Of a stretch of 64,000 nt of DNA, positions 1 through 64,000 are shown piece after piece. The position numbers were made by a program, and so were the translations under genes. The stretch is from Colwellia polaris (GTDB lineage: Bacteria; Pseudomonadota; Gammaproteobacteria; Enterobacterales; Alteromonadaceae): assembly GCF_002104515.1 (NCBI RefSeq), contig NZ_NBOE01000012.1:62001-126000 (forward strand), read 5' to 3'. The notes beneath the pieces were generated by a model that was given only the letters and a program-made list of their open reading frames with translations, ran no database searches and had not been told where the DNA came from. Numbering within the stretch: the stretch's first letter is position 1; each line of letters starts with the position of its first letter.

Positions 1-787
1 GTAGCATTGTTAGGGTGATTGTCCAAGATAAGACATAAGCAAACTGGCTTTCATAGAAAAAGGCGTAGCAATCAACAACAATCAGCAGTATTAATTGAAA
101 ATATATCCCACCTAAATCAACAACAGCACGCTGTTTTTGTGATAATCGCCATGCTTTAGAAACATCAGCATAAAATACAGGGAACACTATGTATATACCA
201 AAACCTATGCTGCCGTGCGGACAATTGAAGCGTTTACAAGCAGTTATATGGCCAAGTTCGTGAATAAAGTAACTCATTAGCATTGCCAGTAGAAACATGG
301 GGATGGTAGACATCGATATGCCGAGTGTTGCTGCATGGCTAATATTAGCGAAAAGCGAAAAGTGAACACAGATAAAAACAAGGGCGAGGGCTGCACTTAG
401 CCACTTATTAAATAATGGGGTCAATAAAACAGATAAGTACTTTAATATATACTCAGGTAACAGAGTCATACTAAATATAAAAGGGTTTCGTTGCGGAGGA
501 AGCTCCATATCTGCAAACAGCTCTTCGGGAATATGTTGGCGAGCCAGCGCGATAATGTCTTCTTCAGTAGCCTTGTAGCGAGTTTTTATAAAATAACTTT
601 CAACCAATGATTGACTCGAATTTTGATAAGTAAGTAAACTCTCAATTAATGATTTTACAGGTGCTGATACCACAAAGTTAAGATGTTCACATTGGATTAG
701 AAATTTATTGTTTTTCTCTTCTGGCGATGAAGCTGTCGTCAAAATAAATTCGCTAATTTCAATGTTTTGATGAAGTTGAATAGGCAT
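1..787 (-). CDS. M50-family zinc metallopeptidase with PqqD-like N-terminus, partial (RiPP maturation/export)
   Basis: The reading frame is open from an ATG at 787 to the window edge (262 codons, 3' end missing). I translated it by hand. Residues 1-100 are soluble and resemble the PqqD-like peptide-binding region fused to RiPP-associated M50 proteases, with an 'LIESLLTYQ' stretch like the winged-helix part. Membrane segments follow. The zinc motif HELGH lies at residues 176-180, followed by 'YADVSKAWRL' and 'VDLGGIYFQLI', the usual signature of the 'putative peptide zinc metalloprotease' group. It lies 56 bp downstream of the precursor-like gene at 844-978 on the same strand. The family commonly cuts or exports modified peptides at the inner membrane. 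The family call is firm; the substrate is inferred from adjacency. Confidence 0.82.
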   Translation of the reverse strand, partial: MPIQLHQNIEISEFILTTASSPEEKNNKFLIQCEHLNFVVSAPVKSLIESLLTYQNSSQSLVESYFIKTRYKATEEDIIALARQHIPEELFADMELPPQRNPFIFSMTLLPEYILKYLSVLLTPLFNKWLSAALALVFICVHFSLFANISHAATLGISMSTIPMFLLAMLMSYFIHELGHITACKRFNCPHGSIGFGIYIVFPVFYADVSKAWRLSQKQRAVVDLGGIYFQLILLIVVDCYAFFYESQFAYVLSWTITLTML

Positions 788-815
788 ATTAAGTTAATCA
801 GTAAGTGACAAAATT

Positions 816-835
816 GAGAGGGGGCGACCCCTCTC
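816..835 (-). terminator. GC-rich stem-loop between precursor gene and protease gene
   Basis: An 8-bp perfect stem (GAGAGGGG at 816-823 pairs with CCCCTCTC at 828-835) closes a 4-nt loop. On the minus strand it follows the precursor stop codon by 8 nt and is trailed by AATTTTG, a weak U-tract. It is probably a leaky terminator or an mRNA-stabilising hairpin that lets the precursor be made in excess over the downstream protease, a common arrangement in RiPP operons. Confidence 0.6.
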
Positions 836-843
836 GCTTTAAA

Positions 844-978
844 TTACCAAGTAACTTTACATTCGCAGCTTCCATCTGTTTCAGCGCCGCCATCATCAAC
901 GACTGCTTCCATTTCAAAACGTGCTTCTAAAGCTTCTACAGTATATTCAGTGTTTAGCTCATTTTTATCATTATTCAT
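844..978 (-). CDS. RiPP precursor-like peptide, 44 aa, double-glycine leader and Cys-containing core
   Basis: This small gene has a good ribosome site (AAGGAAAG, 4 nt before the ATG at 978). The product is 44 aa. Residues 1-29 are acidic and helix-prone (TEYTVEALEARFEMEAVVDD, residues 10-29), like a RiPP leader. A Gly-Gly pair at 30-31 would be a leader-cleavage site. The remaining 13 residues, AETDGSCECKVTW, hold a Cys-x-Cys motif (C38, C40) and a C-terminal Trp. It is followed by an M50/PqqD-like protease on the same strand. The precursor assignment rests on size, leader/core layout, GG motif and neighbour. I do not recognise the class, and the modifying enzyme would lie left of the window. 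Confidence 0.68.
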   Translation of the reverse strand: MNNDKNELNTEYTVEALEARFEMEAVVDDGGAETDGSCECKVTW

Positions 979-1600
979 GTGACTTTCCTTAATTTATAAT
1001 AATTTTAAGTTCATCGAAACGTCATTGCCTCGACCAAATTATGATTGCATCACGACAGAATAAAAAAAATAGTAAAAACACGCCAAGCCCTTTAAAAAAT
1101 GAGTCTGGCGATAAATTACAAGTAACAGTCAGAAAAATATTAGCTTTGTTAGGCAGCTATATTATTTAATAGCGCTAAGGATTTTTCGAATGTAAAAAAT
1201 TACAATCATATTTTTTACATATTTAATTTGAGCTGATGAAATGACCTTACTTTTAGACTTAGGAAATGAAATTCTTTTTCAAAAACTTATATTCTATTCA
1301 ATTAATATCTAGGTAATTAAGTGATTGCTGTGCATATTTATAATGAGGTTCTTGACAGAATTTTATAAACAGTGAGTTTTAGAGGTAATCTTATTAATAT
1401 ATAAGAGCCGATTTTTTTAAGCAGAAAAAACACCTTGGTAAGTGGTATTACTTGAGCATATTCTTTGTTTTCTTTGGTCGCTTTATTTATCGTAATAACA
1501 AGCTATACCTAACGATGAGTGCGGTTAAATAAATACGTTGTTGAAAACTTCTATCAAACTTAATGCATTTTTATACTTAGCCTTAATGGCACAATAGCGT
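979..1600. other. Intergenic region upstream of the peptide gene
   Basis: About 620 bp, very AT-rich, with no ORF having a convincing ribosome site on either strand. It must hold the promoter of the minus-strand precursor/protease operon and the 3' end of the AraC-type regulator transcript. I could not pick a convincing -35/-10 pair or operator by eye. Confidence 0.5.
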
Positions 1601-2095
1601 TTATATTAATGTTGTCGATTTGGGGGGATTTTTATTGTTTTTAACTAAGTACTCAGAAGGGGTACACCCGTAGTGCTCTTTAAAGCACTTACAAAAATAT
1701 GATGCCGATGAAAAGCCGCTCTCAAATCCAACTCTTTTAATTTGGAGGTTAGCATTCAGTCCTGTAACTGAGTGTTTTAGGCGTGATTTTTTTATTTCTT
1801 TACTTGGCGATGATTGATATGTTGCTTTAAATTTTCGTTGTAAACTACGTGGGCTTGAATTCAGCATAAGTGCAAGTTTTTCGGTGTTAAATTGAGGGTC
1901 ACAGTAATGCTCTGAAATCAAGACCATTGCAGCTTTAGTCAGTATTAAATCCTGTTCGCGCTCTTGGGTTAATTTATTATTCGATCTTTTAAAAAAGGTC
2001 TCCGTTACTGTATTCTCAAAGCGTTTTAGATTGAAAAAACTAAAAACCATAACTGATACAATACATAACGTAATAGTTAGCATTATACTTTCCAT
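1601..2095 (-). CDS. Membrane-anchored AraC-family transcriptional regulator, 164 aa
   Basis: Residues 5-20 form a hydrophobic helix (a signal anchor). A basic linker follows, then a C-terminal AraC-type double helix-turn-helix domain at about residues 55-150: 'NTEKLALMLNSSPRSLQRKFK' is the first HTH and 'RVGFESGFSSASYFCKCFKEHYGCTPSEY' is the family signature. The usual N-terminal cupin or sensor domain is replaced by one transmembrane helix, so the DNA-binding domain is predicted to face the cytoplasm from the membrane. It is 20 bp downstream of the XRE gene on the same strand and 620 bp before the peptide locus, which it might control (inference). Confidence 0.75.
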   Translation of the reverse strand: MESIMLTITLCIVSVMVFSFFNLKRFENTVTETFFKRSNNKLTQEREQDLILTKAAMVLISEHYCDPQFNTEKLALMLNSSPRSLQRKFKATYQSSPSKEIKKSRLKHSVTGLNANLQIKRVGFESGFSSASYFCKCFKEHYGCTPSEYLVKNNKNPPKSTTLI

Positions 2096-2115
2096 GTCAT
2101 TTTCCTTATTTGTGC

Positions 2116-2346
2116 CTAATCTTGTTCCATTTCAGTGTTATTGTCTGCTTGATATTGCAAAATATCGCCAGGACAACAATCGAGTGCTTCGCATATAGCA
2201 TCTAAGGTGGTAAATCGAATTGCTTTAGCTTTACCACTTTTAAGTACGGATAAATTCTGTATCGTGATATCTATCTGTTTTGATAGATCTTTCAATTTCA
2301 ACTTTCGTTGAGCTAACATCACATCCAGATTGACAATTATTGCCAT
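2116..2346 (-). CDS. Cro/C1-type (YozG-like) small HTH regulator, 76 aa
   Basis: A compact XRE-family DNA-binding protein: 'MLAQRKLKLKDLSKQIDITIQNLSVLKSGKAKAIRFTTLDAICEALDCCPGDILQY' spans residues 9-64 as a full five-helix HTH domain. Its ATG overlaps the stop codon of the DUF2975 gene (TAATG), so the two are translationally coupled. DUF2975 membrane protein plus YozG-type XRE regulator is a recurrent bacterial pair of unknown physiological role; the regulator probably controls its own operon. Confidence 0.8.
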   Translation of the reverse strand: MAIIVNLDVMLAQRKLKLKDLSKQIDITIQNLSVLKSGKAKAIRFTTLDAICEALDCCPGDILQYQADNNTEMEQD

Positions 2347-2939
2347 TAGATAACTAAACCTTGTTCATCTTTCATGGTACAAGCCTCCTTCATAATTGAA
2401 GAGATCACTAAAATTACAGCACCCCAAATTAATTGAGTTAATTCGGCACTACCAAAGTAATAATTTACTTCAAGCTTAGGAAATTCAAATAATAAATTTA
2501 TGATGAATGAAACTGCAGAAGGCAGGAATATCATAACGATACCGTATGAAAACAAAGTGATTCCTATGAGTTGCAAATATCGACAACTTTGCGCCATAAA
2601 TATTTCGCCTTTTTCATATAAACAGAATAACTTGAAGAGAAAAAATAAGACGAATAGTTGGGCAATAAAATCAACAGTACCTAAAATCCAGAAACTATTT
2701 AGGCCAGAACTTTCAAGTGAACTCGCATAGCTTGACCACTTTTCACTAATGGCTGATAAATTGACATTATTATCACCGAAGCTTTGTTTTGATTGCACTG
2801 CATCGGAGTTAAGTCCAACAAAAAATAGAAAAACACTAATATGAATTGCTCCACCAATAAGGATCATCAACTTAGTAATTTTACTAAGTCGTATAATTCT
2901 ATGTATTGTTTGTGTTTTTTTACTATCTTTATCTGACAT
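2346..2939 (-). CDS. DUF2975 integral membrane protein
   Basis: It is predicted to have four transmembrane segments: around 'LMILIGGAIHISVFLFFVG', 'FWILGTVDFIAQLFVLFFL', 'YLQLIGITLFSYGIVMIFL' and 'ELTQLIWGAVILVISSIM'. The size and pairing with a YozG-type XRE gene fit DUF2975. I prefer the ATG at 2939 (MSDKDSKK) because the upstream extension starts at a TTG and is an artificial-looking poly-Ile run, but neither start has a strong ribosome site. The function is unknown; in similar pairs the membrane protein is thought to modulate the HTH partner. Confidence 0.75.
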   Translation of the reverse strand: MSDKDSKKTQTIHRIIRLSKITKLMILIGGAIHISVFLFFVGLNSDAVQSKQSFGDNNVNLSAISEKWSSYASSLESSGLNSFWILGTVDFIAQLFVLFFLFKLFCLYEKGEIFMAQSCRYLQLIGITLFSYGIVMIFLPSAVSFIINLLFEFPKLEVNYYFGSAELTQLIWGAVILVISSIMKEACTMKDEQGLVI

Positions 2940-3241
2940 TCTGATTGCTATAATTTTTTTAGTAATGATAATAATTATAATCAATAAAGATTTTAGGTCA
3001 ATTTATTTATCGTTTATCGATAAAAAATGCATGATAAACGTTTCTTTATGAAAGGGCATTAGGGGCAGTAAATTGCTATGTCTAGCATATGATTGGCGCT
3101 ATCGAAGCTAAGTTACCTGATCTAAAGTAAATAATTATCTAGTTGTTCTAGATGTATTCGGTTATTGAATATTTACCATTGAACGTGTAGTGAATAAAAT
3201 AATCAATATAAATAATAAGTTAAGTGCAATATTGATTAACA

Positions 3242-4315
3242 TTATTCTTCACTTAAAAAACTATTGACACTATTTTCAAACCAATAATCAAACTCTTGTT
3301 GATGGTTTGGAAAATGTTCGAATAGTAGTTCCTCTATCACGCCTTGTGTTAGCACTGAGCAGGGCTCTTTCATTTCGAGTTTTAGTATCTGTTGAACTAA
3401 TGCTCGGCCTTGAGCATTTGTCATTAAGAAATGAAACAATGCATTGCTGTTTTGGTATAACTCATGATTATTATTGCCATGCCAGTCTAATTCAGAAAAT
3501 AACAATATTGATATTTGATGCGGGTAGCGTTGGTGCTTTAACCATGAAAAATTGAATGTTGCTATTGCACCATTACTTGTAATGGCAGAAAGATACTGCG
3601 CCATGCCTTCGTTCAGAAATCGTAAAGAATAACCAAAATAAGCATAATTAAAAGCATGAATAGCTTCATGTATCGCGGCATTTATCGCTTGCTTATGGTT
3701 TATAAACTCTACAACAGCTAAATTATTATAACTTTGATACATGCCTTGATATCCGCTAGGTGGAACTCCTAGGGTGTTTAAATAATTTTCAAATTCTATT
3801 CTTGAAGTGAGAAATACAATCTGTAATTTTATTTTTTTATTAAGCCGTATGTCTAGTCGATTTTCAATATGTTGAAAGGCAGCATTAAGCTTTAGGTTTA
3901 ATTCTTCTAAAAATGGTTCATATCCCTTTCCTAAGTTTGTTTCTAATTGATAATAATTTTTGCTGACACGATAATTTATCGAACCATCATTTTTGATATA
4001 TTTTTGGCGCTGTGTAGTGATGTTAACTAACTCAGGAATTCGGCATCTATTTACGGTTACCTTGTCGGCTTTATGAGGACTAGATGAGGCTGATAATGAT
4101 TGGCTGTTTTGATCTGCTGCGATATTTGTTAATGAGCGATTGTTGCTTTCTTTTTTATTAGGCGTGACAGGTGAGCTCAAGTGAGGGCTTGATTGATAAA
4201 CAGCTGCTAACTTATCAAAAGTAAGCTCAAAATACCCATAGAGCTTATGACTGAAGATGAGGATAATGATCACAATAGTGGCTATTACTAAGAGCGCGCG
4301 TTTTTTATAAGACAT
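3242..4315 (-). CDS. Membrane-anchored gluzincin metallopeptidase (peptidase MA-like), about 357 aa
   Basis: A transmembrane anchor lies near the N-terminus ('ALLVIATIVIIILIFSHKLYGY') after the start MSYKKR. A low-complexity Ser/Asn linker follows, then a domain resembling the peptidase MA/DUF1570 group. The motif 'HEAIHAFNYAYFGYSLRFLNEGMAQYLS' gives HExxH plus a downstream Glu in NEGMAQ, the three zinc ligands of gluzincins. The catalytic domain is predicted to be periplasmic. A start at 4366 would add 17 residues; neither start has a clear Shine-Dalgarno. The substrate is unknown. It is not in an obvious operon. Confidence 0.65.
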   Translation of the reverse strand: MSYKKRALLVIATIVIIILIFSHKLYGYFELTFDKLAAVYQSSPHLSSPVTPNKKESNNRSLTNIAADQNSQSLSASSSPHKADKVTVNRCRIPELVNITTQRQKYIKNDGSINYRVSKNYYQLETNLGKGYEPFLEELNLKLNAAFQHIENRLDIRLNKKIKLQIVFLTSRIEFENYLNTLGVPPSGYQGMYQSYNNLAVVEFINHKQAINAAIHEAIHAFNYAYFGYSLRFLNEGMAQYLSAITSNGAIATFNFSWLKHQRYPHQISILLFSELDWHGNNNHELYQNSNALFHFLMTNAQGRALVQQILKLEMKEPCSVLTQGVIEELLFEHFPNHQQEFDYWFENSVNSFLSEE

Positions 4316-4455
4316 TTTAACCAATAAATTTAATTGTTGCTTATATGAAATATACGGATAACACATATATTTTACGAGCTATTATCTTAGTCTAAAATTA
4401 ATCGAACGTGGTATTTTTATAGGTATATAAATACATCAAAAGTTGAGGAGATATT

Positions 4456-4515
4456 ATGCAGCGCTTTGGCGTAAAATTGATTGCTCTGTTGATAATAATG
4501 TTGGTAAATTTTTAA
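4456..4515 (+). CDS. Candidate micro-ORF, 19-aa hydrophobic peptide
   Basis: ATG at 4456 is preceded by a very strong ribosome site (GAGGAG at 4445-4450, 5-nt spacing). The 19-residue product is basic at the front (MQRFGVK) and then hydrophobic (LIALLIIMLVNF), as in single-helix small membrane proteins. Evidence is only the ribosome site and composition; no family is recognised. Confidence 0.35.
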   Translation: MQRFGVKLIALLIIMLVNF

Positions 4516-4530
4516 TGAATAAGCTAGTTC

Positions 4531-4583
4531 ATTTGCACGGTATTATTTGCAAGGCACGGTTTGCAAGGCACCATTTGCAAAGT
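4531..4583. repeat. Short direct repeat of TTTGCAAGGCACGG units
   Basis: Imperfect tandem copies of a roughly 15-bp unit built on TTTGCAAGGCAC lie in the gap downstream of the DUF6702 gene. It is probably slippage-derived; no function is evident. Confidence 0.55.
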
Positions 4584-4646
4584 AAGTCGTTTTAACTTTA
4601 ATGAAAATATAGCGTTATTGTCATTTATTCAAAATAGCTTGATAAA

Positions 4647-4687
4647 AGGCGCGGTTTTGATAATGAGTAAATCATTAAAACACGCCT
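4647..4687 (-). terminator. Stem-loop terminator of the M1 peptidase/DUF6702 operon
   Basis: An imperfect long stem (AGGCGCGGTTTTGATAATGA pairs with TCATTAAAACACGCCT) lies 28 bp past the DUF6702 stop codon. On the minus strand it is followed by TTTT. Confidence 0.6.
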
Positions 4688-4714
4688 ATTAAACAAGTTA
4701 TCGATAAAGGTGTT

Positions 4715-5215
4715 CTAGAACGTAACTTCAAGTAACTCTACTGAGTTATCAAAAGTCATTGTTTGTAGTTTTCCTTTCCCTTCAATATTGACCGTATTAA
4801 CTTGGCTGGGCCATATTTCTTGAAGGGCATTGTGACGAATGCTTAGCGATTTCAGTGTTGGTGGCTCAACGGTCTCTTGGTATACCCAAAAGAATTGTCC
4901 ATCGTTTTCATAGCCAATAGCGGCTAACTCTAAAGCACTACCAGCCGTAAACATTGAAAAGTGCTTGTTTACATAGTTGCTAAACTGCTGTTGTGTTTTT
5001 GTTGAGCCGATAATGTCGGCGTCTTTACCAAAAATATACTTAACCGCATGCTCAGCGTCATGAACTCTGAAACGATGCATTATCTCAATATTATGTGTTC
5101 TTGGGTTAAATGAAACGCTAGTGATTGCCGACTTTTGCTGATGTGCAAAAGAGTATGGGGCTGCTAAAAGCAGCCCCAATATCAGCATAACAATGAAGGG
5201 GGTACTATTCTTCAT
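4715..5215 (-). CDS. DUF6702 family secreted protein, about 166 aa
   Basis: A signal peptide (KNSTPFIVMLILGLLLAAPYSFAHQ) is followed by a single beta-rich domain with 'FNPRTHNIEIMHRFRVHDAEHA', typical of DUF6702 proteins that occur next to M1 peptidases in Alteromonadales. I chose the ATG at 5215 because AAGGTG lies just before it; a GTG 6 nt upstream is possible. It overlaps the end of the M1 peptidase gene by about 11 bp, so the two are co-translated and probably work together in the periplasm. The molecular role is unknown. Confidence 0.7.
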   Translation of the reverse strand: MKNSTPFIVMLILGLLLAAPYSFAHQQKSAITSVSFNPRTHNIEIMHRFRVHDAEHAVKYIFGKDADIIGSTKTQQQFSNYVNKHFSMFTAGSALELAAIGYENDGQFFWVYQETVEPPTLKSLSIRHNALQEIWPSQVNTVNIEGKGKLQTMTFDNSVELLEVTF

Positions 5216-7655
5216 TGTCACCTTGAGTTTCTTTCTTCAATTCTGTTTTTATATCTTGCATGATATCTCGAGAAACCTTCTTGGTAGATTTCTTCTTCTT
5301 ATATGCTTCGATACGCGACGGAATAATTTGACGCGGGTAGTGGTTGTTATGCACATCAACATCTGCTGTTTCCCAACGAGGGTCAACCGTAACACTGACT
5401 AGCTCTTTTTCTTTGTCAGTAATAATCAACTTACTTACAGCCTTAGGCGTACGACGCCAGATTTCAGCTGGAATGTATTGAGTATCTTTACTGCCATCAG
5501 TAAATGTTAGCTCTAAGATAATCGGCATTACTAAACCGCCTTTATTAGAGAAATCTAACACGTAGTAGTTTTTGTCTTCTTTAATCGCGCGATCTAGCGT
5601 TTTACGTTCCCAAGGTTTTAGTTTCTTAAGGAATTTTTGATATTTATTTCGCTCTTTATTTGTCACGGTAAAACGGTCGTTTTCGTCATAAAAATCAGTG
5701 ATGTCTGAAAAGCGATCAACCCATAACTCTTTACCTTCAGCTTTGTTACGCTCGTCAGTTTTAGACAATGGCTTGTCTAGTTCTTCTTGGCGTTGGCGGT
5801 CAAAGTCTATGTCTGGGTTTTTCGTATCTAAGCGTAATTTAGATACTTTGTCTAAAGAAATATCTACGTGATCTGTGCTGTAAAACCAGCCTCTCCAGAA
5901 CCAATCTAAATCAACACCTGAAGCTTCTTCCATAGTACGGAAAAAGTCAGACGGCGTAGGGCGCTTATACTTCCAGCGAGTTGCATATTCTTTAAATGCA
6001 AAGTCAAATAATTCACGGCCTAAAATAGTTTCGCGCAGTATATTTAAAGCCGCTGCTGGTTTAGTGTAAGCATTTGGACCAAGTTTTAAAACGCTGTCAG
6101 ACTGGGTCATAATCGGTACTTGCGTTGAAGACTTCATATAACTCACAATATCGCGTGGTTCAACACCCCATGGAATGGTTGGATCCCATTCGCGACCAGC
6201 AACACCATCTAAAAAGCTGTTTAAACCTTCATCCATCCATGCCCATTGGCGCTCGTCAGAGTTAACGATCATCGGGAAATAGATATGTCCAATTTCATGA
6301 ATAACAACACCAATTAAGAAGCGCTTTTCTGCTTGTGTATAGGTACGGCTGCCATCTTTTTGTAATTCTGTACGCGGACCATTGAATGTGATCATTGGGT
6401 ACTCCATACCGCCTACTGGGCCATTTACTGACTGTGCAACAGGGTATGGGTAATCAAATGAGAATCGTGAGTAAACTTCTAAGGTATGAATGATTGATTC
6501 AGTTGAATATTTCTTCCATAAATCACCACCTTCTTTTGGATAAAACGACATTGCCATTACAGAAGGTTGTTCGTCACCACCTTGTTGATGGCCACGTGCA
6601 TCCCACATAAATTTACGTGATGAAGCCCAGGCAAAGTCACGTACATTTTTAGCACTAAATTTCCATGTTTTAGTTTTGTTGGTACCAGCTTTTTCGTTTT
6701 CTAAGGCTTCTTCTTCAGTAACGATGAAAACAATACGATCTGCTTTTTCAGCTTCTTTCAAACGCTTACGCTGCGTAGATGTTAGTACTTTTTTAGCATT
6801 GGTTAGTTCACCTGTAGAGCTAACAATGTGATCAGCAGGAACCGTTAGTTCAACATCATAATTACCAAATTCTAAGGTAAATTCACCACGGCCAATAAAC
6901 TCTTTGTTAGTCCATGCTTCATAATCAGTGTATGCGTGAAGACGTGGGAACCACTGAGCTAATAAGAAAATGTCGTTACCGCCTTTGCGGGCATCGTCAG
7001 GAAAATGCTCGTACCCTGAACGTGCAGAAACAGCATCTTCTTCAACAATATTGAAAGCATAATCAATGCCGAATTTAACTTGTGTTCCGGGCGCTAATTT
7101 ATTGCGTAAATCAATACGCATATTTGTGCCAACAATAACATGATGTAATTTATTGCCTTTGCTATCCGTAACCGACTGAATGTCATAACCAACAACATTG
7201 TCATCCATAAAGTGCTGGCGACGAAGTGCACCTAAGCTTAACTGTGCTGGTTTGCTTGATGTTGCCGCTGCTGTACCAGGGCCTCGGTTGCCAATGCCAC
7301 CAAAAGTGGTTGTTGTCGCTGAAAGCGAGTCATTGCGGAATTTGTTTTGGTCTAACTGCACCCACAAGTATTTCAACGTATCAGGAGAGTTGTTGTAATA
7401 AGTAATTGACTGAGTAGCTTCAATTCGACGCTTTTTCTCGTCTAATTTAGCTTTAATTTTATAGTCTACTTGTTGCTGCCAATATTTGTGGCCTGGTTCT
7501 CCGGCCGCATTTCGGTATACGTTAGGTGTTGGTAAGCTTTCATCCAATTGACGAAATTTATCAACAAAATCGCCTTTGGTTTGTTGTATCGCCGCATTTG
7601 CCGAAGCAATTGCCGTTAACGATAGCAGTGTTATTTTAATTAATTTAATGAACAT
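5205..7655 (-). CDS. Secreted M1-family metallopeptidase, about 816 aa
   Basis: A signal peptide is cut after 'SLTAIASANA'. The catalytic core 'VVIHEIGHIYFPMIVNSDERQWAWMDEGLNSF' holds HEIGH and a Glu 18 residues later, the exact HEXXH-X18-E zinc signature of M1 aminopeptidases. The 'PVGGMEYPM' stretch corresponds to the GAMEN substrate-binding loop, here changed to GGMEY. The ATG at 7655 has AAGGA 5 nt upstream and gives a normal signal peptide, so I prefer it to the in-frame codon at 7673. It likely degrades peptides in the periplasm or outside the cell. It is co-transcribed with DUF6702. Confidence 0.88.
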   Translation of the reverse strand: MFIKLIKITLLSLTAIASANAAIQQTKGDFVDKFRQLDESLPTPNVYRNAAGEPGHKYWQQQVDYKIKAKLDEKKRRIEATQSITYYNNSPDTLKYLWVQLDQNKFRNDSLSATTTTFGGIGNRGPGTAAATSSKPAQLSLGALRRQHFMDDNVVGYDIQSVTDSKGNKLHHVIVGTNMRIDLRNKLAPGTQVKFGIDYAFNIVEEDAVSARSGYEHFPDDARKGGNDIFLLAQWFPRLHAYTDYEAWTNKEFIGRGEFTLEFGNYDVELTVPADHIVSSTGELTNAKKVLTSTQRKRLKEAEKADRIVFIVTEEEALENEKAGTNKTKTWKFSAKNVRDFAWASSRKFMWDARGHQQGGDEQPSVMAMSFYPKEGGDLWKKYSTESIIHTLEVYSRFSFDYPYPVAQSVNGPVGGMEYPMITFNGPRTELQKDGSRTYTQAEKRFLIGVVIHEIGHIYFPMIVNSDERQWAWMDEGLNSFLDGVAGREWDPTIPWGVEPRDIVSYMKSSTQVPIMTQSDSVLKLGPNAYTKPAAALNILRETILGRELFDFAFKEYATRWKYKRPTPSDFFRTMEEASGVDLDWFWRGWFYSTDHVDISLDKVSKLRLDTKNPDIDFDRQRQEELDKPLSKTDERNKAEGKELWVDRFSDITDFYDENDRFTVTNKERNKYQKFLKKLKPWERKTLDRAIKEDKNYYVLDFSNKGGLVMPIILELTFTDGSKDTQYIPAEIWRRTPKAVSKLIITDKEKELVSVTVDPRWETADVDVHNNHYPRQIIPSRIEAYKKKKSTKKVSRDIMQDIKTELKKETQGDNEE

Positions 7656-7934
7656 GGTGTTCCTTTTATACACTAATTTATAATTTGGCTTTATTTTTAG
7701 CTACGACAGAGCGCATAACGTTAATAGATATTGGTTATATATTTTAAGACTAAAAATATATACACATGCTGCAATGTTACCTTGTAACATTGCAGGTGTT
7801 CAAGTGGTATTTTAAAGTGCCTGCATTTAGCGCACAAGAGCATAGCGTAAAATTTTAGCAACGCCTTACTTTTATTTTGATAATTAGTAGTTATTCACAT
7901 TCAATCTTTGCGCGCAGGAAAGTGATTTTACAAT

Positions 7935-9218
7935 CTATCTATCTGATAAAGAATGTTTTTTTGATTTTATATAACCATTAATTGACGGAATTACTGCAAC
8001 AAGTGCAGATGTTACAAGCATTGTTATTATTAACATGAGCGTATTAGGTGTAAATATATTCATACTGATTTGCAGGCTAAAATAAGATGCTAAATAATCT
8101 TGCGTTAAAGATAAACTGGCTAGCAGTATGGCTGTGCCTAACGCACAGCTTATCATGGCAATAAATAAAGCTTCGAGTTGAATTAACAAAAACAAAAATA
8201 AAGGAGGTGCGCCAATCACACGTAATAGCTGTATTTCTCTTGTTCGCTGTTTAATTGAAGCGAGCAACATGGCACTTACACCTAAGCTAGCTGAAATAAA
8301 GACTAAAATAGAAACTAAAAACAGTGTGCTTTCTAAAACCCCCATTATCTGCCAAAGCTCTGACAATGCGATACCGGGTAATATGGCTAATAGGGGCTCT
8401 TGTTTATCATTATTAATGTCGCGCTGTACTTTAAATGTCGACATTTTTGAGTTAAGAGCCAACATAAAAGCAGTAATGCTTTTTGGGGTTAAATGAGAGG
8501 CTACTTGTGTGGTTAAATCAGCTTCTTTGTGGTGATTATGCATTTTACTGGCATCAATTTGATGAGAATAAGGATTGTTTTTACCAGTATAATGTATTGC
8601 TTCTATTCCTTGTAAGCTAACATGTAACGTATGATCTACAGGTGTACCGGTTGGAGCTAAAACCCCTACAACGGTAAATGGTTTCTCAGCATGTAAGCTA
8701 AAACTGTTTTTGCCTATACCATGAGCTAATACAAGCTTATCATCTAGCTGGTAACCTAATTTAGCGGCCACTTGATAGCCCAAAACCACATCAAATACAT
8801 TACTAAAAGCTTGCCCTTGCTTAAATAATAGCTTGTGTTTTTTGCCGTAGCTAAAGTGTTGAAAATAGGCAGGGATGGTACCTAGTACTCTAAAGCCCTT
8901 GTGAGAATCGCCTAGCGAAATGGGAACCGCCCATTTTACTTGAGGGTTACTCGCCACTTTTTCGAATGACTGCCAGCTTATATTATTGCTTGCACTGCCA
9001 ATTTTAAACACTGAATACAGTAATAAATTTAAGCTGCTAGTTCGTGCCCCCACTATTATATCAACCCCAGAAACGGTATTAGCAAAGCTCTCTTTTGTTT
9101 GATGTCGAATATGCTCAACACCGAGTAAAACAAAAACACTGACGGTCATCGCGATAATTGATAAAACAATGGAGTCTTTGCGATCATGTAGGCTTTTCAG
9201 GGCAAGTTTAATTAGCAT
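7935..9218 (-). CDS. MacB/LolC-type ABC transporter permease, about 427 aa
   Basis: One N-terminal transmembrane helix, a large periplasmic MacB-like domain (roughly residues 45-270, with a His-rich stretch 'IDASKMHNHHKEAD'), and three C-terminal helices form the FtsX/MacB permease fold. The ATG at 9218 follows GCAGGAAATCTAC, a good ribosome site located inside the end of the ATPase gene, so translation is coupled by an 11-bp overlap. With the ATPase it resembles the permease/ATPase pair of zinc-regulated ZrgBC-type systems, consistent with the Zur-like site upstream. Direct transport of zinc by this fold is not established. Confidence 0.8.
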   Translation of the reverse strand: MLIKLALKSLHDRKDSIVLSIIAMTVSVFVLLGVEHIRHQTKESFANTVSGVDIIVGARTSSLNLLLYSVFKIGSASNNISWQSFEKVASNPQVKWAVPISLGDSHKGFRVLGTIPAYFQHFSYGKKHKLLFKQGQAFSNVFDVVLGYQVAAKLGYQLDDKLVLAHGIGKNSFSLHAEKPFTVVGVLAPTGTPVDHTLHVSLQGIEAIHYTGKNNPYSHQIDASKMHNHHKEADLTTQVASHLTPKSITAFMLALNSKMSTFKVQRDINNDKQEPLLAILPGIALSELWQIMGVLESTLFLVSILVFISASLGVSAMLLASIKQRTREIQLLRVIGAPPLFLFLLIQLEALFIAMISCALGTAILLASLSLTQDYLASYFSLQISMNIFTPNTLMLIITMLVTSALVAVIPSINGYIKSKKHSLSDR

Positions 9219-9915
9219 GTAGATTTCCTGCATGATTAATATCGCTTAATAATTCAATACGGGAAAAATAGTGTGATAACGAGACATCATGACTCACAAA
9301 TAATAATGTTATTTCATGTTTATTAACAAGTGCCATTAAAAGCTTCATAAAAGCATCGCTATTTTCTTGGTCGAGTGATGAAGTCGGTTCATCGGCAATA
9401 ATTAATGTCGGTTTATTGATGAGCGCACGTGCAATAGCAATACGCTGTTGCTGACCAATACTTAGTGTACGTACCGGCTTTTTCCAATCTTTTTCTGGTA
9501 TGTTTAAGCTTTGAAGTAATGTTTTAATTTCTTTGCTAAGTGAAGATTGTGATACTGCCTTTGAAAAATAGTTTGCCAGTTGAATGTTATCGATGGCATC
9601 AAGGTACGGAATTAAATTAAACTGCTGAAAAACATAACCAATGTTGTTTGCTCTAAAAGTATCACGCTGCCGGTTGGTCATTTCATCAATACGTTGGTCG
9701 AGCACTTTAACATGACCACTATCAACCGAGAGTAAACCGTTTAAAATGTTTAATAACGTTGACTTACCGCTGCCTGATGAGCCGTGAATAAGCGTATGCT
9801 CACCGGCAGATAATGACCAAGATGGTATATCTATCACACAAGAGCTGGGTTGTTCAGCGTAGCTAAACTTAAGGTTAACGAGATCAATTATCATGACTGG
9901 CTTATAACTCAACAT
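9208..9915 (-). CDS. LolD/MacB-type ABC transporter ATPase, 235 aa
   Basis: It contains Walker A 'GSSGSGKST', Q-loop 'VFQQFNLIPYLDAIDN', signature 'LSIGQQQR', Walker B 'LIIADEPTS' and H-loop 'FVSHD', all in order and intact, so it is an active ATPase of the MacB/LolD group. The start could be 9915 or the ATG at 9894; neither has a strong ribosome site. A perfect palindrome at 9939-9959 lies just upstream, shared with the divergent DUF3299 gene, implying common metal-responsive control. Confidence 0.85.
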   Translation of the reverse strand: MLSYKPVMIIDLVNLKFSYAEQPSSCVIDIPSWSLSAGEHTLIHGSSGSGKSTLLNILNGLLSVDSGHVKVLDQRIDEMTNRQRDTFRANNIGYVFQQFNLIPYLDAIDNIQLANYFSKAVSQSSLSKEIKTLLQSLNIPEKDWKKPVRTLSIGQQQRIAIARALINKPTLIIADEPTSSLDQENSDAFMKLLMALVNKHEITLLFVSHDVSLSHYFSRIELLSDINHAGNLHAN

Positions 9916-9938
9916 AAAGAAAAACTAATGTAATAGCT

Positions 9939-9959
9939 AAATGATACAGTGTATCATTT
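9939..9959. promoter_or_regulatory. Zur-like palindromic operator in divergent promoter
   Basis: A perfect inverted repeat with arms AAATGATACA (9939-9948) and TGTATCATTT (9950-9959) around a single G. The flanks extend the symmetry (AGC on the left, GCT on the right). It sits midway between the ABC ATPase start (9915) and the DUF3299 ATG (9991). It matches 17 of 21 positions with the site at 14906-14926 upstream of the zinc GTPase operon and has the AAATG...CATTT outline of gammaproteobacterial Zur boxes. Zur binding is inferred. Confidence 0.72.
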
Positions 9960-9990
9960 GGCTATTAAACACATTTTTAGCCGATGTTAT

Positions 9991-10671
9991 ATGAGTAAAT
10001 TAAGTATCGTTATTATCACAAGCCTATTCTTACTAGCGTGTGAGCAATCTAAAAACAGTAATGCCTCTAACCAGGCCGGCGTAGCCGCAGAAAATAAAAA
10101 GCCAACGACTGTTACAGCGCCGTTGAATGAGCCTAGCGAGCAAACTAGGATAGAAAAGCCAAATATACCTGCATCTGCTTTTATGAAAGCTGATTGGCTC
10201 GATTTATTACCCGAAGATGATTTAAATGCACTGTTAAACCCGCCAAGTTATCTTGATGATATCGTTGATGGCTCTGCTGAAGATCAATTGAGTAACCCAT
10301 TAAAAAATGAACTAACCAATGGCGAAGATGATCGTTATCAACAAGCGTTAGCATCAATTAATGTTAAGGCTATTGTTGATAATGCTCCAATCAAAATCCC
10401 GGCGTTTATTGTGCCACTTGAGTTTGATGATGAGCAAAACGTAACACAATTTTTTATGGTGCCATTTTTTGGTGCATGTCTTCATTTACCGCCGCCACCG
10501 CCTAATCAAACAATTTTTGTGAATTACCCACAAGGGCTTAAGCTTGAATCACTTTACGATGCGTATTGGATCTCAGGTGTTATAAAAACATCGCTAGTTG
10601 AAAACGATACTGCTACCGCTGCTTACTCAATGGAAATGCATGCATTTGAACTTTATACCGAAGAGCCGTGA
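9991..10671 (+). CDS. DUF3299 lipoprotein, 226 aa
   Basis: A lipoprotein signal peptide with lipobox LLAC ('SLFLLACEQSKN') is followed by a low-complexity linker and a DUF3299 domain at about residues 110-225 ('IPAFIVPLEFDDEQNVTQFF', 'FFGACLHLPPPPPNQ'). I start at ATG 9991, which places the signal peptide correctly; the in-frame extension to 9949 begins inside the palindrome. It is divergent from the ABC genes. DUF3299 proteins accompany Zur-regulated ZrgABCDE-like loci in Vibrio (from memory), so a periplasmic role in zinc acquisition is a reasonable inference. Confidence 0.8.
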   Translation: MSKLSIVIITSLFLLACEQSKNSNASNQAGVAAENKKPTTVTAPLNEPSEQTRIEKPNIPASAFMKADWLDLLPEDDLNALLNPPSYLDDIVDGSAEDQLSNPLKNELTNGEDDRYQQALASINVKAIVDNAPIKIPAFIVPLEFDDEQNVTQFFMVPFFGACLHLPPPPPNQTIFVNYPQGLKLESLYDAYWISGVIKTSLVENDTATAAYSMEMHAFELYTEEP

Positions 10672-10694
10672 TTAAATTGATTTAGTAAACTTGG

Positions 10695-10752
10695 ACTTAA
10701 GTTTAAGTTTAAGTTTAAGTTTAAGTGAAAGTTTAAGTTTAAGTTAAAGTTA
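10695..10752. repeat. Hexamer tandem repeat (AAGTTT)n
   Basis: About nine to ten imperfect copies of AAGTTT (two with AAGTGA or AAGTTA variants) lie between the ends of two convergent genes (DUF3299 and the COG0523 GTPase). A simple-sequence array, likely variable in length between strains. Confidence 0.85.
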
Positions 10753-10772
10753 ATGAATCAGTGTGCAAAAAA

Positions 10773-11774
10773 TTAGTTGGGGCTTTTGTTAATGCAGGCC
10801 ATGAGCTGCGTTTCAATAGCGTCATCTAGCTGCTTAGCTATTATTTCTATACGACTTTCCTTAGCAATCTCAAGCGCTGTTTCTGTTACGCCATCAGCGG
10901 TAAAGTTATAGCCAAATATACCCTGTTCGGTGATAAACACGGCTTTTATGCGCTCGGCGTTGATATTGCTGAGAAAACGTTGCAGTTTAGCGTAATTGAA
11001 TGTTTTTTCTTCAGCAAACCGCCAACCAACACTGGCAAAACCTGCCCCGGTATTGATTGCCTTAATATATCCGCATTCAGGTATCACTAAATCAGCTGTC
11101 ATGACTTTTTTAGTTGTGTGGTGGTGCGACGATGAGGATAAGCCCAATGTCGTCGTGCCAGCTAAAAGTGAAAGTGCAATATCGCCTTGCTGAGCGTAAT
11201 GTACATCGGCATTGGCTTGGCCATGTGCCTTTATATAATCCATTAACCTTGTTTTATCTTCATTCTGATATAAATCTACTTTATTGCCAATAATGGTGTC
11301 AGCAATCGCTATTTGCTGATTAAAAATATCATGACTTGTGTATCGGGTGTTGGTTAAGTTCCGGGCATCAACTAAGGTGATGGTTTTTTGTAATAAAAGT
11401 GCCTCTTGATAATGTTTATCCGACAGTGCCTTAACAATCTCTTTAGGGTGTCCAAGCCCAGTTGGTTCTATTAATAAACGGTCGGGCTTTGCCTGTAACA
11501 GCAGTTGGTTAAGGGCTATTTGCATAGGTACACCTGCGGCGCAGCACATACAACCACCGGGAACTTCGCGTATAAAAGCACCTTGTTTTTCTGCGTGTTG
11601 ACCGGATAATAAGCTGCCATCAACACCTATCTCACCGAATTCATTCACTAAAATAGCCCAACGCTCATTTGAAGGTTTTTGTGTTAACAATTGCAGAATT
11701 GCTGATGTTTTACCTACACCTAAAAAACCGGTAATAATATTGGTCGGAACTGCGGTGATTTTCATCGACTTCAT
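10773..11774 (-). CDS. COG0523 (CobW/YjiA-type) metallochaperone GTPase, 333 aa
   Basis: P-loop 'GFLGVGKTSA', the metal-binding CxCC motif 'GGCMCCAAGVP', the Walker B region 'LIEPTGLGHP' and G4 motif 'NKVD' are all present, followed by a C-terminal CobW_C domain. A 'SSSHHHTTKK' stretch adds possible metal ligands. It is the last gene of an operon that begins with a second COG0523 GTPase at 14874. These GTPases deliver zinc or other metals to client proteins during metal shortage. The Zur-like operator of the operon supports zinc, but the client is unknown. Confidence 0.85.
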   Translation of the reverse strand: MKSMKITAVPTNIITGFLGVGKTSAILQLLTQKPSNERWAILVNEFGEIGVDGSLLSGQHAEKQGAFIREVPGGCMCCAAGVPMQIALNQLLLQAKPDRLLIEPTGLGHPKEIVKALSDKHYQEALLLQKTITLVDARNLTNTRYTSHDIFNQQIAIADTIIGNKVDLYQNEDKTRLMDYIKAHGQANADVHYAQQGDIALSLLAGTTTLGLSSSSHHHTTKKVMTADLVIPECGYIKAINTGAGFASVGWRFAEEKTFNYAKLQRFLSNINAERIKAVFITEQGIFGYNFTADGVTETALEIAKESRIEIIAKQLDDAIETQLMACINKSPN

Positions 11775-11796
11775 TTAACCTCTTTAACGTTATATT

Positions 11797-11973
11797 CTAG
11801 CCGCAACACTTTTTAAACTTGCGGCCACTATCACAGGGGCAAGGGTCATTACGACCTACTTTGGGCTGTTCATGCACTATTGGGCTTTGCGGTGCACAAC
11901 AGCTTGCTTGGCTGCAACAGCTTTCATTATCTACCATTGGCTGGTTAATACTATCTTGATTATTGTTTTCCAT
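11797..11973 (-). CDS. Small SEC-C zinc-binding protein with CC..CC pairs, 58 aa
   Basis: A 58-codon gene within the zinc operon. The C-terminal 20 residues '[18 protein letters not shown]' are a complete SEC-C zinc-binding motif (CxC...CC), as at the end of SecA. The first half contains '[12 protein letters not shown]', adding four clustered Cys. Eight Cys in 58 residues suggest a zinc-binding or sulfhydryl chaperone peptide. It starts at ATG 11973 and ends 22 bp before the COG0523 GTPase. The role in zinc handling is inferred from the operon. Confidence 0.8.
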
Positions 11974-11985
11974 GATTAAACCTTT

Positions 11986-12363
11986 TCAAATAAATGTTGA
12001 CTCTGGCATTTGTGAAGAATGATGTTTTATAATTTTCCAAGATTTACCATTCCACTGATAAACAAAGGTAAATCGCGCTTGTACTTTTGAACCGTCTTTA
12101 AAAGAAAACGTATAGAGGCCCGAGTTCATTGCGATATCATTGAAAATAGAAATGTTAGTTTCATCTAATTCACCAACAGGCTCTCTGGTTAAGAAGTCAG
12201 TAAAGTACTTTTCCATTTCTTCATGATTATGACAGACGTTATTGGATATTGTTGGCAGCAGCACCGCGTTATGCGCATACAATTCAATTACGCGCCTTGG
12301 CTCTTTTGTTTTTATTGCGTTATTCCAGTGTTCAAATAACGCTAATATTTCACGTTTATCCAT
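11986..12363 (-). CDS. SgcJ/EcaC-type SnoaL-like (NTF2-fold) protein, 125 aa
   Basis: A single NTF2-like alpha+beta domain: 'ILALFEHWNNAIKTKEPRRVIELYAHNAVLLPTISN' at the front and 'TFVYQWNGKSWKIIKHHSSQMP' at the end match the SgcJ/EcaC and CaMKII-association group. The conserved HHSS near the C-terminus lies in the cone-shaped cavity of this fold. It is 2 bp from the ZrgA-like gene and 12 bp from the SEC-C gene, so it belongs to the operon. Its function in zinc limitation is unknown. Confidence 0.8.
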   Translation of the reverse strand: MDKREILALFEHWNNAIKTKEPRRVIELYAHNAVLLPTISNNVCHNHEEMEKYFTDFLTREPVGELDETNISIFNDIAMNSGLYTFSFKDGSKVQARFTFVYQWNGKSWKIIKHHSSQMPESTFI

Positions 12364-12365
12364 TT

Positions 12366-12977
12366 TTACTTAAAGGTTATGTTTTTATTATTAACATTTA
12401 GGGTTGAAGCGCCTTGTTTTGATTCGGTAAGCCACATGGCTTTTATTTGTTCAATGCCTGAAAAAAGATCAAATAGCTTAATTTTAATAGCTGATAACGT
12501 CGATGACTTTTTACAACGGTAATGATACTTAGCAATCACTTCTCTATGCCCAGCGCTTTCACTTATTTTTTGTTCATGATGGTGATCATCACGATGATTA
12601 TGTGAATCCATATGTTGATCACTTTTTTCTTGCTGAGTTTGAATGACACTTGATAAATCAATGAACTGATTGACTAATACGCAGTCGCCACCAGAAAATG
12701 AAAATACATCATGGTGATTAGCCAAAAGTAATTCGGCTTGATTGATGGCCGCTTTATCTGTTCTAGTTATCGCACTATGTTCAAAACCAAGTAGGTTCAT
12801 GGCGGGCGATCTCAGCTCAATTTCAAGCTGTTGTTTTTCTAATGCTATGGTCAACTCAGATACGCCATGCACATGCGCATTAAACGTTACCTTATCCTCG
12901 GCAAAACTGTGCAGGTGGGCTAACAATGCAACTAGCATTGTGTATATTGGTATAAAACTGTATTGACTAAGGTTCAT
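12366..12977 (-). CDS. zrgA: DUF2796 (ZrgA-like) His-rich periplasmic zinc-binding protein, 203 aa
   Basis: A signal peptide ('IPIYTMLVALLAHLHSFA') precedes 'VTFNAHVHGVSELTIALEKQQLEIELRSPAMNLLGFEH', the DUF2796 signature. A His/Asp-rich loop 'HMDSHNHRDDHHHEQ' at about residues 122-136 is an evident zinc-binding segment. In Vibrio, DUF2796 ZrgA is encoded with an ABC transporter and needed for growth under zinc limitation. Here the ABC genes lie about 3 kb away under a similar operator. Gene symbol by analogy. Confidence 0.82.
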   Translation of the reverse strand: MNLSQYSFIPIYTMLVALLAHLHSFAEDKVTFNAHVHGVSELTIALEKQQLEIELRSPAMNLLGFEHSAITRTDKAAINQAELLLANHHDVFSFSGGDCVLVNQFIDLSSVIQTQQEKSDQHMDSHNHRDDHHHEQKISESAGHREVIAKYHYRCKKSSTLSAIKIKLFDLFSGIEQIKAMWLTESKQGASTLNVNNKNITFK

Positions 12978-12991
12978 GCGCTATGCCGTAT

Positions 12992-13672
12992 TTAATCAGA
13001 GAGAAAATCAAGCGTTAATAAAAGCCTACGTTCACCTTCAGCTACCGGCGGTGAACGATGTACAAGCCCCGCGCCGTTGTTGTTATACCAACCTTCACCT
13101 TTTAGCAGTGCAACATCACCTTTTTTTAGTCGATTAATATCACTGAGACTATTAAAAAGTCCTGATTGTTCATCTGGCTTACCTTGGTTGCCAGCACCTA
13201 GTTTGCCTCTATCGATTACATCATGAAGAAGCCAGTCAGTTGCAACTCCATGATATGTCGTGATTAAACGACAGGGGATTTTATCTACATGAAAGCGAGG
13301 ACACATAGCACGTTCAAGTATAGAAATTCTTAGCCCTACGCCTTTTATGTCGAACAAGCAGCAAAACATATCAACCAGTAGGGTTATATCATCCCTTAGC
13401 GCTTGCGCTATTTCGGTAACGCCAAAAGCTTCTATTAGAGCATCTTGAGTGTTTTCTGGTGTTACTGCCAATACAGTTGCTTTTGTTTTATTACGCTTTA
13501 AAAAGTCGTCAACGGCTAGGGTTAGCTCTTGGGAAAGATCACGTTGCCATGTCGCAATATTGGTGTTTTCTTGGTAAATATTGGTAAATACGTTAGGCGT
13601 ATTGCCTTGTACTGAGCGCTCAACATGTGTTTCTGAGTAACTCTTTTCTTTGATCATCGCTGCACTACTCAT
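12992..13672 (-). CDS. DUF1826 protein, 226 aa
   Basis: Matches DUF1826, a family typically found with COG0523 GTPases in Zur-regulated operons. Its ATG overlaps the stop codon of the upstream GTPase gene (ATGA), so the two are translationally coupled. It carries H128-x-D130 ('[14 protein letters not shown]'), H205 and R215/216 ('[15 protein letters not shown]'), an order reminiscent of Fe(II)/2-oxoglutarate oxygenase metal and 2OG ligands. That enzymatic reading is my inference; the family has no assigned activity that I know of. Confidence 0.8.
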
Positions 13673-14874
13673 GTTTCTTCTCCCCAGACTGGAAATGGGT
13701 CATTTAATGTGACCCAATACTTTTGCCCTTGTAGTAATTCATTTTCAGTTAGTAAGCATTGATCTAATGCTAACGTCATTTTCTTTTGATCAAGTTTCTG
13801 GCCTATAAACACCAGTTCTTGGCGCATATCACCAAAGGGTTCAACCCATTGCTTTTGAATCGCATCAAGTGAACCTTCATCGGTGGGCCAGTCTTTCTTC
13901 GGAATAGCTTTCCAAAACATGCCTGCAAAGCCGTAATGTGCTATACCGCCAGCTTGGCTCCATTGGCCACAAAACTGTGGTCGGGACGCAAGCCAAAAGT
14001 AACCTTTAGAGCGAATAAGTTTGCCGAATTGTTCGGTGTTGTGCAGGAAATGATAAAATTTTTCAGGGTTGAATGGTCTGCGTGCAATATAGTTAAAACT
14101 ACCAATACCGTACTCTTCTGTTTCCGGAACGTGCTCTCCACGCATTTCTTTGAGCCAGCCAGGGGCTTTTTCCGCTTGTTCAAAATCAAAAAGCTTAGTG
14201 TTTAATACTTCATTAATATCAATTTTTCCTGATGATATTGGAATGATTTTAGCACGAGTATTAAGCACCTTGAGTATAGCGACAAGGCGTTCAATATCAG
14301 CTGTATTCACTAAATCTGTTTTGCTAATGAGCAGTACATCTGCAAATTCAACTTGATCAATTAATAAGTCGGCTACGCTTCGTTCGTCTTCTTCGCCAAG
14401 TGATTCTCCAGCATCTTGTAAGTACTTCGCTTCGTCGAAATCTTTTAAGAAATTCACTGCATCAACAACGGTAACCATAGTATCTAAGGTAGCAACGTCA
14501 GATAACGAAATGCCATCTTCGTCGGCAAAGGTAAAAGTTTCAGCAACAGGTAGTGGCTCTGAAATGCCTGTTGATTCAATAACAAGATTATCAAACCTGC
14601 CTTCTTTCGCGAGTTTTTCAACCTCCAACAGCAAGTCTTCACGCAACGTACAACAAATACAGCCGTTACTCATTTCTACCAGCTTCTCGTCACTGCGATT
14701 AAGTGAAACCTCATTTTTTACGAAGGCTGCATCAATGTTTATTTCGCTCATATCGTTAACAATAACGGCAACCTTCTTGCCTTGACGGTTGTTGAGAATA
14801 TGACTGAGCACGGTGGTTTTTCCCGCACCAAGAAAACCGGATAGCACGGTTACAGGTAATTTTTGTTCAATCAC
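13669..14874 (-). CDS. COG0523 zinc metallochaperone GTPase (ZigA/YciC-like), 401 aa
   Basis: The first gene of the zinc operon. P-loop '[10 protein letters not shown]', CxCC motif in '[14 protein letters not shown]', '[12 protein letters not shown]', G4 'SKTD', and a complete CobW_C domain ('[18 protein letters not shown]', 'GYFWLASRP'). Length and motifs fit the ZigA/YciC subgroup that is induced by zinc starvation. A Zur-like palindrome lies 32-52 bp upstream of the start. It likely loads zinc into essential enzymes when zinc is scarce. Confidence 0.87.
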
Positions 14875-14905
14875 GTTACTAATATCTCTAATTTATGATG
14901 GTTAG

Positions 14906-14926
14906 ATATGTTACAACGTATCATTT
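14906..14926. promoter_or_regulatory. Zur-like operator upstream of the zinc GTPase operon
   Basis: On the minus strand the site reads AAATGATACG then TTGTAACATAT, an imperfect palindrome with the AAATG...CATAT frame of Zur boxes. It agrees with the palindrome at 9939-9959 in 17 of 21 positions. It lies 32-52 bp before the first gene of the operon, where it could cover the promoter. Confidence 0.68.
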
Positions 14927-15300
14927 TGTTTTGGTAGTTTATTCTTGCAAATAGTGAAGCCCTTAATAAAACATGCGTTCAGGCAAGGTAGTGTCATCGC
15001 TAAAAGTCAGTTTATCCTGAGCACAAATAGCTTCAGCTATCTAACGCTTTATTAAAGAGATCTGCTTTGATAGGTTATTTGTATTTCAGAGGGAAGGTAT
15101 ATTTATTCTTTATTCAGGCGTAAGTTTGAATGTTTATAACGTTTTAAAGGCTGGTATATCAGCATGTAAATCTGTGAGTGATGAGCTTAGCTTAGGTTGG
15201 CTTAGCTTAGCTTAGTGAGGATTCGATTAATGATTCAATGTATAAAAGGTACTGCACTGCTGTGCGAATACCTTTTATGAGAATAACAGAGAGTAATCAA
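14927..15300. repeat. Intergenic region with GGCTTAGCTTAG short repeats and terminator hairpin
   Basis: A gene-free stretch between the zinc operon promoter and the SnoaL lipoprotein. At 15183-15215 there are five short CTTAG/GCTTAG direct repeats. At 15242-15278 a 10-bp perfect stem (ATAAAAGGTA/TACCTTTTAT) with an inner GCAC/GTGC stem forms the likely terminator of the minus-strand lipoprotein gene. Confidence 0.6.
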
Positions 15301-16164
15301 TTATAAATTGCCAAATTTACCGTTGGCATTTTTCCATTGTTCTTTTGGCGTAATGGTTTCCAATATATCCCAATGCTCAACAATTTTTCCATTTTCAACA
15401 CGAAATAGATCATAGAATGAGGTTGGCTTTTCGGCAAATGTACCTTCACTAATACTTAAAACAAAATTACCTTCCCCAAGAATTTTATGATTAGTGGTAT
15501 AAACCATTTTAATGCCTTGTTTTGCCATGGCTTCAAACGCTTGCCCTAAGCCTGATAAACCATCTGCAATCATAGTATTGTGCTGATAATAGGTATCACC
15601 ATCAAAAAATGAACTTAACTTATCCATTTGACCTTTCACTAAAATGGTATCAACAAAATCAGCCACTATCGCTTTGTTCTCAGCTGTTTTATCTAAATTT
15701 TTACTCTGGACTTGACCATCAAGTTGAGTACGGCCGCTTGGGTTTGCTGTGCTTGCTTTTGTATCAAGGTTATCCCAGTGCTCGACAATTAAGCCATTTT
15801 CAAACTTGAATATATCAAAACCAACTTTAGGGCCAAAAAACTCATAATCAGTGTGTGTGAAAACGTAATCGCCATCACTAAATGCACGAATCACATTCAC
15901 CTTGGCACTATTTTTAGGTAAAGCCTGTAAAAGAGCACCAAATCCCGCTAGTCCATCTTCCACCGCTAGGTTGTGCTGAGTGTAGTGTGCAGGGTTAACA
16001 TAGCTAATCGCTGTTTGGTCGCCTGTTTCAATGCTGTTTAGTAACGCAACCGCTTTGTCTTTATTTGATTTGTTCATTTCACTCTCCGCATTCATTGCTG
16101 TTGAACTGCAAGCTGTTAGGGTTAAAACCCCAGCTAACATAGTAGCTAAAAGATTTGTTTTCAT
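15301..16164 (-). CDS. Lipoprotein with two SnoaL-like domains, 287 aa
   Basis: Lipobox LTAC ('LAGVLTLTACSSTA') predicts a lipid-anchored protein. Two tandem SnoaL/NTF2-fold domains (about residues 35-145 and 160-285) each contain the repeated signature 'YxQHN...DGLxGxxxAxxAxxK' and 'NGxIVEHWDxLxT', so the gene arose by internal duplication. Start at ATG 16164 with AAGGTG 6 nt upstream. It lies 88 bp downstream of an AraC-type regulator on the same strand, which may control it. The substrate is unknown. Confidence 0.8.
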   Translation of the reverse strand: MKTNLLATMLAGVLTLTACSSTAMNAESEMNKSNKDKAVALLNSIETGDQTAISYVNPAHYTQHNLAVEDGLAGFGALLQALPKNSAKVNVIRAFSDGDYVFTHTDYEFFGPKVGFDIFKFENGLIVEHWDNLDTKASTANPSGRTQLDGQVQSKNLDKTAENKAIVADFVDTILVKGQMDKLSSFFDGDTYYQHNTMIADGLSGLGQAFEAMAKQGIKMVYTTNHKILGEGNFVLSISEGTFAEKPTSFYDLFRVENGKIVEHWDILETITPKEQWKNANGKFGNL

Positions 16165-16252
16165 AATATTCACCTTAAAAATTTGATGGATACATTATGT
16201 ATTTATGTCTAATAAGTGTTCAGGTGAATGAGCGCGTAAAAATGGTAAATAG

Positions 16253-17128
16253 CTAACCTTTGTTGTATTTTTTAAATTGCGAAGGAGTCATCAGGGTATT
16301 TTTTTTGAAGTACTTGACGAAATTAGTCACTTCGTCAAAACCTAAATCATCAGCAAGTTGCTGAATACGAATCCCTTCAATAGCTAGCTTTCGCTTAGCT
16401 TCTAAAATGGTGTGAGCATCAATTAATTGTTTTGTGGTTTGTTTACTCGCGAGCTTACATATTTGGTTAAGCGACTTATAAGTCATATTCAACATACCCG
16501 CGTATGTTATGGCGTCGCGCGTTGTAGTAAAGTTTTGTTCTAGTAATTGAATAAACTGATTAAATTTTTTTGCTCGCGGTTCACTTAGATTAAGCTCATA
16601 AGATTTTGGCCGTGCATTGACAAGCTTAGTGAGAGAGGCAGAAAAAAGCAGATGAATAAAAGCTAGGTTAGATGACTCTAATAAGAGCTCTTTTTCTATT
16701 TCTGTTAACAATGTACTGAACGTTATTATCAAATTATCTGCCAAGGTAAATGAAGGGCTGTAAGATACTAATAAATGGTTAGGAGAAAATACCGTTCTTT
16801 TCATTGCTGACGAAATACTATCAAGAAATTCATCAGTAAAAACAATTAACTTTCCTTGTGGTTTATTGATTAAATCAAAAGCATGAATTTGATTTTTTTT
16901 AACGAATACTACACTCCCCGGCTGAATAGTATAAGTTATAAAGTCAATAAAATGTGTGCCATGCCCTTGGGTGATATACAACAAACTGTGAAACTGTATA
17001 CGGTGAGGTTTTGTCGAAAAACTTATTTCCTCATTATCTAAACGGTTATATATATCAGATAACTCAATTATTTCTATACCAATATTTTTATGATTTTTCG
17101 GGCTAAATTTAATGTCTGGGATTTTCAT
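16253..17128 (-). CDS. AraC-family transcriptional regulator with N-terminal cupin, 291 aa
   Basis: Residues 40-95 ('HSLLYITQGHGTHFIDFITYTIQPGSVVFVKKNQIHAFDL') form an AraC-type sensing cupin. Residues 190-288 hold the double HTH, ending with 'IRIQQLADDLGFDEVTNFVKYFKKNTLMTPSQFKKY', the family signature. It is upstream of the SnoaL lipoprotein on the same strand and is its likely regulator. The inducer is unknown. Confidence 0.85.
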   Translation of the reverse strand: MKIPDIKFSPKNHKNIGIEIIELSDIYNRLDNEEISFSTKPHRIQFHSLLYITQGHGTHFIDFITYTIQPGSVVFVKKNQIHAFDLINKPQGKLIVFTDEFLDSISSAMKRTVFSPNHLLVSYSPSFTLADNLIITFSTLLTEIEKELLLESSNLAFIHLLFSASLTKLVNARPKSYELNLSEPRAKKFNQFIQLLEQNFTTTRDAITYAGMLNMTYKSLNQICKLASKQTTKQLIDAHTILEAKRKLAIEGIRIQQLADDLGFDEVTNFVKYFKKNTLMTPSQFKKYNKG

Positions 17129-17464
17129 AAATAGACTTGTATGAATAATTTTTATTAAAATTATTTTTTTAATGATATCTGTAAATTAACCGAGTTGAAG
17201 GTGTATTGCATCAAATAATATCAGGGTTTACCAAGCGATTTCTGTCATGGTAAGGCTAATTTCAGCGTGTTATATATTATTATCGCATTGTTAATGCTGT
17301 GTTTTTTTACATTATGGATTTGCATCGCCTAGTTAATTTCAAATAGCCTTGCTTGCGTTAGACGATACTTTATGGCGATGACAAGAAAAGCAGCAAGGAA
17401 ATTCTTGTCTAACCATGGTTATAGAACAGTATTATTTATAATCGTTTGTGATTTTGTTGCATGT
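17129..17464. other. Intergenic region without recognised features
   Basis: About 335 bp, AT-rich, between the 3' end of the DUF1348 gene and the AraC-type regulator start. I see no ORF with a ribosome site, no clear terminator stem and no repeat. Confidence 0.4.
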
Positions 17465-17932
17465 TTAAAGCCCTAGCTCCGATAATTCAGGGTGATCATC
17501 AGGGCGGCGACCTTGTGGCCAGTGAAACTTTCGCTCTGATGCTTTGATCGGTAGGTCGTTAATACTGGCATATCTGTTTTGCATTAGGCCATTGTTGTCA
17601 AACTCCCAGTTTTCGTTGCCGTAGGAGCGAAACCAGTCGCCATTTTTATCTTGCCATTCGTAGGCATATCGCACGGCAATGCGGTTGTCAGTGAAGGCCC
17701 ATAACTCTTTGATTAAGCGATACTCTAATTCCTTTTGCCACTTTGCCTTTAGGAAATTCTCTGCTTCTTGGCGACCGTTAACAAAGCTGGAACGATTTCG
17801 CCATTGAGTATCAAGTGTATAAGCCATTGCTACTTTTTCGGCATTGCGGCTGTTCCATCCGTCTTCAGCTAAACGCACTTTTTGACGTGCGGTTGCTTCA
17901 TTAAACGGGGGTAGTGGTGGTCTAGTTGACAT
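17465..17932 (-). CDS. DUF1348 nuclear-transport-factor-2-fold protein, 155 aa
   Basis: Nearly the whole protein matches DUF1348: '[41 protein letters not shown]' and '[41 protein letters not shown]'. These small NTF2-fold proteins often accompany GST or flavin oxidoreductase genes in stress-induced clusters. It is 47 bp downstream of the PNPOx-flavoreductase gene and probably in one operon with it. The activity is unknown. Confidence 0.85.
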
Positions 17933-17979
17933 AATAATTTCCTCAATGGTCGTTAGTAAATAAGTTAGTAAGTGAGTGT

Positions 17980-20022
17980 TTATAAATCTAAAATAATAGT
18001 GCTAGTACCTTTTGCTGGGACTGCACAGCAGATAAGTACTTCGTTTTCTGCGATTTCTACGCTTGGTTGAATTCTATAAGTAACCTTACCTGCGTGTAGT
18101 TTTATCGCACAAGAACCACAGTTGCCGCTTCTGCAGCTATAGGCTGGCGAAAGCCCTTGTTTTTCGGCGACTACTAAGAGTGTTTCATCGCCTTTATGCC
18201 ATTGTTGTGTGATTTTTGAGTGGCGAAACTCTAGTGTGGTGCTATCGGCTTCTTTCGCTATGTCACTTTCATGGGTTAAGCGGCGTAAAACGGCTGGCCC
18301 AAATGTTTCTGCGAAAATTTGTTCATCGGCAACACCGAGTTCAAGCAAAAGATCATACATTGCTTGCATAAATGCTTTAGGTCCACATAGAAAGTAATCA
18401 CTTGTTTGAAGTGTATTAAGGTCTGTGCTGTTTTCTACTAAAACCTGTTTAGCTATTCTTTTACCTGCAAGCGGGTAGTAAGCAATGCTGTTATCAGTGG
18501 CTGAGGCTAGTTTTGTAAAGTCATCATAAAAAGCCAGTTGCTCTCTTGTTTGCGCCGAATGAAAAATACTGAGGGGTCTTATATGGCGCATTCTAATGCC
18601 TTCGATATACGTTTGTAACGCCATTGATATCATAGGTGTTATGCCTACTCCTCCTGCTAATAGTACGGCAGGGCGTTTGGAAGAAGTGTCTAGCCAAAAA
18701 TTTCCTTGGGGTAGCTTTGCGTCAATCAGTGCACCAATGGTTAGGTTTTGATGTAAATGTGAAGACGCCACACCATGTAATTCACGCTTAACCGAAATGC
18801 GATAAAACGCATCATGAGGCGAGCTAGACAAAGTATAGTTACGAATAACCCACTCTTTTTTATTCGGTATAGCTAAATCACTGGCTAAGCCAAGCGCTAT
18901 GCGGATAGTTAAGTGTTGGCCTGCTTTAAAGGGCACAAGTTCACCTTTGTCGTGTTTTTCTAGATAAAAAGATCGTATGTCAGCCGTCTCATCAATCACC
19001 TTAATAACTTTAAATGAATGCCACTTATTTGATTGCTGCTGAGCAACTTCAAGTTGCTTGGCTTGCGCCCAACTTCCAGTTAACAGTGAATTAGGAGAAT
19101 ACTCAACAAGTCTAGCGCTAAAAGGTAAGGCATTTGTTAATTTTTGTCCTTGTTCAACTATAAATCGCCAACCGCGCTGTGCGCCCTTAAATGTGCTAAT
19201 AGCGGGGGAGTTTTCGTTAATTATTTCCACGAGCCCAGATAGAAATAACAACTCACCCGTTTCGAAATTAGGAAAAAGTAAACCAGCTTTTGGGTTTAAT
19301 AAAAAGTTTCCTAGGGTGTTAAATAGGTTGTTGCCTGCATAATCTGGAATGGTCAAGGTATTGCCCTCAACAGCAACAAAACCAGGTCGGCCGCCTCGAT
19401 GCGATACGTCTACACCTTTTGTAATATCTGGATTATTCGTGTCGTTGTCATTAACATAACTAGCGACAAAAAAAGTATCTGACAGGGAAATAGCTTTTTT
19501 TGCTTTACTATCTAGTCGGGTAAACGTGGTTTTTATTGTTGGATCAACATTGTCAACTTGGCGAAAATCCCGGGTTTGAATGTACTGTGGACAATTGCCA
19601 AATGATTGATCAACCGTAAGGCTAAAACCTTTCTCAGTGATAGAGCTTATACGTGCATTTAAGCGATTTCGTCTGCGTGTTGGTATTTCAATGCCCAATA
19701 AGCCCAATGGCTGACCAAGCTTTAGTGAGCTTGATAAAGGATCGCCATTAACCGGTGTGGCATTAATATCTAAACTGGTTGGTGTTACTGAGTTCATGAA
19801 GCCAGGTAAGCCCGGTAAAATAGAAGCCCAAGGCCTGCCGGCTTCGTCGACGCTACCAACAACAACAAAAGGCAGTTTTGCAAAAAACTCGCGATGTTGC
19901 TCTGGTAAGTAAGAGCGGATTACCTTGCGGCCAATAGTTTCCATCGCCTCAGCTTTACCGACACGTTGTTGCATGATTTTTTCACCTTGATGAAAAGGTG
20001 ATTTTTCTGATGCATTAGACAT
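17980..20022 (-). CDS. PNPOx-like / flavodoxin reductase / 2Fe-2S ferredoxin fusion, 680 aa
   Basis: Three modules in one chain. An FMN-binding PNPOx-like split barrel occupies about residues 40-300 ('[20 protein letters not shown]', '[12 protein letters not shown]'). A ferredoxin-NADP reductase-type FAD/NAD module spans about 330-570 ('RNYTLSSSP' for FAD, '[15 protein letters not shown]' for NAD). A plant-type [2Fe-2S] domain ends the protein, with cysteines at about 630, 635, 638 and 665/666. It would pass electrons from NAD(P)H through FAD to the iron-sulfur cluster and possibly the FMN site. It lies between GST and DUF1348 genes, suggesting reduction or detoxification of an electrophilic or quinone substrate. 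Confidence 0.88.
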
Positions 20023-20068
20023 ATTGACCTCAAATTTGGTTAATTATTCTTACATGATTAGTCTGATG

Positions 20069-20097
20069 AACTATTTAGCTATTTAGCTATTTAGCTA
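20069..20097. repeat. 8-bp tandem repeat (ATTTAGCT)
   Basis: Three to four copies of ATTTAGCT run into the stop codon of the GST gene (the stop TAG is formed inside the repeat edge). Similar AGCT-centred arrays occur at 23903 and 48174. Confidence 0.75.
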
Positions 20098-20718
20098 TTG
20101 AGCAAGCAGGCCAGCTTCAGTTGTTGGCATGGCGACAAAGCCATCAAGCGCTTCAATATTCTTTAAAAGACGCTGAACATTTGGGTAAGGTGATAGCGAG
20201 ACGTTGCCCTCTGGCGCATGGGCGGTGTAGCTATAAATGGCAATGTCTGCGATTGTTGGCGTGTTACCGACAAGAAACTCACGCCCTTGCATATGCATGT
20301 CTAATTTACTCAGGGCTTTTGCGGCAATCACCATGGTGTACTCAACATTAATTGGCGCATTAAATACAGTGATCAACCTCGCTGCCGCAGGTCCAAATGC
20401 AAGTTCACCAGCAGCGAGCGTAAGAAACTTTTGAATGTCAGCTTCAATGATTGGATCGTTAGGCAAAAAAGTGGGCGCATATTTTTTCGCTAGATAAACC
20501 AAAATAGCATTGGAGTCAGATATAACCAGGTCACCATCTTCAATAACCGGTACTTGGCCCAGTGGATTTAAGGCGAGAAAAGGTGCTTCTTTGTGCTCAC
20601 CTGCAGGTAAGTTAACTATATTTACCTGGTGCTTAATACCTGCAATAGCTGCAAATAATACCACTCGGTGTGCGTGTCCTGATAATGGAAAGCTATGAAT
20701 TTTTATAGTATTCGACAT
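20095..20718 (-). CDS. Glutathione S-transferase, 207 aa
   Basis: An N-terminal thioredoxin-fold GST domain (residues 5-80: 'FPLSGHAHRVVLFAAIAG', 'LNPLGQVPVIEDGDLVISDSNAILVYLAKKY') and a helical C-terminal domain ('REFLVGNTPTIADIAIYSYTA'). The glutathione-binding 'QVPVIEDG' and 'SDSNAI' elements are intact; Ser13 in 'PLSGHAHR' is a likely catalytic residue. GAGGA lies 7 nt before the ATG. It is the first gene of a GST / flavin oxidoreductase / DUF1348 unit divergent from a LysR gene. Confidence 0.9.
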   Translation of the reverse strand: MSNTIKIHSFPLSGHAHRVVLFAAIAGIKHQVNIVNLPAGEHKEAPFLALNPLGQVPVIEDGDLVISDSNAILVYLAKKYAPTFLPNDPIIEADIQKFLTLAAGELAFGPAAARLITVFNAPINVEYTMVIAAKALSKLDMHMQGREFLVGNTPTIADIAIYSYTAHAPEGNVSLSPYPNVQRLLKNIEALDGFVAMPTTEAGLLAQ

Positions 20719-20820
20719 GAGTAAATCCTCGAAATGTTGTGGTTTTTAAGTATCTGTATATTTAATAAACTAGATAGTACTGCTTGGTAAGTTTGTAGAC
20801 AATATGGTGTTTTATGGAAT

Positions 20821-20845
20821 AACTATGTACATTGTGTACATAGTT
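20821..20845. promoter_or_regulatory. Perfect palindromic LysR-type operator
   Basis: Arms AACTATGTACA (20821-20831) and TGTACATAGTT (20835-20845) around TTG form a perfect 11-bp inverted repeat containing the T-N11-A core of LysR sites. It is 24 bp before the LysR start and about 100 bp before the divergent GST start, the normal position for a site controlling both. Confidence 0.75.
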
Positions 20846-20868
20846 GGTGAGAATGAGAAAGTAATATA

Positions 20869-21777
20869 ATGGATACAGTTGATGGTATGCGCACTTTTGT
20901 AGCGGTAGCAAAGCAAGCGTCATTTACCGGTGGTGCTAAGTTAATAGGTATTAGTACTAAGTTGGCAAGTAAGTATATTGCTCAGCTAGAAACGCGACTC
21001 GATGCCCAGCTTTTTCATCGAACAACACGTAGCGTAACATTAACCGAAACCGGACGAGCTTATTTTGAAAAGTGCCAACCAGTACTTGAGCAATTTGACG
21101 AGCTTGAAGATGTTGTTCAACAAGAACAAGCTGAGTTAGCTGGCGTAATAAAAATAACGGCACCAACAGGCTTTGGTAGCACTAAGTTGGTGGAAGCACT
21201 GGCACCTTTTCAACAGCTACACCCTAAGGTGAGTATTGACCTGCGTTTGTCAGATCATAACGTCAGTATTGTTGAAGAGGGCATTGACCTTGCTATTCGC
21301 TTTGGCAATTTACAAGACTCGACTATGATTGCAAGAAAGCTAATGGATATGCGTATTGTGGTATTTGCTTCACCAGCTTATTTAACAAAATTTGGTGAGC
21401 CAAAGCACCCAAGTGCGTTATCGAGCCACAATTGTTTGTTACAACAATTTAGCGCTGAGCCTTATCATTGGCAATTTAAGTTTGGCGATGAAATGAAGTT
21501 ATATCCGGTGACGGGCTCATACAGTGCTAATTCGCCACGAGCCGTAGCTCACATGGCCGCAGAAGGTCTTGGTATAGGTGCAGGACCCGCTTATGCAGTC
21601 GAGTCTTACTTAAAAGACGCTTCGTTAAGATTATTATTCGAAGATAACGAGGCACGTATTATACCTTTGCATGCGGTCTACCCTTCGGGCCGACATTTGG
21701 CGAAACGTATGCGAGCTTTGATTGATCACCTTGTAGTTATATTTAGTCAGTCTTCGCTTGCAGCTAAAGAAAACTGA
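20869..21777 (+). CDS. LysR-family transcriptional regulator, 302 aa
   Basis: An N-terminal winged HTH (residues 1-60, 'MRTFVAVAKQASFTGGAKLIGISTKLASKYIAQLETRL', 'LFHRTTRSVTLTETG') and a periplasmic-binding-protein-like effector domain from about 90 ('IKITAPTGFGSTKLVEALAPF'). It belongs to the CrgA/DsdC-like LysR branch. It is divergent from the GST operon, with a perfect palindrome between them, so it most likely regulates that operon and itself. Confidence 0.9.
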   Translation: MDTVDGMRTFVAVAKQASFTGGAKLIGISTKLASKYIAQLETRLDAQLFHRTTRSVTLTETGRAYFEKCQPVLEQFDELEDVVQQEQAELAGVIKITAPTGFGSTKLVEALAPFQQLHPKVSIDLRLSDHNVSIVEEGIDLAIRFGNLQDSTMIARKLMDMRIVVFASPAYLTKFGEPKHPSALSSHNCLLQQFSAEPYHWQFKFGDEMKLYPVTGSYSANSPRAVAHMAAEGLGIGAGPAYAVESYLKDASLRLLFEDNEARIIPLHAVYPSGRHLAKRMRALIDHLVVIFSQSSLAAKEN

Positions 21778-21901
21778 GCGGTTGATTTAGCAAAAATTTC
21801 AGCAAAAAGTTAAATAAAAAAATACTAAGCTTCATTGTCTTATCAGCCAATTATCTTAGTGTTTCATTTATTATCAGTAGTTCTAGAATAGAGGTGATTT
21901 A

Positions 21902-22786
21902 TTACTTTGTTTTTTTAGCCTGCGTAATAAAATCGTTTAAGTAGTCGATATGCTGCTCGTCTTTGCGAATTCCTACAAATATTTGTTTTTGAATACCTGC
22001 CTCCCCGAACCGCAGACTCTTGATAGGCATTGATTTTGAATACTCGTCTACTAGCCAACCTGGCAAGGCACAAACGCCTCGTCCTGCAGCCACCATTTGT
22101 AGCATGATCTCAGTAGTTTCTATGTACTTGTGTTTTTTTACTGAACATTTTGCAGGGTTTAGAAATTGACTAAAAATGTCTAGCCTTAGCGGCTCTACAG
22201 GATAACTAAACAGTACGTCGTTATTTAACTGCTCGGGTAATACAAAGCTTTGCTTTGCCAGTTCGTGAGAAGCAGAAACTACCAATCTATGCTCATAATC
22301 AAAAACCGGTATGTAGTCAATTTTAGGTTTAAACAGTGGATCAGGTGTAATAAGTACATCGATTTCGTAATTAAGCAAAGCACCTAAAGCACCGAATTGG
22401 AATTCTTGCTTCACGTCCATATCTATATCGGGCCATTGCTCTAAATAGGGTTGAATTACTCTCAATAGCCATTGATAACAAGGATGACATTCCATGCCAA
22501 TGCGTAACGAACCCATTTCACCTTTGGCAATTTGGCTCAGTAATAATTCAGTATGTAAAAATTGAGGTAACACTCTATTTGCTAAGGTTTGAATGCGGGC
22601 GCCTGCAGCGGTAAGGCGTAGGTTTCTACCGTCTTTTGTCCATATTGGTGTAGCAATTTGGCCTTCAAGTTTTTTAATGCTATGACTTAATGCCGATTGA
22701 GATAAGTGTAAGGAGTCAGCTGCTTTAGTTAAGGTACCATGATCTTTTATCGCGGTTAGTATTTCTAAATGGATCCTCTCTAACAC
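21902..22786 (-). CDS. metR: MetR-like LysR-family regulator, 294 aa
   Basis: The winged HTH 'LEILTAIKDHGTLTKAADSLHLSQSALSHSIKKLEGQ' and effector domain 'GSLRIGMECHPCYQWLLRVI' match MetR, the homocysteine-responsive activator of methionine genes (the ExxPCY stretch is typical of it). A site fitting the MetR consensus lies 41-53 bp upstream of its start (22827-22839), and another precedes the mesX-mesD operon. This gives an autoregulated methionine regulator next to its probable targets. Confidence 0.85.
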   Translation of the reverse strand: MLERIHLEILTAIKDHGTLTKAADSLHLSQSALSHSIKKLEGQIATPIWTKDGRNLRLTAAGARIQTLANRVLPQFLHTELLLSQIAKGEMGSLRIGMECHPCYQWLLRVIQPYLEQWPDIDMDVKQEFQFGALGALLNYEIDVLITPDPLFKPKIDYIPVFDYEHRLVVSASHELAKQSFVLPEQLNNDVLFSYPVEPLRLDIFSQFLNPAKCSVKKHKYIETTEIMLQMVAAGRGVCALPGWLVDEYSKSMPIKSLRFGEAGIQKQIFVGIRKDEQHIDYLNDFITQAKKTK

Positions 22787-22826
22787 TTGTAAACTCCTAT
22801 TTTTAAATGTTTTTTAGCTTTAATGA

Positions 22827-22839
22827 TGAAGTACATTCA
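22827..22839. promoter_or_regulatory. MetR-type binding site upstream of metR
   Basis: TGAAGTACATTCA matches the MetR consensus TGAA-N5-TTCA exactly; flanking ATG/CAT-like bases extend the symmetry. It lies in the divergent region between metR and the TauE/SafE gene. Confidence 0.65.
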
Positions 22840-23062
22840 TTGTTTGATGAGAGAATATCATTTTATCAATCATAAAAGTTTTTTTACAATCACAATTGGG
22901 ATAAATAATGATAACTATTTGCGATGTAATCTTTTGCTAGATCATAAAGGATCAGGGATACTAACGCGTTAGTTTTACTTAAAAACCTAACATTTAAGGC
23001 TGCATTTTTTTACGAGCAAGGCCTATCCGCTTTTAGACATTAATTATAAGTAGTAGTTAAAC

Positions 23063-23890
23063 ATGATAATTGAATTTATAACGAATAATTTTCCAACTAT
23101 TTTAGCCTTGGTTGCTACTGGTATGTTCGCTGGAATTTTAGCCGGTTTGTTAGGGGTAGGCGGCGGTATCGTGATTGTACCTGTGTTATTTTTCTTGTTC
23201 CAAAGTTTTGGCGTATCACCAGAGTCTGCCATGGTTATTGCAACAGCAACCTCATTGGCCACCATAGTGCCAACGTCTATTAGCTCTATTCGTTCACATC
23301 ACCATAAAGGAAATGTTGATTTTAGCCTGCTTAAACGTTGGGCGGTATTTATTCTTGTCGGTGTGCTAGCGGGGAGTTGGTTGGTGACTCGGGTTGAAGG
23401 AACAATATTAACCTTATTGTTTGGCGTGATAGCGGTTTTATCTGCTTTAAATATGTTATTTAGAACAGGTAAGTCGGCGCTATATCAAAAGCTACCGGGT
23501 ACAGCAGGACAAACAATAATGGGCACATCGATTGGCTTTTTCAGTTCTATGGTAGGTATTGGAGGCGGCACCATCTCAGTACCATTGCTTACGCTCTATA
23601 ATTATCCTGCTCATAAGGCCGTTGGCACTGCGGCAGCAATAGGGTTAATTATTTCCTTGCCGGGCGCATTAACAATGCTAGTGTTAGGTACTACACCTAT
23701 TGATGCCCCAGCAGGTACGTTTGGCTTGGTAAACTTAGCGAGTTTTATTTGTATTGTGCCACTAACGGTTTTATTTGCTCCTGTCGGGGCTTCATTAGCA
23801 GCCAAGCTAGACGCCGTAAAACTGAAAAAAGTCTTTGCCTTCGTACTACTTTTTACCGGCATACGCATGCTAGCACAGCTATTCCTGTAA
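23063..23890 (+). CDS. TauE/SafE family sulfite exporter-type permease, 275 aa
   Basis: About eight transmembrane segments with the two duplicated TauE/SafE motifs 'GLLGVGGGIVIVPVL' (near residue 30) and 'SMVGIGGGTISVPLL' (near residue 165). The family moves small sulfur-containing or organic anions across the inner membrane. It is divergent from metR across a 276-bp gap holding a MetR-type site, so export of a sulfur compound connected with methionine metabolism is plausible but unproven. Confidence 0.85.
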   Translation: MIIEFITNNFPTILALVATGMFAGILAGLLGVGGGIVIVPVLFFLFQSFGVSPESAMVIATATSLATIVPTSISSIRSHHHKGNVDFSLLKRWAVFILVGVLAGSWLVTRVEGTILTLLFGVIAVLSALNMLFRTGKSALYQKLPGTAGQTIMGTSIGFFSSMVGIGGGTISVPLLTLYNYPAHKAVGTAAAIGLIISLPGALTMLVLGTTPIDAPAGTFGLVNLASFICIVPLTVLFAPVGASLAAKLDAVKLKKVFAFVLLFTGIRMLAQLFL

Positions 23891-23902
23891 AACTCTCGCT
23901 TC

Positions 23903-23986
23903 TTAGCTCTTAACTGAAAGCTATTAGCTCTTAACTAAAAGCTATTAGCTCTTAACTAAAAGCTATTAGCTTTTAACTGATAGCTG
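23903..23986. repeat. 21-bp tandem repeat, four copies
   Basis: Four near-identical 21-bp units (TTAGCTCTTAACTAAAAGCTA, degenerate at the last copy) fill the gap between the convergent TauE/SafE and mesD genes. The last copy passes into two TGATAGC units, the same heptamer as the array at 48174. Confidence 0.85.
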
Positions 23987-23992
23987 ATAGCT

Positions 23993-25093
23993 TTATACTT
24001 TCTCAATTTCATTTCGAATAATTGCCGCGCCTGCACTTAACGCATATAACTTCCCTCTTGCTACCTCGCGAGACAAAGGCGCCATGCCGCAATTAGTGCA
24101 AGGATAGAGTTTATCTGCATCGACATACTTAAGCGCTTCTCTTAAGGTTTTGGCAACTTCCTCTGGCGTTTCAATGGTGTTACTTGCGACATCAATAGCG
24201 CCCACCATTACTTTTTTACCGCGAATAAGCTCCAGTAAGTCCATAGGTACATGAGAGTTATGACACTCTAGCGAGATAATATCGATTGAAGATTTTTGCA
24301 GTTTAGGAAAGGCTTGTTCATATTGTCGCCACTGTGATCCTAAGGTTTTTTTCCAATCTGTGTTGGCTTTTATGCCATATCCATAGCAAATATGTACGGC
24401 AGTTTCACACGAAAGCCCTTCAATTGCCCGCTCTAAACAAGCAATGCCCCAATCATTCACTTCATCAAAAAACACATTAAATGCAGGCTCATCAAACTGA
24501 ATAATATCAACACCTGCAGCCTCTAATTCTTTAGCTTCTTGATTCAGTATTTTCGCAAACTCCCATGCCAGTTTTTCACGACTTTGGTAATGGTCGTCAT
24601 GCAAGGTATCTACCATTGTCATTGGGCCGGGCAAAGCCCATTTAATAGGTTTGTTTGTTTGCTGGCGTAAAAGTTTGGCGTCTTCAACAAACACAGACTT
24701 TGGACGAGAAACCGGGCCAACTACGGTAGGTACACTAGCCTCATAACGATCACGAATTTTAACGGTTTTACGGTGCTCAAAATCAACGCCGGTTAAGTGT
24801 TCAATAAAGGTAGTAACAAAGTGCTGGCGGGTTTGTTCGCCATCACTAACAATATCAATGCCGGCTTGTTGTTGCTCTTGCAATGAAACACGTAGCGCAT
24901 CGTATTTACCAGCAATGAGTTCATCGCCTTGTAGCTTCCAAGGTGACCATAACGCTTCAGGTTCTGCAAGCCATGAGGGCTTGGGTAAACTGCCTGCTGT
25001 TGATGTAGGGAGTATTATTTTTTCTTTCAGCGCTTTGTTAGTAAGTTCGTTGTTAAGTGTTTTTTTAATTTGCGTATTCATAATAAGTGCCAC
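23993..25093 (-). CDS. mesD: Core-MetE methionine synthase, MesD type, 366 aa
   Basis: The protein is half the length of MetE and contains only its catalytic barrel: 'TSTAGSLPKPSWL' at the front, zinc-site 'AVHICYGYG' (His-x-Cys), 'IISLECHNSH', and 'YPCTNCGMAPLSREVA' with Cys at about 332 and 335. This matches the folate-independent core-MetE synthases. Pairing with DUF1852 (MesX) identifies the oxygen-dependent MesD type. I keep the GTG at 25093 because AAAGG lies 5 nt before it; an ATG at 25081 is the alternative. It is 29 bp downstream of mesX. Confidence 0.87.
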   Translation of the reverse strand: MALIMNTQIKKTLNNELTNKALKEKIILPTSTAGSLPKPSWLAEPEALWSPWKLQGDELIAGKYDALRVSLQEQQQAGIDIVSDGEQTRQHFVTTFIEHLTGVDFEHRKTVKIRDRYEASVPTVVGPVSRPKSVFVEDAKLLRQQTNKPIKWALPGPMTMVDTLHDDHYQSREKLAWEFAKILNQEAKELEAAGVDIIQFDEPAFNVFFDEVNDWGIACLERAIEGLSCETAVHICYGYGIKANTDWKKTLGSQWRQYEQAFPKLQKSSIDIISLECHNSHVPMDLLELIRGKKVMVGAIDVASNTIETPEEVAKTLREALKYVDADKLYPCTNCGMAPLSREVARGKLYALSAGAAIIRNEIEKV

Positions 25094-25122
25094 GGTACCT
25101 TTTTCTTATTCAAATATATTAA

Positions 25123-26100
25123 TTAAAGTGCGTAATTTTCCGACCATTGATTGAGCACTTTCTGGTAAGGTTTGATAAAGTTTTCTTCAGCAAACTTGCC
25201 TTGTTTTATCGCCAATTTACTGCGTTCTTCTTTGTCATAAAAAATTTTCGTTAATGAATGATCTTGGTTCTTTAAATTGGGTTGATATACATTGCCTGCC
25301 ACAGCATTTGCGTTATAAATTTCAGGTCGATAAATCTTTTGAAATGTTTCCATGGTGCTGATGGTGCTGATTAACTCAAGATTGCTGTAATCGTTAAGTA
25401 AGTCGCCAAAGAAAAAGAAAGCCAAAGGTGCAACGCTTTTGGGCGGCATAAAGTAACGAACTTGTAAGCCCATTTTTTTGAAATACTGCTCGGTTAAAGA
25501 AGATTCACTAGGCTGATATTCAACCCCCAATAAAGGATGCTGATTATCCGTTCTATGATAGGTTTTGTTATCTGAAACACTTAAACAAATAACCGGCGTT
25601 TTTTTAAAGTGCTGTTTATAGGTACTTGAATTTACAAAGTTCTTAAAAATTTTGCCGTGCAAATCGCCAAAGCGCTCAGGAATGCTAAATTGGGCTTGGC
25701 CTTTATTATGCTCAGACAACAACACACTAAAATCATAATCTCGTACATAAGAAGAGAAATTATTACCTACAATCCCTTCAATACGCTCGCTAGTATGATG
25801 ATCAACAACCGTGGTTTTTAATACTTCAATTGAAGGAAAAGCTTGTCCGGTGTCTTCAATATCGATATCAACAGAAATTATTTCTAGCTCGACAGAATAA
25901 CGATCGCCTTTAGGGTTATCCCAATAAGCTAAAGCATTAAAGCTATTGTCGATCATCTTTAAGGTGTTGCGTAAATTCTGTTGTCGGCTATTTCCTCTAG
26001 CTAAATTAGCAAAGTTGGTGGTAATGCGCGTATTGTTTGACGGGTGATAGTTTTCATTCAGACCAATGCGCTTAATAGTAAATGTAAAATCTTTATTCAT
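25123..26100 (-). CDS. mesX: MesX (DUF1852) partner of MesD, 325 aa
   Basis: Full-length DUF1852 protein: 'FTIKRIGLNENYHPSNNTRITTNFANLARG' at the start and 'IYNANAVAGNVYQPNLKNQDHSLTKIFYDKEER' near the end. DUF1852 (MesX) is required for the activity of MesD methionine synthases in Acinetobacter; it may help supply the methyl donor. It is first in a two-gene unit, with a MetR-type site 34-46 bp upstream of its ATG. Confidence 0.85.
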   Translation of the reverse strand: MNKDFTFTIKRIGLNENYHPSNNTRITTNFANLARGNSRQQNLRNTLKMIDNSFNALAYWDNPKGDRYSVELEIISVDIDIEDTGQAFPSIEVLKTTVVDHHTSERIEGIVGNNFSSYVRDYDFSVLLSEHNKGQAQFSIPERFGDLHGKIFKNFVNSSTYKQHFKKTPVICLSVSDNKTYHRTDNQHPLLGVEYQPSESSLTEQYFKKMGLQVRYFMPPKSVAPLAFFFFGDLLNDYSNLELISTISTMETFQKIYRPEIYNANAVAGNVYQPNLKNQDHSLTKIFYDKEERSKLAIKQGKFAEENFIKPYQKVLNQWSENYAL

Positions 26101-26133
26101 GAGAATCTGTTATCCAATTGCTGTCGTAAAACC

Positions 26134-26146
26134 TGAATTTATTTCA
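26134..26146. promoter_or_regulatory. MetR-type binding site upstream of mesX-mesD
   Basis: TGAATTTATTTCA fits TGAA-N5-TTCA exactly and lies 34-46 bp upstream of the mesX ATG. It pairs with the site at 22827 upstream of metR. Confidence 0.62.
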
Positions 26147-26547
26147 TGCCCTTTTTTGAGCCGCTTCATTTGCTTTCTAACTTTCCTATTAGAAGTCTTT
26201 GCAGTTTGTTTGGTTTTTGCCAAAAGCGTAATTCAAAACCAACTGTAATAATGTCTAAAGTTAAAAGCAGAGTGTGTTTTATACGGGGTTCGTTACATGA
26301 ATAAAATTGATTTTATTTCATTGTTACATGAGCTTTTCTCATAAATGGTGTTTTTTCATCAATTTAAATTAATTCTCGCGGTTATTTAAAGCCATACAAG
26401 TCCAAAGTTTTCAGGGGAGGTTATTGTTTTTAGGGCAAGTTATAAAAGTGGGTGAATGTAATAAATGACTTCAGTTACGCTTTCGAACGGATAAAAAATA
26501 CCGTGATGCTTTGTTATTTTCTCAAGAGAAAGAGTGAAAATATAGAT

Positions 26548-26778
26548 AACCTGAACTCTGGATAAGCAGCACTTGCTCAATGCTCCCTTTTAAGCCATTT
26601 TCTGCGTTAAAACGTCGATAAATAGCGCGCTATTCATAAACGTTTTGCCTTGGAAATGGCATAAAATGAAGCATTGATGATAGCTATTCGTGATGTTCAC
26701 CTGGCTATAGCATTTACTTTATTACCTAAGCTTTTGGTTCACTTGAGTTTCAAGCACTCATTATCCAGAGTTCAGGTT
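26548..26778. mobile_element. MITE-like non-autonomous element, copy 1 (231 bp)
   Basis: Both ends carry the inverted sequence AACCTGAACTCTGGATAA (perfect over 18 bp, imperfect for about 10 more). It is flanked by AGAT on both sides (26544-26547 and 26779-26782), a 4-bp target duplication. It has no coding capacity. A 67-bp imperfect palindrome centred on AATAGCGCGCTATT (26621-26634) lies inside. It is five mismatches from copy 3. Confidence 0.9.
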
Positions 26779-26897
26779 AGATATTGAAAGCAGGACGTTT
26801 ATCTAGGAAGGGAAAAGCTTGGCTATATGCTAAGTTTTTTAGGGCATGTTTTTGTTAATCGATGATGAAGAAATTGAAAGTTAGAAATTAAAAAGCA

Positions 26898-26923
26898 AAA
26901 AAGCTCATTTTACTGAGCTTTTT
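26898..26923 (-). terminator. Rho-independent terminator of cti
   Basis: Perfect 10-bp stem AAAAAGCTCA / TGAGCTTTTT with a 6-nt loop, about 58 bp past the cti stop codon; T-rich on both sides, so possibly bidirectional. Confidence 0.8.
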
Positions 26924-26980
26924 CATTTTGGGTTCGCGCTTTACACGCTACCCTTGCTGTACCTAGTATTAAAGTTAATA

Positions 26981-29344
26981 CTATCGATTTTGTAGTCGAT
27001 TATAATCAAAAAGCCCTGCTTTATAAGGGTACTTTTTCTTATTGTCTGCATGCACTGCGTCGCTATGTTGCCAAAAACTAGTATCAGTTCTGCGGATGGC
27101 ATAATCGTCCATTAATGCTTGGTAATCAGCTTCTGTGTTTAATGCCATAACCGCTTTAACATAGCCGGTTAATTGAGACTCGCTAACATTAACGAATACA
27201 TCTGGGTAAGCACCCACCAAGCCACTCGTAACAGTAATGGTGTCTTGTTCAGGTAAGCGGTTCTCATCTTCACTTAATAAGCTGGTTATATTACTGTGAG
27301 CATTATTTCGCAGCACGCTGTAATAGTAGGTTTGATCACTGTTTTGCACAGACAAAAAGGTAATTTGTGGCATTAAGGTTATTGGGCCGCCCGTTATATT
27401 CTGTAATTTGTCTAACGCTTTTCTATGACTTCTCGGTGTACTTTTACTGACTAAATTATTATCTGTAACTAGCACAGGACTAACTTTTTGTTTTAGTAAC
27501 TGATACAACTCTTGCTTATGATCTTTTGTTTGATAATTAATGCCAGAAGGTTGAGAGAACAATTTATGCGGTGTCATTAAGTATTCTTTTTGGCTATCTG
27601 ATACACCTGAGTACCATTTTGTTAGCTCTGTTTTACGCGTTTCTGGTGGTAATAAAGCTAAAAAGTTAAATTCGCCCTCTATACGAAGAAAATCCATATA
27701 TAAACGAGTATTTAATTGATGACCAATATTGCCATATACGTCAAAACCTGCAGCTAATAGATAATGAATACGCTCTAATAAGCCATAGTCAATTACCCAA
27801 GAGGTTTGTGGAGGACGACCGACTAAACCTTTAACCACAGTTGCTGAGTCAATATGGCGAAATATGGTTAAAGCCGCGTTTGTATTATCGCCGTCACCTG
27901 CCCATATTTGTTCAGTAGTAAGGTGTTCGCCATTAGGAAAAGCTTTGTTCATTTTAAGCGCTTTATCATGCATGAACTCACGTTGAAGCTTAGAATATTT
28001 AAGCCAATTGGTAATGATATAGGCATTGCTTTCTGCGGCTGATGGTAAGGCTAAATTATCTTGTTGATTATTATAAAATGAGGAGTGATCTTTGGCATTT
28101 TTTTCATTTGGATTAACAAAAAACACCCAAAAACGATCGTTAATAACATTCAACGCAACTTGCCCTCTACAAACGGGGCTTTTAATAAAGTTCATGATGG
28201 TGAACTCTGCTTCTTCTAGCAAAAACTTATAACGAGCGACAGTCGGTATTGCTTCAAAGGCTTTAAAAGGGTTTGAAGCCACTTCTGGTTTGTAAGAAGG
28301 TAAGGTCTTTACCTGGTAATTATCTTGATAAAATAATTGGTTAAACGTTGCTAAACGATCGTTATTCAATGCATAAGGCATATGGGTTTTTTCTAGTATA
28401 GTGCCTTGCTCGCGCCAAAATCGGTAATAAACTCTATCGACACCAGGGTCGTCATAAGGTCGACGGGTAGCAATAATATCAATAGGTTGCCCTGGAGGTG
28501 TTCGAGAGCGTACTACTTTGAAAAACTCGCCGGCAGGTAATTCAGAAAAATACATGTGCGCGATAAACCAATGCTCATATAAATAACGACTTACTAGCTT
28601 TTCTTTTAATGAGTCGCCATTTAAGTAGTTTTCCCATGTTGCTATTTGAGCGATGTAGTTATTTTCTAAAGGCTTTGGTGGTGCCATTTTTGCACCGTTA
28701 CGTAACCATGTTTGTAAAATTTCATCTTCAGGTGCTGATAACGCAGGTAAACCAAAAGGCATGCCCCAATCGGGATAGTTTTGTGCATAGCTGTCCATTT
28801 CAACATCGGTAGGGCATTGTTGTTGTCTATCTAAGGCAAAGCTAAATTGCTTAGGTAATATTTTCCCCTTAGGGAGCGGATGCTGTTGTTTAAGTGAAAG
28901 TAATCTCGACATAACACTTGCTTGTTGATTAAATGCTGGCGATTGTTGACGTTCGTTTAGAACGCCATAAAAACCATTGTTACGCCACGCTTGTGTACTG
29001 TCATGATCTTCGAATAAGCGTTGTGGTGTTGCGGCGAGTAATCGCGTACCGTCATATACTAATGCTTTGTTTGCACCACGATCAATTCCTTGTGCAGACG
29101 ATAACTTCAACTGGCATGGCGCATCATAACAACCATGACAAACCACACAGCGCTGTTCAATAATTGGCTGTACTTCATCATGATAAAACGTTGCTTGTGT
29201 TGAGTTATTATCTACCATTCGAGCTTGAGGCTCAGCTTTACCAAATAAATCATCAAATTGACTATTAGCGATCATGGCACAACCACCCAAAATAGCGATG
29301 AAGATTAAAAGCAGAAATGGCTTTGATTTGTGAGAAATATTCAT
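26981..29344 (-). CDS. cti: Fatty acid cis/trans isomerase, 787 aa
   Basis: A lipobox-like signal ('FIAILGGCAMIA') directs it to the periplasm. Near residue 67 is the heme c motif CVVCH in 'CVVCHGCYDAPCQLKLSSA', a hallmark of Cti. 'EHWFIAHMYFSE' and 'SRTPPGQPIDIIATRRPYDDPG' are conserved blocks. Cti converts cis-unsaturated phospholipid acyl chains to trans, a fast response that stiffens the membrane under solvent or heat stress. Single gene with its own terminator. Confidence 0.93.
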   Translation of the reverse strand: MNISHKSKPFLLLIFIAILGGCAMIANSQFDDLFGKAEPQARMVDNNSTQATFYHDEVQPIIEQRCVVCHGCYDAPCQLKLSSAQGIDRGANKALVYDGTRLLAATPQRLFEDHDSTQAWRNNGFYGVLNERQQSPAFNQQASVMSRLLSLKQQHPLPKGKILPKQFSFALDRQQQCPTDVEMDSYAQNYPDWGMPFGLPALSAPEDEILQTWLRNGAKMAPPKPLENNYIAQIATWENYLNGDSLKEKLVSRYLYEHWFIAHMYFSELPAGEFFKVVRSRTPPGQPIDIIATRRPYDDPGVDRVYYRFWREQGTILEKTHMPYALNNDRLATFNQLFYQDNYQVKTLPSYKPEVASNPFKAFEAIPTVARYKFLLEEAEFTIMNFIKSPVCRGQVALNVINDRFWVFFVNPNEKNAKDHSSFYNNQQDNLALPSAAESNAYIITNWLKYSKLQREFMHDKALKMNKAFPNGEHLTTEQIWAGDGDNTNAALTIFRHIDSATVVKGLVGRPPQTSWVIDYGLLERIHYLLAAGFDVYGNIGHQLNTRLYMDFLRIEGEFNFLALLPPETRKTELTKWYSGVSDSQKEYLMTPHKLFSQPSGINYQTKDHKQELYQLLKQKVSPVLVTDNNLVSKSTPRSHRKALDKLQNITGGPITLMPQITFLSVQNSDQTYYYSVLRNNAHSNITSLLSEDENRLPEQDTITVTSGLVGAYPDVFVNVSESQLTGYVKAVMALNTEADYQALMDDYAIRRTDTSFWQHSDAVHADNKKKYPYKAGLFDYNRLQNR

Positions 29345-29465
29345 ATCGGCGTTAACACTTATAGGTTAATCAAACGTGACTTTAAAAGCTGCATATTATA
29401 AACGAAACATGGCGATCAAAGCTACTTAGCACTATGATGTGTTTGATGGCATGTCGACTATACAT

Positions 29466-29594
29466 AACCTGAATTCTGGATAAGCAGCATTAATGATGTC
29501 TATTCATGATGTTCATCTTGTTATAGCATTTACCTTACTACCTAAGCTTTTGACTCACTTGAGTATCAAGCACTCATTATCCAGAGTTCAGGTT
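29466..29594. mobile_element. MITE-like element, copy 2, internally deleted (129 bp)
   Basis: Same inverted ends as copies 1 and 3, flanked by ACAT on both sides (29462-29465 and 29595-29598). It lacks about 100 bp from the left interior, including the central palindrome, and has more mismatches, so it is an older or independently deleted derivative. It lies in the gap between cti and the AEC transporter gene. Confidence 0.88.
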
Positions 29595-29805
29595 ACATAT
29601 GAAGGTTAATCCCCCAGTGCCAATAGCTTAATCCTTAGCTAGTAAAGCGTTTATTATCAATGTAGAGTTTCAGGCACCAAAGCCTTTAGTGGAGATGCCA
29701 CTATAAAACCTTGGCAGTTTTGAGGTTATATTTAAAGAACGTGTTTAATTATTATTAGTAACAGCAACAGAGAAAGTAAAACAGATTTAATGCTAATGAA
29801 GCCAG
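29595..29805. other. Intergenic region with imperfect stem-loop
   Basis: Contains an imperfect inverted repeat (29677-29714) in the 3' flank of the AEC transporter gene, without a U-tract. It may protect the mRNA 3' end; otherwise nothing is seen. Confidence 0.4.
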
Positions 29806-30807
29806 TTAAATTAACGCAAAAGATTTAAGTATAGCCAAGCCAATACTGACGGTAAATAAAGAGCCAACCGTACTCATGACAATAATATTAGCGGCTAACG
29901 TTTCATTACCTTTCATGGCTTTCACCATAATATAACTTGCCGCCGCGGTTGGCGTACTTGCCATTAAAAATAAAATGCCTAAATCCATTTTTGAAAAGCC
30001 GCTAAGGTAAGCTATATAAGTAATTATAATCGGTGATACCACTAATTTAGCAATAACGGCAATGCTAGCCACGCCTTTAGTATCTTTCATATCATTAAAC
30101 GATAAGCTAGCCCCAATGCATAATAGTGCTACTGGTAAGGTTAATTGTGCTAAATAATCACCCGTTTGCAATATCACTGGATGTATTGGTACGTGCAATA
30201 AATTAATACTAATGCCAAACATAATACCAATAATTAATGGGTTTTTAGTCATGCTAACGATCATTGAAAACACGTTAAGCTTTTTGTCTGTTAGTGTCGA
30301 CGTTAAGGTATAAATAGCCAACACGTTATAAACCAATGACAAAATAGACATCACAATAGAGGCTTTAGCAATGCCAGCATCACCATATAGATTGACACAG
30401 AGTGCTAAACCTACAATAGCTAAATTCCCGCGAAAAGCGCCTTGCACATAAACCCCTTTATCTCGTGGGTTTTTCACAAAAACATTTGCGGTTAATGTCA
30501 GCAATATAAAAACGAGTAATGTAGAGAGTGAGGCGCTTGCTATGGTCATGGGATCAAAAACCGTGGCTATATCTGTTCTGATCATGCTCATACCAAGCAT
30601 CACAGGCAGCGATACTTTAAACACCATTATCGAGGCTTGGTCGACAAAAGCTTTGCCAATTATGCCGTATTTTTTCAGGATGCCGCCGAGAACAACCATC
30701 ATAAAAATAGGGCCCGTTACTGAAAACGAGAAATGCAGTGTAGATAAAAATTCAGTTAGCACTATGGGCTCAGTTTTTGTTGGTAATAAGGCAAGATATG
30801 CAACCAC
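29806..30807 (-). CDS. AEC (auxin efflux carrier) family transporter, 333 aa
   Basis: About ten transmembrane helices in two inverted halves. 'VTGPIFMMVVLGGILKKYGII' at the start, 'GAFRGNLAIVGLALCVNLYG' and 'PVALLCIGASLSF' are typical of bacterial AEC permeases, which carry malate or other organic acids by cation symport. The annotated start is a GTG; a later GTG before LTEF is equally possible. No metabolic gene is adjacent, so the substrate is open. Confidence 0.85.
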   Translation of the reverse strand: MVAYLALLPTKTEPIVLTEFLSTLHFSFSVTGPIFMMVVLGGILKKYGIIGKAFVDQASIMVFKVSLPVMLGMSMIRTDIATVFDPMTIASASLSTLLVFILLTLTANVFVKNPRDKGVYVQGAFRGNLAIVGLALCVNLYGDAGIAKASIVMSILSLVYNVLAIYTLTSTLTDKKLNVFSMIVSMTKNPLIIGIMFGISINLLHVPIHPVILQTGDYLAQLTLPVALLCIGASLSFNDMKDTKGVASIAVIAKLVVSPIIITYIAYLSGFSKMDLGILFLMASTPTAAASYIMVKAMKGNETLAANIIVMSTVGSLFTVSIGLAILKSFALI

Positions 30808-31076
30808 GTTAGCCAGGTTACACAGGATTTAGCTTTTGAGTTTAGCTATTTATTGGACGTGGCAGCAATAGCTTTATGACGAAAATTTCTAATTTAAACT
30901 TATTTTTGTTAACCTTTCAGAAAAACTATAGATAAATACTGCGCTGAAATACATAAATTAACCCTGAACATTATCAATCTAGAACACTCAAAATATAATA
31001 AAATAAAAACATGTCATTTGCTTATCGCGCATTATTAAGTCTATTAGGTATATAATAAAACAAAGAGGTAAAAATT

Positions 31077-31586
31077 ATGATTAAATTTATTACAAGTTTA
31101 TTAAGCTTAGCAATCGTTATGGTGCAAATGTCATCAGTAAAAGCTGCAGAAGTTGAAGTTAAATGGACAAATCCTGATAAATACACTGATATTAAAGCAG
31201 GTGAAGGGCATAGAAAAAAGTTTCAAGAACAAACATTTAAAACACTAGAAGAACATTTTGCTAAAATGGCTAAAATGTTACCTGAGCAACAAAAATTACT
31301 TTTAGATGTAACCAATTTAGATCTGGCGGGCGATGTTAACTATGGCATTAAGCGCATTCGTATTGTAAAAGATATATTTACTCCACGCATGAAGTTTAGT
31401 TATCAGTTGTTAAATGCAGATAATACTGTGGCAGAAAGTGAAGAGGTTTCACTTAACGATATGGGCTTTTTGATGCATAACAACCTAAAATATCGAAGCG
31501 AAAGTCTAAAATACGAGAAAAAGATGTTAGATGATTGGTTTAGAAAAACCTTTGCAAACAACGTGAAAAGTAACGAGAAAAAATAA
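31077..31586 (+). CDS. DUF3016 secreted protein, 169 aa
   Basis: A signal peptide is cut near 'SSVKA-AEVEV'. The mature part 'VKWTNPDKYTDIKAGEGHRKKFQEQTFKTLEEHFAKMAKMLP' and 'LLLDVTNLDLAGDVNYG....RIVKDIFTPRMKFSY' match DUF3016, common in marine gammaproteobacteria. GAGG lies 8 nt before the ATG and a strong terminator follows. The function is unknown; a periplasmic location is predicted. Confidence 0.85.
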   Translation: MIKFITSLLSLAIVMVQMSSVKAAEVEVKWTNPDKYTDIKAGEGHRKKFQEQTFKTLEEHFAKMAKMLPEQQKLLLDVTNLDLAGDVNYGIKRIRIVKDIFTPRMKFSYQLLNADNTVAESEEVSLNDMGFLMHNNLKYRSESLKYEKKMLDDWFRKTFANNVKSNEKK

Positions 31587-31611
31587 ATAAACATCATAGG
31601 TTTGTAAAACT

Positions 31612-31638
31612 AAAAAACGCAGCTTAGCTGCGTTTTTT
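31612..31638 (+). terminator. Rho-independent terminator
   Basis: Palindromic stem AAAAAACGCAGC / GCTGCGTTTTTT with a 3-nt loop, 25 bp past the DUF3016 stop, then a T-rich run. Symmetric, so it can also stop the convergent gene at 31679. Confidence 0.88.
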
Positions 31639-31678
31639 CTTTTATCTTTAGTCGTAAATATAACGTTCAACAGTATGT

Positions 31679-31975
31679 TTAGCTATGTTCAAATTTAGCC
31701 AACACGGTAAATAGTTGTTCTATTTTTTTTACAATATCGATCAATGTTTTTTGGTCAGAAGTTTTTTGCCAAAAAATTAAATCATTCGCTACTTCTTCAA
31801 CGTAAGGTTGAAAAGTATTAGCGGAACACTTAAAGCCTGCATCTTCAGTAAATATAGCAGCAAACCCTGCTTGCTTAGCTTCTCGTAATGTCGTTAACGT
31901 GGCGTCGGCTGCGAGAGATTTCTTTAAAATTATCGAGATATTTTCGATTAGTTGTTTGTGTACGGCTTCGCTCAT
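31679..31975 (-). CDS. Hypothetical helical protein, 98 aa
   Basis: An all-alpha small protein with no signal or transmembrane segment ('MSEAVHKQLIENISIILKKSLAADATLTTLREAKQAGFAAIF' at the start). I do not recognise the family. It has a complete reading frame, codon use like its neighbours, and a position between convergent terminators and epmB, which support it as a real gene. Confidence 0.6.
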   Translation of the reverse strand: MSEAVHKQLIENISIILKKSLAADATLTTLREAKQAGFAAIFTEDAGFKCSANTFQPYVEEVANDLIFWQKTSDQKTLIDIVKKIEQLFTVLAKFEHS

Positions 31976-32127
31976 AATTACTTATTTTCAGTTTGTGTAT
32001 TTAATGGCGCTATTATGCCAAATTGATTTGCTTATTGTTAGTCTCAAATAAAATTTTGCTAATACCCGTGCTACCGTTATTAGCGCTTACAATATATTCC
32101 TAAAAAAATGAGTTTTACTGCGCAATA

Positions 32128-33156
32128 TTAGGTTAAATTTATGGGGGTTTTATTGGCTTCTCCAGCAATTTCTCTGACCAATTTTGGCATTAAATAACCG
32201 GGTAAAATCGCCATAAGCTGCAAGGTAATTTCTTTTGCCTCAGTTTCTGTTAAGTCGAAATGAGCCACGCCTTGTACTTTATCAAACAGATGTAAGTAAT
32301 AAGGCTGAATACCAATATCAAATAAACGTTCGCTTAACTGAGCCAATATTTTTGCGTCGTTATTAATACCTTTTAATAGCACACTTTGATTAAAAAGCGG
32401 TATGCGCGCTGATATTAGAGGTTCAAGTGCTTCAGCGACATCATTGTCTATTTCATTCGCATGGTTTACATGAAATACAATGACAGGTTTAAGACGTGTT
32501 GTTCTTAAGGTGTTAACTAACGCGGGCGTAATGCGCTGAGGTATAACAATTGGCAAACGGGTATGAATACGTAAGCGGTTGATATGTGGTATTTTTTCTA
32601 TTTCGGTAATAAGCCACTGTAAATGTTCATCACTTGCCATTAAAGGATCGCCGCCACTGAAAATAACTTCGTTAATCTCGTTGTGTTGCTCAATATAGGT
32701 AAGCGCTTGCTGCCACCGTGCTTTATTCGGACTATTATCTGCATAAGGAAAATGCCGACGGAAACAGTAGCGACAATTAATAGCGCAACCTGTTTTTACC
32801 ATCATTAATACACGGTGTTTATATTTATGTAATAACCCGGGCGCTACAGTGTCATGTTCTTCTAGAGGATCTTCGTTATATCCCTCGGTGATTGAAAACT
32901 CAAGATCTAAGGGCATTACTTGTTTCAGAATAGGGTCGTTAATATCTCCTTTTTTAATACGAGAGATTAAAGGTCGTGGTACGCGCACCGGAAATAGCTT
33001 TCGTGCAGCAAAGTGATGTTGATACATTTCTGGTGAAATATCCACCAACTCTAATAGGGTTTTAGGATCGGTAATAACATTTGCTAATTCTTTTTGCCAA
33101 GAAGTGTGCAATTGATTGCTGATTTGGGTTATTATTTGCGGCATTTCTATATTCAA
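32128..33156 (-). CDS. epmB: EF-P (R)-beta-lysine pathway lysine 2,3-aminomutase EpmB, 342 aa
   Basis: A radical SAM enzyme with 'KTGCAINCRYCFRRHFPY' (CxxxCxxC) near residue 116 and PLP/lysine-mutase blocks 'EVIFSGGDPLM' and 'FHVNHANEID'. EpmB converts alpha-lysine to (R)-beta-lysine, which EpmA attaches to EF-P. It is divergent from efp across 46 bp, the usual arrangement, which confirms the subgroup over fermentative aminomutases. Confidence 0.93.
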   Translation of the reverse strand: MNIEMPQIITQISNQLHTSWQKELANVITDPKTLLELVDISPEMYQHHFAARKLFPVRVPRPLISRIKKGDINDPILKQVMPLDLEFSITEGYNEDPLEEHDTVAPGLLHKYKHRVLMMVKTGCAINCRYCFRRHFPYADNSPNKARWQQALTYIEQHNEINEVIFSGGDPLMASDEHLQWLITEIEKIPHINRLRIHTRLPIVIPQRITPALVNTLRTTRLKPVIVFHVNHANEIDNDVAEALEPLISARIPLFNQSVLLKGINNDAKILAQLSERLFDIGIQPYYLHLFDKVQGVAHFDLTETEAKEITLQLMAILPGYLMPKLVREIAGEANKTPINLT

Positions 33157-33202
33157 TTTTTAACCTTTACGTTTAGTACGTGAACGAGCGAGCATAATAA
33201 TT

Positions 33203-33772
33203 ATGGCTAATTTTAGCACTAACCAGTTCAAAGCTGGACTTAAATTAATGATTGATGGTGAACCTTGTAACATTATCGATAATGAAATCGTAAAACCGGG
33301 TAAAGGGCAAGCATTCAATCGCATTAAAATTCGTAAGTTAATATCTGGCAAGGTATTAGAAAAAACGTATAAATCAGGCGAGAGTGTTGAAGGTGCTGAT
33401 GTAATGGACGAAGACCTAGCCTATTTGTATGCCGATGGTGAGTTTTGGCACTTTATGAACAACGAAACATTTGAGCAAGTTGCCGCTGACGAAAAAGCCG
33501 TTGGCGATGTTGCTAAATGGTTAGCAGAAGGTGATGTATGTAATATTACCTTTTGGAACGGCAACCCTATTTCTGTTGATCCACCAAACTTTGTTGAATT
33601 AGAAATTACTGAAACTGACCCAGGTCTTAAAGGTGATACTGCCGGTACCGGTGGCAAGCCTGCTACTTTAGTTACAGGTGCGGTTGTGCGTGTTCCGCTT
33701 TTCATTCAAATTGGTGAAATAGTTAAGGTTGATACGCGCACGGGTGAATATGTTTCACGTGCAAGTAAGTAA
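33203..33772 (+). CDS. efp: Translation elongation factor P, 189 aa
   Basis: Three OB-like domains; length is normal. Lys34 in 'VKPGKGQAF' is the residue beta-lysylated by EpmAB, and the flanking sequence fits the modified subgroup. EF-P relieves ribosome stalling at polyproline. A terminator follows. Confidence 0.97.
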
Positions 33773-33850
33773 AAATTTATTGTTAGCCTAAAGCTTATTG
33801 CTTTCGGTACTCATTGAGTTAAGCACTTATTTAAATGCTTAAGCAAATTA

Positions 33851-33876
33851 AAAAAGCTCACTTTTGTGAGCTTTTT
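33851..33876 (+). terminator. Rho-independent terminator after efp
   Basis: Stem AAAAAGCTCAC / GTGAGCTTTTT with a TTTT loop; serves efp and, in the other orientation, the DUF4389 gene. Confidence 0.85.
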
Positions 33877-33893
33877 TGTTTTGTCAGCTTGAG

Positions 33894-34238
33894 TTATTGA
33901 GCCTGTTCTGCAGGTGGTACTTGTGAAGTACGACCTTCTGGCCAATCAGTAAAGGGGAATGGATAAACTTCAGAATTAAAGGTTAACAACTGATTAATTT
34001 GGTAAATATAACTATTTAAACTTTGCCCAAGTCTTAAAAGTTGGCTATTAGGTGTGTTACTAAATAGCATAGTGATAAACTGAAAAATAGCGATTAGAGC
34101 AATAAAAAATCGAATAAAACCACTAATAAAACCAAAACACAGCATAGCTAAACCGCGCTGCCAAATGCCAGGGCTTTTCCATGAATCTTTAGGGGTTTTG
34201 TTGTTACCAAATAATTCATTTTCTAACTCATCTCTCAT
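33894..34238 (-). CDS. DUF4389 membrane protein, 114 aa
   Basis: Matches DUF4389: 'SWKSPGIWQRGLAMLCFGFISGFIRFFIALIAIFQFITMLFSN' with one or two transmembrane helices and a conserved C-terminal 'PFPFTDWPEG'. GGAG lies 6 nt before the ATG at 34238, which I prefer to the upstream ATG. The function is unknown; such proteins are common in Alteromonadales. Confidence 0.85.
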   Translation of the reverse strand: MRDELENELFGNNKTPKDSWKSPGIWQRGLAMLCFGFISGFIRFFIALIAIFQFITMLFSNTPNSQLLRLGQSLNSYIYQINQLLTFNSEVYPFPFTDWPEGRTSQVPPAEQAQ

Positions 34239-34250
34239 AAAATACTCCAT

Positions 34251-34783
34251 ATTGAATTGGTATGATTTGTTTCAACTTTATTTAGCAACGTTGATTTACC
34301 AAGCTAATTTATAAAGCTAATTTATAGATTGAATTTGCAAAGATAAGGCCAAGATTTTTATTTAAATAGAATCAAGTGGTTAGGTTTTATTAAACCTTTG
34401 GTTATTTGTCAATACGATCATTATTTAGCGTAAAAAGCTAACTTTTACCATGATTATGCATTCAGGAATAACCCTGTTTTTATGAATGAATAGCTTTAAT
34501 GAATCAAAGATGAAATGTTATTGCTAGTTAGCTTTGAAAACCAGTAAGCATAGTATTTTTCGTAGCGTGTTATGCTGTAATTACACTAAATAATACTGAT
34601 ATATACGTTTATTGATAAACATGCTTTATCATTGATGTTTTTGTTTCCTTTAAGTTTTATACTAGGGCAAGATTAAAGTATTCACCTTAACATTCGACTC
34701 GTTCATTATTTTTAGGGCATTAACCGCTAGATTTACTGTTGAAAATTATTTACTTGCCCCCACGTTAAGGTCACGCAATTATT
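34251..34783. other. Intergenic region upstream of the ABC exporter
   Basis: About 530 bp without a supported ORF. It carries the divergent promoters of the DUF4389 gene and the ABC exporter genes. No operator or repeat stands out except a 6-bp AGGTTT/AAACCT hairpin near 34393. Confidence 0.4.
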
Positions 34784-34795
34784 TTGAGGTTCGCT

Positions 34796-35737
34796 ATGTT
34801 ACCAGCACTAGAAATTTCCGGATTAACTAAAATCTATAAGGGCGGCTTTCAAGCACTTAAAGGTATTGACCTTACCGTTAAACAAGGCGACTTTTTTGCT
34901 TTGCTTGGTCCTAATGGTGCAGGCAAATCCACTACCATAGGTATTATTACTTCATTAGTGAATAAAACGGCTGGTAATGTCGCTGTTTTTGGTCATGACA
35001 TTGATCAAGAGCTTGAAGCGGCTAAAAGTTTTATTGGTTTAGTGCCACAAGAGTTTAACTTCAATCAATTTGAATCGTTAATGAAAATCTTAGTTAACCA
35101 AGCCGGCTATTATGGTGTTGAGCGAAAGTTAGCGGTACAGCGAGCTGAAAAATATTTAAAGCAATTAAATTTATGGGAAAAGCGTAATGACGCTGCCCGT
35201 ATGCTTTCTGGTGGTATGAAGCGCCGACTTATGATTGCTCGTGCCTTAATGCATGAACCTAAAATGCTGATCCTTGACGAACCCACCGCTGGCGTCGACA
35301 TAGAGCTTAGACGCTCGATGTGGGAGTTTTTACGCGAGCTAAACAAGCAAGGCATTACCATTATATTAACCACACATTATTTAGAAGAAGCCGAAATGCT
35401 TTGCCGCAATATTGCCATTATAGATTCAGGTATTATTGTTGAAAATACGGATATGAAATCGCTGTTAGCCAAATTAGATGTTGAGACCTTTGTTTTCGAT
35501 TTAAAACCTAATAGCGAACCCCAAGAATTAGTGGGCTTAAGTTCTAGAGTAATAGATAGCCACACAATAGAAGTTGACGTGAAAAAAACGCAAACAATAA
35601 ACGCTGTGTTTACTGAACTAAATAATCAAGGTATTGACGTGTTAAGTATGCGTAATAAGAGTAACCGACTAGAAGAATTATTCGTAGGTTTAGTTGGTAG
35701 TGGTCAAGCAGCAAGCAAAAGCGCAGTTAAGGAGTAA
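34796..35737 (+). CDS. yadG: YadG-type ABC transporter ATPase, 313 aa
   Basis: Walker A 'GPNGAGKST', signature 'LSGGMKRR', Walker B 'MLILDEPTAG' and a C-terminal ABC-2-type extension. GAGGT lies 5 nt before the ATG at 34796; the in-frame TTG upstream is disregarded. With the permease just 5 bp downstream it forms an ABC-2 exporter resembling E. coli YadGH, whose substrate is unknown. Confidence 0.9.
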   Translation: MLPALEISGLTKIYKGGFQALKGIDLTVKQGDFFALLGPNGAGKSTTIGIITSLVNKTAGNVAVFGHDIDQELEAAKSFIGLVPQEFNFNQFESLMKILVNQAGYYGVERKLAVQRAEKYLKQLNLWEKRNDAARMLSGGMKRRLMIARALMHEPKMLILDEPTAGVDIELRRSMWEFLRELNKQGITIILTTHYLEEAEMLCRNIAIIDSGIIVENTDMKSLLAKLDVETFVFDLKPNSEPQELVGLSSRVIDSHTIEVDVKKTQTINAVFTELNNQGIDVLSMRNKSNRLEELFVGLVGSGQAASKSAVKE

Positions 35738-35742
35738 AAAAT

Positions 35743-36516
35743 ATGGGATCTTCTAGAAATATTATTGCGCTGAAAAGTATCATGCATAAAGAGATACACC
35801 GTTTTATGCGTATTTGGGTGCAAACATTAGTACCACCAGCAATTACCATCAGTTTGTATTTTGTTATATTTGGCTCGTTAATTGGTTCTAGAATTGGCGA
35901 AATGGGCGGTTTTGATTACATGTCATTTATCGTGCCTGGTTTAATCATGATGAGTGTAATTACCAACTCATACTCTAATGTTGCTTCGTCTTTTTTCAGT
36001 GCTAAATGGCAGCGAAACGTAGAAGAGATGTTAGTAGCACCGGTACCTAATTGGGTTATTGTTGCTGGCTATGTTGGTGGCGGAATGGCGCGTGGTATGC
36101 TCGTAGGCAGTATTGTTACTTTAGTATCAATGTTCTTTGTAGATATTCAAATTCATAATATTTGGGTGATTATTGTTACTGTGGCGCTAACATCTGCAAC
36201 CTTTGCATTAGGTGGTTTAATTAATGCTATTTTTGCGGGTAGCTTTGATGATATATCGATTATCCCAACCTTTATTCTTACACCGTTAACTTATTTAGGC
36301 GGTGTATTTTACTCTATCAGCTTATTACCTGAATTTTGGCAAGGTGTATCGCAGATCAACCCTATTGTGTACATGGTTAATGCCTTTAGGTATGGATTTT
36401 TAGGGATAACAGATGTGAGCTTAACCTTATCGTTTGCTGTACTGGGTGTATTTATTGTTAGTTTATACACTATTGCAATGGTGCTAATCACCAAAGGTAT
36501 AGGCTTAAGAAGCTAA
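35743..36516 (+). CDS. yadH: YadH-type ABC-2 permease, 257 aa
   Basis: Six transmembrane segments with the ABC-2 signature 'IIPTFILTPLTYLGGVFYSISLLPEFWQGVSQINPIVYMVNAFRYG'. Five bases after the ATPase stop, so one operon. Matches YadH in length and sequence pattern. Confidence 0.9.
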   Translation: MGSSRNIIALKSIMHKEIHRFMRIWVQTLVPPAITISLYFVIFGSLIGSRIGEMGGFDYMSFIVPGLIMMSVITNSYSNVASSFFSAKWQRNVEEMLVAPVPNWVIVAGYVGGGMARGMLVGSIVTLVSMFFVDIQIHNIWVIIVTVALTSATFALGGLINAIFAGSFDDISIIPTFILTPLTYLGGVFYSISLLPEFWQGVSQINPIVYMVNAFRYGFLGITDVSLTLSFAVLGVFIVSLYTIAMVLITKGIGLRS

Positions 36517-36560
36517 TAGTATTATTGATTAATGTATTGAATTTTAAAGGTAAGTATTTG

Positions 36561-37253
36561 ATGAACGACACGGAAATAACCGGCGACTCTAAAGCCATTG
36601 TTACCAATCAACCAGGGGTACATGAAAAACTCGTTGAAATTGTTAACAAGCATATCGCCCATCCGTCGCAAAAACCAATACAAGCTCATACTCAACAAGC
36701 ATTTGATGAGATAAATGAAATTGTTCAGGCGTTTTCGGGCGAGGTTATACTCGATTCGTGTTGTGGTGTTGGTCAAAGTACGCGTTTATTAGCCAAACAA
36801 AACCCAAAGGCGTTAGTTATTGGTGTTGATAAATCAGCCCATAGAATTAACCGTAATGTTGATGAAGTTAAACTCGACAATGGTGCAGGCAACGTTGAAA
36901 ATTTTCATTTAGTACGTGCCGATTTGAATGACTTTTATCGCCTTGTGCTTGCTGCTAATTGGCAAATATCTAAGCATTATATTTTGTACCCAAACCCTTG
37001 GCCAAAAGCAAAACACGTGCAAAGGCGTTGGCATGGCAGTGCAGTTTTCCCTCAAATTGTTGCCATTGGACAAGCGCTTATATTGCGCAGTAATTGGTTA
37101 CTGTATTTAGAAGAGTTTAAAGTCGCGGCAGAAATATTAGCGTGCAAAGGTGAAATTTCAACGGTTAATGTGACGCAACCTTTAACGCCGTTTGAAGCGA
37201 AATTTCATGCCAGTGGTCAACAATGTTGGCAGTTGCATATTGTTAAAAACTAA
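36561..37253 (+). CDS. TrmB-like SAM-dependent methyltransferase, 230 aa
   Basis: SAM-binding motif 'VILDSCCGVGQSTRLLA', followed by 'ALVIGVDKSAHRINRN' and 'YPNPWPKAKHVQRRWHG', which matches the catalytic block of tRNA (guanine-N7)-methyltransferases. The C-terminus is divergent from canonical TrmB, so I do not assign the substrate. The ATG at 36561 has AAAGGTAAG upstream, better than the in-frame start at 36525. It follows yadH by about 45 bp. Confidence 0.8.
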   Translation: MNDTEITGDSKAIVTNQPGVHEKLVEIVNKHIAHPSQKPIQAHTQQAFDEINEIVQAFSGEVILDSCCGVGQSTRLLAKQNPKALVIGVDKSAHRINRNVDEVKLDNGAGNVENFHLVRADLNDFYRLVLAANWQISKHYILYPNPWPKAKHVQRRWHGSAVFPQIVAIGQALILRSNWLLYLEEFKVAAEILACKGEISTVNVTQPLTPFEAKFHASGQQCWQLHIVKN

Positions 37254-37431
37254 CCGTTTATATTTCTAACAATAAATTGGTTAGATTAACAAAAACTTAG
37301 TCAATAAACCTTGGCTAGTTAGTTTGTTTTTAATGATATTTTTTCTTTAGTTATTATATATCAAGTAGTTACAGTTTTGGCCTGATAGTTGATATTACCT
37401 TTGTATCAACGTTAAATTTAGGACAAACACT

Positions 37432-37530
37432 ATGACTAATAATATTAAAAAATCTGTATTTATGATGGCCTTAAGTAGTTTAGCTATTGTTGAACTTGGC
37501 TTAGTTTATATTGCGACTTTGCTGGGTTAA
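37432..37530 (+). CDS. Small single-helix membrane protein, 32 aa
   Basis: AGGA lies 8 nt before the ATG. The product has a basic start 'MTNNIKKSVF' and a hydrophobic helix 'MMALSSLAIVELGLVYIATLLG'. It stands alone between the TrmB-like gene and panP. Small membrane proteins of this shape often accompany larger membrane complexes; the family is not recognised. Confidence 0.5.
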   Translation: MTNNIKKSVFMMALSSLAIVELGLVYIATLLG

Positions 37531-37671
37531 GCCCAACCTTTTTACAATAAAAATTAGCTTTTAACCTGAGTATTGATGGAAATAACGAGACATTTGCTGC
37601 TATTTTTATTAAAGTGCCGATCTTATATAAATCTCAACTTGCTTTAAGCAAGTAGTTAATAGTGAATAAGT

Positions 37672-39300
37672 ATGACGGCTAGTAAACGCGCGGCAAAAGT
37701 ATCTGAAAAATCTTTACATCGCATTTTTACCATTCCAGTTGCACCCGATTCTACATTGGGTCGCATAGAGAATGATATATCTCAGAACTTGGCTGGGTTT
37801 CTTGGTGAGCACATAGCGGCTACCGAGCAAGCCCTTAGCGAAATTGAAAAAGATTTTGCCAATCCAATGATCCCTGAAGAGCCTGCGTTTGTTTCAGACC
37901 ACATGCAGCACTTACTTGATAAGCTAGTGTCGCAATCAGTTCATACTTCGAGCCCAAGCTTTATCGGTCACATGACCTCTGCTTTACCTTACTTTATTTT
38001 GCCACTGTCGAAGCTGATGGTAGGCTTGAATCAAAACTTAGTTAAAATTGAAACCTCTAAAGCATTTACTCCCATGGAACGACAAGTTCTGGGTATGATG
38101 CATCGTTTAGTTTATCAAGATAATGAGCCGTTTTATCAACAATGGATGCACAGTGCGAATCATTCGTTAGGTGCATTTTGCTCAGGCGGCACTGTAGCCA
38201 ATTTAACGGCACTTTGGGTGGCGCGCAATAATTTATTAAAACCAAGTGGAGATTTTAAAGGAGTAGCGCGTGAGGGCTTATTTAAGGCACTTAAACATTA
38301 TCAATATGAAGGCTTAGCTATTTTGGTGTCAGCTCGAGGACACTATTCTCTGAAGAAATCAGCTGATGTGTTAGGCATAGGTCAAGACAGTGTTATTGCT
38401 ATTCCAACCGATGAAAACAATAAAATCGACTGTAAATTGCTTGAAGCTAAGTGTCAGCAATTAGCTAGCGAGAATATTCGCGTGCTCAGTATTGTCGGTG
38501 TTGCTGGTACGACAGAAACCGGTAATATTGATCCACTTGAACAAATGGCTGAAATAGCACAACGCTATAAGGCTCATTTTCATGTGGATGCTGCTTGGGG
38601 TGGCGCGACATTATTATCAAATAAATATCGCCCATTGCTAAAAGGGATTGAGTTAGCAGATTCGGTAACTATTGACGCACATAAACAAATGTATGTGCCA
38701 ATGGGAGCAGGTTTAGTGGTGTTTAAAAACCCAGCTTCTGTTGCAGCTATTGAACATCATGCTGAGTATATTTTACGTAAAGGTTCAAAAGATTTAGGTA
38801 GCCACACGCTAGAAGGTTCAAGACCTGGAATGGCAATGCTAGTGTATTCAGCATTGCATGTAATTAGCCGACCTGGTTATGAGTTATTGATTAATCATAG
38901 TATTGAAAAAGCGAACTATTTTGCTAATTTAATTACTCAGCATAAAGATTTTGAGCTAATCACAAAACCAGAACTATGCTTGTTAACTTATCGATATAAC
39001 CCCGCTGTTGTGCAAAAAATATTAGCTAATGCTGATATCGAACAGCAAGAAACGATTAACGTTTTATTGGATAAGTTGACGAAGTTTATTCAAAAGCGTC
39101 AACGTGAAAATGGTAAGTCGTTTGTTTCTCGAACGCGCATTGAAGTGCAAAAGTATCAAGGACGTAAAACCTTGGTGTTTAGAGTGGTTTTAGCGAACCC
39201 TTTAACCTCAAAAACTATTCTCAAAGATGTGCTTGCAGAGCAAATCTTGTTAGCACAAGAAAGTGAGACCTTTCTGCCAGCACTTTTGTCATTTAAATAA
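37672..39300 (+). CDS. panP: PLP-dependent aspartate 1-decarboxylase PanP, 542 aa
   Basis: A group II PLP decarboxylase with 'HVDAAWGG' and the PLP lysine in 'TIDAHKQMYVPMG' near residue 340. Matches PanP, the aspartate decarboxylase that replaces pyruvoyl-dependent PanD in many marine gammaproteobacteria and supplies beta-alanine for pantothenate. Convergent with panC and panB, which supports the assignment over glutamate or tyrosine decarboxylase. Confidence 0.88.
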   Translation: MTASKRAAKVSEKSLHRIFTIPVAPDSTLGRIENDISQNLAGFLGEHIAATEQALSEIEKDFANPMIPEEPAFVSDHMQHLLDKLVSQSVHTSSPSFIGHMTSALPYFILPLSKLMVGLNQNLVKIETSKAFTPMERQVLGMMHRLVYQDNEPFYQQWMHSANHSLGAFCSGGTVANLTALWVARNNLLKPSGDFKGVAREGLFKALKHYQYEGLAILVSARGHYSLKKSADVLGIGQDSVIAIPTDENNKIDCKLLEAKCQQLASENIRVLSIVGVAGTTETGNIDPLEQMAEIAQRYKAHFHVDAAWGGATLLSNKYRPLLKGIELADSVTIDAHKQMYVPMGAGLVVFKNPASVAAIEHHAEYILRKGSKDLGSHTLEGSRPGMAMLVYSALHVISRPGYELLINHSIEKANYFANLITQHKDFELITKPELCLLTYRYNPAVVQKILANADIEQQETINVLLDKLTKFIQKRQRENGKSFVSRTRIEVQKYQGRKTLVFRVVLANPLTSKTILKDVLAEQILLAQESETFLPALLSFK

Positions 39301-39365
39301 TGATTGTTCACTGAAGTGACACGAGTTAATTAAAGACTTTCTCAGTCAAATAAATTTAGCAACAT

Positions 39366-39400
39366 AAAAAAAGCGACTAATTAATTAGTCGCTTTTTTTA
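39366..39400. terminator. Bidirectional terminator between panP and panC
   Basis: Near-perfect palindrome: AAAAAAAGCGACTAA pairs with TTAGTCGCTTTTTTT, with T-tracts on both strands. It stops both convergent units. Confidence 0.9.
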
Positions 39401-39431
39401 TGTTTGCCAGTGTTTTATTCCCACAGCAAAA

Positions 39432-40280
39432 TTAAGTTAATTGCACTTGCAAGTTATCAATCAACCTTGCTTTACCGCAGTGCGCTGCTGCTAGAATAAC
39501 TAATTCTTTATCGTCTTCGCTGGCCGGCTGCAAAGTGCGAGCATGGCAAATATGAATGTAATCAGTTTTCATACCGGCATTGTCGATATAGCCCGCAGCT
39601 TTTTTTGCTAAACCAATGAAATCATTGTTATGTTGAATTTCTTTTGCGAGCCATTGAATATTTTGACTTAATGCCGGGGCTATCTTCTTTTCTTCAATAC
39701 TTAAGTAGTTATTGCGTGAACTTAAGGCTAAACCTGAAGGCTCGCGTACAGTAGCAACGGGCACTATCTCAATAGGCATTGATAAGTCGTCAACCATGGT
39801 TTGAATTACTTGCACCTGTTGATAATCTTTTAAACCAAAGCAAGCAATATCGGGTTGCACTAAATTAAATAATTTACACACTACGGTTGTTACACCACGA
39901 AAGTGTCCAGGTCGGCTTTCACCACAATAGCTGTGCGAAACATTAGGCACTTCTACATAGCTTTGGTTTTCTAAACCTTTAGGATAAATAATGGCAGGGG
40001 TTGGGGTAAATAAAATATCACAACCTGCAGCAACTAATTTCTCTTGATCAGCAGCCATAGTGCGAGGGTAATTATCTATATCTTCATTAATACCGAATTG
40101 CATCGGGTTTACAAAAATACTTGCCACAACTTTATCGGCGAGTAACATGGCTTTTTCTACTAAGGCAATATGGCCTTGATGAAGGTTGCCCATAGTCGGC
40201 ACAAACGCAATTTTAAGGCCTTGTTGACGCCAGAGCTTAATTTCGCTGCGTAAAATCGAAATTTGTTCAATTGTTTGCAT
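39432..40280 (-). CDS. panC: Pantothenate synthetase, 282 aa
   Basis: Joins pantoate and beta-alanine with ATP. 'FVPTMGNLHQGHIALVEKA' contains the HxGH nucleotidyl-transfer motif, and 'KLFNLVQPDIACFGLKDYQQ' and 'LALSSRNNYLS' (KMSKS-like) are typical. Full length. It is downstream of panB by 77 bp. Confidence 0.97.
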   Translation of the reverse strand: MQTIEQISILRSEIKLWRQQGLKIAFVPTMGNLHQGHIALVEKAMLLADKVVASIFVNPMQFGINEDIDNYPRTMAADQEKLVAAGCDILFTPTPAIIYPKGLENQSYVEVPNVSHSYCGESRPGHFRGVTTVVCKLFNLVQPDIACFGLKDYQQVQVIQTMVDDLSMPIEIVPVATVREPSGLALSSRNNYLSIEEKKIAPALSQNIQWLAKEIQHNNDFIGLAKKAAGYIDNAGMKTDYIHICHARTLQPASEDDKELVILAAAHCGKARLIDNLQVQLT

Positions 40281-40357
40281 GGTTATTCTACTTTTTACTC
40301 GATGTGTAAGCGCTTAATTTTCATTAAGCGCCTGATAAATTTATTGTATGGATGTAC

Positions 40358-41152
40358 TTATTTGAAAATATGTTCTGGTCCAGGAAAGTTACCTTGGCTA
40401 ACTTCGTCAATATAAAGCTCTACCGCTTTTTTAATATCACCGGTATCGATTAAAAAATTACGTGAAAATTTTGGCATGTAACTGCACGAAATACCTAAGG
40501 CGTCGTGCATCACTAAAATTTGTCCATCGGTATCTTTACCTGCACCAATACCTATGGTCGGTATAGATATCGCTTCGGTAATCGCTTTGCCTAAACTACT
40601 TGGAATACATTCTAATACGAGTAGTTGCGCGCCAGCCGCTTCTAATGCTTTGGCGTTTTCTATCATTTCTTGAGCTTTAGCGCTGTCTCTACCTTGCACT
40701 TTAAAACCACCAAAAACATTAACTGACTGAGGTGTTAAGCCTAAATGTGCACAAACAGGAATACCACGTTCCACAAGGCCTTTAATGGTTTCTTCTAACC
40801 ATTGACCACCTTCAATTTTTACAATGCTAGCACCTGCCTGCATTAATTTAGCCGCATTTATATAGGCTTGCTCGGTAGTTGCGTAACTCATGAACGGCAT
40901 ATCAGCAATAATTAACGTGTTTTCTACACCACGTTTTACACACTGTGTATGATACGCCATATGGTCAATATCAACCGGTAGAGTGTCGTCATGGCCTTGT
41001 AAAACCATACCTAAAGAGTCACCAATTAAAATGGCATGAATGCCAGCTTGATCAAATATTTTCGCAAAACTGGCATCATAGGCAGTAATGGTGGTAATTT
41101 TTTCACCTTGTTGTTTCATTTTCATTAAGGTGGCAGTGGTTATTTTAGCCAT
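40358..41152 (-). CDS. panB: 3-methyl-2-oxobutanoate hydroxymethyltransferase, 264 aa
   Basis: Transfers a hydroxymethyl group from methylene-THF to 2-oxoisovalerate, the first committed step to pantothenate. Conserved blocks '[34 protein letters not shown]', 'VKIEGG', '[16 protein letters not shown]' and 'IGIGAG' are complete. In the folK-panB-panC run. Confidence 0.97.
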
Positions 41153-41206
41153 ATTATTTCCGTTTGTTATGATGCCGTGTTTTGTTTTTATTTTAGAGTT
41201 TATAGT

Positions 41207-41698
41207 CTAACTTAACTTGCTGTGAATTTTTAACCCATTTCGAGCAATATTGCTAGCTAATTCATCAATACTATCACCATCGGGTAAAAATAAATCGCTC
41301 GTAATTTCAGCTAAAGGTAACAATACAAACTCACGCTGCTTTAAGCCGTAATGGGGAATAGTTAAGCGAGTGGTATTTATAACTTCTTGATCAAATAAGA
41401 TAATATCTAAATCTAATATTCGAGCACCCCAACGGTCGTCTTTTCTTATGCGACCTGTAATGGTTTCAATATGCTGTAGCTGCTCTAATAATTCAATAGC
41501 GCTTTTATTAGTTTCAAGCGCGACAACAGCATTCATGTAATCGGGCTGGTCTTGCGGACCCATTGGCCGACTAAAATATAACGAAGATATTTTGATTACG
41601 TTACCGCCATCAAGTTGCTTTAGCTTCTCTATTGCAGTAATTATTTGGGCTTGCGGATCAGATAAATTACTACCTAATCCGATATAAGCAAGTGACAT
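41207..41698 (-). CDS. folK: HPPK (2-amino-4-hydroxy-6-hydroxymethyldihydropteridine diphosphokinase), 163 aa
   Basis: Folate biosynthesis pyrophosphokinase: 'AYIGLGSNLSDP', 'SLYFSRPMGPQDQPDYMNAVV' and 'WGARILDLDIILFD' hold the metal and pterin ligands. The start codon overlaps the pcnB stop. Confidence 0.96.
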   Translation of the reverse strand: MSLAYIGLGSNLSDPQAQIITAIEKLKQLDGGNVIKISSLYFSRPMGPQDQPDYMNAVVALETNKSAIELLEQLQHIETITGRIRKDDRWGARILDLDIILFDQEVINTTRLTIPHYGLKQREFVLLPLAEITSDLFLPDGDSIDELASNIARNGLKIHSKLS

Positions 41699-43122
41699 TA
41701 CGCTTCTTTACTAGCATGTTGAACACGAGGCTTTCGACGCTTACGTGTTGTACGGCGAGGGCCACTTTTGTTGCTGGTAATGCTTTTAATCATCACTTGT
41801 TGCGTATCTATGTTGCAGGCTTGAAAATCGCCCCACCATTTTGCTAATTCTTGCAGTGCCGCAGCTTCTTCAGGGTTTTTGTTAGTGGCACCTTCAATTT
41901 CAGCACGGAGTAAAAGGAAATCATAACCCGCTCTAAATTTAGGGTGCTCAAGCGCTTTATAGGCACGTTTACCATCTCGACGCGCTAGCTTTTCTTGTAA
42001 AATCCAAATATCTTTCATTACTGCTTGGAAGCGTTTCGGAATAGCAATACTGCGTTGTTGCTCAGACATTATTTCACTTAATGCACCAAAAAATGCATCT
42101 TGTGGTGTTAGTTGTGTTTCACTGTTTAAGCGCTGTATGTGCTCTTGCATTGGATACCAAAGCATGGCTGCAAATAAAAATGCAGGTGTTACACGCTGAT
42201 CATTATTTACACGGTAATCAGTGTTCTTCATGGCAAGCGCGATAAAGTCAGCTAAATAGGGTTGTGATTGTTGGTTAAGTTGCTGGTCAACGGCAGGGAA
42301 GAAATATTGAAATAAGTTGTATTCACGCAGCAACTGAAAATTTTCTACCGCTTTACCTGACATAAACAGTTTCAAAAACTCTTCAAATAAACGTGCCGGT
42401 GGAATGTTGGCCATTAAAGGCGCTAAATCTACTATCGGTGCTTTGGTGTCAGGATGAATTTCCATACCTAATTTGGTTGAAAATCGAATAGCGCGCAGCA
42501 TTCTAACCGGATCTTCACGATAGCGAGTTTCAGGATCGCCAATTAAGCGTATTTGTTTGGCATAAACATCGGCAACACCGTTGGCAAAATCATAAACTTT
42601 AAAGTCTTTAGCAGAGTAATAAAGGGCATTGATCGTGAAGTCTCGACGCTCAGCGTCTTCTTCAATACTGCCATAAATATTGTCGCGTAATAGCATGCCA
42701 TCTTCATTTTGCTTTGATGTTTTTTGGTCTTTATCATTATCGTGGTGGCCGCGAAAGGTAGCTACTTCAATAATTTCTCTGCCAAAAACAATATGGGCAA
42801 GACGAAAACGGCGACCAATAAGACGGCAATTTCTAAATAAAGCTTTAATTTGTTCTGGGGTGGCGTTAGTTGCTATATCGAAATCTTTAGGGGTTAAACC
42901 TAAAAGAATGTCGCGAACTCCGCCGCCAACTAGATAAGCGTCATATCCGCCTTTATTTAAGCGATACAATACTTTTAAAGCATTGTGACTCATGTGTTTT
43001 CTAGATACAGGGTGCTGATCACGAGAAAGGATAATTGGCTGCTCAAATGAAGGTTGAGTAGAGTTGTTTTTTCGTGCTTTTCCAAGTACTTTTTTACACA
43101 AGTTGATGACGCTTTTGATAAT
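41698..43122 (-). CDS. pcnB: Poly(A) polymerase I with probable ATT start codon, about 474 aa
   Basis: Nucleotidyltransferase signature 'YLVGGGVRDILLGLTPKDFDIATNATPEQ', RNA-binding 'RRFRLAHIVFG', and a basic C-terminal tail 'GPRRTTRKRRKPRVQHA'. No ATG lies at the right place. The frame continues upstream of the TTG at 43101 through IKSVIN to an ATT at 43122-43120, giving IIKSVINLCKKVLGKAR, which aligns with the start of E. coli PcnB, a gene reported to use an AUU start. A GGGG-type ribosome site lies upstream, next to a hairpin. Confidence 0.85.
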   Translation of the reverse strand: MIKSVINLCKKVLGKARKNNSTQPSFEQPIILSRDQHPVSRKHMSHNALKVLYRLNKGGYDAYLVGGGVRDILLGLTPKDFDIATNATPEQIKALFRNCRLIGRRFRLAHIVFGREIIEVATFRGHHDNDKDQKTSKQNEDGMLLRDNIYGSIEEDAERRDFTINALYYSAKDFKVYDFANGVADVYAKQIRLIGDPETRYREDPVRMLRAIRFSTKLGMEIHPDTKAPIVDLAPLMANIPPARLFEEFLKLFMSGKAVENFQLLREYNLFQYFFPAVDQQLNQQSQPYLADFIALAMKNTDYRVNNDQRVTPAFLFAAMLWYPMQEHIQRLNSETQLTPQDAFFGALSEIMSEQQRSIAIPKRFQAVMKDIWILQEKLARRDGKRAYKALEHPKFRAGYDFLLLRAEIEGATNKNPEEAAALQELAKWWGDFQACNIDTQQVMIKSITSNKSGPRRTTRKRRKPRVQHASKEA

Positions 43123-43133
43123 GGTGGACCCCA

Positions 43134-43168
43134 GTTATATCATTAAATTTCTCGCGCAATGATATAAC
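43134..43168 (-). promoter_or_regulatory. Stem-loop in the pcnB leader
   Basis: Perfect 11-bp arms GTTATATCATT (43134-43144) and AATGATATAAC (43158-43168) with a 13-nt loop. On the minus strand it sits just before the weak ribosome site of pcnB. It has no U-tract, so it is more likely a translation-control or operator element than a terminator. Confidence 0.55.
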
Positions 43169-43210
43169 AGTGCAAGGTAAAAGAGAATGAAAACAGTGTG
43201 AAAAAACGGC

Positions 43211-44116
43211 TTATAGAACGATTTCTTGTGATTTTGGCACTTGGCTTATCGACCAGTGAGATATTGCCCAGTGTAAAAGCTCATCAACGCTAGCATCAAG
43301 CAGTTCATCATTTGGCTGTTGCCCGAGAAACGTTAATGCTGAAAATAATGAAGGTACGGGGCTACTTTTATCAATTTCAGGCGCGTTATTCTGTTTGCTT
43401 AATTTAAAGCCTTTTTCGGTTACCGCGAGTGGAAAATGACCATGTTGTGGAGGGAGTTTCTGTAATGTTTGGTAAAAACTTAATTGCCGAGCGGTAGGCT
43501 CGAGTAGGTCACAACCGCGAATTACATGACTAATGTTTTGATAAATATCGTCTACAACAACAGCTAACTGATAAGCAAATAAGCCATCTTTTCTTAGCAC
43601 GATGAAATCTTCTTTAGCAAGCGCAGCATTACAATTGACTTGGCCTTGAATAAGATCGTTATATTGTGAAACGCCAAAACGGTTTATTACGCGAATGGCA
43701 CTGTTATTTTGGGGTTGTTCAATATCACGACAATGGCCTAAATATATCCCACCTATTGCTTTAATTTGCGCACGTGTACAGCGACAATAATAACTGGATT
43801 TTTGTTGAGCTAGCTCGGCTAATACGGCTTGATACAGAGCACTTTGCTGGCTTTGATAAAGCACTTCTTCATCCCAGTGTAAACCATAAGCGTCTAATGT
43901 TTTTAGAATTTCAGCGCTAGCGCCTTTTTTTTCTCTTGGGGGATCAATATCTTCAATTCTGACTAACCATTGGCCGTTATTGTGTTTGGCGTCTAAATAA
44001 CTTGCTAGGGCGGCAATGAGAGAGCCGAAGTGTAAAAAACCAGAAGGGGATGGTGCAAAGCGACCTCGGTATTGTTGAGTAATACCAGGTCGCAACGTTT
44101 TATTAAATTCCAACAA
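43211..44116 (-). CDS. gluQ: Glutamyl-Q tRNA(Asp) synthetase, 301 aa
   Basis: A truncated GluRS-like enzyme lacking the anticodon-binding domain. 'GRFAPSPSGFLHFGSLIAALASYLDA' is the HIGH region, 'YYCRCTRAQI' the zinc-site region and 'KLSKQNN' the KMSKS loop. It glutamylates queuosine in tRNA-Asp. Located just downstream of dksA, as usual in gammaproteobacteria. Confidence 0.95.
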   Translation of the reverse strand: MLEFNKTLRPGITQQYRGRFAPSPSGFLHFGSLIAALASYLDAKHNNGQWLVRIEDIDPPREKKGASAEILKTLDAYGLHWDEEVLYQSQQSALYQAVLAELAQQKSSYYCRCTRAQIKAIGGIYLGHCRDIEQPQNNSAIRVINRFGVSQYNDLIQGQVNCNAALAKEDFIVLRKDGLFAYQLAVVVDDIYQNISHVIRGCDLLEPTARQLSFYQTLQKLPPQHGHFPLAVTEKGFKLSKQNNAPEIDKSSPVPSLFSALTFLGQQPNDELLDASVDELLHWAISHWSISQVPKSQEIVL

Positions 44117-44127
44117 AGTCGAAGGTA

Positions 44128-44568
44128 TTAACCTGCGAGTTGACGTTCTTTGATTTCTTGTAAAGTTTTACATTCAATACAAAGATCAGCCGTTGGACGA
44201 GCTTCTAAACGACGAATGCCGATTTCGATGCCGCAAGAGTCACAAAAACCGAAATCATCATCTTCAATTAATTGTAACGTTTTCTCAATTTTTTTAATTA
44301 GCTTACGTTCGCGGTCACGAGTGCGTAATTCAAGACTGAACTCTTCTTCTTGAGCAGCACGGTCAACAGGGTCAGGGAAATTCGCCGCTTCATCCTGCAT
44401 GTGAGTTACGGTGCGATCTACTTCTTGTCGAAGTTGTACTCGCCAAGCATCTAGAATTTTTTTAAAATGTTCTAGTTGCGCTTCATTCATGTATTCTTCG
44501 TTAGGCTTTTCAACGTAAGGGTCAACGCCCGCTAATGCTAAAATACCTAATGTTTTTTGTGTTGGCAT
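44128..44568 (-). CDS. dksA: RNA polymerase-binding factor DksA, 146 aa
   Basis: A coiled-coil protein with C4 zinc finger '[31 protein letters not shown]' and the acidic tip loop '[16 protein letters not shown]'. The ATG at 44568 has AGGAG 7 nt upstream and gives the normal DksA length; the longer frame to 44631 is not used. Works with ppGpp on transcription initiation. gluQ follows after 11 bp. Confidence 0.97.
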
Positions 44569-44864
44569 GCTAATTCTCCTAATGCTACTAGACCTAAATC
44601 GATGGTAAATCGTTACATCGTGTAACGGCATCGCTTGGTTGCAACTGCCAATTTATATAGACCTGAAATATTCCACATATATTGTGTTAGCTAGTATAAA
44701 ATTCAAGGCTTAATTGAAAATAATCAAGAAAAAATTGAAAAGTATTTATTAATGTTATCTGCTGTCTAAACTTTACCGAAAGTGACAATAATTTTTGAGC
44801 ATGCTCTTTTAGCAAGTTTATAGCCCCTTCGTCAATCATTATTCTCGGTATTTCGTTGTTGAGG

Positions 44865-45575
44865 TTAAATAATTACAGGTACTTTATCCGCTAAAAATAT
44901 ATTGAAATTGTGTTGTTCTTTTTTGAATTTTGCTTTGTAGGCAATAATTTCAACACCTTGCTGACTTGCTTCACGAAGTAACTTGGCATAGTTAATGTCA
45001 ATATGCTCGGCGGGTTTTACGTCATTAATACCTGAATGCAATACAGCAAATAACAGTACTGCGCGGTGCCCTTGTGCTGCAATCGCCATTAATTCTCGTA
45101 AATGTTTTTGTCCCCGTAAGGTTACAGCATCAGGGAAGTAGCCTTGATTCGCTGTAAGTAAAGTGACACTTTTCACTTCTATATATGTTTCTCGGCCACT
45201 CTTATCGGTTAGATGAAAGTCGATTTTACTATTTTCATCGCCGTACTTTACTTCTCGACTTAATGAAGTGAAGTCTTGTAGCTCTGTAATAGTACCCTTT
45301 AAAAGTGCTTGTTCTGTTAGCTGATTAGCGCGAATAGTATTAACACAAATGAAGTGTTTGTCTTGAGTTTGTGTTAACTCCCAACTAAATGGGTACTTGC
45401 GTTTTAGATTGTCTGAAGTGCTATACCAAACTAGGTCATTGGGCTCAGCACAGCCAGTCATTGCCCCAGTGTTTGCCACATGAATGGTACACTCACTGTG
45501 ATCTTCTAATGTAATATCAGCGAGGAAGCGTTTATAGCGCTTAATGAGTTTTGCCTTTTTAAGAGGAATTTCCAT
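44865..45575 (-). CDS. sfsA: SfsA DNA/RNA nuclease family protein, 236 aa
   Basis: Conserved SfsA blocks: '[34 protein letters not shown]' and '[10 protein letters not shown]....[19 protein letters not shown]'. Full length. The family was named sugar fermentation stimulation; the fold is nuclease-like. Commonly near dksA. Confidence 0.94.
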
Positions 45576-45664
45576 TTTTTTAGTGGTAAAAAGTATTTGC
45601 TTTAGTTTACGTTATTCACTATTGAACTGCTAATGCTTGAGCAGGTAAAACTGGTAATTAATGT

Positions 45665-46510
45665 CTACAAAGGACTCGTAAGGTTAAGATTTTTCGACAT
45701 ATATAAATCGTCATACTTTAATCCACCGTTACCATACGGACGTGACTTTGGCCCGGTATTGGTATTCATTAAAAAATAAATAAGTGGTAATTCTCTCGCC
45801 ATTCTAAATGTAGCATTTGAATAAACTTTTGTTTGATGTGGGAATTCTTCTGAGCCTTGAATGTATACATCATAGGTTTGTCCATTTTCACTTAATAACG
45901 CGTTATTTACGACATACCAAATTTGATACCAAACTCCTGGTATCAATGGCTTTGCATCTTGCTGTTTTACAGGGTTAAAAATATTGGCGTAGCCTTTTCC
46001 CTTTTTTACCATAAGCGCCCCTGTATTGATTAAACCATTAGATTCAGTTTTATCGGTGACTCTAAGCGTAGGTTCAAAAGCGTTATAGTCGTTAAGTTCA
46101 ATGTCTTTTGGTTGCATGTTACTTATGCCAAATGCATGGTTGTTGGGAAAAGACTCAACATTTATTCGAGTATAAAAAGTGTAAGTTTCTCCGACAGCTA
46201 CTTGTATGGGCAACTTTTTATAAGTGAGCGCCTTCCGATTGCCTACTATGTTTTCTGCAGCAGGCTTTTTAATTAAATAGTTATTGGTTTTTATTTTTGA
46301 ACCTTCACTTCGTTGTTCAGTTATTTGCGGGTTGGGTAGCTTAGGTGACGTATCATTTTTAGTGTCTGCTTTCGTCCATCCTTGTAGGGTGTTTTTTTGT
46401 TCGAAGTTATCGATTAATAACCAAGTATTATCTTGAGCTTGCGTTTGCGTTGTAATAACGAGGATACATATTGTCAGAAAATAATTAATTTTATAGTGAC
46501 TTAAGCTCAT
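45665..46510 (-). CDS. Secreted beta-sandwich hypothetical protein, 281 aa
   Basis: Signal peptide ('YFLTICILVITTQTQA') followed by one domain, 'WLLIDNFEQKNTLQGWTKADT' to 'GNGGLKYDDLYMSKNLNLTSPL', which resembles the jelly-roll folds of carbohydrate-binding proteins (the 'DNFE...GW' start and 'FDDLYMS' end are typical). No catalytic residues can be seen. It stands alone between sfsA and the divergent pepB, so partners are unknown. Confidence 0.6.
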   Translation of the reverse strand: MSLSHYKINYFLTICILVITTQTQAQDNTWLLIDNFEQKNTLQGWTKADTKNDTSPKLPNPQITEQRSEGSKIKTNNYLIKKPAAENIVGNRKALTYKKLPIQVAVGETYTFYTRINVESFPNNHAFGISNMQPKDIELNDYNAFEPTLRVTDKTESNGLINTGALMVKKGKGYANIFNPVKQQDAKPLIPGVWYQIWYVVNNALLSENGQTYDVYIQGSEEFPHQTKVYSNATFRMARELPLIYFLMNTNTGPKSRPYGNGGLKYDDLYMSKNLNLTSPL

Positions 46511-46690
46511 TTTTTTGAAAACCTTGTATTATAAAAGCTTAAATATATAAGTTTATTTGAGCTTTGATGACTGATCTTGCATTTAGCTAAAGCCTAGCAA
46601 AAAAGCTTTGTGGGTTAAGCAAGTGCAAGGTTAATTATTTACTTATGTAGTGTAAACTATCAGCATAAAAATTAATGTAAAGGCGATAAC

Positions 46691-47995
46691 ATGACAACAG
46701 TTAATTCTGCTCCAGTATCAATAACGTTGACCACAACGAATAATGTACAAGGTTGGCAGCAAGATAAAACGCTCCAAATTAGCCAAGATAATATTGCTAT
46801 TTATTTACCAGAAGAGGCTGCTTTTCGTTCTCGAAAAATACAAATGGCGGCACGTAAAATTGAAAAATTAGGCATTGAACATGCATCTTTACAAGGTGAT
46901 GCTTGGGATGAGGCAAGTCAATGGGCATTTGCCCTTGGTTTTAGTTGTGTTAATAAATTAGAAAATATTAGCTTTTGTGGCGAGCCAGCTTTAATTGAGC
47001 GTTTAAGTAATAAACTAGCTGTGTATGCTTGGAGTCGTGATTTAACCAACCAAACACCCGCAGAGTTATACCCATTAAAGCTTGCGCAACTTACTACAGA
47101 CTATATTAAAAACATTGCACCAGCCCATGTTTCAACACGTCTTGTTCAAGGTAAAGCCTTAGAAGAAGAACAATGGATGGGTATTTACAATGTGGGTAAA
47201 GGTAGTGTTAATGAGCCTTGTTTACTCGAATTAGACTTCAACCCAACGGGTGATGAAAATGCACAAGTAGCAGCATGCTTAGTCGGTAAAGGCATTACGT
47301 TTGATAGTGGTGGTTACAGCATTAAAAGTAACGCAGGTATGTTTGACATGAAGTGCGATATGGGTGGTGCTGCGGTTGTTGCAGGCGCTTTAGCCTTAGC
47401 AATGAAACAAGGCTTAAATCAACGTGTTAAGTTGTATCTTTGTTGTGCAGAAAACATGATTAGCCGTGATGCTTATAAATTGGGCGACATCATTACTTAT
47501 AAAAATGGCGTAACTTGTGAAATCGCGAATACCGATGCTGAAGGCAGATTGGTGCTAGCTGATGGTTTAATGGCAGCAAGTGCAACAGGCGCGCCGATGA
47601 TTATTGACGCTGCAACATTAACCGGTGCTGCTGTTAGTGCCACGGGTGGTGATTATACTGCCTTATTCGCACTAGACCAAAGTGCCGCAAGCCAAGCGCA
47701 AGTTTGTGCCAAAGCTACTGGTGAAGCTATTTGGCAATTACCACTAGAGCCATGGCATCAAGATAAATGCCCATCTGTGTTTGCTGATACTGCGAATAGT
47801 CGAACCATAAAAGGTGGTGGTCCTGGTGGCGCAAGTAATGCAGCAGGATTTTTATCTCGTTTTGTTGATAATGATGGCGCTGGTTGGTTACATTTTGATT
47901 TAGCGGGTGCTTATAACGGTAATGAGTCTGGCTTATGGGCAGCAGGTGCTACCGGCCTAGGCATTGCTACAATTGCAGATTTGATCTCGAAATAA
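46691..47995 (+). CDS. pepB: Aminopeptidase B (M17 leucyl aminopeptidase family), 434 aa
   Basis: Manganese/zinc ligands in 'VGKGITFDSGGYSIK', 'DMGGAAVVAGAL' and the signature 'NTDAEGRLVLADGL'. Length fits PepB rather than the longer PepA. It trims N-terminal residues in cytoplasmic peptide turnover. AAGGCG lies before the ATG. Confidence 0.93.
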   Translation: MTTVNSAPVSITLTTTNNVQGWQQDKTLQISQDNIAIYLPEEAAFRSRKIQMAARKIEKLGIEHASLQGDAWDEASQWAFALGFSCVNKLENISFCGEPALIERLSNKLAVYAWSRDLTNQTPAELYPLKLAQLTTDYIKNIAPAHVSTRLVQGKALEEEQWMGIYNVGKGSVNEPCLLELDFNPTGDENAQVAACLVGKGITFDSGGYSIKSNAGMFDMKCDMGGAAVVAGALALAMKQGLNQRVKLYLCCAENMISRDAYKLGDIITYKNGVTCEIANTDAEGRLVLADGLMAASATGAPMIIDAATLTGAAVSATGGDYTALFALDQSAASQAQVCAKATGEAIWQLPLEPWHQDKCPSVFADTANSRTIKGGGPGGASNAAGFLSRFVDNDGAGWLHFDLAGAYNGNESGLWAAGATGLGIATIADLISK

Positions 47996-48173
47996 AAATC
48001 AGTAAAAACAAATTAAGTATTAATCATTAAACATTGAGTATTAAACATAGCGGAAGCTAAACCTTTCGCTATTGCCAAATTATCCTCTATATACCTAATG
48101 TTTCCGACACAAATGAAGCGCTAAATAAGTAGATTAACTTTAATCACTACATGTTTTATGTTTTTCTGTGTGC

Positions 48174-48243
48174 TGATAGCTGATAGCTGATAGCTGATAG
48201 CTGATAGCTGATAGCTGATAGCTGATAGCTGATAGCTGATAGC
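48174..48243. repeat. Heptamer tandem repeat (TGATAGC)10
   Basis: Ten exact tandem copies of TGATAGC in the gap between pepB and the convergent SpoIIAA-like gene. The same heptamer occurs twice at the end of the 23903 array. Perfect copies imply recent slippage and strain-to-strain length variation. Confidence 0.93.
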
Positions 48244-48259
48244 TCTAAACTCTCACTTT

Positions 48260-48661
48260 TTAGTTGTATTGTAAATATTGCTCTAACCATGACTTTGCAC
48301 TGTCGATATCACTAAAAACATAAAAAGTTATATCACAAGCTTGATAAATTCTGCGTAATTGTAATTGTTGAATATCAGCTGTACTGCTATCAATTAACAC
48401 GCTGGCATTAGCAATTAGCCCTTGTTCTACACGATATTTGTTAACCTTAATTAATGCTTCTTCAGCTTCAGGAGAAAAAACACTATTACCGTAAAAAGCA
48501 ATTAATAACCCCCAAGGTTGGCCAGAAAACTGATCACAAGCGTTATACATATCATCAATATATTTTTCGGTAACTTGTTCATTAAATGGGCCAAACGCTT
48601 CAACTTCTAAAATGTTCGATTGCGATGCTATTGAGTATTTGTCTTCTACTATTGTTTCCAT
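48260..48661 (-). CDS. SpoIIAA/STAS-like small protein, about 133 aa
   Basis: A compact alpha/beta domain: 'LEVEAFGPFNEQVTEKYIDDMYNACDQFSGQPWGLLIAFYGNSVFSPEAEEAL' resembles the SpoIIAA-like (STAS-related) group. The 5' end contains three in-frame ATG codons each after a GGAG-like sequence (48685, 48673, 48661), so the start is uncertain. A second protein of the same general layout is at 56590. Function unknown. Confidence 0.6.
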   Translation of the reverse strand: METIVEDKYSIASQSNILEVEAFGPFNEQVTEKYIDDMYNACDQFSGQPWGLLIAFYGNSVFSPEAEEALIKVNKYRVEQGLIANASVLIDSSTADIQQLQLRRIYQACDITFYVFSDIDSAKSWLEQYLQYN

Positions 48662-48789
48662 TATTAGCTCCATTAATAACTCCATTTAAAACCGGGTGAC
48701 AAGTGATAACAGTATTTTATTCTTTTGCCAAGTAAGCATAGTTTTCGAATTTTGCAAATTTAATTTGTATGTAAATTAACCGTATTAAT

Positions 48790-49356
48790 TTAAAGCTTCC
48801 AAGTTTTAACCGGGAAATATTTAACGCCTGAGTCAGTAGAGTAAGAGTGATATAAGCTAAAGCTTTTGATGCACATAGCGTGTTTTATTGCTGTATTTTC
48901 TATAATGAAGTCGGTATCTGTTAATGCGGGCTTAACTTTACGGTATAGGCTCAGATGAGGTTGATAGCGCTTTTGTTCTAAAGTGATATTACTGCTCCGG
49001 CTTAACTCAACAAGTGTAGTATTTAAATACATTAGCCAGTTCGGGCTATGCTCAGGCATAAGATGTAATACTTGAGCTTTTTTAAAGTACCCAACTTTTG
49101 ATAGCTGTAAAGAATAGGTTTGCTCGGGAAGTAGCAGTTTTAGGTGTTGTTGAATATCGTTGTGATGTTGATTAATTAGCGCCTGTAAATTGGTTTGTTG
49201 ATTGTTTGCAAGCAGACCCAGAAAGGCCAATGTAACATGGAAATTATTCGGCTCAATGACCTTAAAAGGTAAGGCTAAATTTTGCGTACGCCATAAGGCA
49301 AGTGTAGCTTTATCAGCACTTGAAACATCTAAGGCAAGAAACATACGTTTGTTCAT
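48790..49356 (-). CDS. thpR: RNA 2',3'-cyclic phosphodiesterase, 188 aa
   Basis: A 2H phosphoesterase with two HxT/S motifs, 'HVTLAFLG' near residue 42 and 'HLSLYRK' near residue 148. Matches ThpR, often beside hrpB as here (divergent, 145 bp). Hydrolyses 2',3'-cyclic phosphate RNA ends and ligates tRNA halves in vitro. Confidence 0.9.
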   Translation of the reverse strand: MNKRMFLALDVSSADKATLALWRTQNLALPFKVIEPNNFHVTLAFLGLLANNQQTNLQALINQHHNDIQQHLKLLLPEQTYSLQLSKVGYFKKAQVLHLMPEHSPNWLMYLNTTLVELSRSSNITLEQKRYQPHLSLYRKVKPALTDTDFIIENTAIKHAMCIKSFSLYHSYSTDSGVKYFPVKTWKL

Positions 49357-49501
49357 GCTTGCACTGCTTTTATATTTGCGTTCATCAATAATTTGTCACT
49401 TAAAAAGTTAATAACGCGCTCGAGACAAAACAAACGCTAATCCGTTGTTATGGTAACATTAGCGCAATAAACGATAAACTGACGAAAACCTTTCATAATT
49501 T

Positions 49502-52096
49502 ATGACGTTATCAGCTAAAAAACTGCCCATTGATGATATCAAAAATGATGTTATTACCGCATTAACTCAGCACAATACTATACTGCTGACCGCGCCTCCA
49601 GGAGCTGGTAAGTCAACCTGTTTGCCTTTGTGGTTATTAGATTTACCTTGTTTGTCTGGGCAGAAAATATACCTTTTACAACCTCGGCGATTAGCAGCAA
49701 AAAATATTGCTTGTTACTTATCTCAGCAATTGGATGAAACTGTTGGAAACACCGTAGGTTATCGGCTACGAAATGAAAGTAAAACTTCAAATAATACCCG
49801 CTTAGAAGTGATCACTGAAGGTATTTTAACGCAAATAATTCAAAACGACGCAGAGCTTTTAGCTTGTGGTTTAGTGGTGTTTGATGAGTTTCATGAGCGC
49901 TCACTAAACGCCGACTTAGCCTTTGCATTAACACGCGATGTTCAGCAAGGGCTACGTGAAGATTTAAAAATACTTTTAATGTCAGCAACCTTAGCAACGC
50001 AAGCGATAAATTTGCAGTTGCCTGATGCCGTAGCGCTAGAAAGTAAAGGCCGTAGCTTCCCTGTTGATATAAGTTATCAAGCGCCCAGTAATACACGCCT
50101 TTGGCGTCAACATGCGCTATCGGTGTTAAAGTCTTTGGTGAACTCGCATCAAGGCTCAATTTTAATGTTTCTGCCAGGTACTGGCGATATTCGTTATTTA
50201 GCTGAGCAGCTACAGCCTTATATGCCAAATACTATGGCCTTGTGTCCGCTGTATGGTGAATTGTCATTAGCCGAGCAACAAAAAGCCATTGCGCCTGCCG
50301 CCGAAAATCAGCATAAGCTAGTGTTGGCTACTAATATTGCCGAAACCAGTTTAACCATAGAAGGGGTCGACCTTGTTATTGATTCTGGCTTGGAGAATGT
50401 TGCTATTTATGATGTACAAACACTGAATAACAAACTTAACCAACGCCGTATTGCCAAGTCTTCAGCTATTCAACGTGCCGGTCGTGCTGGGCGGTTAGCG
50501 CCTGGGCACTGTATTCGTTTATACAGTAAAGATGACTTTGAGCGCAGAAGTGAACAAAGTCATAGCGAAATTCAGCAAGCTGATTTATTGCCTATGCTGA
50601 TGGAAGTGGCAAGGTGGGGAGCGACAGCTTGTGATCAGCTACCCATGATAGAAATGCCCAACACAACAAAAGAACAATTAGCGTGGCAAGAATTAACCGA
50701 GTTAGCCTTAGTTTCTCAGCAACACCAATTAACGGCGCAAGGTAAACAAGTTGCTGTTTTCCCTTGTCATCCGCGCTTTGCCAAAATGCTATTGTCGGCT
50801 ATGCAACTTGAGCAAACACAGCAGGTTGAGCATTTATTGTCGCTTGCTTGTTTATATGCGGCATTATTAGAAGAGCGTGATATTTTTGGCGCAGCACAAC
50901 GAGTAGATAACTGCGATATATCACAACGTATTATTCAACTTTTGCAACAGGCGAAAAAACCTCAGCATCAACGCATAATTCAACAAGCGCAGCGCTTATA
51001 TCGCTTGGCGGTTCAGCAACAACGTAAGGCTAGCGACAACAGTTATGTTGAAATAAGCAATGCAAGCCAAAGCTTTTGTACTACAGCTAACCACTTGCCA
51101 TTGCAGTGCAGCGGTTTGTTACTTTTACTTGCCTACCCAGAGCGTTTGGCTAAGCAAAGAGATCACCAGGGTAATTACTTAACTGCCTATGGCAAAGGCG
51201 TAACTATGAGTGCGAGTGACGCACTCGCTGATAAAAAATATCTTGTTGCTGTGCAGTTTTTTCAGCGTCAACACACTTTATCTATTGCGCTAGCTGCAGA
51301 AATTAATTTGTCGCAAGCGATTGCTTGGCAGGTTACCCAAGCAGAAAGTAAAACACAGCTGCATTTTGATCCAAAGCAAAACCGTATTCGCAGTGCTAAG
51401 CAGCAGGTTATAGGCTCGATTGTTATCAGCGAAGAAAATATCACACAAAAACTTTCGCCAGTGTTGTTGGTTGAATGTTGGTGCCAACATATTCGCAAAC
51501 GTGGCTTAGCTTGGCTGAACTTCGATGAGCAAGCTCAGCAACTATTACTACGCTGGCGCTGGCTTAATCAAACCCAACAGCATTTAGGCTTCGAGGATGT
51601 CAGTGAAGTACATTTACTTAATACATTAGAGCAATGGCTTGGACCTTACCTCTCTGATATTACTAGCAAGGCACAACTCGATAAGCTCAATTTAACTGAA
51701 GTTTTAATGAGCCAGATATCTTATCAGCAACAACAAGTGTTTAATCAACTTGCACCTAGCTATTTCTCAGGGCCTACAGGGCGAAAATGTAAAATCCGCT
51801 ACAGCTTAGAACAAGCGCCCGTTGTTTCTTTACCTATGCAAGAACTTTATGGTGTAAGTACCACGCCTTCGGTTGGTGACAGCAATCATAATAGCCAAGT
51901 TGCTTTGATCATCGAGTTATTATCTCCGGCACAGCGCCCTATTCAAATAACTCAAGATCTTGTCGCATTTTGGCAGGGTAGTTATCGCGAGGTGCAAAAG
52001 GATATGAAATCAAAATATCCCAAACATTATTGGCCCGATGATCCAGCAAATGCAGAAGCTACACGTAAAACTAAGCGTCATATTAAATCAGAATAG
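49502..52096 (+). CDS. hrpB: ATP-dependent helicase HrpB, 864 aa
   Basis: A DEAH-type helicase with Walker A 'APPGAGKST', DEFH box 'VVFDEFHERSLNADLA', motif III 'LMSATLA', motif VI 'QRAGRAGRLAPG', helicase-associated domain and HrpB C-terminal domain ('YFSGPTGRKCKIRYSLEQAPVVS'). Complete length. Role in RNA or ribosome metabolism is not well defined. Confidence 0.94.
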   Translation: MTLSAKKLPIDDIKNDVITALTQHNTILLTAPPGAGKSTCLPLWLLDLPCLSGQKIYLLQPRRLAAKNIACYLSQQLDETVGNTVGYRLRNESKTSNNTRLEVITEGILTQIIQNDAELLACGLVVFDEFHERSLNADLAFALTRDVQQGLREDLKILLMSATLATQAINLQLPDAVALESKGRSFPVDISYQAPSNTRLWRQHALSVLKSLVNSHQGSILMFLPGTGDIRYLAEQLQPYMPNTMALCPLYGELSLAEQQKAIAPAAENQHKLVLATNIAETSLTIEGVDLVIDSGLENVAIYDVQTLNNKLNQRRIAKSSAIQRAGRAGRLAPGHCIRLYSKDDFERRSEQSHSEIQQADLLPMLMEVARWGATACDQLPMIEMPNTTKEQLAWQELTELALVSQQHQLTAQGKQVAVFPCHPRFAKMLLSAMQLEQTQQVEHLLSLACLYAALLEERDIFGAAQRVDNCDISQRIIQLLQQAKKPQHQRIIQQAQRLYRLAVQQQRKASDNSYVEISNASQSFCTTANHLPLQCSGLLLLLAYPERLAKQRDHQGNYLTAYGKGVTMSASDALADKKYLVAVQFFQRQHTLSIALAAEINLSQAIAWQVTQAESKTQLHFDPKQNRIRSAKQQVIGSIVISEENITQKLSPVLLVECWCQHIRKRGLAWLNFDEQAQQLLLRWRWLNQTQQHLGFEDVSEVHLLNTLEQWLGPYLSDITSKAQLDKLNLTEVLMSQISYQQQQVFNQLAPSYFSGPTGRKCKIRYSLEQAPVVSLPMQELYGVSTTPSVGDSNHNSQVALIIELLSPAQRPIQITQDLVAFWQGSYREVQKDMKSKYPKHYWPDDPANAEATRKTKRHIKSE

Positions 52097-52100
52097 CTTC

Positions 52101-52124
52101 ATTAATGTCTATGTAGACATTAAT
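52101..52124 (+). terminator. Stem-loop after hrpB
   Basis: Perfect 11-bp stem ATTAATGTCTA / TAGACATTAAT with a TG loop, 4 bp after the hrpB stop, followed by AACATTTTATTT. Probable terminator or mRNA 3' end. Confidence 0.6.
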
Positions 52125-52361
52125 AACATTTTATTTGATAAAATAAATAACACTGTGATGAATAATGAAAGCTAATATATTTTTGATTTAATCTCTTAAA
52201 TTAAATATTTAGCTACCACTTTCAGAAAATTAGTTTTCTTAGCCAACGTTAACATACCTTAAGTTGTCTCATTGAACAGTCGACTATTTCAAGTTTTACG
52301 TTATACTGCCGCGCTCAAACCTAGTATTTAAATAAAAGTATTTCATTTAGCGGAGTTCATC

Positions 52362-52694
52362 ATGCACGATCTGTATTACAAAGGCCGTATTCACACCAGA
52401 GTAAATCATGTAAAAACAGGTTATAACACTAAGCGTGCTGTTAAACTTGGTACAGAAAAACACCCGCTAACTCTGGTAGTTACTAGTGAAGAAAAGAAGT
52501 TAGAATTGGCAGCTGTTGTTGAAGATAATGAATTATTTGCCGATATCACGGTAGATAGTAGTGCAGATGAAGATATTCTTGAGCTAACAGGGATACTCAA
52601 CAAGCCTAAGACTACTACGTTTGAGAAAACACCAAACCGTAATGATCCTTGTTTTTGTGGTAGTGGTAAAAAATATAAAAAGTGTTGCGGTTAA
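52362..52694 (+). CDS. PBPRA1643-family SWIM/SEC-C metal-binding protein, 110 aa
   Basis: N-terminal '[35 protein letters not shown]' and C-terminal SEC-C motif '[18 protein letters not shown]' match the PBPRA1643 family of zinc-binding small proteins. The Cys motif matches that of the 58-aa protein at 11797, but the rest is unrelated. Monocistronic; function unknown. Confidence 0.87.
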
Positions 52695-52906
52695 CAACAA
52701 CTTATCTTTAATTATCTTAAATTGATACTGCTCACTATTGCATGAGCAGTGTTACTTAATCTTAGCTATATGCCTACACTCAATCTTACGCGTTAATCCA
52801 AAGCAATAACCTTTTAGCTTTGAGCTGTATATATTCAAGCTCTAAAAACCAAGCTAATAGTTTGGGGTGGCTAGCTTAGTTAACTTTTGCTTTGCCTTTT
52901 CTTGTG

Positions 52907-53821
52907 TTAATTCTGTTTATTTAATTGCGCTATTACTGCCATCGCTTGAGTTAAAAGGTTTTTATTACCATCTAACCAGTGAATTTTAGTGCCGTTTCTT
53001 TCTAATCTTCTTAGCCAAGTATCTTGCTTTTTAGAGAACTGGTGAATAGCAGAGTTTAATTTTTGAAAGCAGTCGTTTTTACTTAATTTTCCCTGTAAAT
53101 GTTGCGCAATATAGCGATATTCTAAGCCATAAAAATATAAGGTTTCCCAACTTACACCTTGTGCATGCAATTGCGCTACTTCTGCAATAAGACCTTGTTC
53201 CATGCGTTGCTTTAAACGTAGGGTTATGCGTTGACGAATAACTTCTCGTGGCCATTTAATCGCAAATATAAGCGGTTTAAGCGCAGGGAAATCATTAATG
53301 GTGTCTTTCGCAGCTAACTCTCCTTGTGCTATTTCAATTGCGCGTACTAAGCGATCACGCTCGATAAGATCTGTAGTGTTATGTAAATTAGGTTTTAGTT
53401 GCATTAACTGCTGAGTTAATTGCTCGTGACTAAGCTCAGCTAAGCTTTCTCTAAGCGCTTTATTCTCAGGTACTTCAATTAATCGGTAGCCTTTTAATAT
53501 TGAATCAACATACAGTGCGGAGCCGCCAGCCATAATAGCGAGTTTGTTTTTATCGCTAATTTTTTCATAGGCACTAATGACATCTTTTTGAAAGTCAAAA
53601 ATGTTGTATTCGTAGCCAGGGTCAACAATATCAATCAGGTGATGGTTTATTTCTTGGTATTCATCAAGGTCTTTACCACTGCCAATATCTAAACCACAAT
53701 AAACTTGCCTAGAGTCAGCAGATATTATTTCGCCATTTAGCATTTTAGCAAGTTCAACTGCCAATTTTGTTTTTCCCGATGCTGTTGAACCTAAAACCAC
53801 CAGCATGTTAAATGCAGACAT
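52907..53821 (-). CDS. MiaA-like tRNA isopentenyltransferase family protein, 304 aa
   Basis: P-loop 'GSTASGKTKLAVELA', 'ISADSRQVYCGLDIGSGKDL', 'GGSALYVDSILKGY' and the C-terminal 'FSKKQDTWLRR' align with MiaA, but several normally fixed positions differ (GPTASGKT to GSTASGKT, GGTxLY to GGSALY), and the hfq/mutL neighbours of standard gammaproteobacterial miaA are absent. It may be a second, divergent dimethylallyltransferase. I use the ATG at 53821; the longer frame adds a non-homologous extension. Confidence 0.72.
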   Translation of the reverse strand: MSAFNMLVVLGSTASGKTKLAVELAKMLNGEIISADSRQVYCGLDIGSGKDLDEYQEINHHLIDIVDPGYEYNIFDFQKDVISAYEKISDKNKLAIMAGGSALYVDSILKGYRLIEVPENKALRESLAELSHEQLTQQLMQLKPNLHNTTDLIERDRLVRAIEIAQGELAAKDTINDFPALKPLIFAIKWPREVIRQRITLRLKQRMEQGLIAEVAQLHAQGVSWETLYFYGLEYRYIAQHLQGKLSKNDCFQKLNSAIHQFSKKQDTWLRRLERNGTKIHWLDGNKNLLTQAMAVIAQLNKQN

Positions 53822-53985
53822 AGTTAACCTATCAATATTAAGCAAAATTAAAGTGTTAATTATATCGTTAATTTTTACTGCTGACGACCTAACTTCTCGC
53901 ATTACAAATTATCGGTTGGGATATCAACTTAGCTAGATTATTATAAGCAATTAATTGCAGAATCATAAGGCACGTTTAATAACGT

Positions 53986-56349
53986 ATGACAGCCAAAAAA
54001 ACTTCGAAAACAACTAGTAAAAATCAAAAAAACAACAAATCTAGCGCCGAGAAAGTGACAGAGGAAACAACCCCTAGCCGTGTTAAACGCATGTTACGTT
54101 GGTCATTTTGGTTGTTTTTAAAAATGTCTTTTATCGCGGTATTTGTACTGTTTCTTTATAGCATTTATCTTGATGGTAAAGTGCGAGATAAATTTGAAGG
54201 TCAGCGTTGGCAAGTACCTGTACAAGTTTTTGGTGCAATTGAAAAATATACTGTTGGCAGCAAGTTAACACTCACCAACTTGCGAGCATCCTTAAGTGCT
54301 AATCGTTATAAAAAAGTTACTCATGTTGAACGCCCCGGCGAGTTTGCTTTGTCGAAGAGTCGCGCCATTATTTATCGTCGTGCTTTTGATTTTGGTGCAG
54401 GTGTAGAAGCGCCAGCAAAGCTCACCATTGATGTTACAAACGGAAAAATTAAGGCTCTATACCTTGATGATGAAAAAGTAGCACAACTAAGATTAGAGCC
54501 ACTATTACTTGATCGAATTTTACCTGAAAGCAAAGAAGACAGAGTATTAGTCTCGTTGCAAGCGGTGCCAACGAAACTATTAGACACTTTACTGCTCATT
54601 GAAGATCGTAACTTTTATTTTCATTATGGTGTTTCACCTATTGGTATTTTACGTGCGCTTTATCAAAACTTAATTGCAGGAAGAACCGTACAAGGCGGAA
54701 GTACCTTAACCCAGCAATTAGTTAAAAATATGTTTTTAACGCGCGATAAAACCTTATGGCGTAAGGCGAATGAAGCCATTATGGCGCTGATTTTAGAGTA
54801 CCGATACAGCAAAGACCAATTATTAGAAGCCTATATAAACGAGGTTTATTTAGGCCAACATTATGCCAATGGCATTTATGGTTTTGGGCTTGCTGCTGAG
54901 TTTTATTTTGGTAAATCAATCCAATCTCTTAATGCTGAACAAATGGCGATGATAATAGGCCAAGTAAAAGGGCCAAGTTATTATGACCCATGGCGCTTTC
55001 CAGAGCGCACAATTAAGCGTAGAGATTTAGTTTTAAGACTGATGTATCAAAAAGAAATTCTTTCTCAGCAAGAGTTTGAACATGCAGTTGAATCGCCTTT
55101 ATCGATAAGAAAAAAACGTCGTGTAAAACAACAAAAATTCCCAGCTTACTTACAATTAGTTAAAGCTGAATTATCGCGACATTTATCCGAATATCAGCAG
55201 CAATCTGGCGTGAGAGTATTTACTGGCTTTTCTATTAATCACCAATTAGCACTGCAAGCAACAATTAACGAAAAGCTTACCACGTTAGCGCAAGAGTCGG
55301 CTGAGCAATTGCAGGTGGCAATGGTAGTGTCTGATTTTAAATCGGGAGAAATTCGTGCTCTAGTTGGCGGTAAAGAAGCTGGTTACGCTGGTTTTAATCG
55401 TGCACTACACGCAAAGCGACCTATTGGTTCATTGATTAAGCCTGCTGTATTTTTAGCTGCTTTAGAGCGTTACCAACGATTTAATCTGGCGACTTTAATT
55501 GAAGATAAAGAAATAACGCTTTCAAGTGAAGATGGCCAAGCGTGGCGTCCTAAAAATTATGATGGCAAATATAGAGGAAAAGTACATTTGGTTGATGCTT
55601 TAGTGTCGAGTCTCAATATACCGACAGTAAATTTAGGTATGCAATTAGGTTTAGACAATGTTGCCCAAGCTATTCATTTACTCGGTTATCAGGAAGACAT
55701 AGTTACGCGCCCATCTATGCTTTTAGGTGCTTTAAATATGTCACCAATGGAAATAAACCAACTTTATATTCCCATTGCAAATAACGGTAAAGGCGAAAAG
55801 TCGCATGCCATTGACCGTATTGTTAGTGCTCGAGGTGAAACGTTATGGCAGTTTGAAGCATTAGATCAGCAAGTTATTTCAACACAAGCCGCTTATTTGC
55901 TCGATTTCTCTCTCAATAAAGTTACAACGTCAGGTACTGCGCGTTCATTAACCTGGCGCTTGAAAGATAAAGTGGTCGCTGGTAAAACCGGCACAACCAA
56001 CGACCTTCGTGATAGCTGGTTTGTTGGTTACGATAATCAGCTTTTAGTCACAACATGGATAGGACGAGACGATAACAAGCCAACTAAACTTACCGGCAGC
56101 AGTGGCGCGTTAGTATTGTTTGCTGATTTTATGACTAAAACAGGTGCTATTAGTCGACAAGCTAATATACCTGCAAGTGTAGAGCTAGTGCGCTTTGATA
56201 ATAAAAATGGCCGTCCAGTTACCCAGGCTTGTGATAACTCGCAATTACTGCCTGCTGTTACCACAGGTTTATTATATGAAGCTGACTGCGAAGAAGCCCC
56301 GTTAAAAAGTAAGAAAAAATCATGGTTAGAAAAAATATTTGGCGATTAG
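53986..56349 (+). CDS. mrcB: Penicillin-binding protein 1B, 787 aa
   Basis: Bifunctional peptidoglycan synthase. One transmembrane helix at about 40-60, UB2H-like region, GT51 glycosyltransferase ('EDRNFYFHYGVSPIGILRAL', 'GGSTLTQQLVKNMFL', 'EAYINEVYLGQ'), and transpeptidase with SxxK 'SLIK', SxN 'SSLN' and 'KTGTTND'. Standard length and order. Confidence 0.95.
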   Translation: MTAKKTSKTTSKNQKNNKSSAEKVTEETTPSRVKRMLRWSFWLFLKMSFIAVFVLFLYSIYLDGKVRDKFEGQRWQVPVQVFGAIEKYTVGSKLTLTNLRASLSANRYKKVTHVERPGEFALSKSRAIIYRRAFDFGAGVEAPAKLTIDVTNGKIKALYLDDEKVAQLRLEPLLLDRILPESKEDRVLVSLQAVPTKLLDTLLLIEDRNFYFHYGVSPIGILRALYQNLIAGRTVQGGSTLTQQLVKNMFLTRDKTLWRKANEAIMALILEYRYSKDQLLEAYINEVYLGQHYANGIYGFGLAAEFYFGKSIQSLNAEQMAMIIGQVKGPSYYDPWRFPERTIKRRDLVLRLMYQKEILSQQEFEHAVESPLSIRKKRRVKQQKFPAYLQLVKAELSRHLSEYQQQSGVRVFTGFSINHQLALQATINEKLTTLAQESAEQLQVAMVVSDFKSGEIRALVGGKEAGYAGFNRALHAKRPIGSLIKPAVFLAALERYQRFNLATLIEDKEITLSSEDGQAWRPKNYDGKYRGKVHLVDALVSSLNIPTVNLGMQLGLDNVAQAIHLLGYQEDIVTRPSMLLGALNMSPMEINQLYIPIANNGKGEKSHAIDRIVSARGETLWQFEALDQQVISTQAAYLLDFSLNKVTTSGTARSLTWRLKDKVVAGKTGTTNDLRDSWFVGYDNQLLVTTWIGRDDNKPTKLTGSSGALVLFADFMTKTGAISRQANIPASVELVRFDNKNGRPVTQACDNSQLLPAVTTGLLYEADCEEAPLKSKKKSWLEKIFGD

Positions 56350-56589
56350 TTTTATAGCGAATTCAATTGTTAAGCTTTTAAAGACCCATTTTCGCCAAAA
56401 TGTTGGTTGAATAACCTTGTATAAGCACTATGGTTAAAGGGGGGCGTAGCATGCTTACTTTCAAAGCGAACTAACATAGCTGCGAATATAAGGAGGGGTT
56501 AGCGGCGTTTAAAATAAAAAAGCCACCTCAAGATTAACAAGCAGTATTCACTAACATGTTACAGCCACTATAAAAAAAAGAGGATCATA

Positions 56590-57000
56590 ATGAAACATAG
56601 ATTAAGCTTTGGCTATTTTACCTTGCTCGCTGAAAACATAGTTGAAGTTATTATTGATGAAGGTATTGAATTATCTCTTGAAATGATTGAAGAATGCGAT
56701 GTATTTTTTAAAGCACATATATTTGGTCATTTTGGCATGCTTATTAATAGAGTTAATGAATATACTTTTAGTTATGAAGCGAAACTATCTATAGGATCTT
56801 ATGAAGGCTTAAAAGCCATTGCTTTTGTGTATTACTCAGATGAAAGTAGAATTAATGTTGAAGAGTTAAATGATATTCGTGCAAACGACAAATGGAATAG
56901 CCGCACTTTTTCAGGCTTAGAGCTCGAGTGGCAAAAAGCGGTGCAATGGTTAAAGCATGAATTACTTATAGGCGACCAGCAAGTCGCGGGTTATAGATGA
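56590..57000 (+). CDS. SpoIIAA/STAS-like small protein, 136 aa
   Basis: Starts 'MKHRLSFGYFTLLAENIVEVIIDEGIELSLEMIEECDVFF' and ends in a helical segment, a layout similar to the protein at 48260. Both look like single-domain SpoIIAA-like proteins with a membrane- or lipid-interacting helix. AGAGGATCATA lies before the ATG. A terminator follows at 57073. Function unknown. Confidence 0.6.
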   Translation: MKHRLSFGYFTLLAENIVEVIIDEGIELSLEMIEECDVFFKAHIFGHFGMLINRVNEYTFSYEAKLSIGSYEGLKAIAFVYYSDESRINVEELNDIRANDKWNSRTFSGLELEWQKAVQWLKHELLIGDQQVAGYR

Positions 57001-57072
57001 TACTTTTAAAGTCAGTAATTGTTGAATAAAGTGATGCAAAGATAAAGGTTCAATAGAAATAAAACTTACCTT

Positions 57073-57105
57073 GAAAAAAAGCAAACCACTAGGTTTGCTT
57101 TTTTA
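57073..57105 (+). terminator. Rho-independent terminator
   Basis: Stem AAAGCAAACC / GGTTTGCTTT with an ACTA loop and T-tract on both strands, between convergent genes. Confidence 0.85.
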
Positions 57106-57149
57106 TTTTAGCTTAATGTAAAACGTGAAATGTTAAGCCATTAGTTGGC

Positions 57150-57728
57150 TTATTTTGCATCAACATATTCGAATATTTTAAACACGCGGTTAACCCCACC
57201 AACATTACGGGCAATATCTACTGCGCTAGTTGCTTGTTCTTTAGTGACTAAGCCCATTAAAAATACTTCGCCGTTTTCAGTTACGACTTTAATATTCGTA
57301 GCATCGAGTTTGTCTGTACCAAATAAAGAGGTTTTTACCTTAGATGTCAGCCAAACGTCATTAGTTTTTGTGGTAAAAGACGTCGTGTTACTGATGCGAA
57401 TTTGGTTATGTAGCTGCTTAACACCATTAACTTCGTTTATCGCTTTAATTGCTTGGTCACGCAAATAGCTATTAGGCGCTTGGCCTACCACCAATACACT
57501 ACCGTTAACACTGATCACTTGCAGATTAGTGTTATCGCTTAACGCATCACTTTTACTGAGCTTTGCTTGAGCATCTATCTCAATTTTTTGGTCGTCTATT
57601 TGATTACCCAAAGAACGATTGTCGGTTGCCACACTTGCACCACCGACAACACCAACCACAGCCGCAGCAACACAACCTTGTAATAATATTGCTATGCTTA
57701 TTGTGCTGATAATTGATTTCATAGCCAT
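57150..57728 (-). CDS. dolP: BON-domain outer-membrane lipoprotein DolP (YraP), 192 aa
   Basis: Lipobox 'AILLQGCVAA' followed by two BON domains (about 45-115 and 120-190; 'DNTNLQVISVNGSVLVVGQAPNSYLRDQAIKAINEVNGVKQLHNQI', 'WLTSKVKTSLFG.DKLDATNIKVVTENGEVFLMGLV'). Same operon position as E. coli dolP, 1 bp after diaA. Involved in envelope integrity and BAM function. Confidence 0.92.
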   Translation of the reverse strand: MAMKSIISTISIAILLQGCVAAAVVGVVGGASVATDNRSLGNQIDDQKIEIDAQAKLSKSDALSDNTNLQVISVNGSVLVVGQAPNSYLRDQAIKAINEVNGVKQLHNQIRISNTTSFTTKTNDVWLTSKVKTSLFGTDKLDATNIKVVTENGEVFLMGLVTKEQATSAVDIARNVGGVNRVFKIFEYVDAK

Positions 57729-57729
57729 A

Positions 57730-58347
<618 letters not shown>

Positions 58348-58374
58348 TTAAAAGGCGTTGGTTAAAAATATTGC

Positions 58375-58749
58375 TCAAAAGGCATTTTTAAGCCAAGTAA
58401 TGTCTGGATTATTTAATTCACCTTGCATCGCGATTACATCGAATCGGCAAGGGGTATTATATTCATTTAATCCGGCTTGTTGCAGATAAAATGCAGCACA
58501 TTGTTTAATTTTTTGTTGTTTTTTAATTGAAACCGCTGCAATAGCGCCACCAAAATGTGAATTCTTACGGTATTTAACTTCGACAAATACCCAAATGTCA
58601 TTCTCAGTCATGATGAGATCAATTTCGCCGCGGCGATTTTGAAAATTACATGTTTGTAATTTCAGCCCCTGCGTAATTAAATACTGAGCGGCTAATTGCT
58701 CACTATTTTTGCCAGTAGTGACTGTATTGGTTTTATTAGTCCATAGCAA
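58375..58749 (-). CDS. yraN: YraN (UPF0102) family protein, 124 aa
   Basis: Nuclease-like fold: 'GKNSEQLAAQYLITQGLKLQTCNFQNRRGEIDLIMTENDIWVFVEVKYRKN' contains the E..D...EVK catalytic set of the restriction endonuclease-like superfamily. Overlaps the end of lpoA by 14 bp. Biochemical role undefined. Confidence 0.93.
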   Translation of the reverse strand: MLWTNKTNTVTTGKNSEQLAAQYLITQGLKLQTCNFQNRRGEIDLIMTENDIWVFVEVKYRKNSHFGGAIAAVSIKKQQKIKQCAAFYLQQAGLNEYNTPCRFDVIAMQGELNNPDITWLKNAF

Positions 58750-60613
58750 ATTCTTGCACCTTGCTGCGACTGTATTTTCCCCAAATTAAACTACGGGTTA
58801 AAATGTTGTCTTTACCCAATTGTAATATCCCAGTTTGACCATAATGTCGCACATAAGTTTTATTTTGCATGGCAGAAATTTTATCGACTAAGGTTAAGCT
58901 GTCAAAACCCATGGCAAATATGGTTTGTAAGCTGTCACTTCGGTTCGGCCAAAGTTTCTTAGCTTGTGCAGCTAAAACTTTATTTTGTTGTTTACTGCGT
59001 AATTGCCAAGGCATTTCAGTAAAGGCTAAGCCAGATAAGTCACGATTGTCACTTTTATCGATTTTAGTACTGTGACTACGCGAACTTGCAAATACCGGGA
59101 TAATGTCTGCAAAAGGGCTAATGTTTACGTCTATGTAGGGTTTTAGTAACTTAGTCTCTAGCGGTAAACCCACCACGTAAATCATGTCGATATCACGACG
59201 GTTCCGAAATTCACTTTTAATCGAATATTTAATGTGTCGGTTTAAGTCTTTCGTGCGTTGCTGGCTTAGGTCTACACCTAAACTGGCTTTAATTTGGTTC
59301 TGCATTTTAGCGTCGCTATTAAAAAATACCGTTTCTGGTGTTTTACCAGTTATATGCTGCCACTGTTGGCTAAAGGTTTGAGCAATACGGCGGCTGGCGC
59401 TGTCTTGGTGACTTAATATAATGGGGTGTTGATACTGTTGGCGACTCAATGTTGTTGCTGCTTGTATCGCTTCTTCTTCAGGGCGCATTGAAAGTGCGAC
59501 TTGATGCGGCAATAAGTCAACACTTGCTGGCAAATTAAGTAATAGAGTCGGCATTGTTATTTCAGTTTGCGCTAAGTAACTGCTGACATTTTGCTTAAGT
59601 AGCGGGCCAATAACATAATCTATGTTAAGTTCGAGTAACTTAGCGTTTAACGTACTCATATCTAAAGTAGTTGAGTCAATAAAATGTAAGGTTTTACCGC
59701 TTTCAATATTATAAGCGGCAAGTATACCTTGCTGTACAACTTTGCCTGCACGTTCTTGCTTACCTGAAAGCGGAATTATAACCGCTATATTTTCAATTTC
59801 ATTGTTTAGCGTAGGCTCTTTTTGAGTCAAATTAGCCACAATGTATTGTGCAGGGTGAGTGCTAAATTCTCGTTGCCATTGGCTTAAATAACGTTTGAAT
59901 TTAGTATCATCATGACCAAATTTATTAGCAAAAGTGATCAACTTGTTCCAACCTTTAATATTAGGCGGAGACATTTTAACTAATTGCTGAAGCTGCCAAG
60001 GAGACAGTTGACAAAACTGTTGCCAAATGAGCTCAATATCGTTGTCGGTTGCTTGTGTGTTACTTGCAAAAGCTTTTAGGTTTGCATTAAGCGCGGCAAT
60101 AGGTAGATCTCTGCGTGATTGCACATTAGCTAAGGTTTGAAAATAATCAACACGGTAAGCGAGTTTTTCTGTTGCTCTAATTTTTTCGCTGTTTTCAAGT
60201 GCTAGGTAGGCCTTGTGGTTTTCTACTAACGCTAAATAACTTTTAGCTTCAATAATGGCTAAATGATATTGCTGCGCAGGAGAAGGTGCTAACGCTGCAA
60301 GTTGTTTAGCTAACCAAAGTGCTTTATGGGGCGCTTCTTGAGATAAATATAGCTCGCTTGCACGTAATAACGAAGAAATGGCTTCGTCTTGCTGATTTGA
60401 AGAAACTTGCTTCCACGCTTTATCTACTAATTGCTCTGCGGTTAAAACTTTTTCAGTCGCTTGCACGATGTCAGCTTTTTTATTAGCTGACTTTATTGGT
60501 TTACTTTGTTTCGTTGTCGAACAACTGGCGAGAATAACCACCGCAGCGAAGGCAAAAAAGCCGCTTTTATAAGACGAAAACCATTTAGTAAGTGTCAAAG
60601 TTAATAAATCCAT
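58736..60613 (-). CDS. lpoA: Penicillin-binding protein activator LpoA, 625 aa
   Basis: Lipobox 'VVILASCSTT', an N-terminal helical TPR-like domain (about 60-240), and a C-terminal type I periplasmic-binding fold ('NIAVIIPLSGKQERAGKVVQQGILAAYNI'). LpoA stimulates the transpeptidase PBP1A from the outer membrane. Divergent from rsmI, as in most gammaproteobacteria. Confidence 0.92.
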   Translation of the reverse strand: MDLLTLTLTKWFSSYKSGFFAFAAVVILASCSTTKQSKPIKSANKKADIVQATEKVLTAEQLVDKAWKQVSSNQQDEAISSLLRASELYLSQEAPHKALWLAKQLAALAPSPAQQYHLAIIEAKSYLALVENHKAYLALENSEKIRATEKLAYRVDYFQTLANVQSRRDLPIAALNANLKAFASNTQATDNDIELIWQQFCQLSPWQLQQLVKMSPPNIKGWNKLITFANKFGHDDTKFKRYLSQWQREFSTHPAQYIVANLTQKEPTLNNEIENIAVIIPLSGKQERAGKVVQQGILAAYNIESGKTLHFIDSTTLDMSTLNAKLLELNIDYVIGPLLKQNVSSYLAQTEITMPTLLLNLPASVDLLPHQVALSMRPEEEAIQAATTLSRQQYQHPIILSHQDSASRRIAQTFSQQWQHITGKTPETVFFNSDAKMQNQIKASLGVDLSQQRTKDLNRHIKYSIKSEFRNRRDIDMIYVVGLPLETKLLKPYIDVNISPFADIIPVFASSRSHSTKIDKSDNRDLSGLAFTEMPWQLRSKQQNKVLAAQAKKLWPNRSDSLQTIFAMGFDSLTLVDKISAMQNKTYVRHYGQTGILQLGKDNILTRSLIWGKYSRSKVQEFAMD

Positions 60614-60675
60614 ACTTTTTAATAGTGCTTTATAATAAACTTCATCCTCTTCAGTCTCAACACAAGTATTTTATA

Positions 60676-61527
60676 ATGTCGGATTTTCAAATTCAGCCTA
60701 GCACTTTATATATTGTTGCTACACCTATTGGCAACCTCGGCGACATTAGTCAACGGGCGCGCGAGATACTCGAACAGGTTGATATTATTGCCTGTGAAGA
60801 CACACGTCATACGCAGCGTTTGTTATCTGCATTTTCGATAAAAAATAAAACCATGTCGATGCACGACCATAACGAGCGCCAACGACAAGAACAAATTGCT
60901 GCCTTATTAACAGAAGGTAAAAGCATTGCTTTGGTGTCAGACGCCGGAACACCGTTAATTAGTGATCCAGGGTTTCATCTGGTTCGTCATTGTCGTCAGC
61001 AAGGTTTAAATGTTTCTCCTATACCAGGCGCTTGCGCTGCTATTGCCGCGCTTTCAGTTGCCGGGTTACCAACCGACCGTTTCACATTTGAAGGTTTTCT
61101 ACCGTCAAAATCAGGCGCTAGACAATCAACATTGACCGAATTAGCCAACGAAACACGTACGCTAGTGTTTTATGACGCTCCACGCAGGGCTATTGATACT
61201 GTTGAAGATATTGTCAAAACCCTTGGCGGTGATCGCTATGTAGTGATGGCGCGAGAGCTAACAAAAACCTTTGAAACTATTCATTCAGATACGGCGGATA
61301 ACTTATTAACTTTTCTTCAGGCAGATCCAAACCAACTGAAAGGTGAAATGGTGTTGATTATTGAAGGTAAGAAAATCGACCCTAATGATATTCCTGCTCA
61401 TGTGGTTGCAACCTTAAAGTTATTATTAAGTGAGATGAAACCTAAAAGAGCTTGTGCTATTGCCGCTGAAATTCACGGCGTGAAAAAAAATGCCTTGTAT
61501 GAGTATGCGCTTGCCATGAAAGAATAG
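60676..61527 (+). CDS. rsmI: 16S rRNA 2'-O-methyltransferase RsmI, 283 aa
   Basis: TP-methylase fold: 'LYIVATPIGNLGDISQRAREILEQVDIIACEDTRHTQRLL', 'LVSDAGTPLISDPG' and 'GACAAIAALSVAGLPTDRFTFEGFLP'. Modifies C1402 of 16S rRNA. ATG 60676 matches family length; the frame to 60592 overlaps lpoA and is not used. Confidence 0.95.
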   Translation: MSDFQIQPSTLYIVATPIGNLGDISQRAREILEQVDIIACEDTRHTQRLLSAFSIKNKTMSMHDHNERQRQEQIAALLTEGKSIALVSDAGTPLISDPGFHLVRHCRQQGLNVSPIPGACAAIAALSVAGLPTDRFTFEGFLPSKSGARQSTLTELANETRTLVFYDAPRRAIDTVEDIVKTLGGDRYVVMARELTKTFETIHSDTADNLLTFLQADPNQLKGEMVLIIEGKKIDPNDIPAHVVATLKLLLSEMKPKRACAIAAEIHGVKKNALYEYALAMKE

Positions 61528-61528
61528 C

Positions 61529-61596
61529 CTTTAACTAATATCTTTAACTAATATCTTTAACTTAATATCTTTAACTTAATATCTATAAGTTAATAT
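61529..61596. repeat. 13-14-bp tandem repeat (CTTTAACTAATAT)
   Basis: Four to five imperfect copies directly after the rsmI stop, running into the end of the convergent GST gene. Confidence 0.75.
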
Positions 61597-62239
61597 CGAT
61601 AGGTTTTATGCTGTAATTACTCTCATCTTGGCCAAGATTTTTTATTGCCATAAAGCCTTTTCTGCTTTTTAGTCTTTGTAAATAAGCGAGTGTTTGTGGT
61701 TTATATTGTGTGGCTAAACCCAGTAACTCGCCTAAGTAAAGCGCATAACCAACACTAATATCAGCGATGGTAAATCTATTATCGACTAAAAAGTTATTGC
61801 TTTCTAAATGGTTATTTAATCGTTTTAAACGTGCTAAATACCAAATGGCGTAGTCTTTAACAACTTGTGGTTGCTGGCGTTCAGCTTGTTCAAACTGGCT
61901 GTATCGTAGTACTAACGTTTGTGGGAAAGTTAGGGTAGCGTCGCTAGTGAATAACCAATTAAGATAATCGCCATATTCTGGGTGCGCTACCGATACACTT
62001 AAATCACTCTTGTTATAACGCTCTGCAAGATATAACAAAATAGCGCTAGACTCTGTTAACGCTGTATCGTTATCTTTCAAAAAAGGTACGGTACCTAAAG
62101 GGTTTATCGCTAAATAGGACTTTTCTAAAATTCGAGGTGGAAACGACAAAGTATGCAGCGTGTAGTTTAATTGCATTTCTTCCAAAGCCCATAAAGCACG
62201 CAGTGAACGGGTATTATGACAATGCCAAAGTTCGATCAT
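61583..62239 (-). CDS. Glutathione S-transferase, 218 aa
   Basis: N-terminal thioredoxin-fold GST domain 'WHCHNTRSLRALWALEEMQLNY', 'NPLGTVPFLKDNDTALTESSAILLYLAERYN', and helical C-terminal domain 'NNFLVDNRFTIADISVGYALYLGELLGL'. Distinct from the GST at 20095. AGGAC precedes the ATG. Substrate unknown. Confidence 0.88.
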   Translation of the reverse strand: MIELWHCHNTRSLRALWALEEMQLNYTLHTLSFPPRILEKSYLAINPLGTVPFLKDNDTALTESSAILLYLAERYNKSDLSVSVAHPEYGDYLNWLFTSDATLTFPQTLVLRYSQFEQAERQQPQVVKDYAIWYLARLKRLNNHLESNNFLVDNRFTIADISVGYALYLGELLGLATQYKPQTLAYLQRLKSRKGFMAIKNLGQDESNYSIKPIDINL

Positions 62240-62304
62240 TAAGTCGTCCTAAATTATTTTTTTAAATACTATAACAGCATGAAACCTCGTAATGATATTT
62301 AATT

Positions 62305-62333
62305 TAGACCTAAAGCAAAATATGGGGTAGAAT
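62305..62333 (+). promoter_or_regulatory. Probable sigma-70 promoter of rnpB
   Basis: TAGACC (-35 like) and TAGAAT (-10 like) separated by 17 bp, ending 8 bp before the first base of the RNase P RNA. Confidence 0.55.
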
Positions 62334-62340
62334 GCGCGCC

Positions 62341-62770
62341 GAGTTGACGAGACAATCGCTGCTTTATCGTTGTATCACTTATTTTATAAGGGGTAGACAG
62401 ATAAGGGGGAGGAAAGTCCGGGCTCCAATGAGCAGGGTGCCAGGTAACGCCTGGGGGGCGCGAGCCCACGACAAGTGCAGCAGAGAGAAGACCGCCGATG
62501 GTTGTTCTTAGGAACTTCACAGGTAAGGCTGAAAGGGTGCGGTAAGAGCGCACCGGATTGCTGGTAACAGTAATTGCAGGGTAAACTCCACCCGGAGCAA
62601 GACCAAATAGGGTTTCATGACTAGGTTAACGCAAGTTAACATAGTATAAGCGTGGCTCGCGTGGAAACCGGGTAGGTTGCTTGAGCCTTAGAGCGATTTA
62701 AGGCCTAGACGAATGATTGTCACTTTTCTTCGGAAAAGATACAAAACCCGGCTTATGCGTCAATCTCACC
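62341..62770 (+). ncRNA. rnpB: RNase P RNA (bacterial class A)
   Basis: Contains the universally conserved blocks in order: GAGGAAAGTCCGGGCTCC (near 62409), CAGGGTGCCAGGTAACGCC, GTGCGGTAAGAGCGCACC, GGTAAACTCCACCCGGAGCA, CCGGGTAGGTTGCTTGAG and the 3' end AAAACCCGGCTTATG. It is the catalytic RNA that processes the 5' ends of pre-tRNAs. Ends are approximate within a few bases. A reading frame on the other strand here is spurious. Confidence 0.97.
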
Positions 62771-62780
62771 AATTATAGAT

Positions 62781-62812
62781 ACCGCTTGATTATTTAAACG
62801 TAATCAAGCGGT
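62781..62812 (+). terminator. Rho-independent terminator of rnpB
   Basis: 11-bp stem CCGCTTGATTA / TAATCAAGCGG, 8-nt loop, then TTTTTCTTT. Confidence 0.92.
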
Positions 62813-62903
62813 TTTTCTTTATCTAAGGACTAGATTTTTATTTTAGCTCTATAGCGGATTATGATCGGCTCTAAAATCAGTTAATGTGTATCTGACCCTA
62901 CTT

Positions 62904-63134
62904 AACCTGAACTCTGGATAAGCAGCACTTGCTCAATGCTCCCTTTTAAGCCATTTTCTGCGTTAAAACGTCGATAAATAGCGCGCTATTCATAAACGTT
63001 TTGCCTTGGAAATGGCATAAAATGAAGCATTGATTATATCTATTCGTGATGTTCACTTGGCTATAGCATTTACTTTATTACCTAAGCTTTTGGTTCACTT
63101 GATTTTCAAGCACTCATTACCCAGAGTTCAGGTT
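62904..63134. mobile_element. MITE-like element, copy 3 (231 bp)
   Basis: Same length as copy 1 with only five base differences. Inverted ends AACCTGAACTCTGGATAA and ACTT target duplication (62900-62903 and 63135-63138). The right end lies exactly at the end of the adjacent minus-strand gene and supplies two bases of its stop codon. Confidence 0.9.
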
Positions 63135-64000
63135 ACTTATTTACTTTTTCTAAAAGAATAATTTGAGATTTATCCTCACGTAAAATGTCATAAATAACAT
63201 ACGGGCTTTCTTTCCCGCCTATTTGGGTAACAATGCTGCCAACAGGGAGTTGAACAAATTGCTCTTTATGACCAGAAGATAAATTATATCTCATTATTTT
63301 TGGTCCTTGCCTTGTGTATACAACATAATACAGCCAATCTTTTGTGAGCATTATGCCACCTTGAACTAATGCGGCATTCAAGGTGCTTAGATTTGCAATA
63401 CTTGATGTTTGTGCTGATGAGTCTTGTCTCATTAAATGTCCATTAGACATATCTACGTAGGTTATTTCATTTCCGGTTATTGATTCATCAGCATAGACAC
63501 CAGCATTTATCACCAGTTTAATTAATTTTCCTTCAGCTAAGCTAAGTTTAGTCAGGGTGTATTGTTCTTGGTCTTTAATGCTTAAATAGATTGAGTTCAT
63601 TGCTGGAGACCAGTGAAGTATATGTGCATTAGGAGGCACAGTGTAACTTACGTCTACCTGCTGGGATGCAAGATCTAAAATTAGCAGTTGTTTGTCTTTA
63701 TTGCTGTTATCTAAAAAAGCTAGTTTGTTATTGTCTGGCGACAATAGAGGCCTGCCTAAACTATTCGCTTTCAACTGAGTTAGTTGCTGAGATATTGTTT
63801 GTTGATGTTGCCATATTTCAAAAGCACCTGAACGGTTTGATACTGAATAAAATGTTCGTTTTTCAGGCGAGTAAATCGCATTAAAATCTAGCGAATTACT
63901 GTTAAGCATTGTTGGGGTAGTATCTATGCCGATATTTTCTATAGCAATGTTTCTATGCCAGTTTTTATAAGCTATTTTTGATTTATCAGAAGTAACAGCA
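63133..64000 (-). CDS. Beta-propeller (PD40/TolB-like) protein, C-terminal part, possibly CadC-type regulator
   Basis: The frame is open to the right window edge (the start lies outside). The visible 288 residues contain PD40/WD40-like propeller blades: 'AIYSPEKRTFYSVSNRSGAFEIWQHQ', 'PLLSPDNNKLAFLDNSNKDKQLLIL', 'ILHWSPAMNSIYLSI'. This region is like the periplasmic part of CadC/ToxR-type winged-helix regulators. The stop codon TAA is formed by the flanking T and the MITE end, so the C-terminus may have been truncated by insertion. Confidence 0.6.
   Translation of the reverse strand, partial: AVTSDKSKIAYKNWHRNIAIENIGIDTTPTMLNSNSLDFNAIYSPEKRTFYSVSNRSGAFEIWQHQQTISQQLTQLKANSLGRPLLSPDNNKLAFLDNSNKDKQLLILDLASQQVDVSYTVPPNAHILHWSPAMNSIYLSIKDQEQYTLTKLSLAEGKLIKLVINAGVYADESITGNEITYVDMSNGHLMRQDSSAQTSSIANLSTLNAALVQGGIMLTKDWLYYVVYTRQGPKIMRYNLSSGHKEQFVQLPVGSIVTQIGGKESPYVIYDILREDKSQIILLEKVNK

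Follow-up and report, generated by a model that had tools for sequence, protein, structure and literature searches.

Ribosomally made peptides that carry a fatty acid are a known kind of RiPP, and the lipid-tagged examples described in PMC13060382 owe their acyl groups to GNAT enzymes. In the selidamides (phaeornamide, kamptornamide) and the nostolysamides the fatty acid is on a side chain (PMC9505594, PMC13060382); for phaeornamide, an arginase makes ornithine, which is then acylated by a GNAT (PMC9505594). Lipolanthines, goadvionins and lipoavitides are RiPPs joined to fatty acids or polyketides and, in the account given in PMC13060382, are class III lanthipeptides whose N-terminus is acylated by GNATs. 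The same source states that an ABC transporter accompanies most clusters of the known acylated type, and cites a 2024 paper that deals with fatty acid synthases and with ribosomal peptides acylated at the N-terminus. M50 proteases recur in RiPP pathways, where they are described as cutting leaders (PMC10885120). EpeP, the M50 protein for the epipeptide EpeX, is thought both to cleave and to export, and its deletion left some product; the pearlins (TglG, TmoG) likewise have an M50 protein in a peptide-scaffold pathway (PMC10885120).

The locus analyzed here has an M50 protease in common with the epipeptides and pearlins, and the product that we propose for it would, like the selidamides, nostolysamides and lipolanthine-type compounds, be a ribosomal peptide joined to a fatty acid. 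The machinery is different, however. Selidamides and nostolysamides use GNATs and have NHLP or Nif11 leaders, and the lipolanthine-type compounds are N-terminally acylated lanthipeptides, whereas the present locus has a protein of predicted LpxL fold and a short VExLExRxE leader. It lies at the left end of the window, a stretch of 64,000 nucleotides of the Colwellia polaris genome (G000:C4:62001-126000; genome size 4.43 Mb), and continues leftward on the extended stretch L002, where window position equals L002 position minus 18000. The features within the window are:

1..787, minus strand: 5' part of an M50 intramembrane protease gene with an N-terminal putative leader-binding domain; it continues to L002:17555 (410 aa in total)
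816..835, minus strand: attenuator-like hairpin between the precursor and protease genes, GAGAGGGG-TCGC-CCCCTCTC, from folding and a terminator-like match
844..978, minus strand: precursor peptide gene, 44 aa, ATG start, encoding MNNDKNELNTEYTVEALEARFEMEAVVDDGGAETDGSCECKVTW
983..990, minus strand: ribosome-binding site AAGGAAAG of the precursor gene, 4 bases ahead of the ATG

The 44-aa product consists of a leader with the motif VEALEARFEM and a tail, DGSCECKVTW. An earlier note, made from the letters alone, had picked out this short gene and its good ribosome site, and both are borne out: the peptide is 77-91% identical to its counterparts in three other genomes, and its pN/pS is 0.10-0.16 in four pairwise comparisons among the window genome, L020, L019 and L021 (about 25 synonymous sites per pair). 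This is lower than the values for the M50 protein, the 282-aa protein (0.28-0.56) and the LPLAT protein (0.16-0.31) in three of the four pairs, and equal to that of the LPLAT (0.16) in the fourth. The precursor gene is under purifying selection.

The tail is the same in the window genome and L020, is DGSCECKITW in L019 and L021, EGWYSRCGYEVN in L022, NGWYCRCGWEPN in L047, and PDWKCTCTIEN in both precursor copies of L052. Inspection by eye shows one universal Cys with Cys or Ser two places before it, one Lys or Arg in each tail (Arg, without Lys, in L022 and L047), and a recurring D/E/N-G or P-D immediately ahead of the tail with its Cys. Of the residues that usually accept acyl groups (Lys, Cys, Ser, Thr), Cys alone is found in every tail. 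The Gly-Gly pair, which the earlier note took for the boundary between leader and core, is present in the peptides of the window, L013/L020, L019 and L021 and absent from L022, L047 and L052; because it is lost in these distant relatives, cleavage at Gly-Gly is not supported. The C-terminal residue is Trp or Asn. We had considered that the Trp might be an added residue, as in pearlins, and dropped the idea: the cassette's tail is gene-encoded, and its last residue is Asn instead of Trp in relatives. An NCBIfam scan of nine precursors gave a single match, for the Ktedonosporobacter precursor, and this was below cut-off.

The spacer between precursor and protease genes (788-843) folds with a z of -3.13 relative to shuffles and also contains a terminator-like match. 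A stem is found in this spacer in 7/7 loci where both genes are visible, according to minimum-energy folds (the shuffle test covers the window only). Such a hairpin would be compatible with attenuation that leaves an excess of precursor.

The M50 protein has its HELGH motif within the window and its FDGYW motif farther left, on L002. Its match to Pfam Peptidase_M50 (E 6.1e-5, 22.9 bits) does not reach the cut-off of 27.2. The NCBIfam daptide intramembrane protease model NF041824 gives E 3e-31 and 108.9 bits against a cut-off of 300, and the YydH/LiaK model gives 57.9 bits against one of 225; both models match all five M50 members scanned. Is the N-terminal region a leader-binding domain? The earlier note had described the protein as a PqqD-like/M50 protease, and while the M50 half of that description holds, the other half is only indirectly supported. 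There is no Pfam match to PqqD in the protein of the window genome and a weak, sub-threshold one (E 0.0014) in the M50 of a Chryseobacterium locus (L025), and hhalign aligns the N-terminal regions of both M50 groups with each other. For the window genome's own protein, assignment of an RRE is therefore indirect.

Extension to the left of the window shows an operon in the order precursor, M50, 282-aa protein, LPLAT, PDZ protein:

L002:16710-17558: 282-aa protein, its start overlapping the M50 stop
L002:15736-16707: LPLAT acyltransferase-family protein, 323 aa (Pfam Lip_A_acyltrans)
L002:15301-15663: PDZ protein (Pfam 4.6e-7), after a short gap following the LPLAT gene, with an apparent signal peptide by eye

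The earlier note had expected genes for modification and export in this direction. A modification-type gene is there, namely the LPLAT; no exporter was found. Among 15 of the larger proteins of the 20 kb, which were scanned against Pfam, and among the rest, which were inspected by eye, no radical SAM, YcaO, LanM or MNIO enzyme and no ABC or HlyD exporter turned up; since acylated-type clusters mostly have an ABC transporter, this counts against lipidation. Nor is there a lanthipeptide-dehydratase-type (PEARL) match among the 15. None of the five operon proteins scanned matches a GNAT, the acyltransferase present being the Lip_A_acyltrans protein, and an arginase is likewise absent from operons of the window's subtype. 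The enzyme present points to lipidation, which was not among the modifications that the note had proposed. Leftward of the PDZ gene, Pfam identifies a TetR regulator, a short-chain dehydrogenase, an alpha/beta hydrolase, an MFS transporter, a LysR regulator, a HigB-type toxin, FxsA and DsbD; for one protein of 733 aa in this region there is no Pfam match. The alpha/beta-hydrolase gene (L002:12648-13539) is split into two overlapping frames, one of which contains the Abhydrolase_1 match; by eye it is haloalkane-dehalogenase-like.

The LPLAT protein exceeds the cut-off of Pfam Lip_A_acyltrans (E 1.9e-14) and falls below those of every NCBIfam acyltransferase model matched. A structural model of its L020 orthologue (pLDDT 63.7 overall, with several core blocks of ten above 80) has as its best matches LpxM of A. 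baumannii (5knk, E 1.9e-9, TM-score 0.58) and PatA, so the protein is predicted to share the fold, as well as the Pfam family, of the lipid A acyltransferases LpxL and LpxM. It differs from these in clustering with peptide genes and in its active site. The title of PDB entry 5knk gives E127 as a catalytic residue, and the LpxL of the window genome itself has an intact HX4E motif (HYLSAE); the LPLATs of all eight cassettes described below have HYGPF followed by A, T or I, with the His invariant and the acid gone. Because the usual catalytic Glu is absent in 8/8, the cassette LPLAT may not be an active acyltransferase. The corresponding position, judged by eye, is R, R and K in LPLAT-like proteins of L014 (T. 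loyana), L028 (R. fusca) and L025 (Chryseobacterium), respectively. These more distant proteins are related to the cassette type: hhalign aligns the cassette and T. loyana types with a probability of 94.5, and the cassette LPLAT HMM finds the T. loyana protein at 5.9e-9 and that of R. fusca at 5.2e-5, versus 6e-4 for the window genome's own LpxL. The Rugamonas protein reaches 15.6 bits with Pfam, below the cut-off of 22.3. Searching PDB sequences with the LPLAT profile A6 gave nothing up to E 1. Four Rhizobium plasmid records matched the LPLAT at 26-30% identity over 55-63% of the query; these were taken as general LPLATs and set aside.

Searches gave no assignment for the 282-aa protein. Its fold model is of low confidence (pLDDT 42.9) and has no PDB match at E <= 0.001; in a Pfam comparison of eight members each family hit was confined to a single member, the best E being 0.008. 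Its strand order led us to suspect a degenerate LPLAT paralogue, an idea that hhalign (probability 0.1) did not support.

Searches by M50 similarity (five cases) or LPLAT similarity (three) led to eight cassettes: that of the window genome (L002), L013/L020, L019/L048, L021, L022 (Mangrovimicrobium sediminis), L046, L047 and L052. The order and strand of the M50, 282-aa protein and LPLAT genes are kept in all eight. Detection by M50 or LPLAT similarity, together with the close relationship of several of them, means that the eight are not independent. The precursor is visible in seven, in two copies in L052, and the small reading frame of the window is conserved in related genomes. In L046 there is no leader motif in the 208 bases upstream of the M50 start, where the contig ends; by eye this stretch is transposase-like. 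The eight cassettes thus have an acyltransferase-family gene linked to the precursor locus, the arrangement expected of a lipidated RiPP.

The cassette is rare and patchy. It occurs in two GTDB families (f1, f6) among the genomes handled, plus Mangrovimicrobium, which we take to be a third. Counting the window's own genome, the L021 LPLAT query found 6/395 genomes of the family at E <= 1e-40; LPLAT profile A6 found 1/369 genomes of the class, the one being that of the window; and profile A11 at E <= 1e-35 found 2/394 genomes of the order and 2/398 of the phylum, the same two in both cases. In a set of 98 relatives the M50 protein was matched in eight and the 282-aa protein in two. Accessory genes track tail type. 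The PDZ gene is found in the four SCECK-type loci, whose peptides end in V/I-T-W, and tblastn detected no homologue in L022, L046, L047 or L052; a lipoprotein-like alpha/beta hydrolase occurs in L022, L047 and L052 only. The V/I-T-W ending is a possible PDZ ligand of the class II pattern. Because its gene accompanies only V/I-T-W peptides, the PDZ protein may bind the C-terminus of the product.

The leader motif extends well beyond the cassettes. Both patterns used to trace it, one strict and one loose, were devised after the peptides had been inspected, and the following counts should be read in that light. The strict pattern, with an expectation of 0.02 in the six-frame window, occurs once, at the precursor. 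With an M50 alignment as query, genome contigs yielded 17 loci, and in 16 of these the loose pattern is present in small ORFs, always on the M50 strand; it matches 0/368 small ORFs located beyond base 2000 of the window, and 0.1 matches are expected per 2256 shuffled ORFs. The exception, L035, carries a radical SAM gene. The stricter first pattern matches 9/17. Among six further loci, L015, L016 and L046 have no loose-pattern match, and the L015 peptides (RLEKRFEF) were found by the strict pattern, not the loose one. The 17 loci are not 17 independent cases because several are close relatives: they include three from Chryseobacterium, three Colwellia/Thalassotalea cassettes and two of one further type. 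Two of the M50-anchored loci have long precursor arrays, with four (L023:5233-6678) and six (L024:5010-6582) tandem leader-motif ORFs with Cys-rich tails beside the RRE-M50 gene.

A short gene with a conserved leader and a distinct tail, a RiPP-related protease and a modification-type gene together make it very probable that the locus is a RiPP-type cassette, as the earlier note had suggested. That the product is acylated by the LPLAT is a less secure step, which we nevertheless consider somewhat favored by the evidence. The best explanation overall, and a reasonably probable one, is a ribosomal lipopeptide: the M50 protein would bind and cut the leader, and the LPLAT would acylate the tail. 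The 44-aa gene would encode the precursor, whose VExLExRxEM motif the M50 protein would recognize through its N-terminal domain. The LPLAT-fold enzyme, perhaps together with the 282-aa protein, would then acylate the short Cys-containing tail with a fatty acid probably donated by acyl carrier protein. The acceptor could be a Lys side chain, a Cys thiol or the new N-terminus: Lys is a natural choice in five of the seven precursor loci, and since L022 and L047 lack it, Cys and the N-terminus stay candidates. The M50 protease would remove the leader and, as has been proposed for EpeP, may also release the product, in which case no separate exporter would be needed.

The peptide could instead be a short membrane or periplasmic signal, with the M50 protein as a site-2 protease and the LPLAT remodelling lipids in response; a periplasmic PDZ protein would bind the hydrophobic C-terminus (VTW/ITW) and a membrane-tethered AraC protein would supply the readout. 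The hydrophobic N-terminus of the neighboring AraC protein agrees with such a relay, and so does the presence of the PDZ gene only in the four SCECK-type loci, all with peptides ending V/I-T-W. However, the other subtypes retain the M50, 282-aa protein and LPLAT genes without a PDZ gene, and M50 relatives adjoin tandem runs of several peptide genes whose tails are rich in Cys or vary, so that we regard a signalling role as unlikely. To much the same degree we doubt that the product is a RiPP without a lipid, in which the LPLAT-fold protein would be non-catalytic, serving in binding or membrane docking, and the 282-aa protein would modify the C-x-C motif. The loss of the catalytic Glu in 8/8 cassettes (A, T or I), its replacement by R, R and K in L014, L028 and L025, and the Cys in every tail are what such a RiPP would lead one to expect. 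Against it, the motif His is invariant, the LPLAT pN/pS of 0.16-0.31 indicates clear purifying selection, and fatty-acid genes cluster with the LPLAT gene in L046 and L025.

A daptide or an epipeptide in a proteobacterium is a further alternative, given that the daptide and YydH/LiaK proteases are relatives of the M50 protein, but a very improbable one. The daptide score of 108.9 bits is far below the cut-off of 300, and the YydH/LiaK score of 57.9 bits is below that of 225. Daptides have an invariant C-terminal Thr and genes for oxidative decarboxylation (MpaB/C/D/M), whereas no precursor here ends in Thr and the operon has no dehydrogenase, aminotransferase, methyltransferase or radical SAM gene. 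The radical SAM epimerase of epipeptides was not found among the 15 proteins scanned in the 20 kb.

If the lipopeptide explanation is right, members of a family known for lipid A assembly have come to attach fatty acids to peptides made by ribosomes, and an operon of a few small genes, with no evident exporter, offers a compact route to gene-encoded lipopeptides. The leader motif plus RRE-M50 would serve as a genome-mining rule, and the LPLAT would be a test case for an enzyme of this family working without its catalytic acid. A lipidated RiPP is a known kind of product; an LPLAT in place of a GNAT would be new, and there is no new principle unless the LPLAT chemistry proves unusual. None of the titles and abstracts listed by searches of the open-licence literature concerns a RiPP with an LpxL/LPLAT enzyme, which is a weak negative.

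Other M50-anchored loci contain genes that could supply or transfer acyl groups. An LPLAT gene is present in 9/17: L019-L022, L027 and L028 were detected with the cassette HMM, and L025, L029 and L031 with the T. loyana-type HMM. Pfam confirms a ketosynthase or ACP near the M50 gene in at least five of the 17 (L025, L029, L031, L026, L033). An ORF of L028 that looked like a ketosynthase on inspection is without a Pfam match and was not counted, and a FabH-type gene in L032 was left out of the cluster because it is on the strand opposite to the M50 gene. In the L046 cassette an ACP and a FabF-type synthase gene adjoin the LPLAT gene. The gene order in L025 is AMP-ligase, a PPTase-like ORF (by eye, no Pfam match), FabA-like, ketosynthase, FabG-like, ketosynthase, four precursors, M50, arginase, alpha/beta hydrolase and LPLAT. 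This Chryseobacterium stretch (L025:38-10741), matched in part by L029 and L031, may thus specify a fatty acid synthase dedicated to a RiPP. In the flavobacterial loci L026:4338-8510 and L033:6433-8143 an ACP gene is directly upstream of the RRE-M50 gene and leader-motif peptides are downstream; no LPLAT was found in the stretches examined.

Clusters in T. loyana (L014:2861-8805) and Rugamonas fusca (L028:6518-10920) have in common an RRE-M50 protein, an arginase, an LPLAT-like protein and, in each cluster, two precursors with tails of the form C-[ST]-R-C-C; that of T. loyana additionally has a glutaredoxin and an HlyD-type protein. A phosphopantetheinyl transferase gene is near the T. loyana cluster and a FabG-like gene near that of Rugamonas. 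The pairing of arginase and acyltransferase in the T. loyana, Rugamonas and Chryseobacterium relatives matches the selidamide logic as described for phaeornamide (PMC9505594), and by analogy these relatives would follow that logic with another enzyme. Two further loci with RRE-M50 and leader motif have terpene-type genes: L030:4130-5944 encodes a squalene-hopene cyclase C-terminal domain (3.5e-13), and L032:5623-6552 has a weak, sub-threshold polyprenyl synthetase match. L023 and L024 encode large proteins in comparable positions, neither with a match in Pfam. Taken together, these loci might form a broad, hitherto unrecognized superfamily of ribosomal lipopeptides in Proteobacteria and Bacteroidota, with a V/I-E-x-L-E-x-R-x-E leader and an RRE-M50 protein, in which the lipidating enzyme descends from LpxL and lost the catalytic Glu as its acceptor switched from sugar hydroxyls to peptide, some members having a dedicated fatty acid synthase and sister clusters having terpene-type enzymes. 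We put this forward tentatively, as a proposal that could well be wrong.

Upstream of the precursor, the window contains three further genes that bear on regulation:

1601..2095, minus strand: AraC-type regulator, by eye with a single hydrophobic segment at the N-terminus; it lies 622 bases upstream of the precursor
2116..2346, minus strand: small XRE-type HTH protein (XRE label by eye; NCBIfam matches weak)
2346..2984, minus strand: integral membrane protein paired with the XRE gene, no NCBIfam match

The AraC-type protein matches HTH_18 at 1.2e-18 over its C-terminal 132 aa. Homologues adjoin the cassette in L013, L019 and L021 and, weakly, in L052 (38% over 91 aa), and it is a possible regulator of the cluster. 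The small HTH protein is 83% identical to one in the same place in L013 and 75% identical to that in L021; for the integral membrane protein, which we take to be DUF2975-like, the corresponding identities are 70% and 60%. The window genome, L013 and L021 thus all keep this pair (2116-2984), a two-gene regulatory unit, on the upstream side of the cassette.
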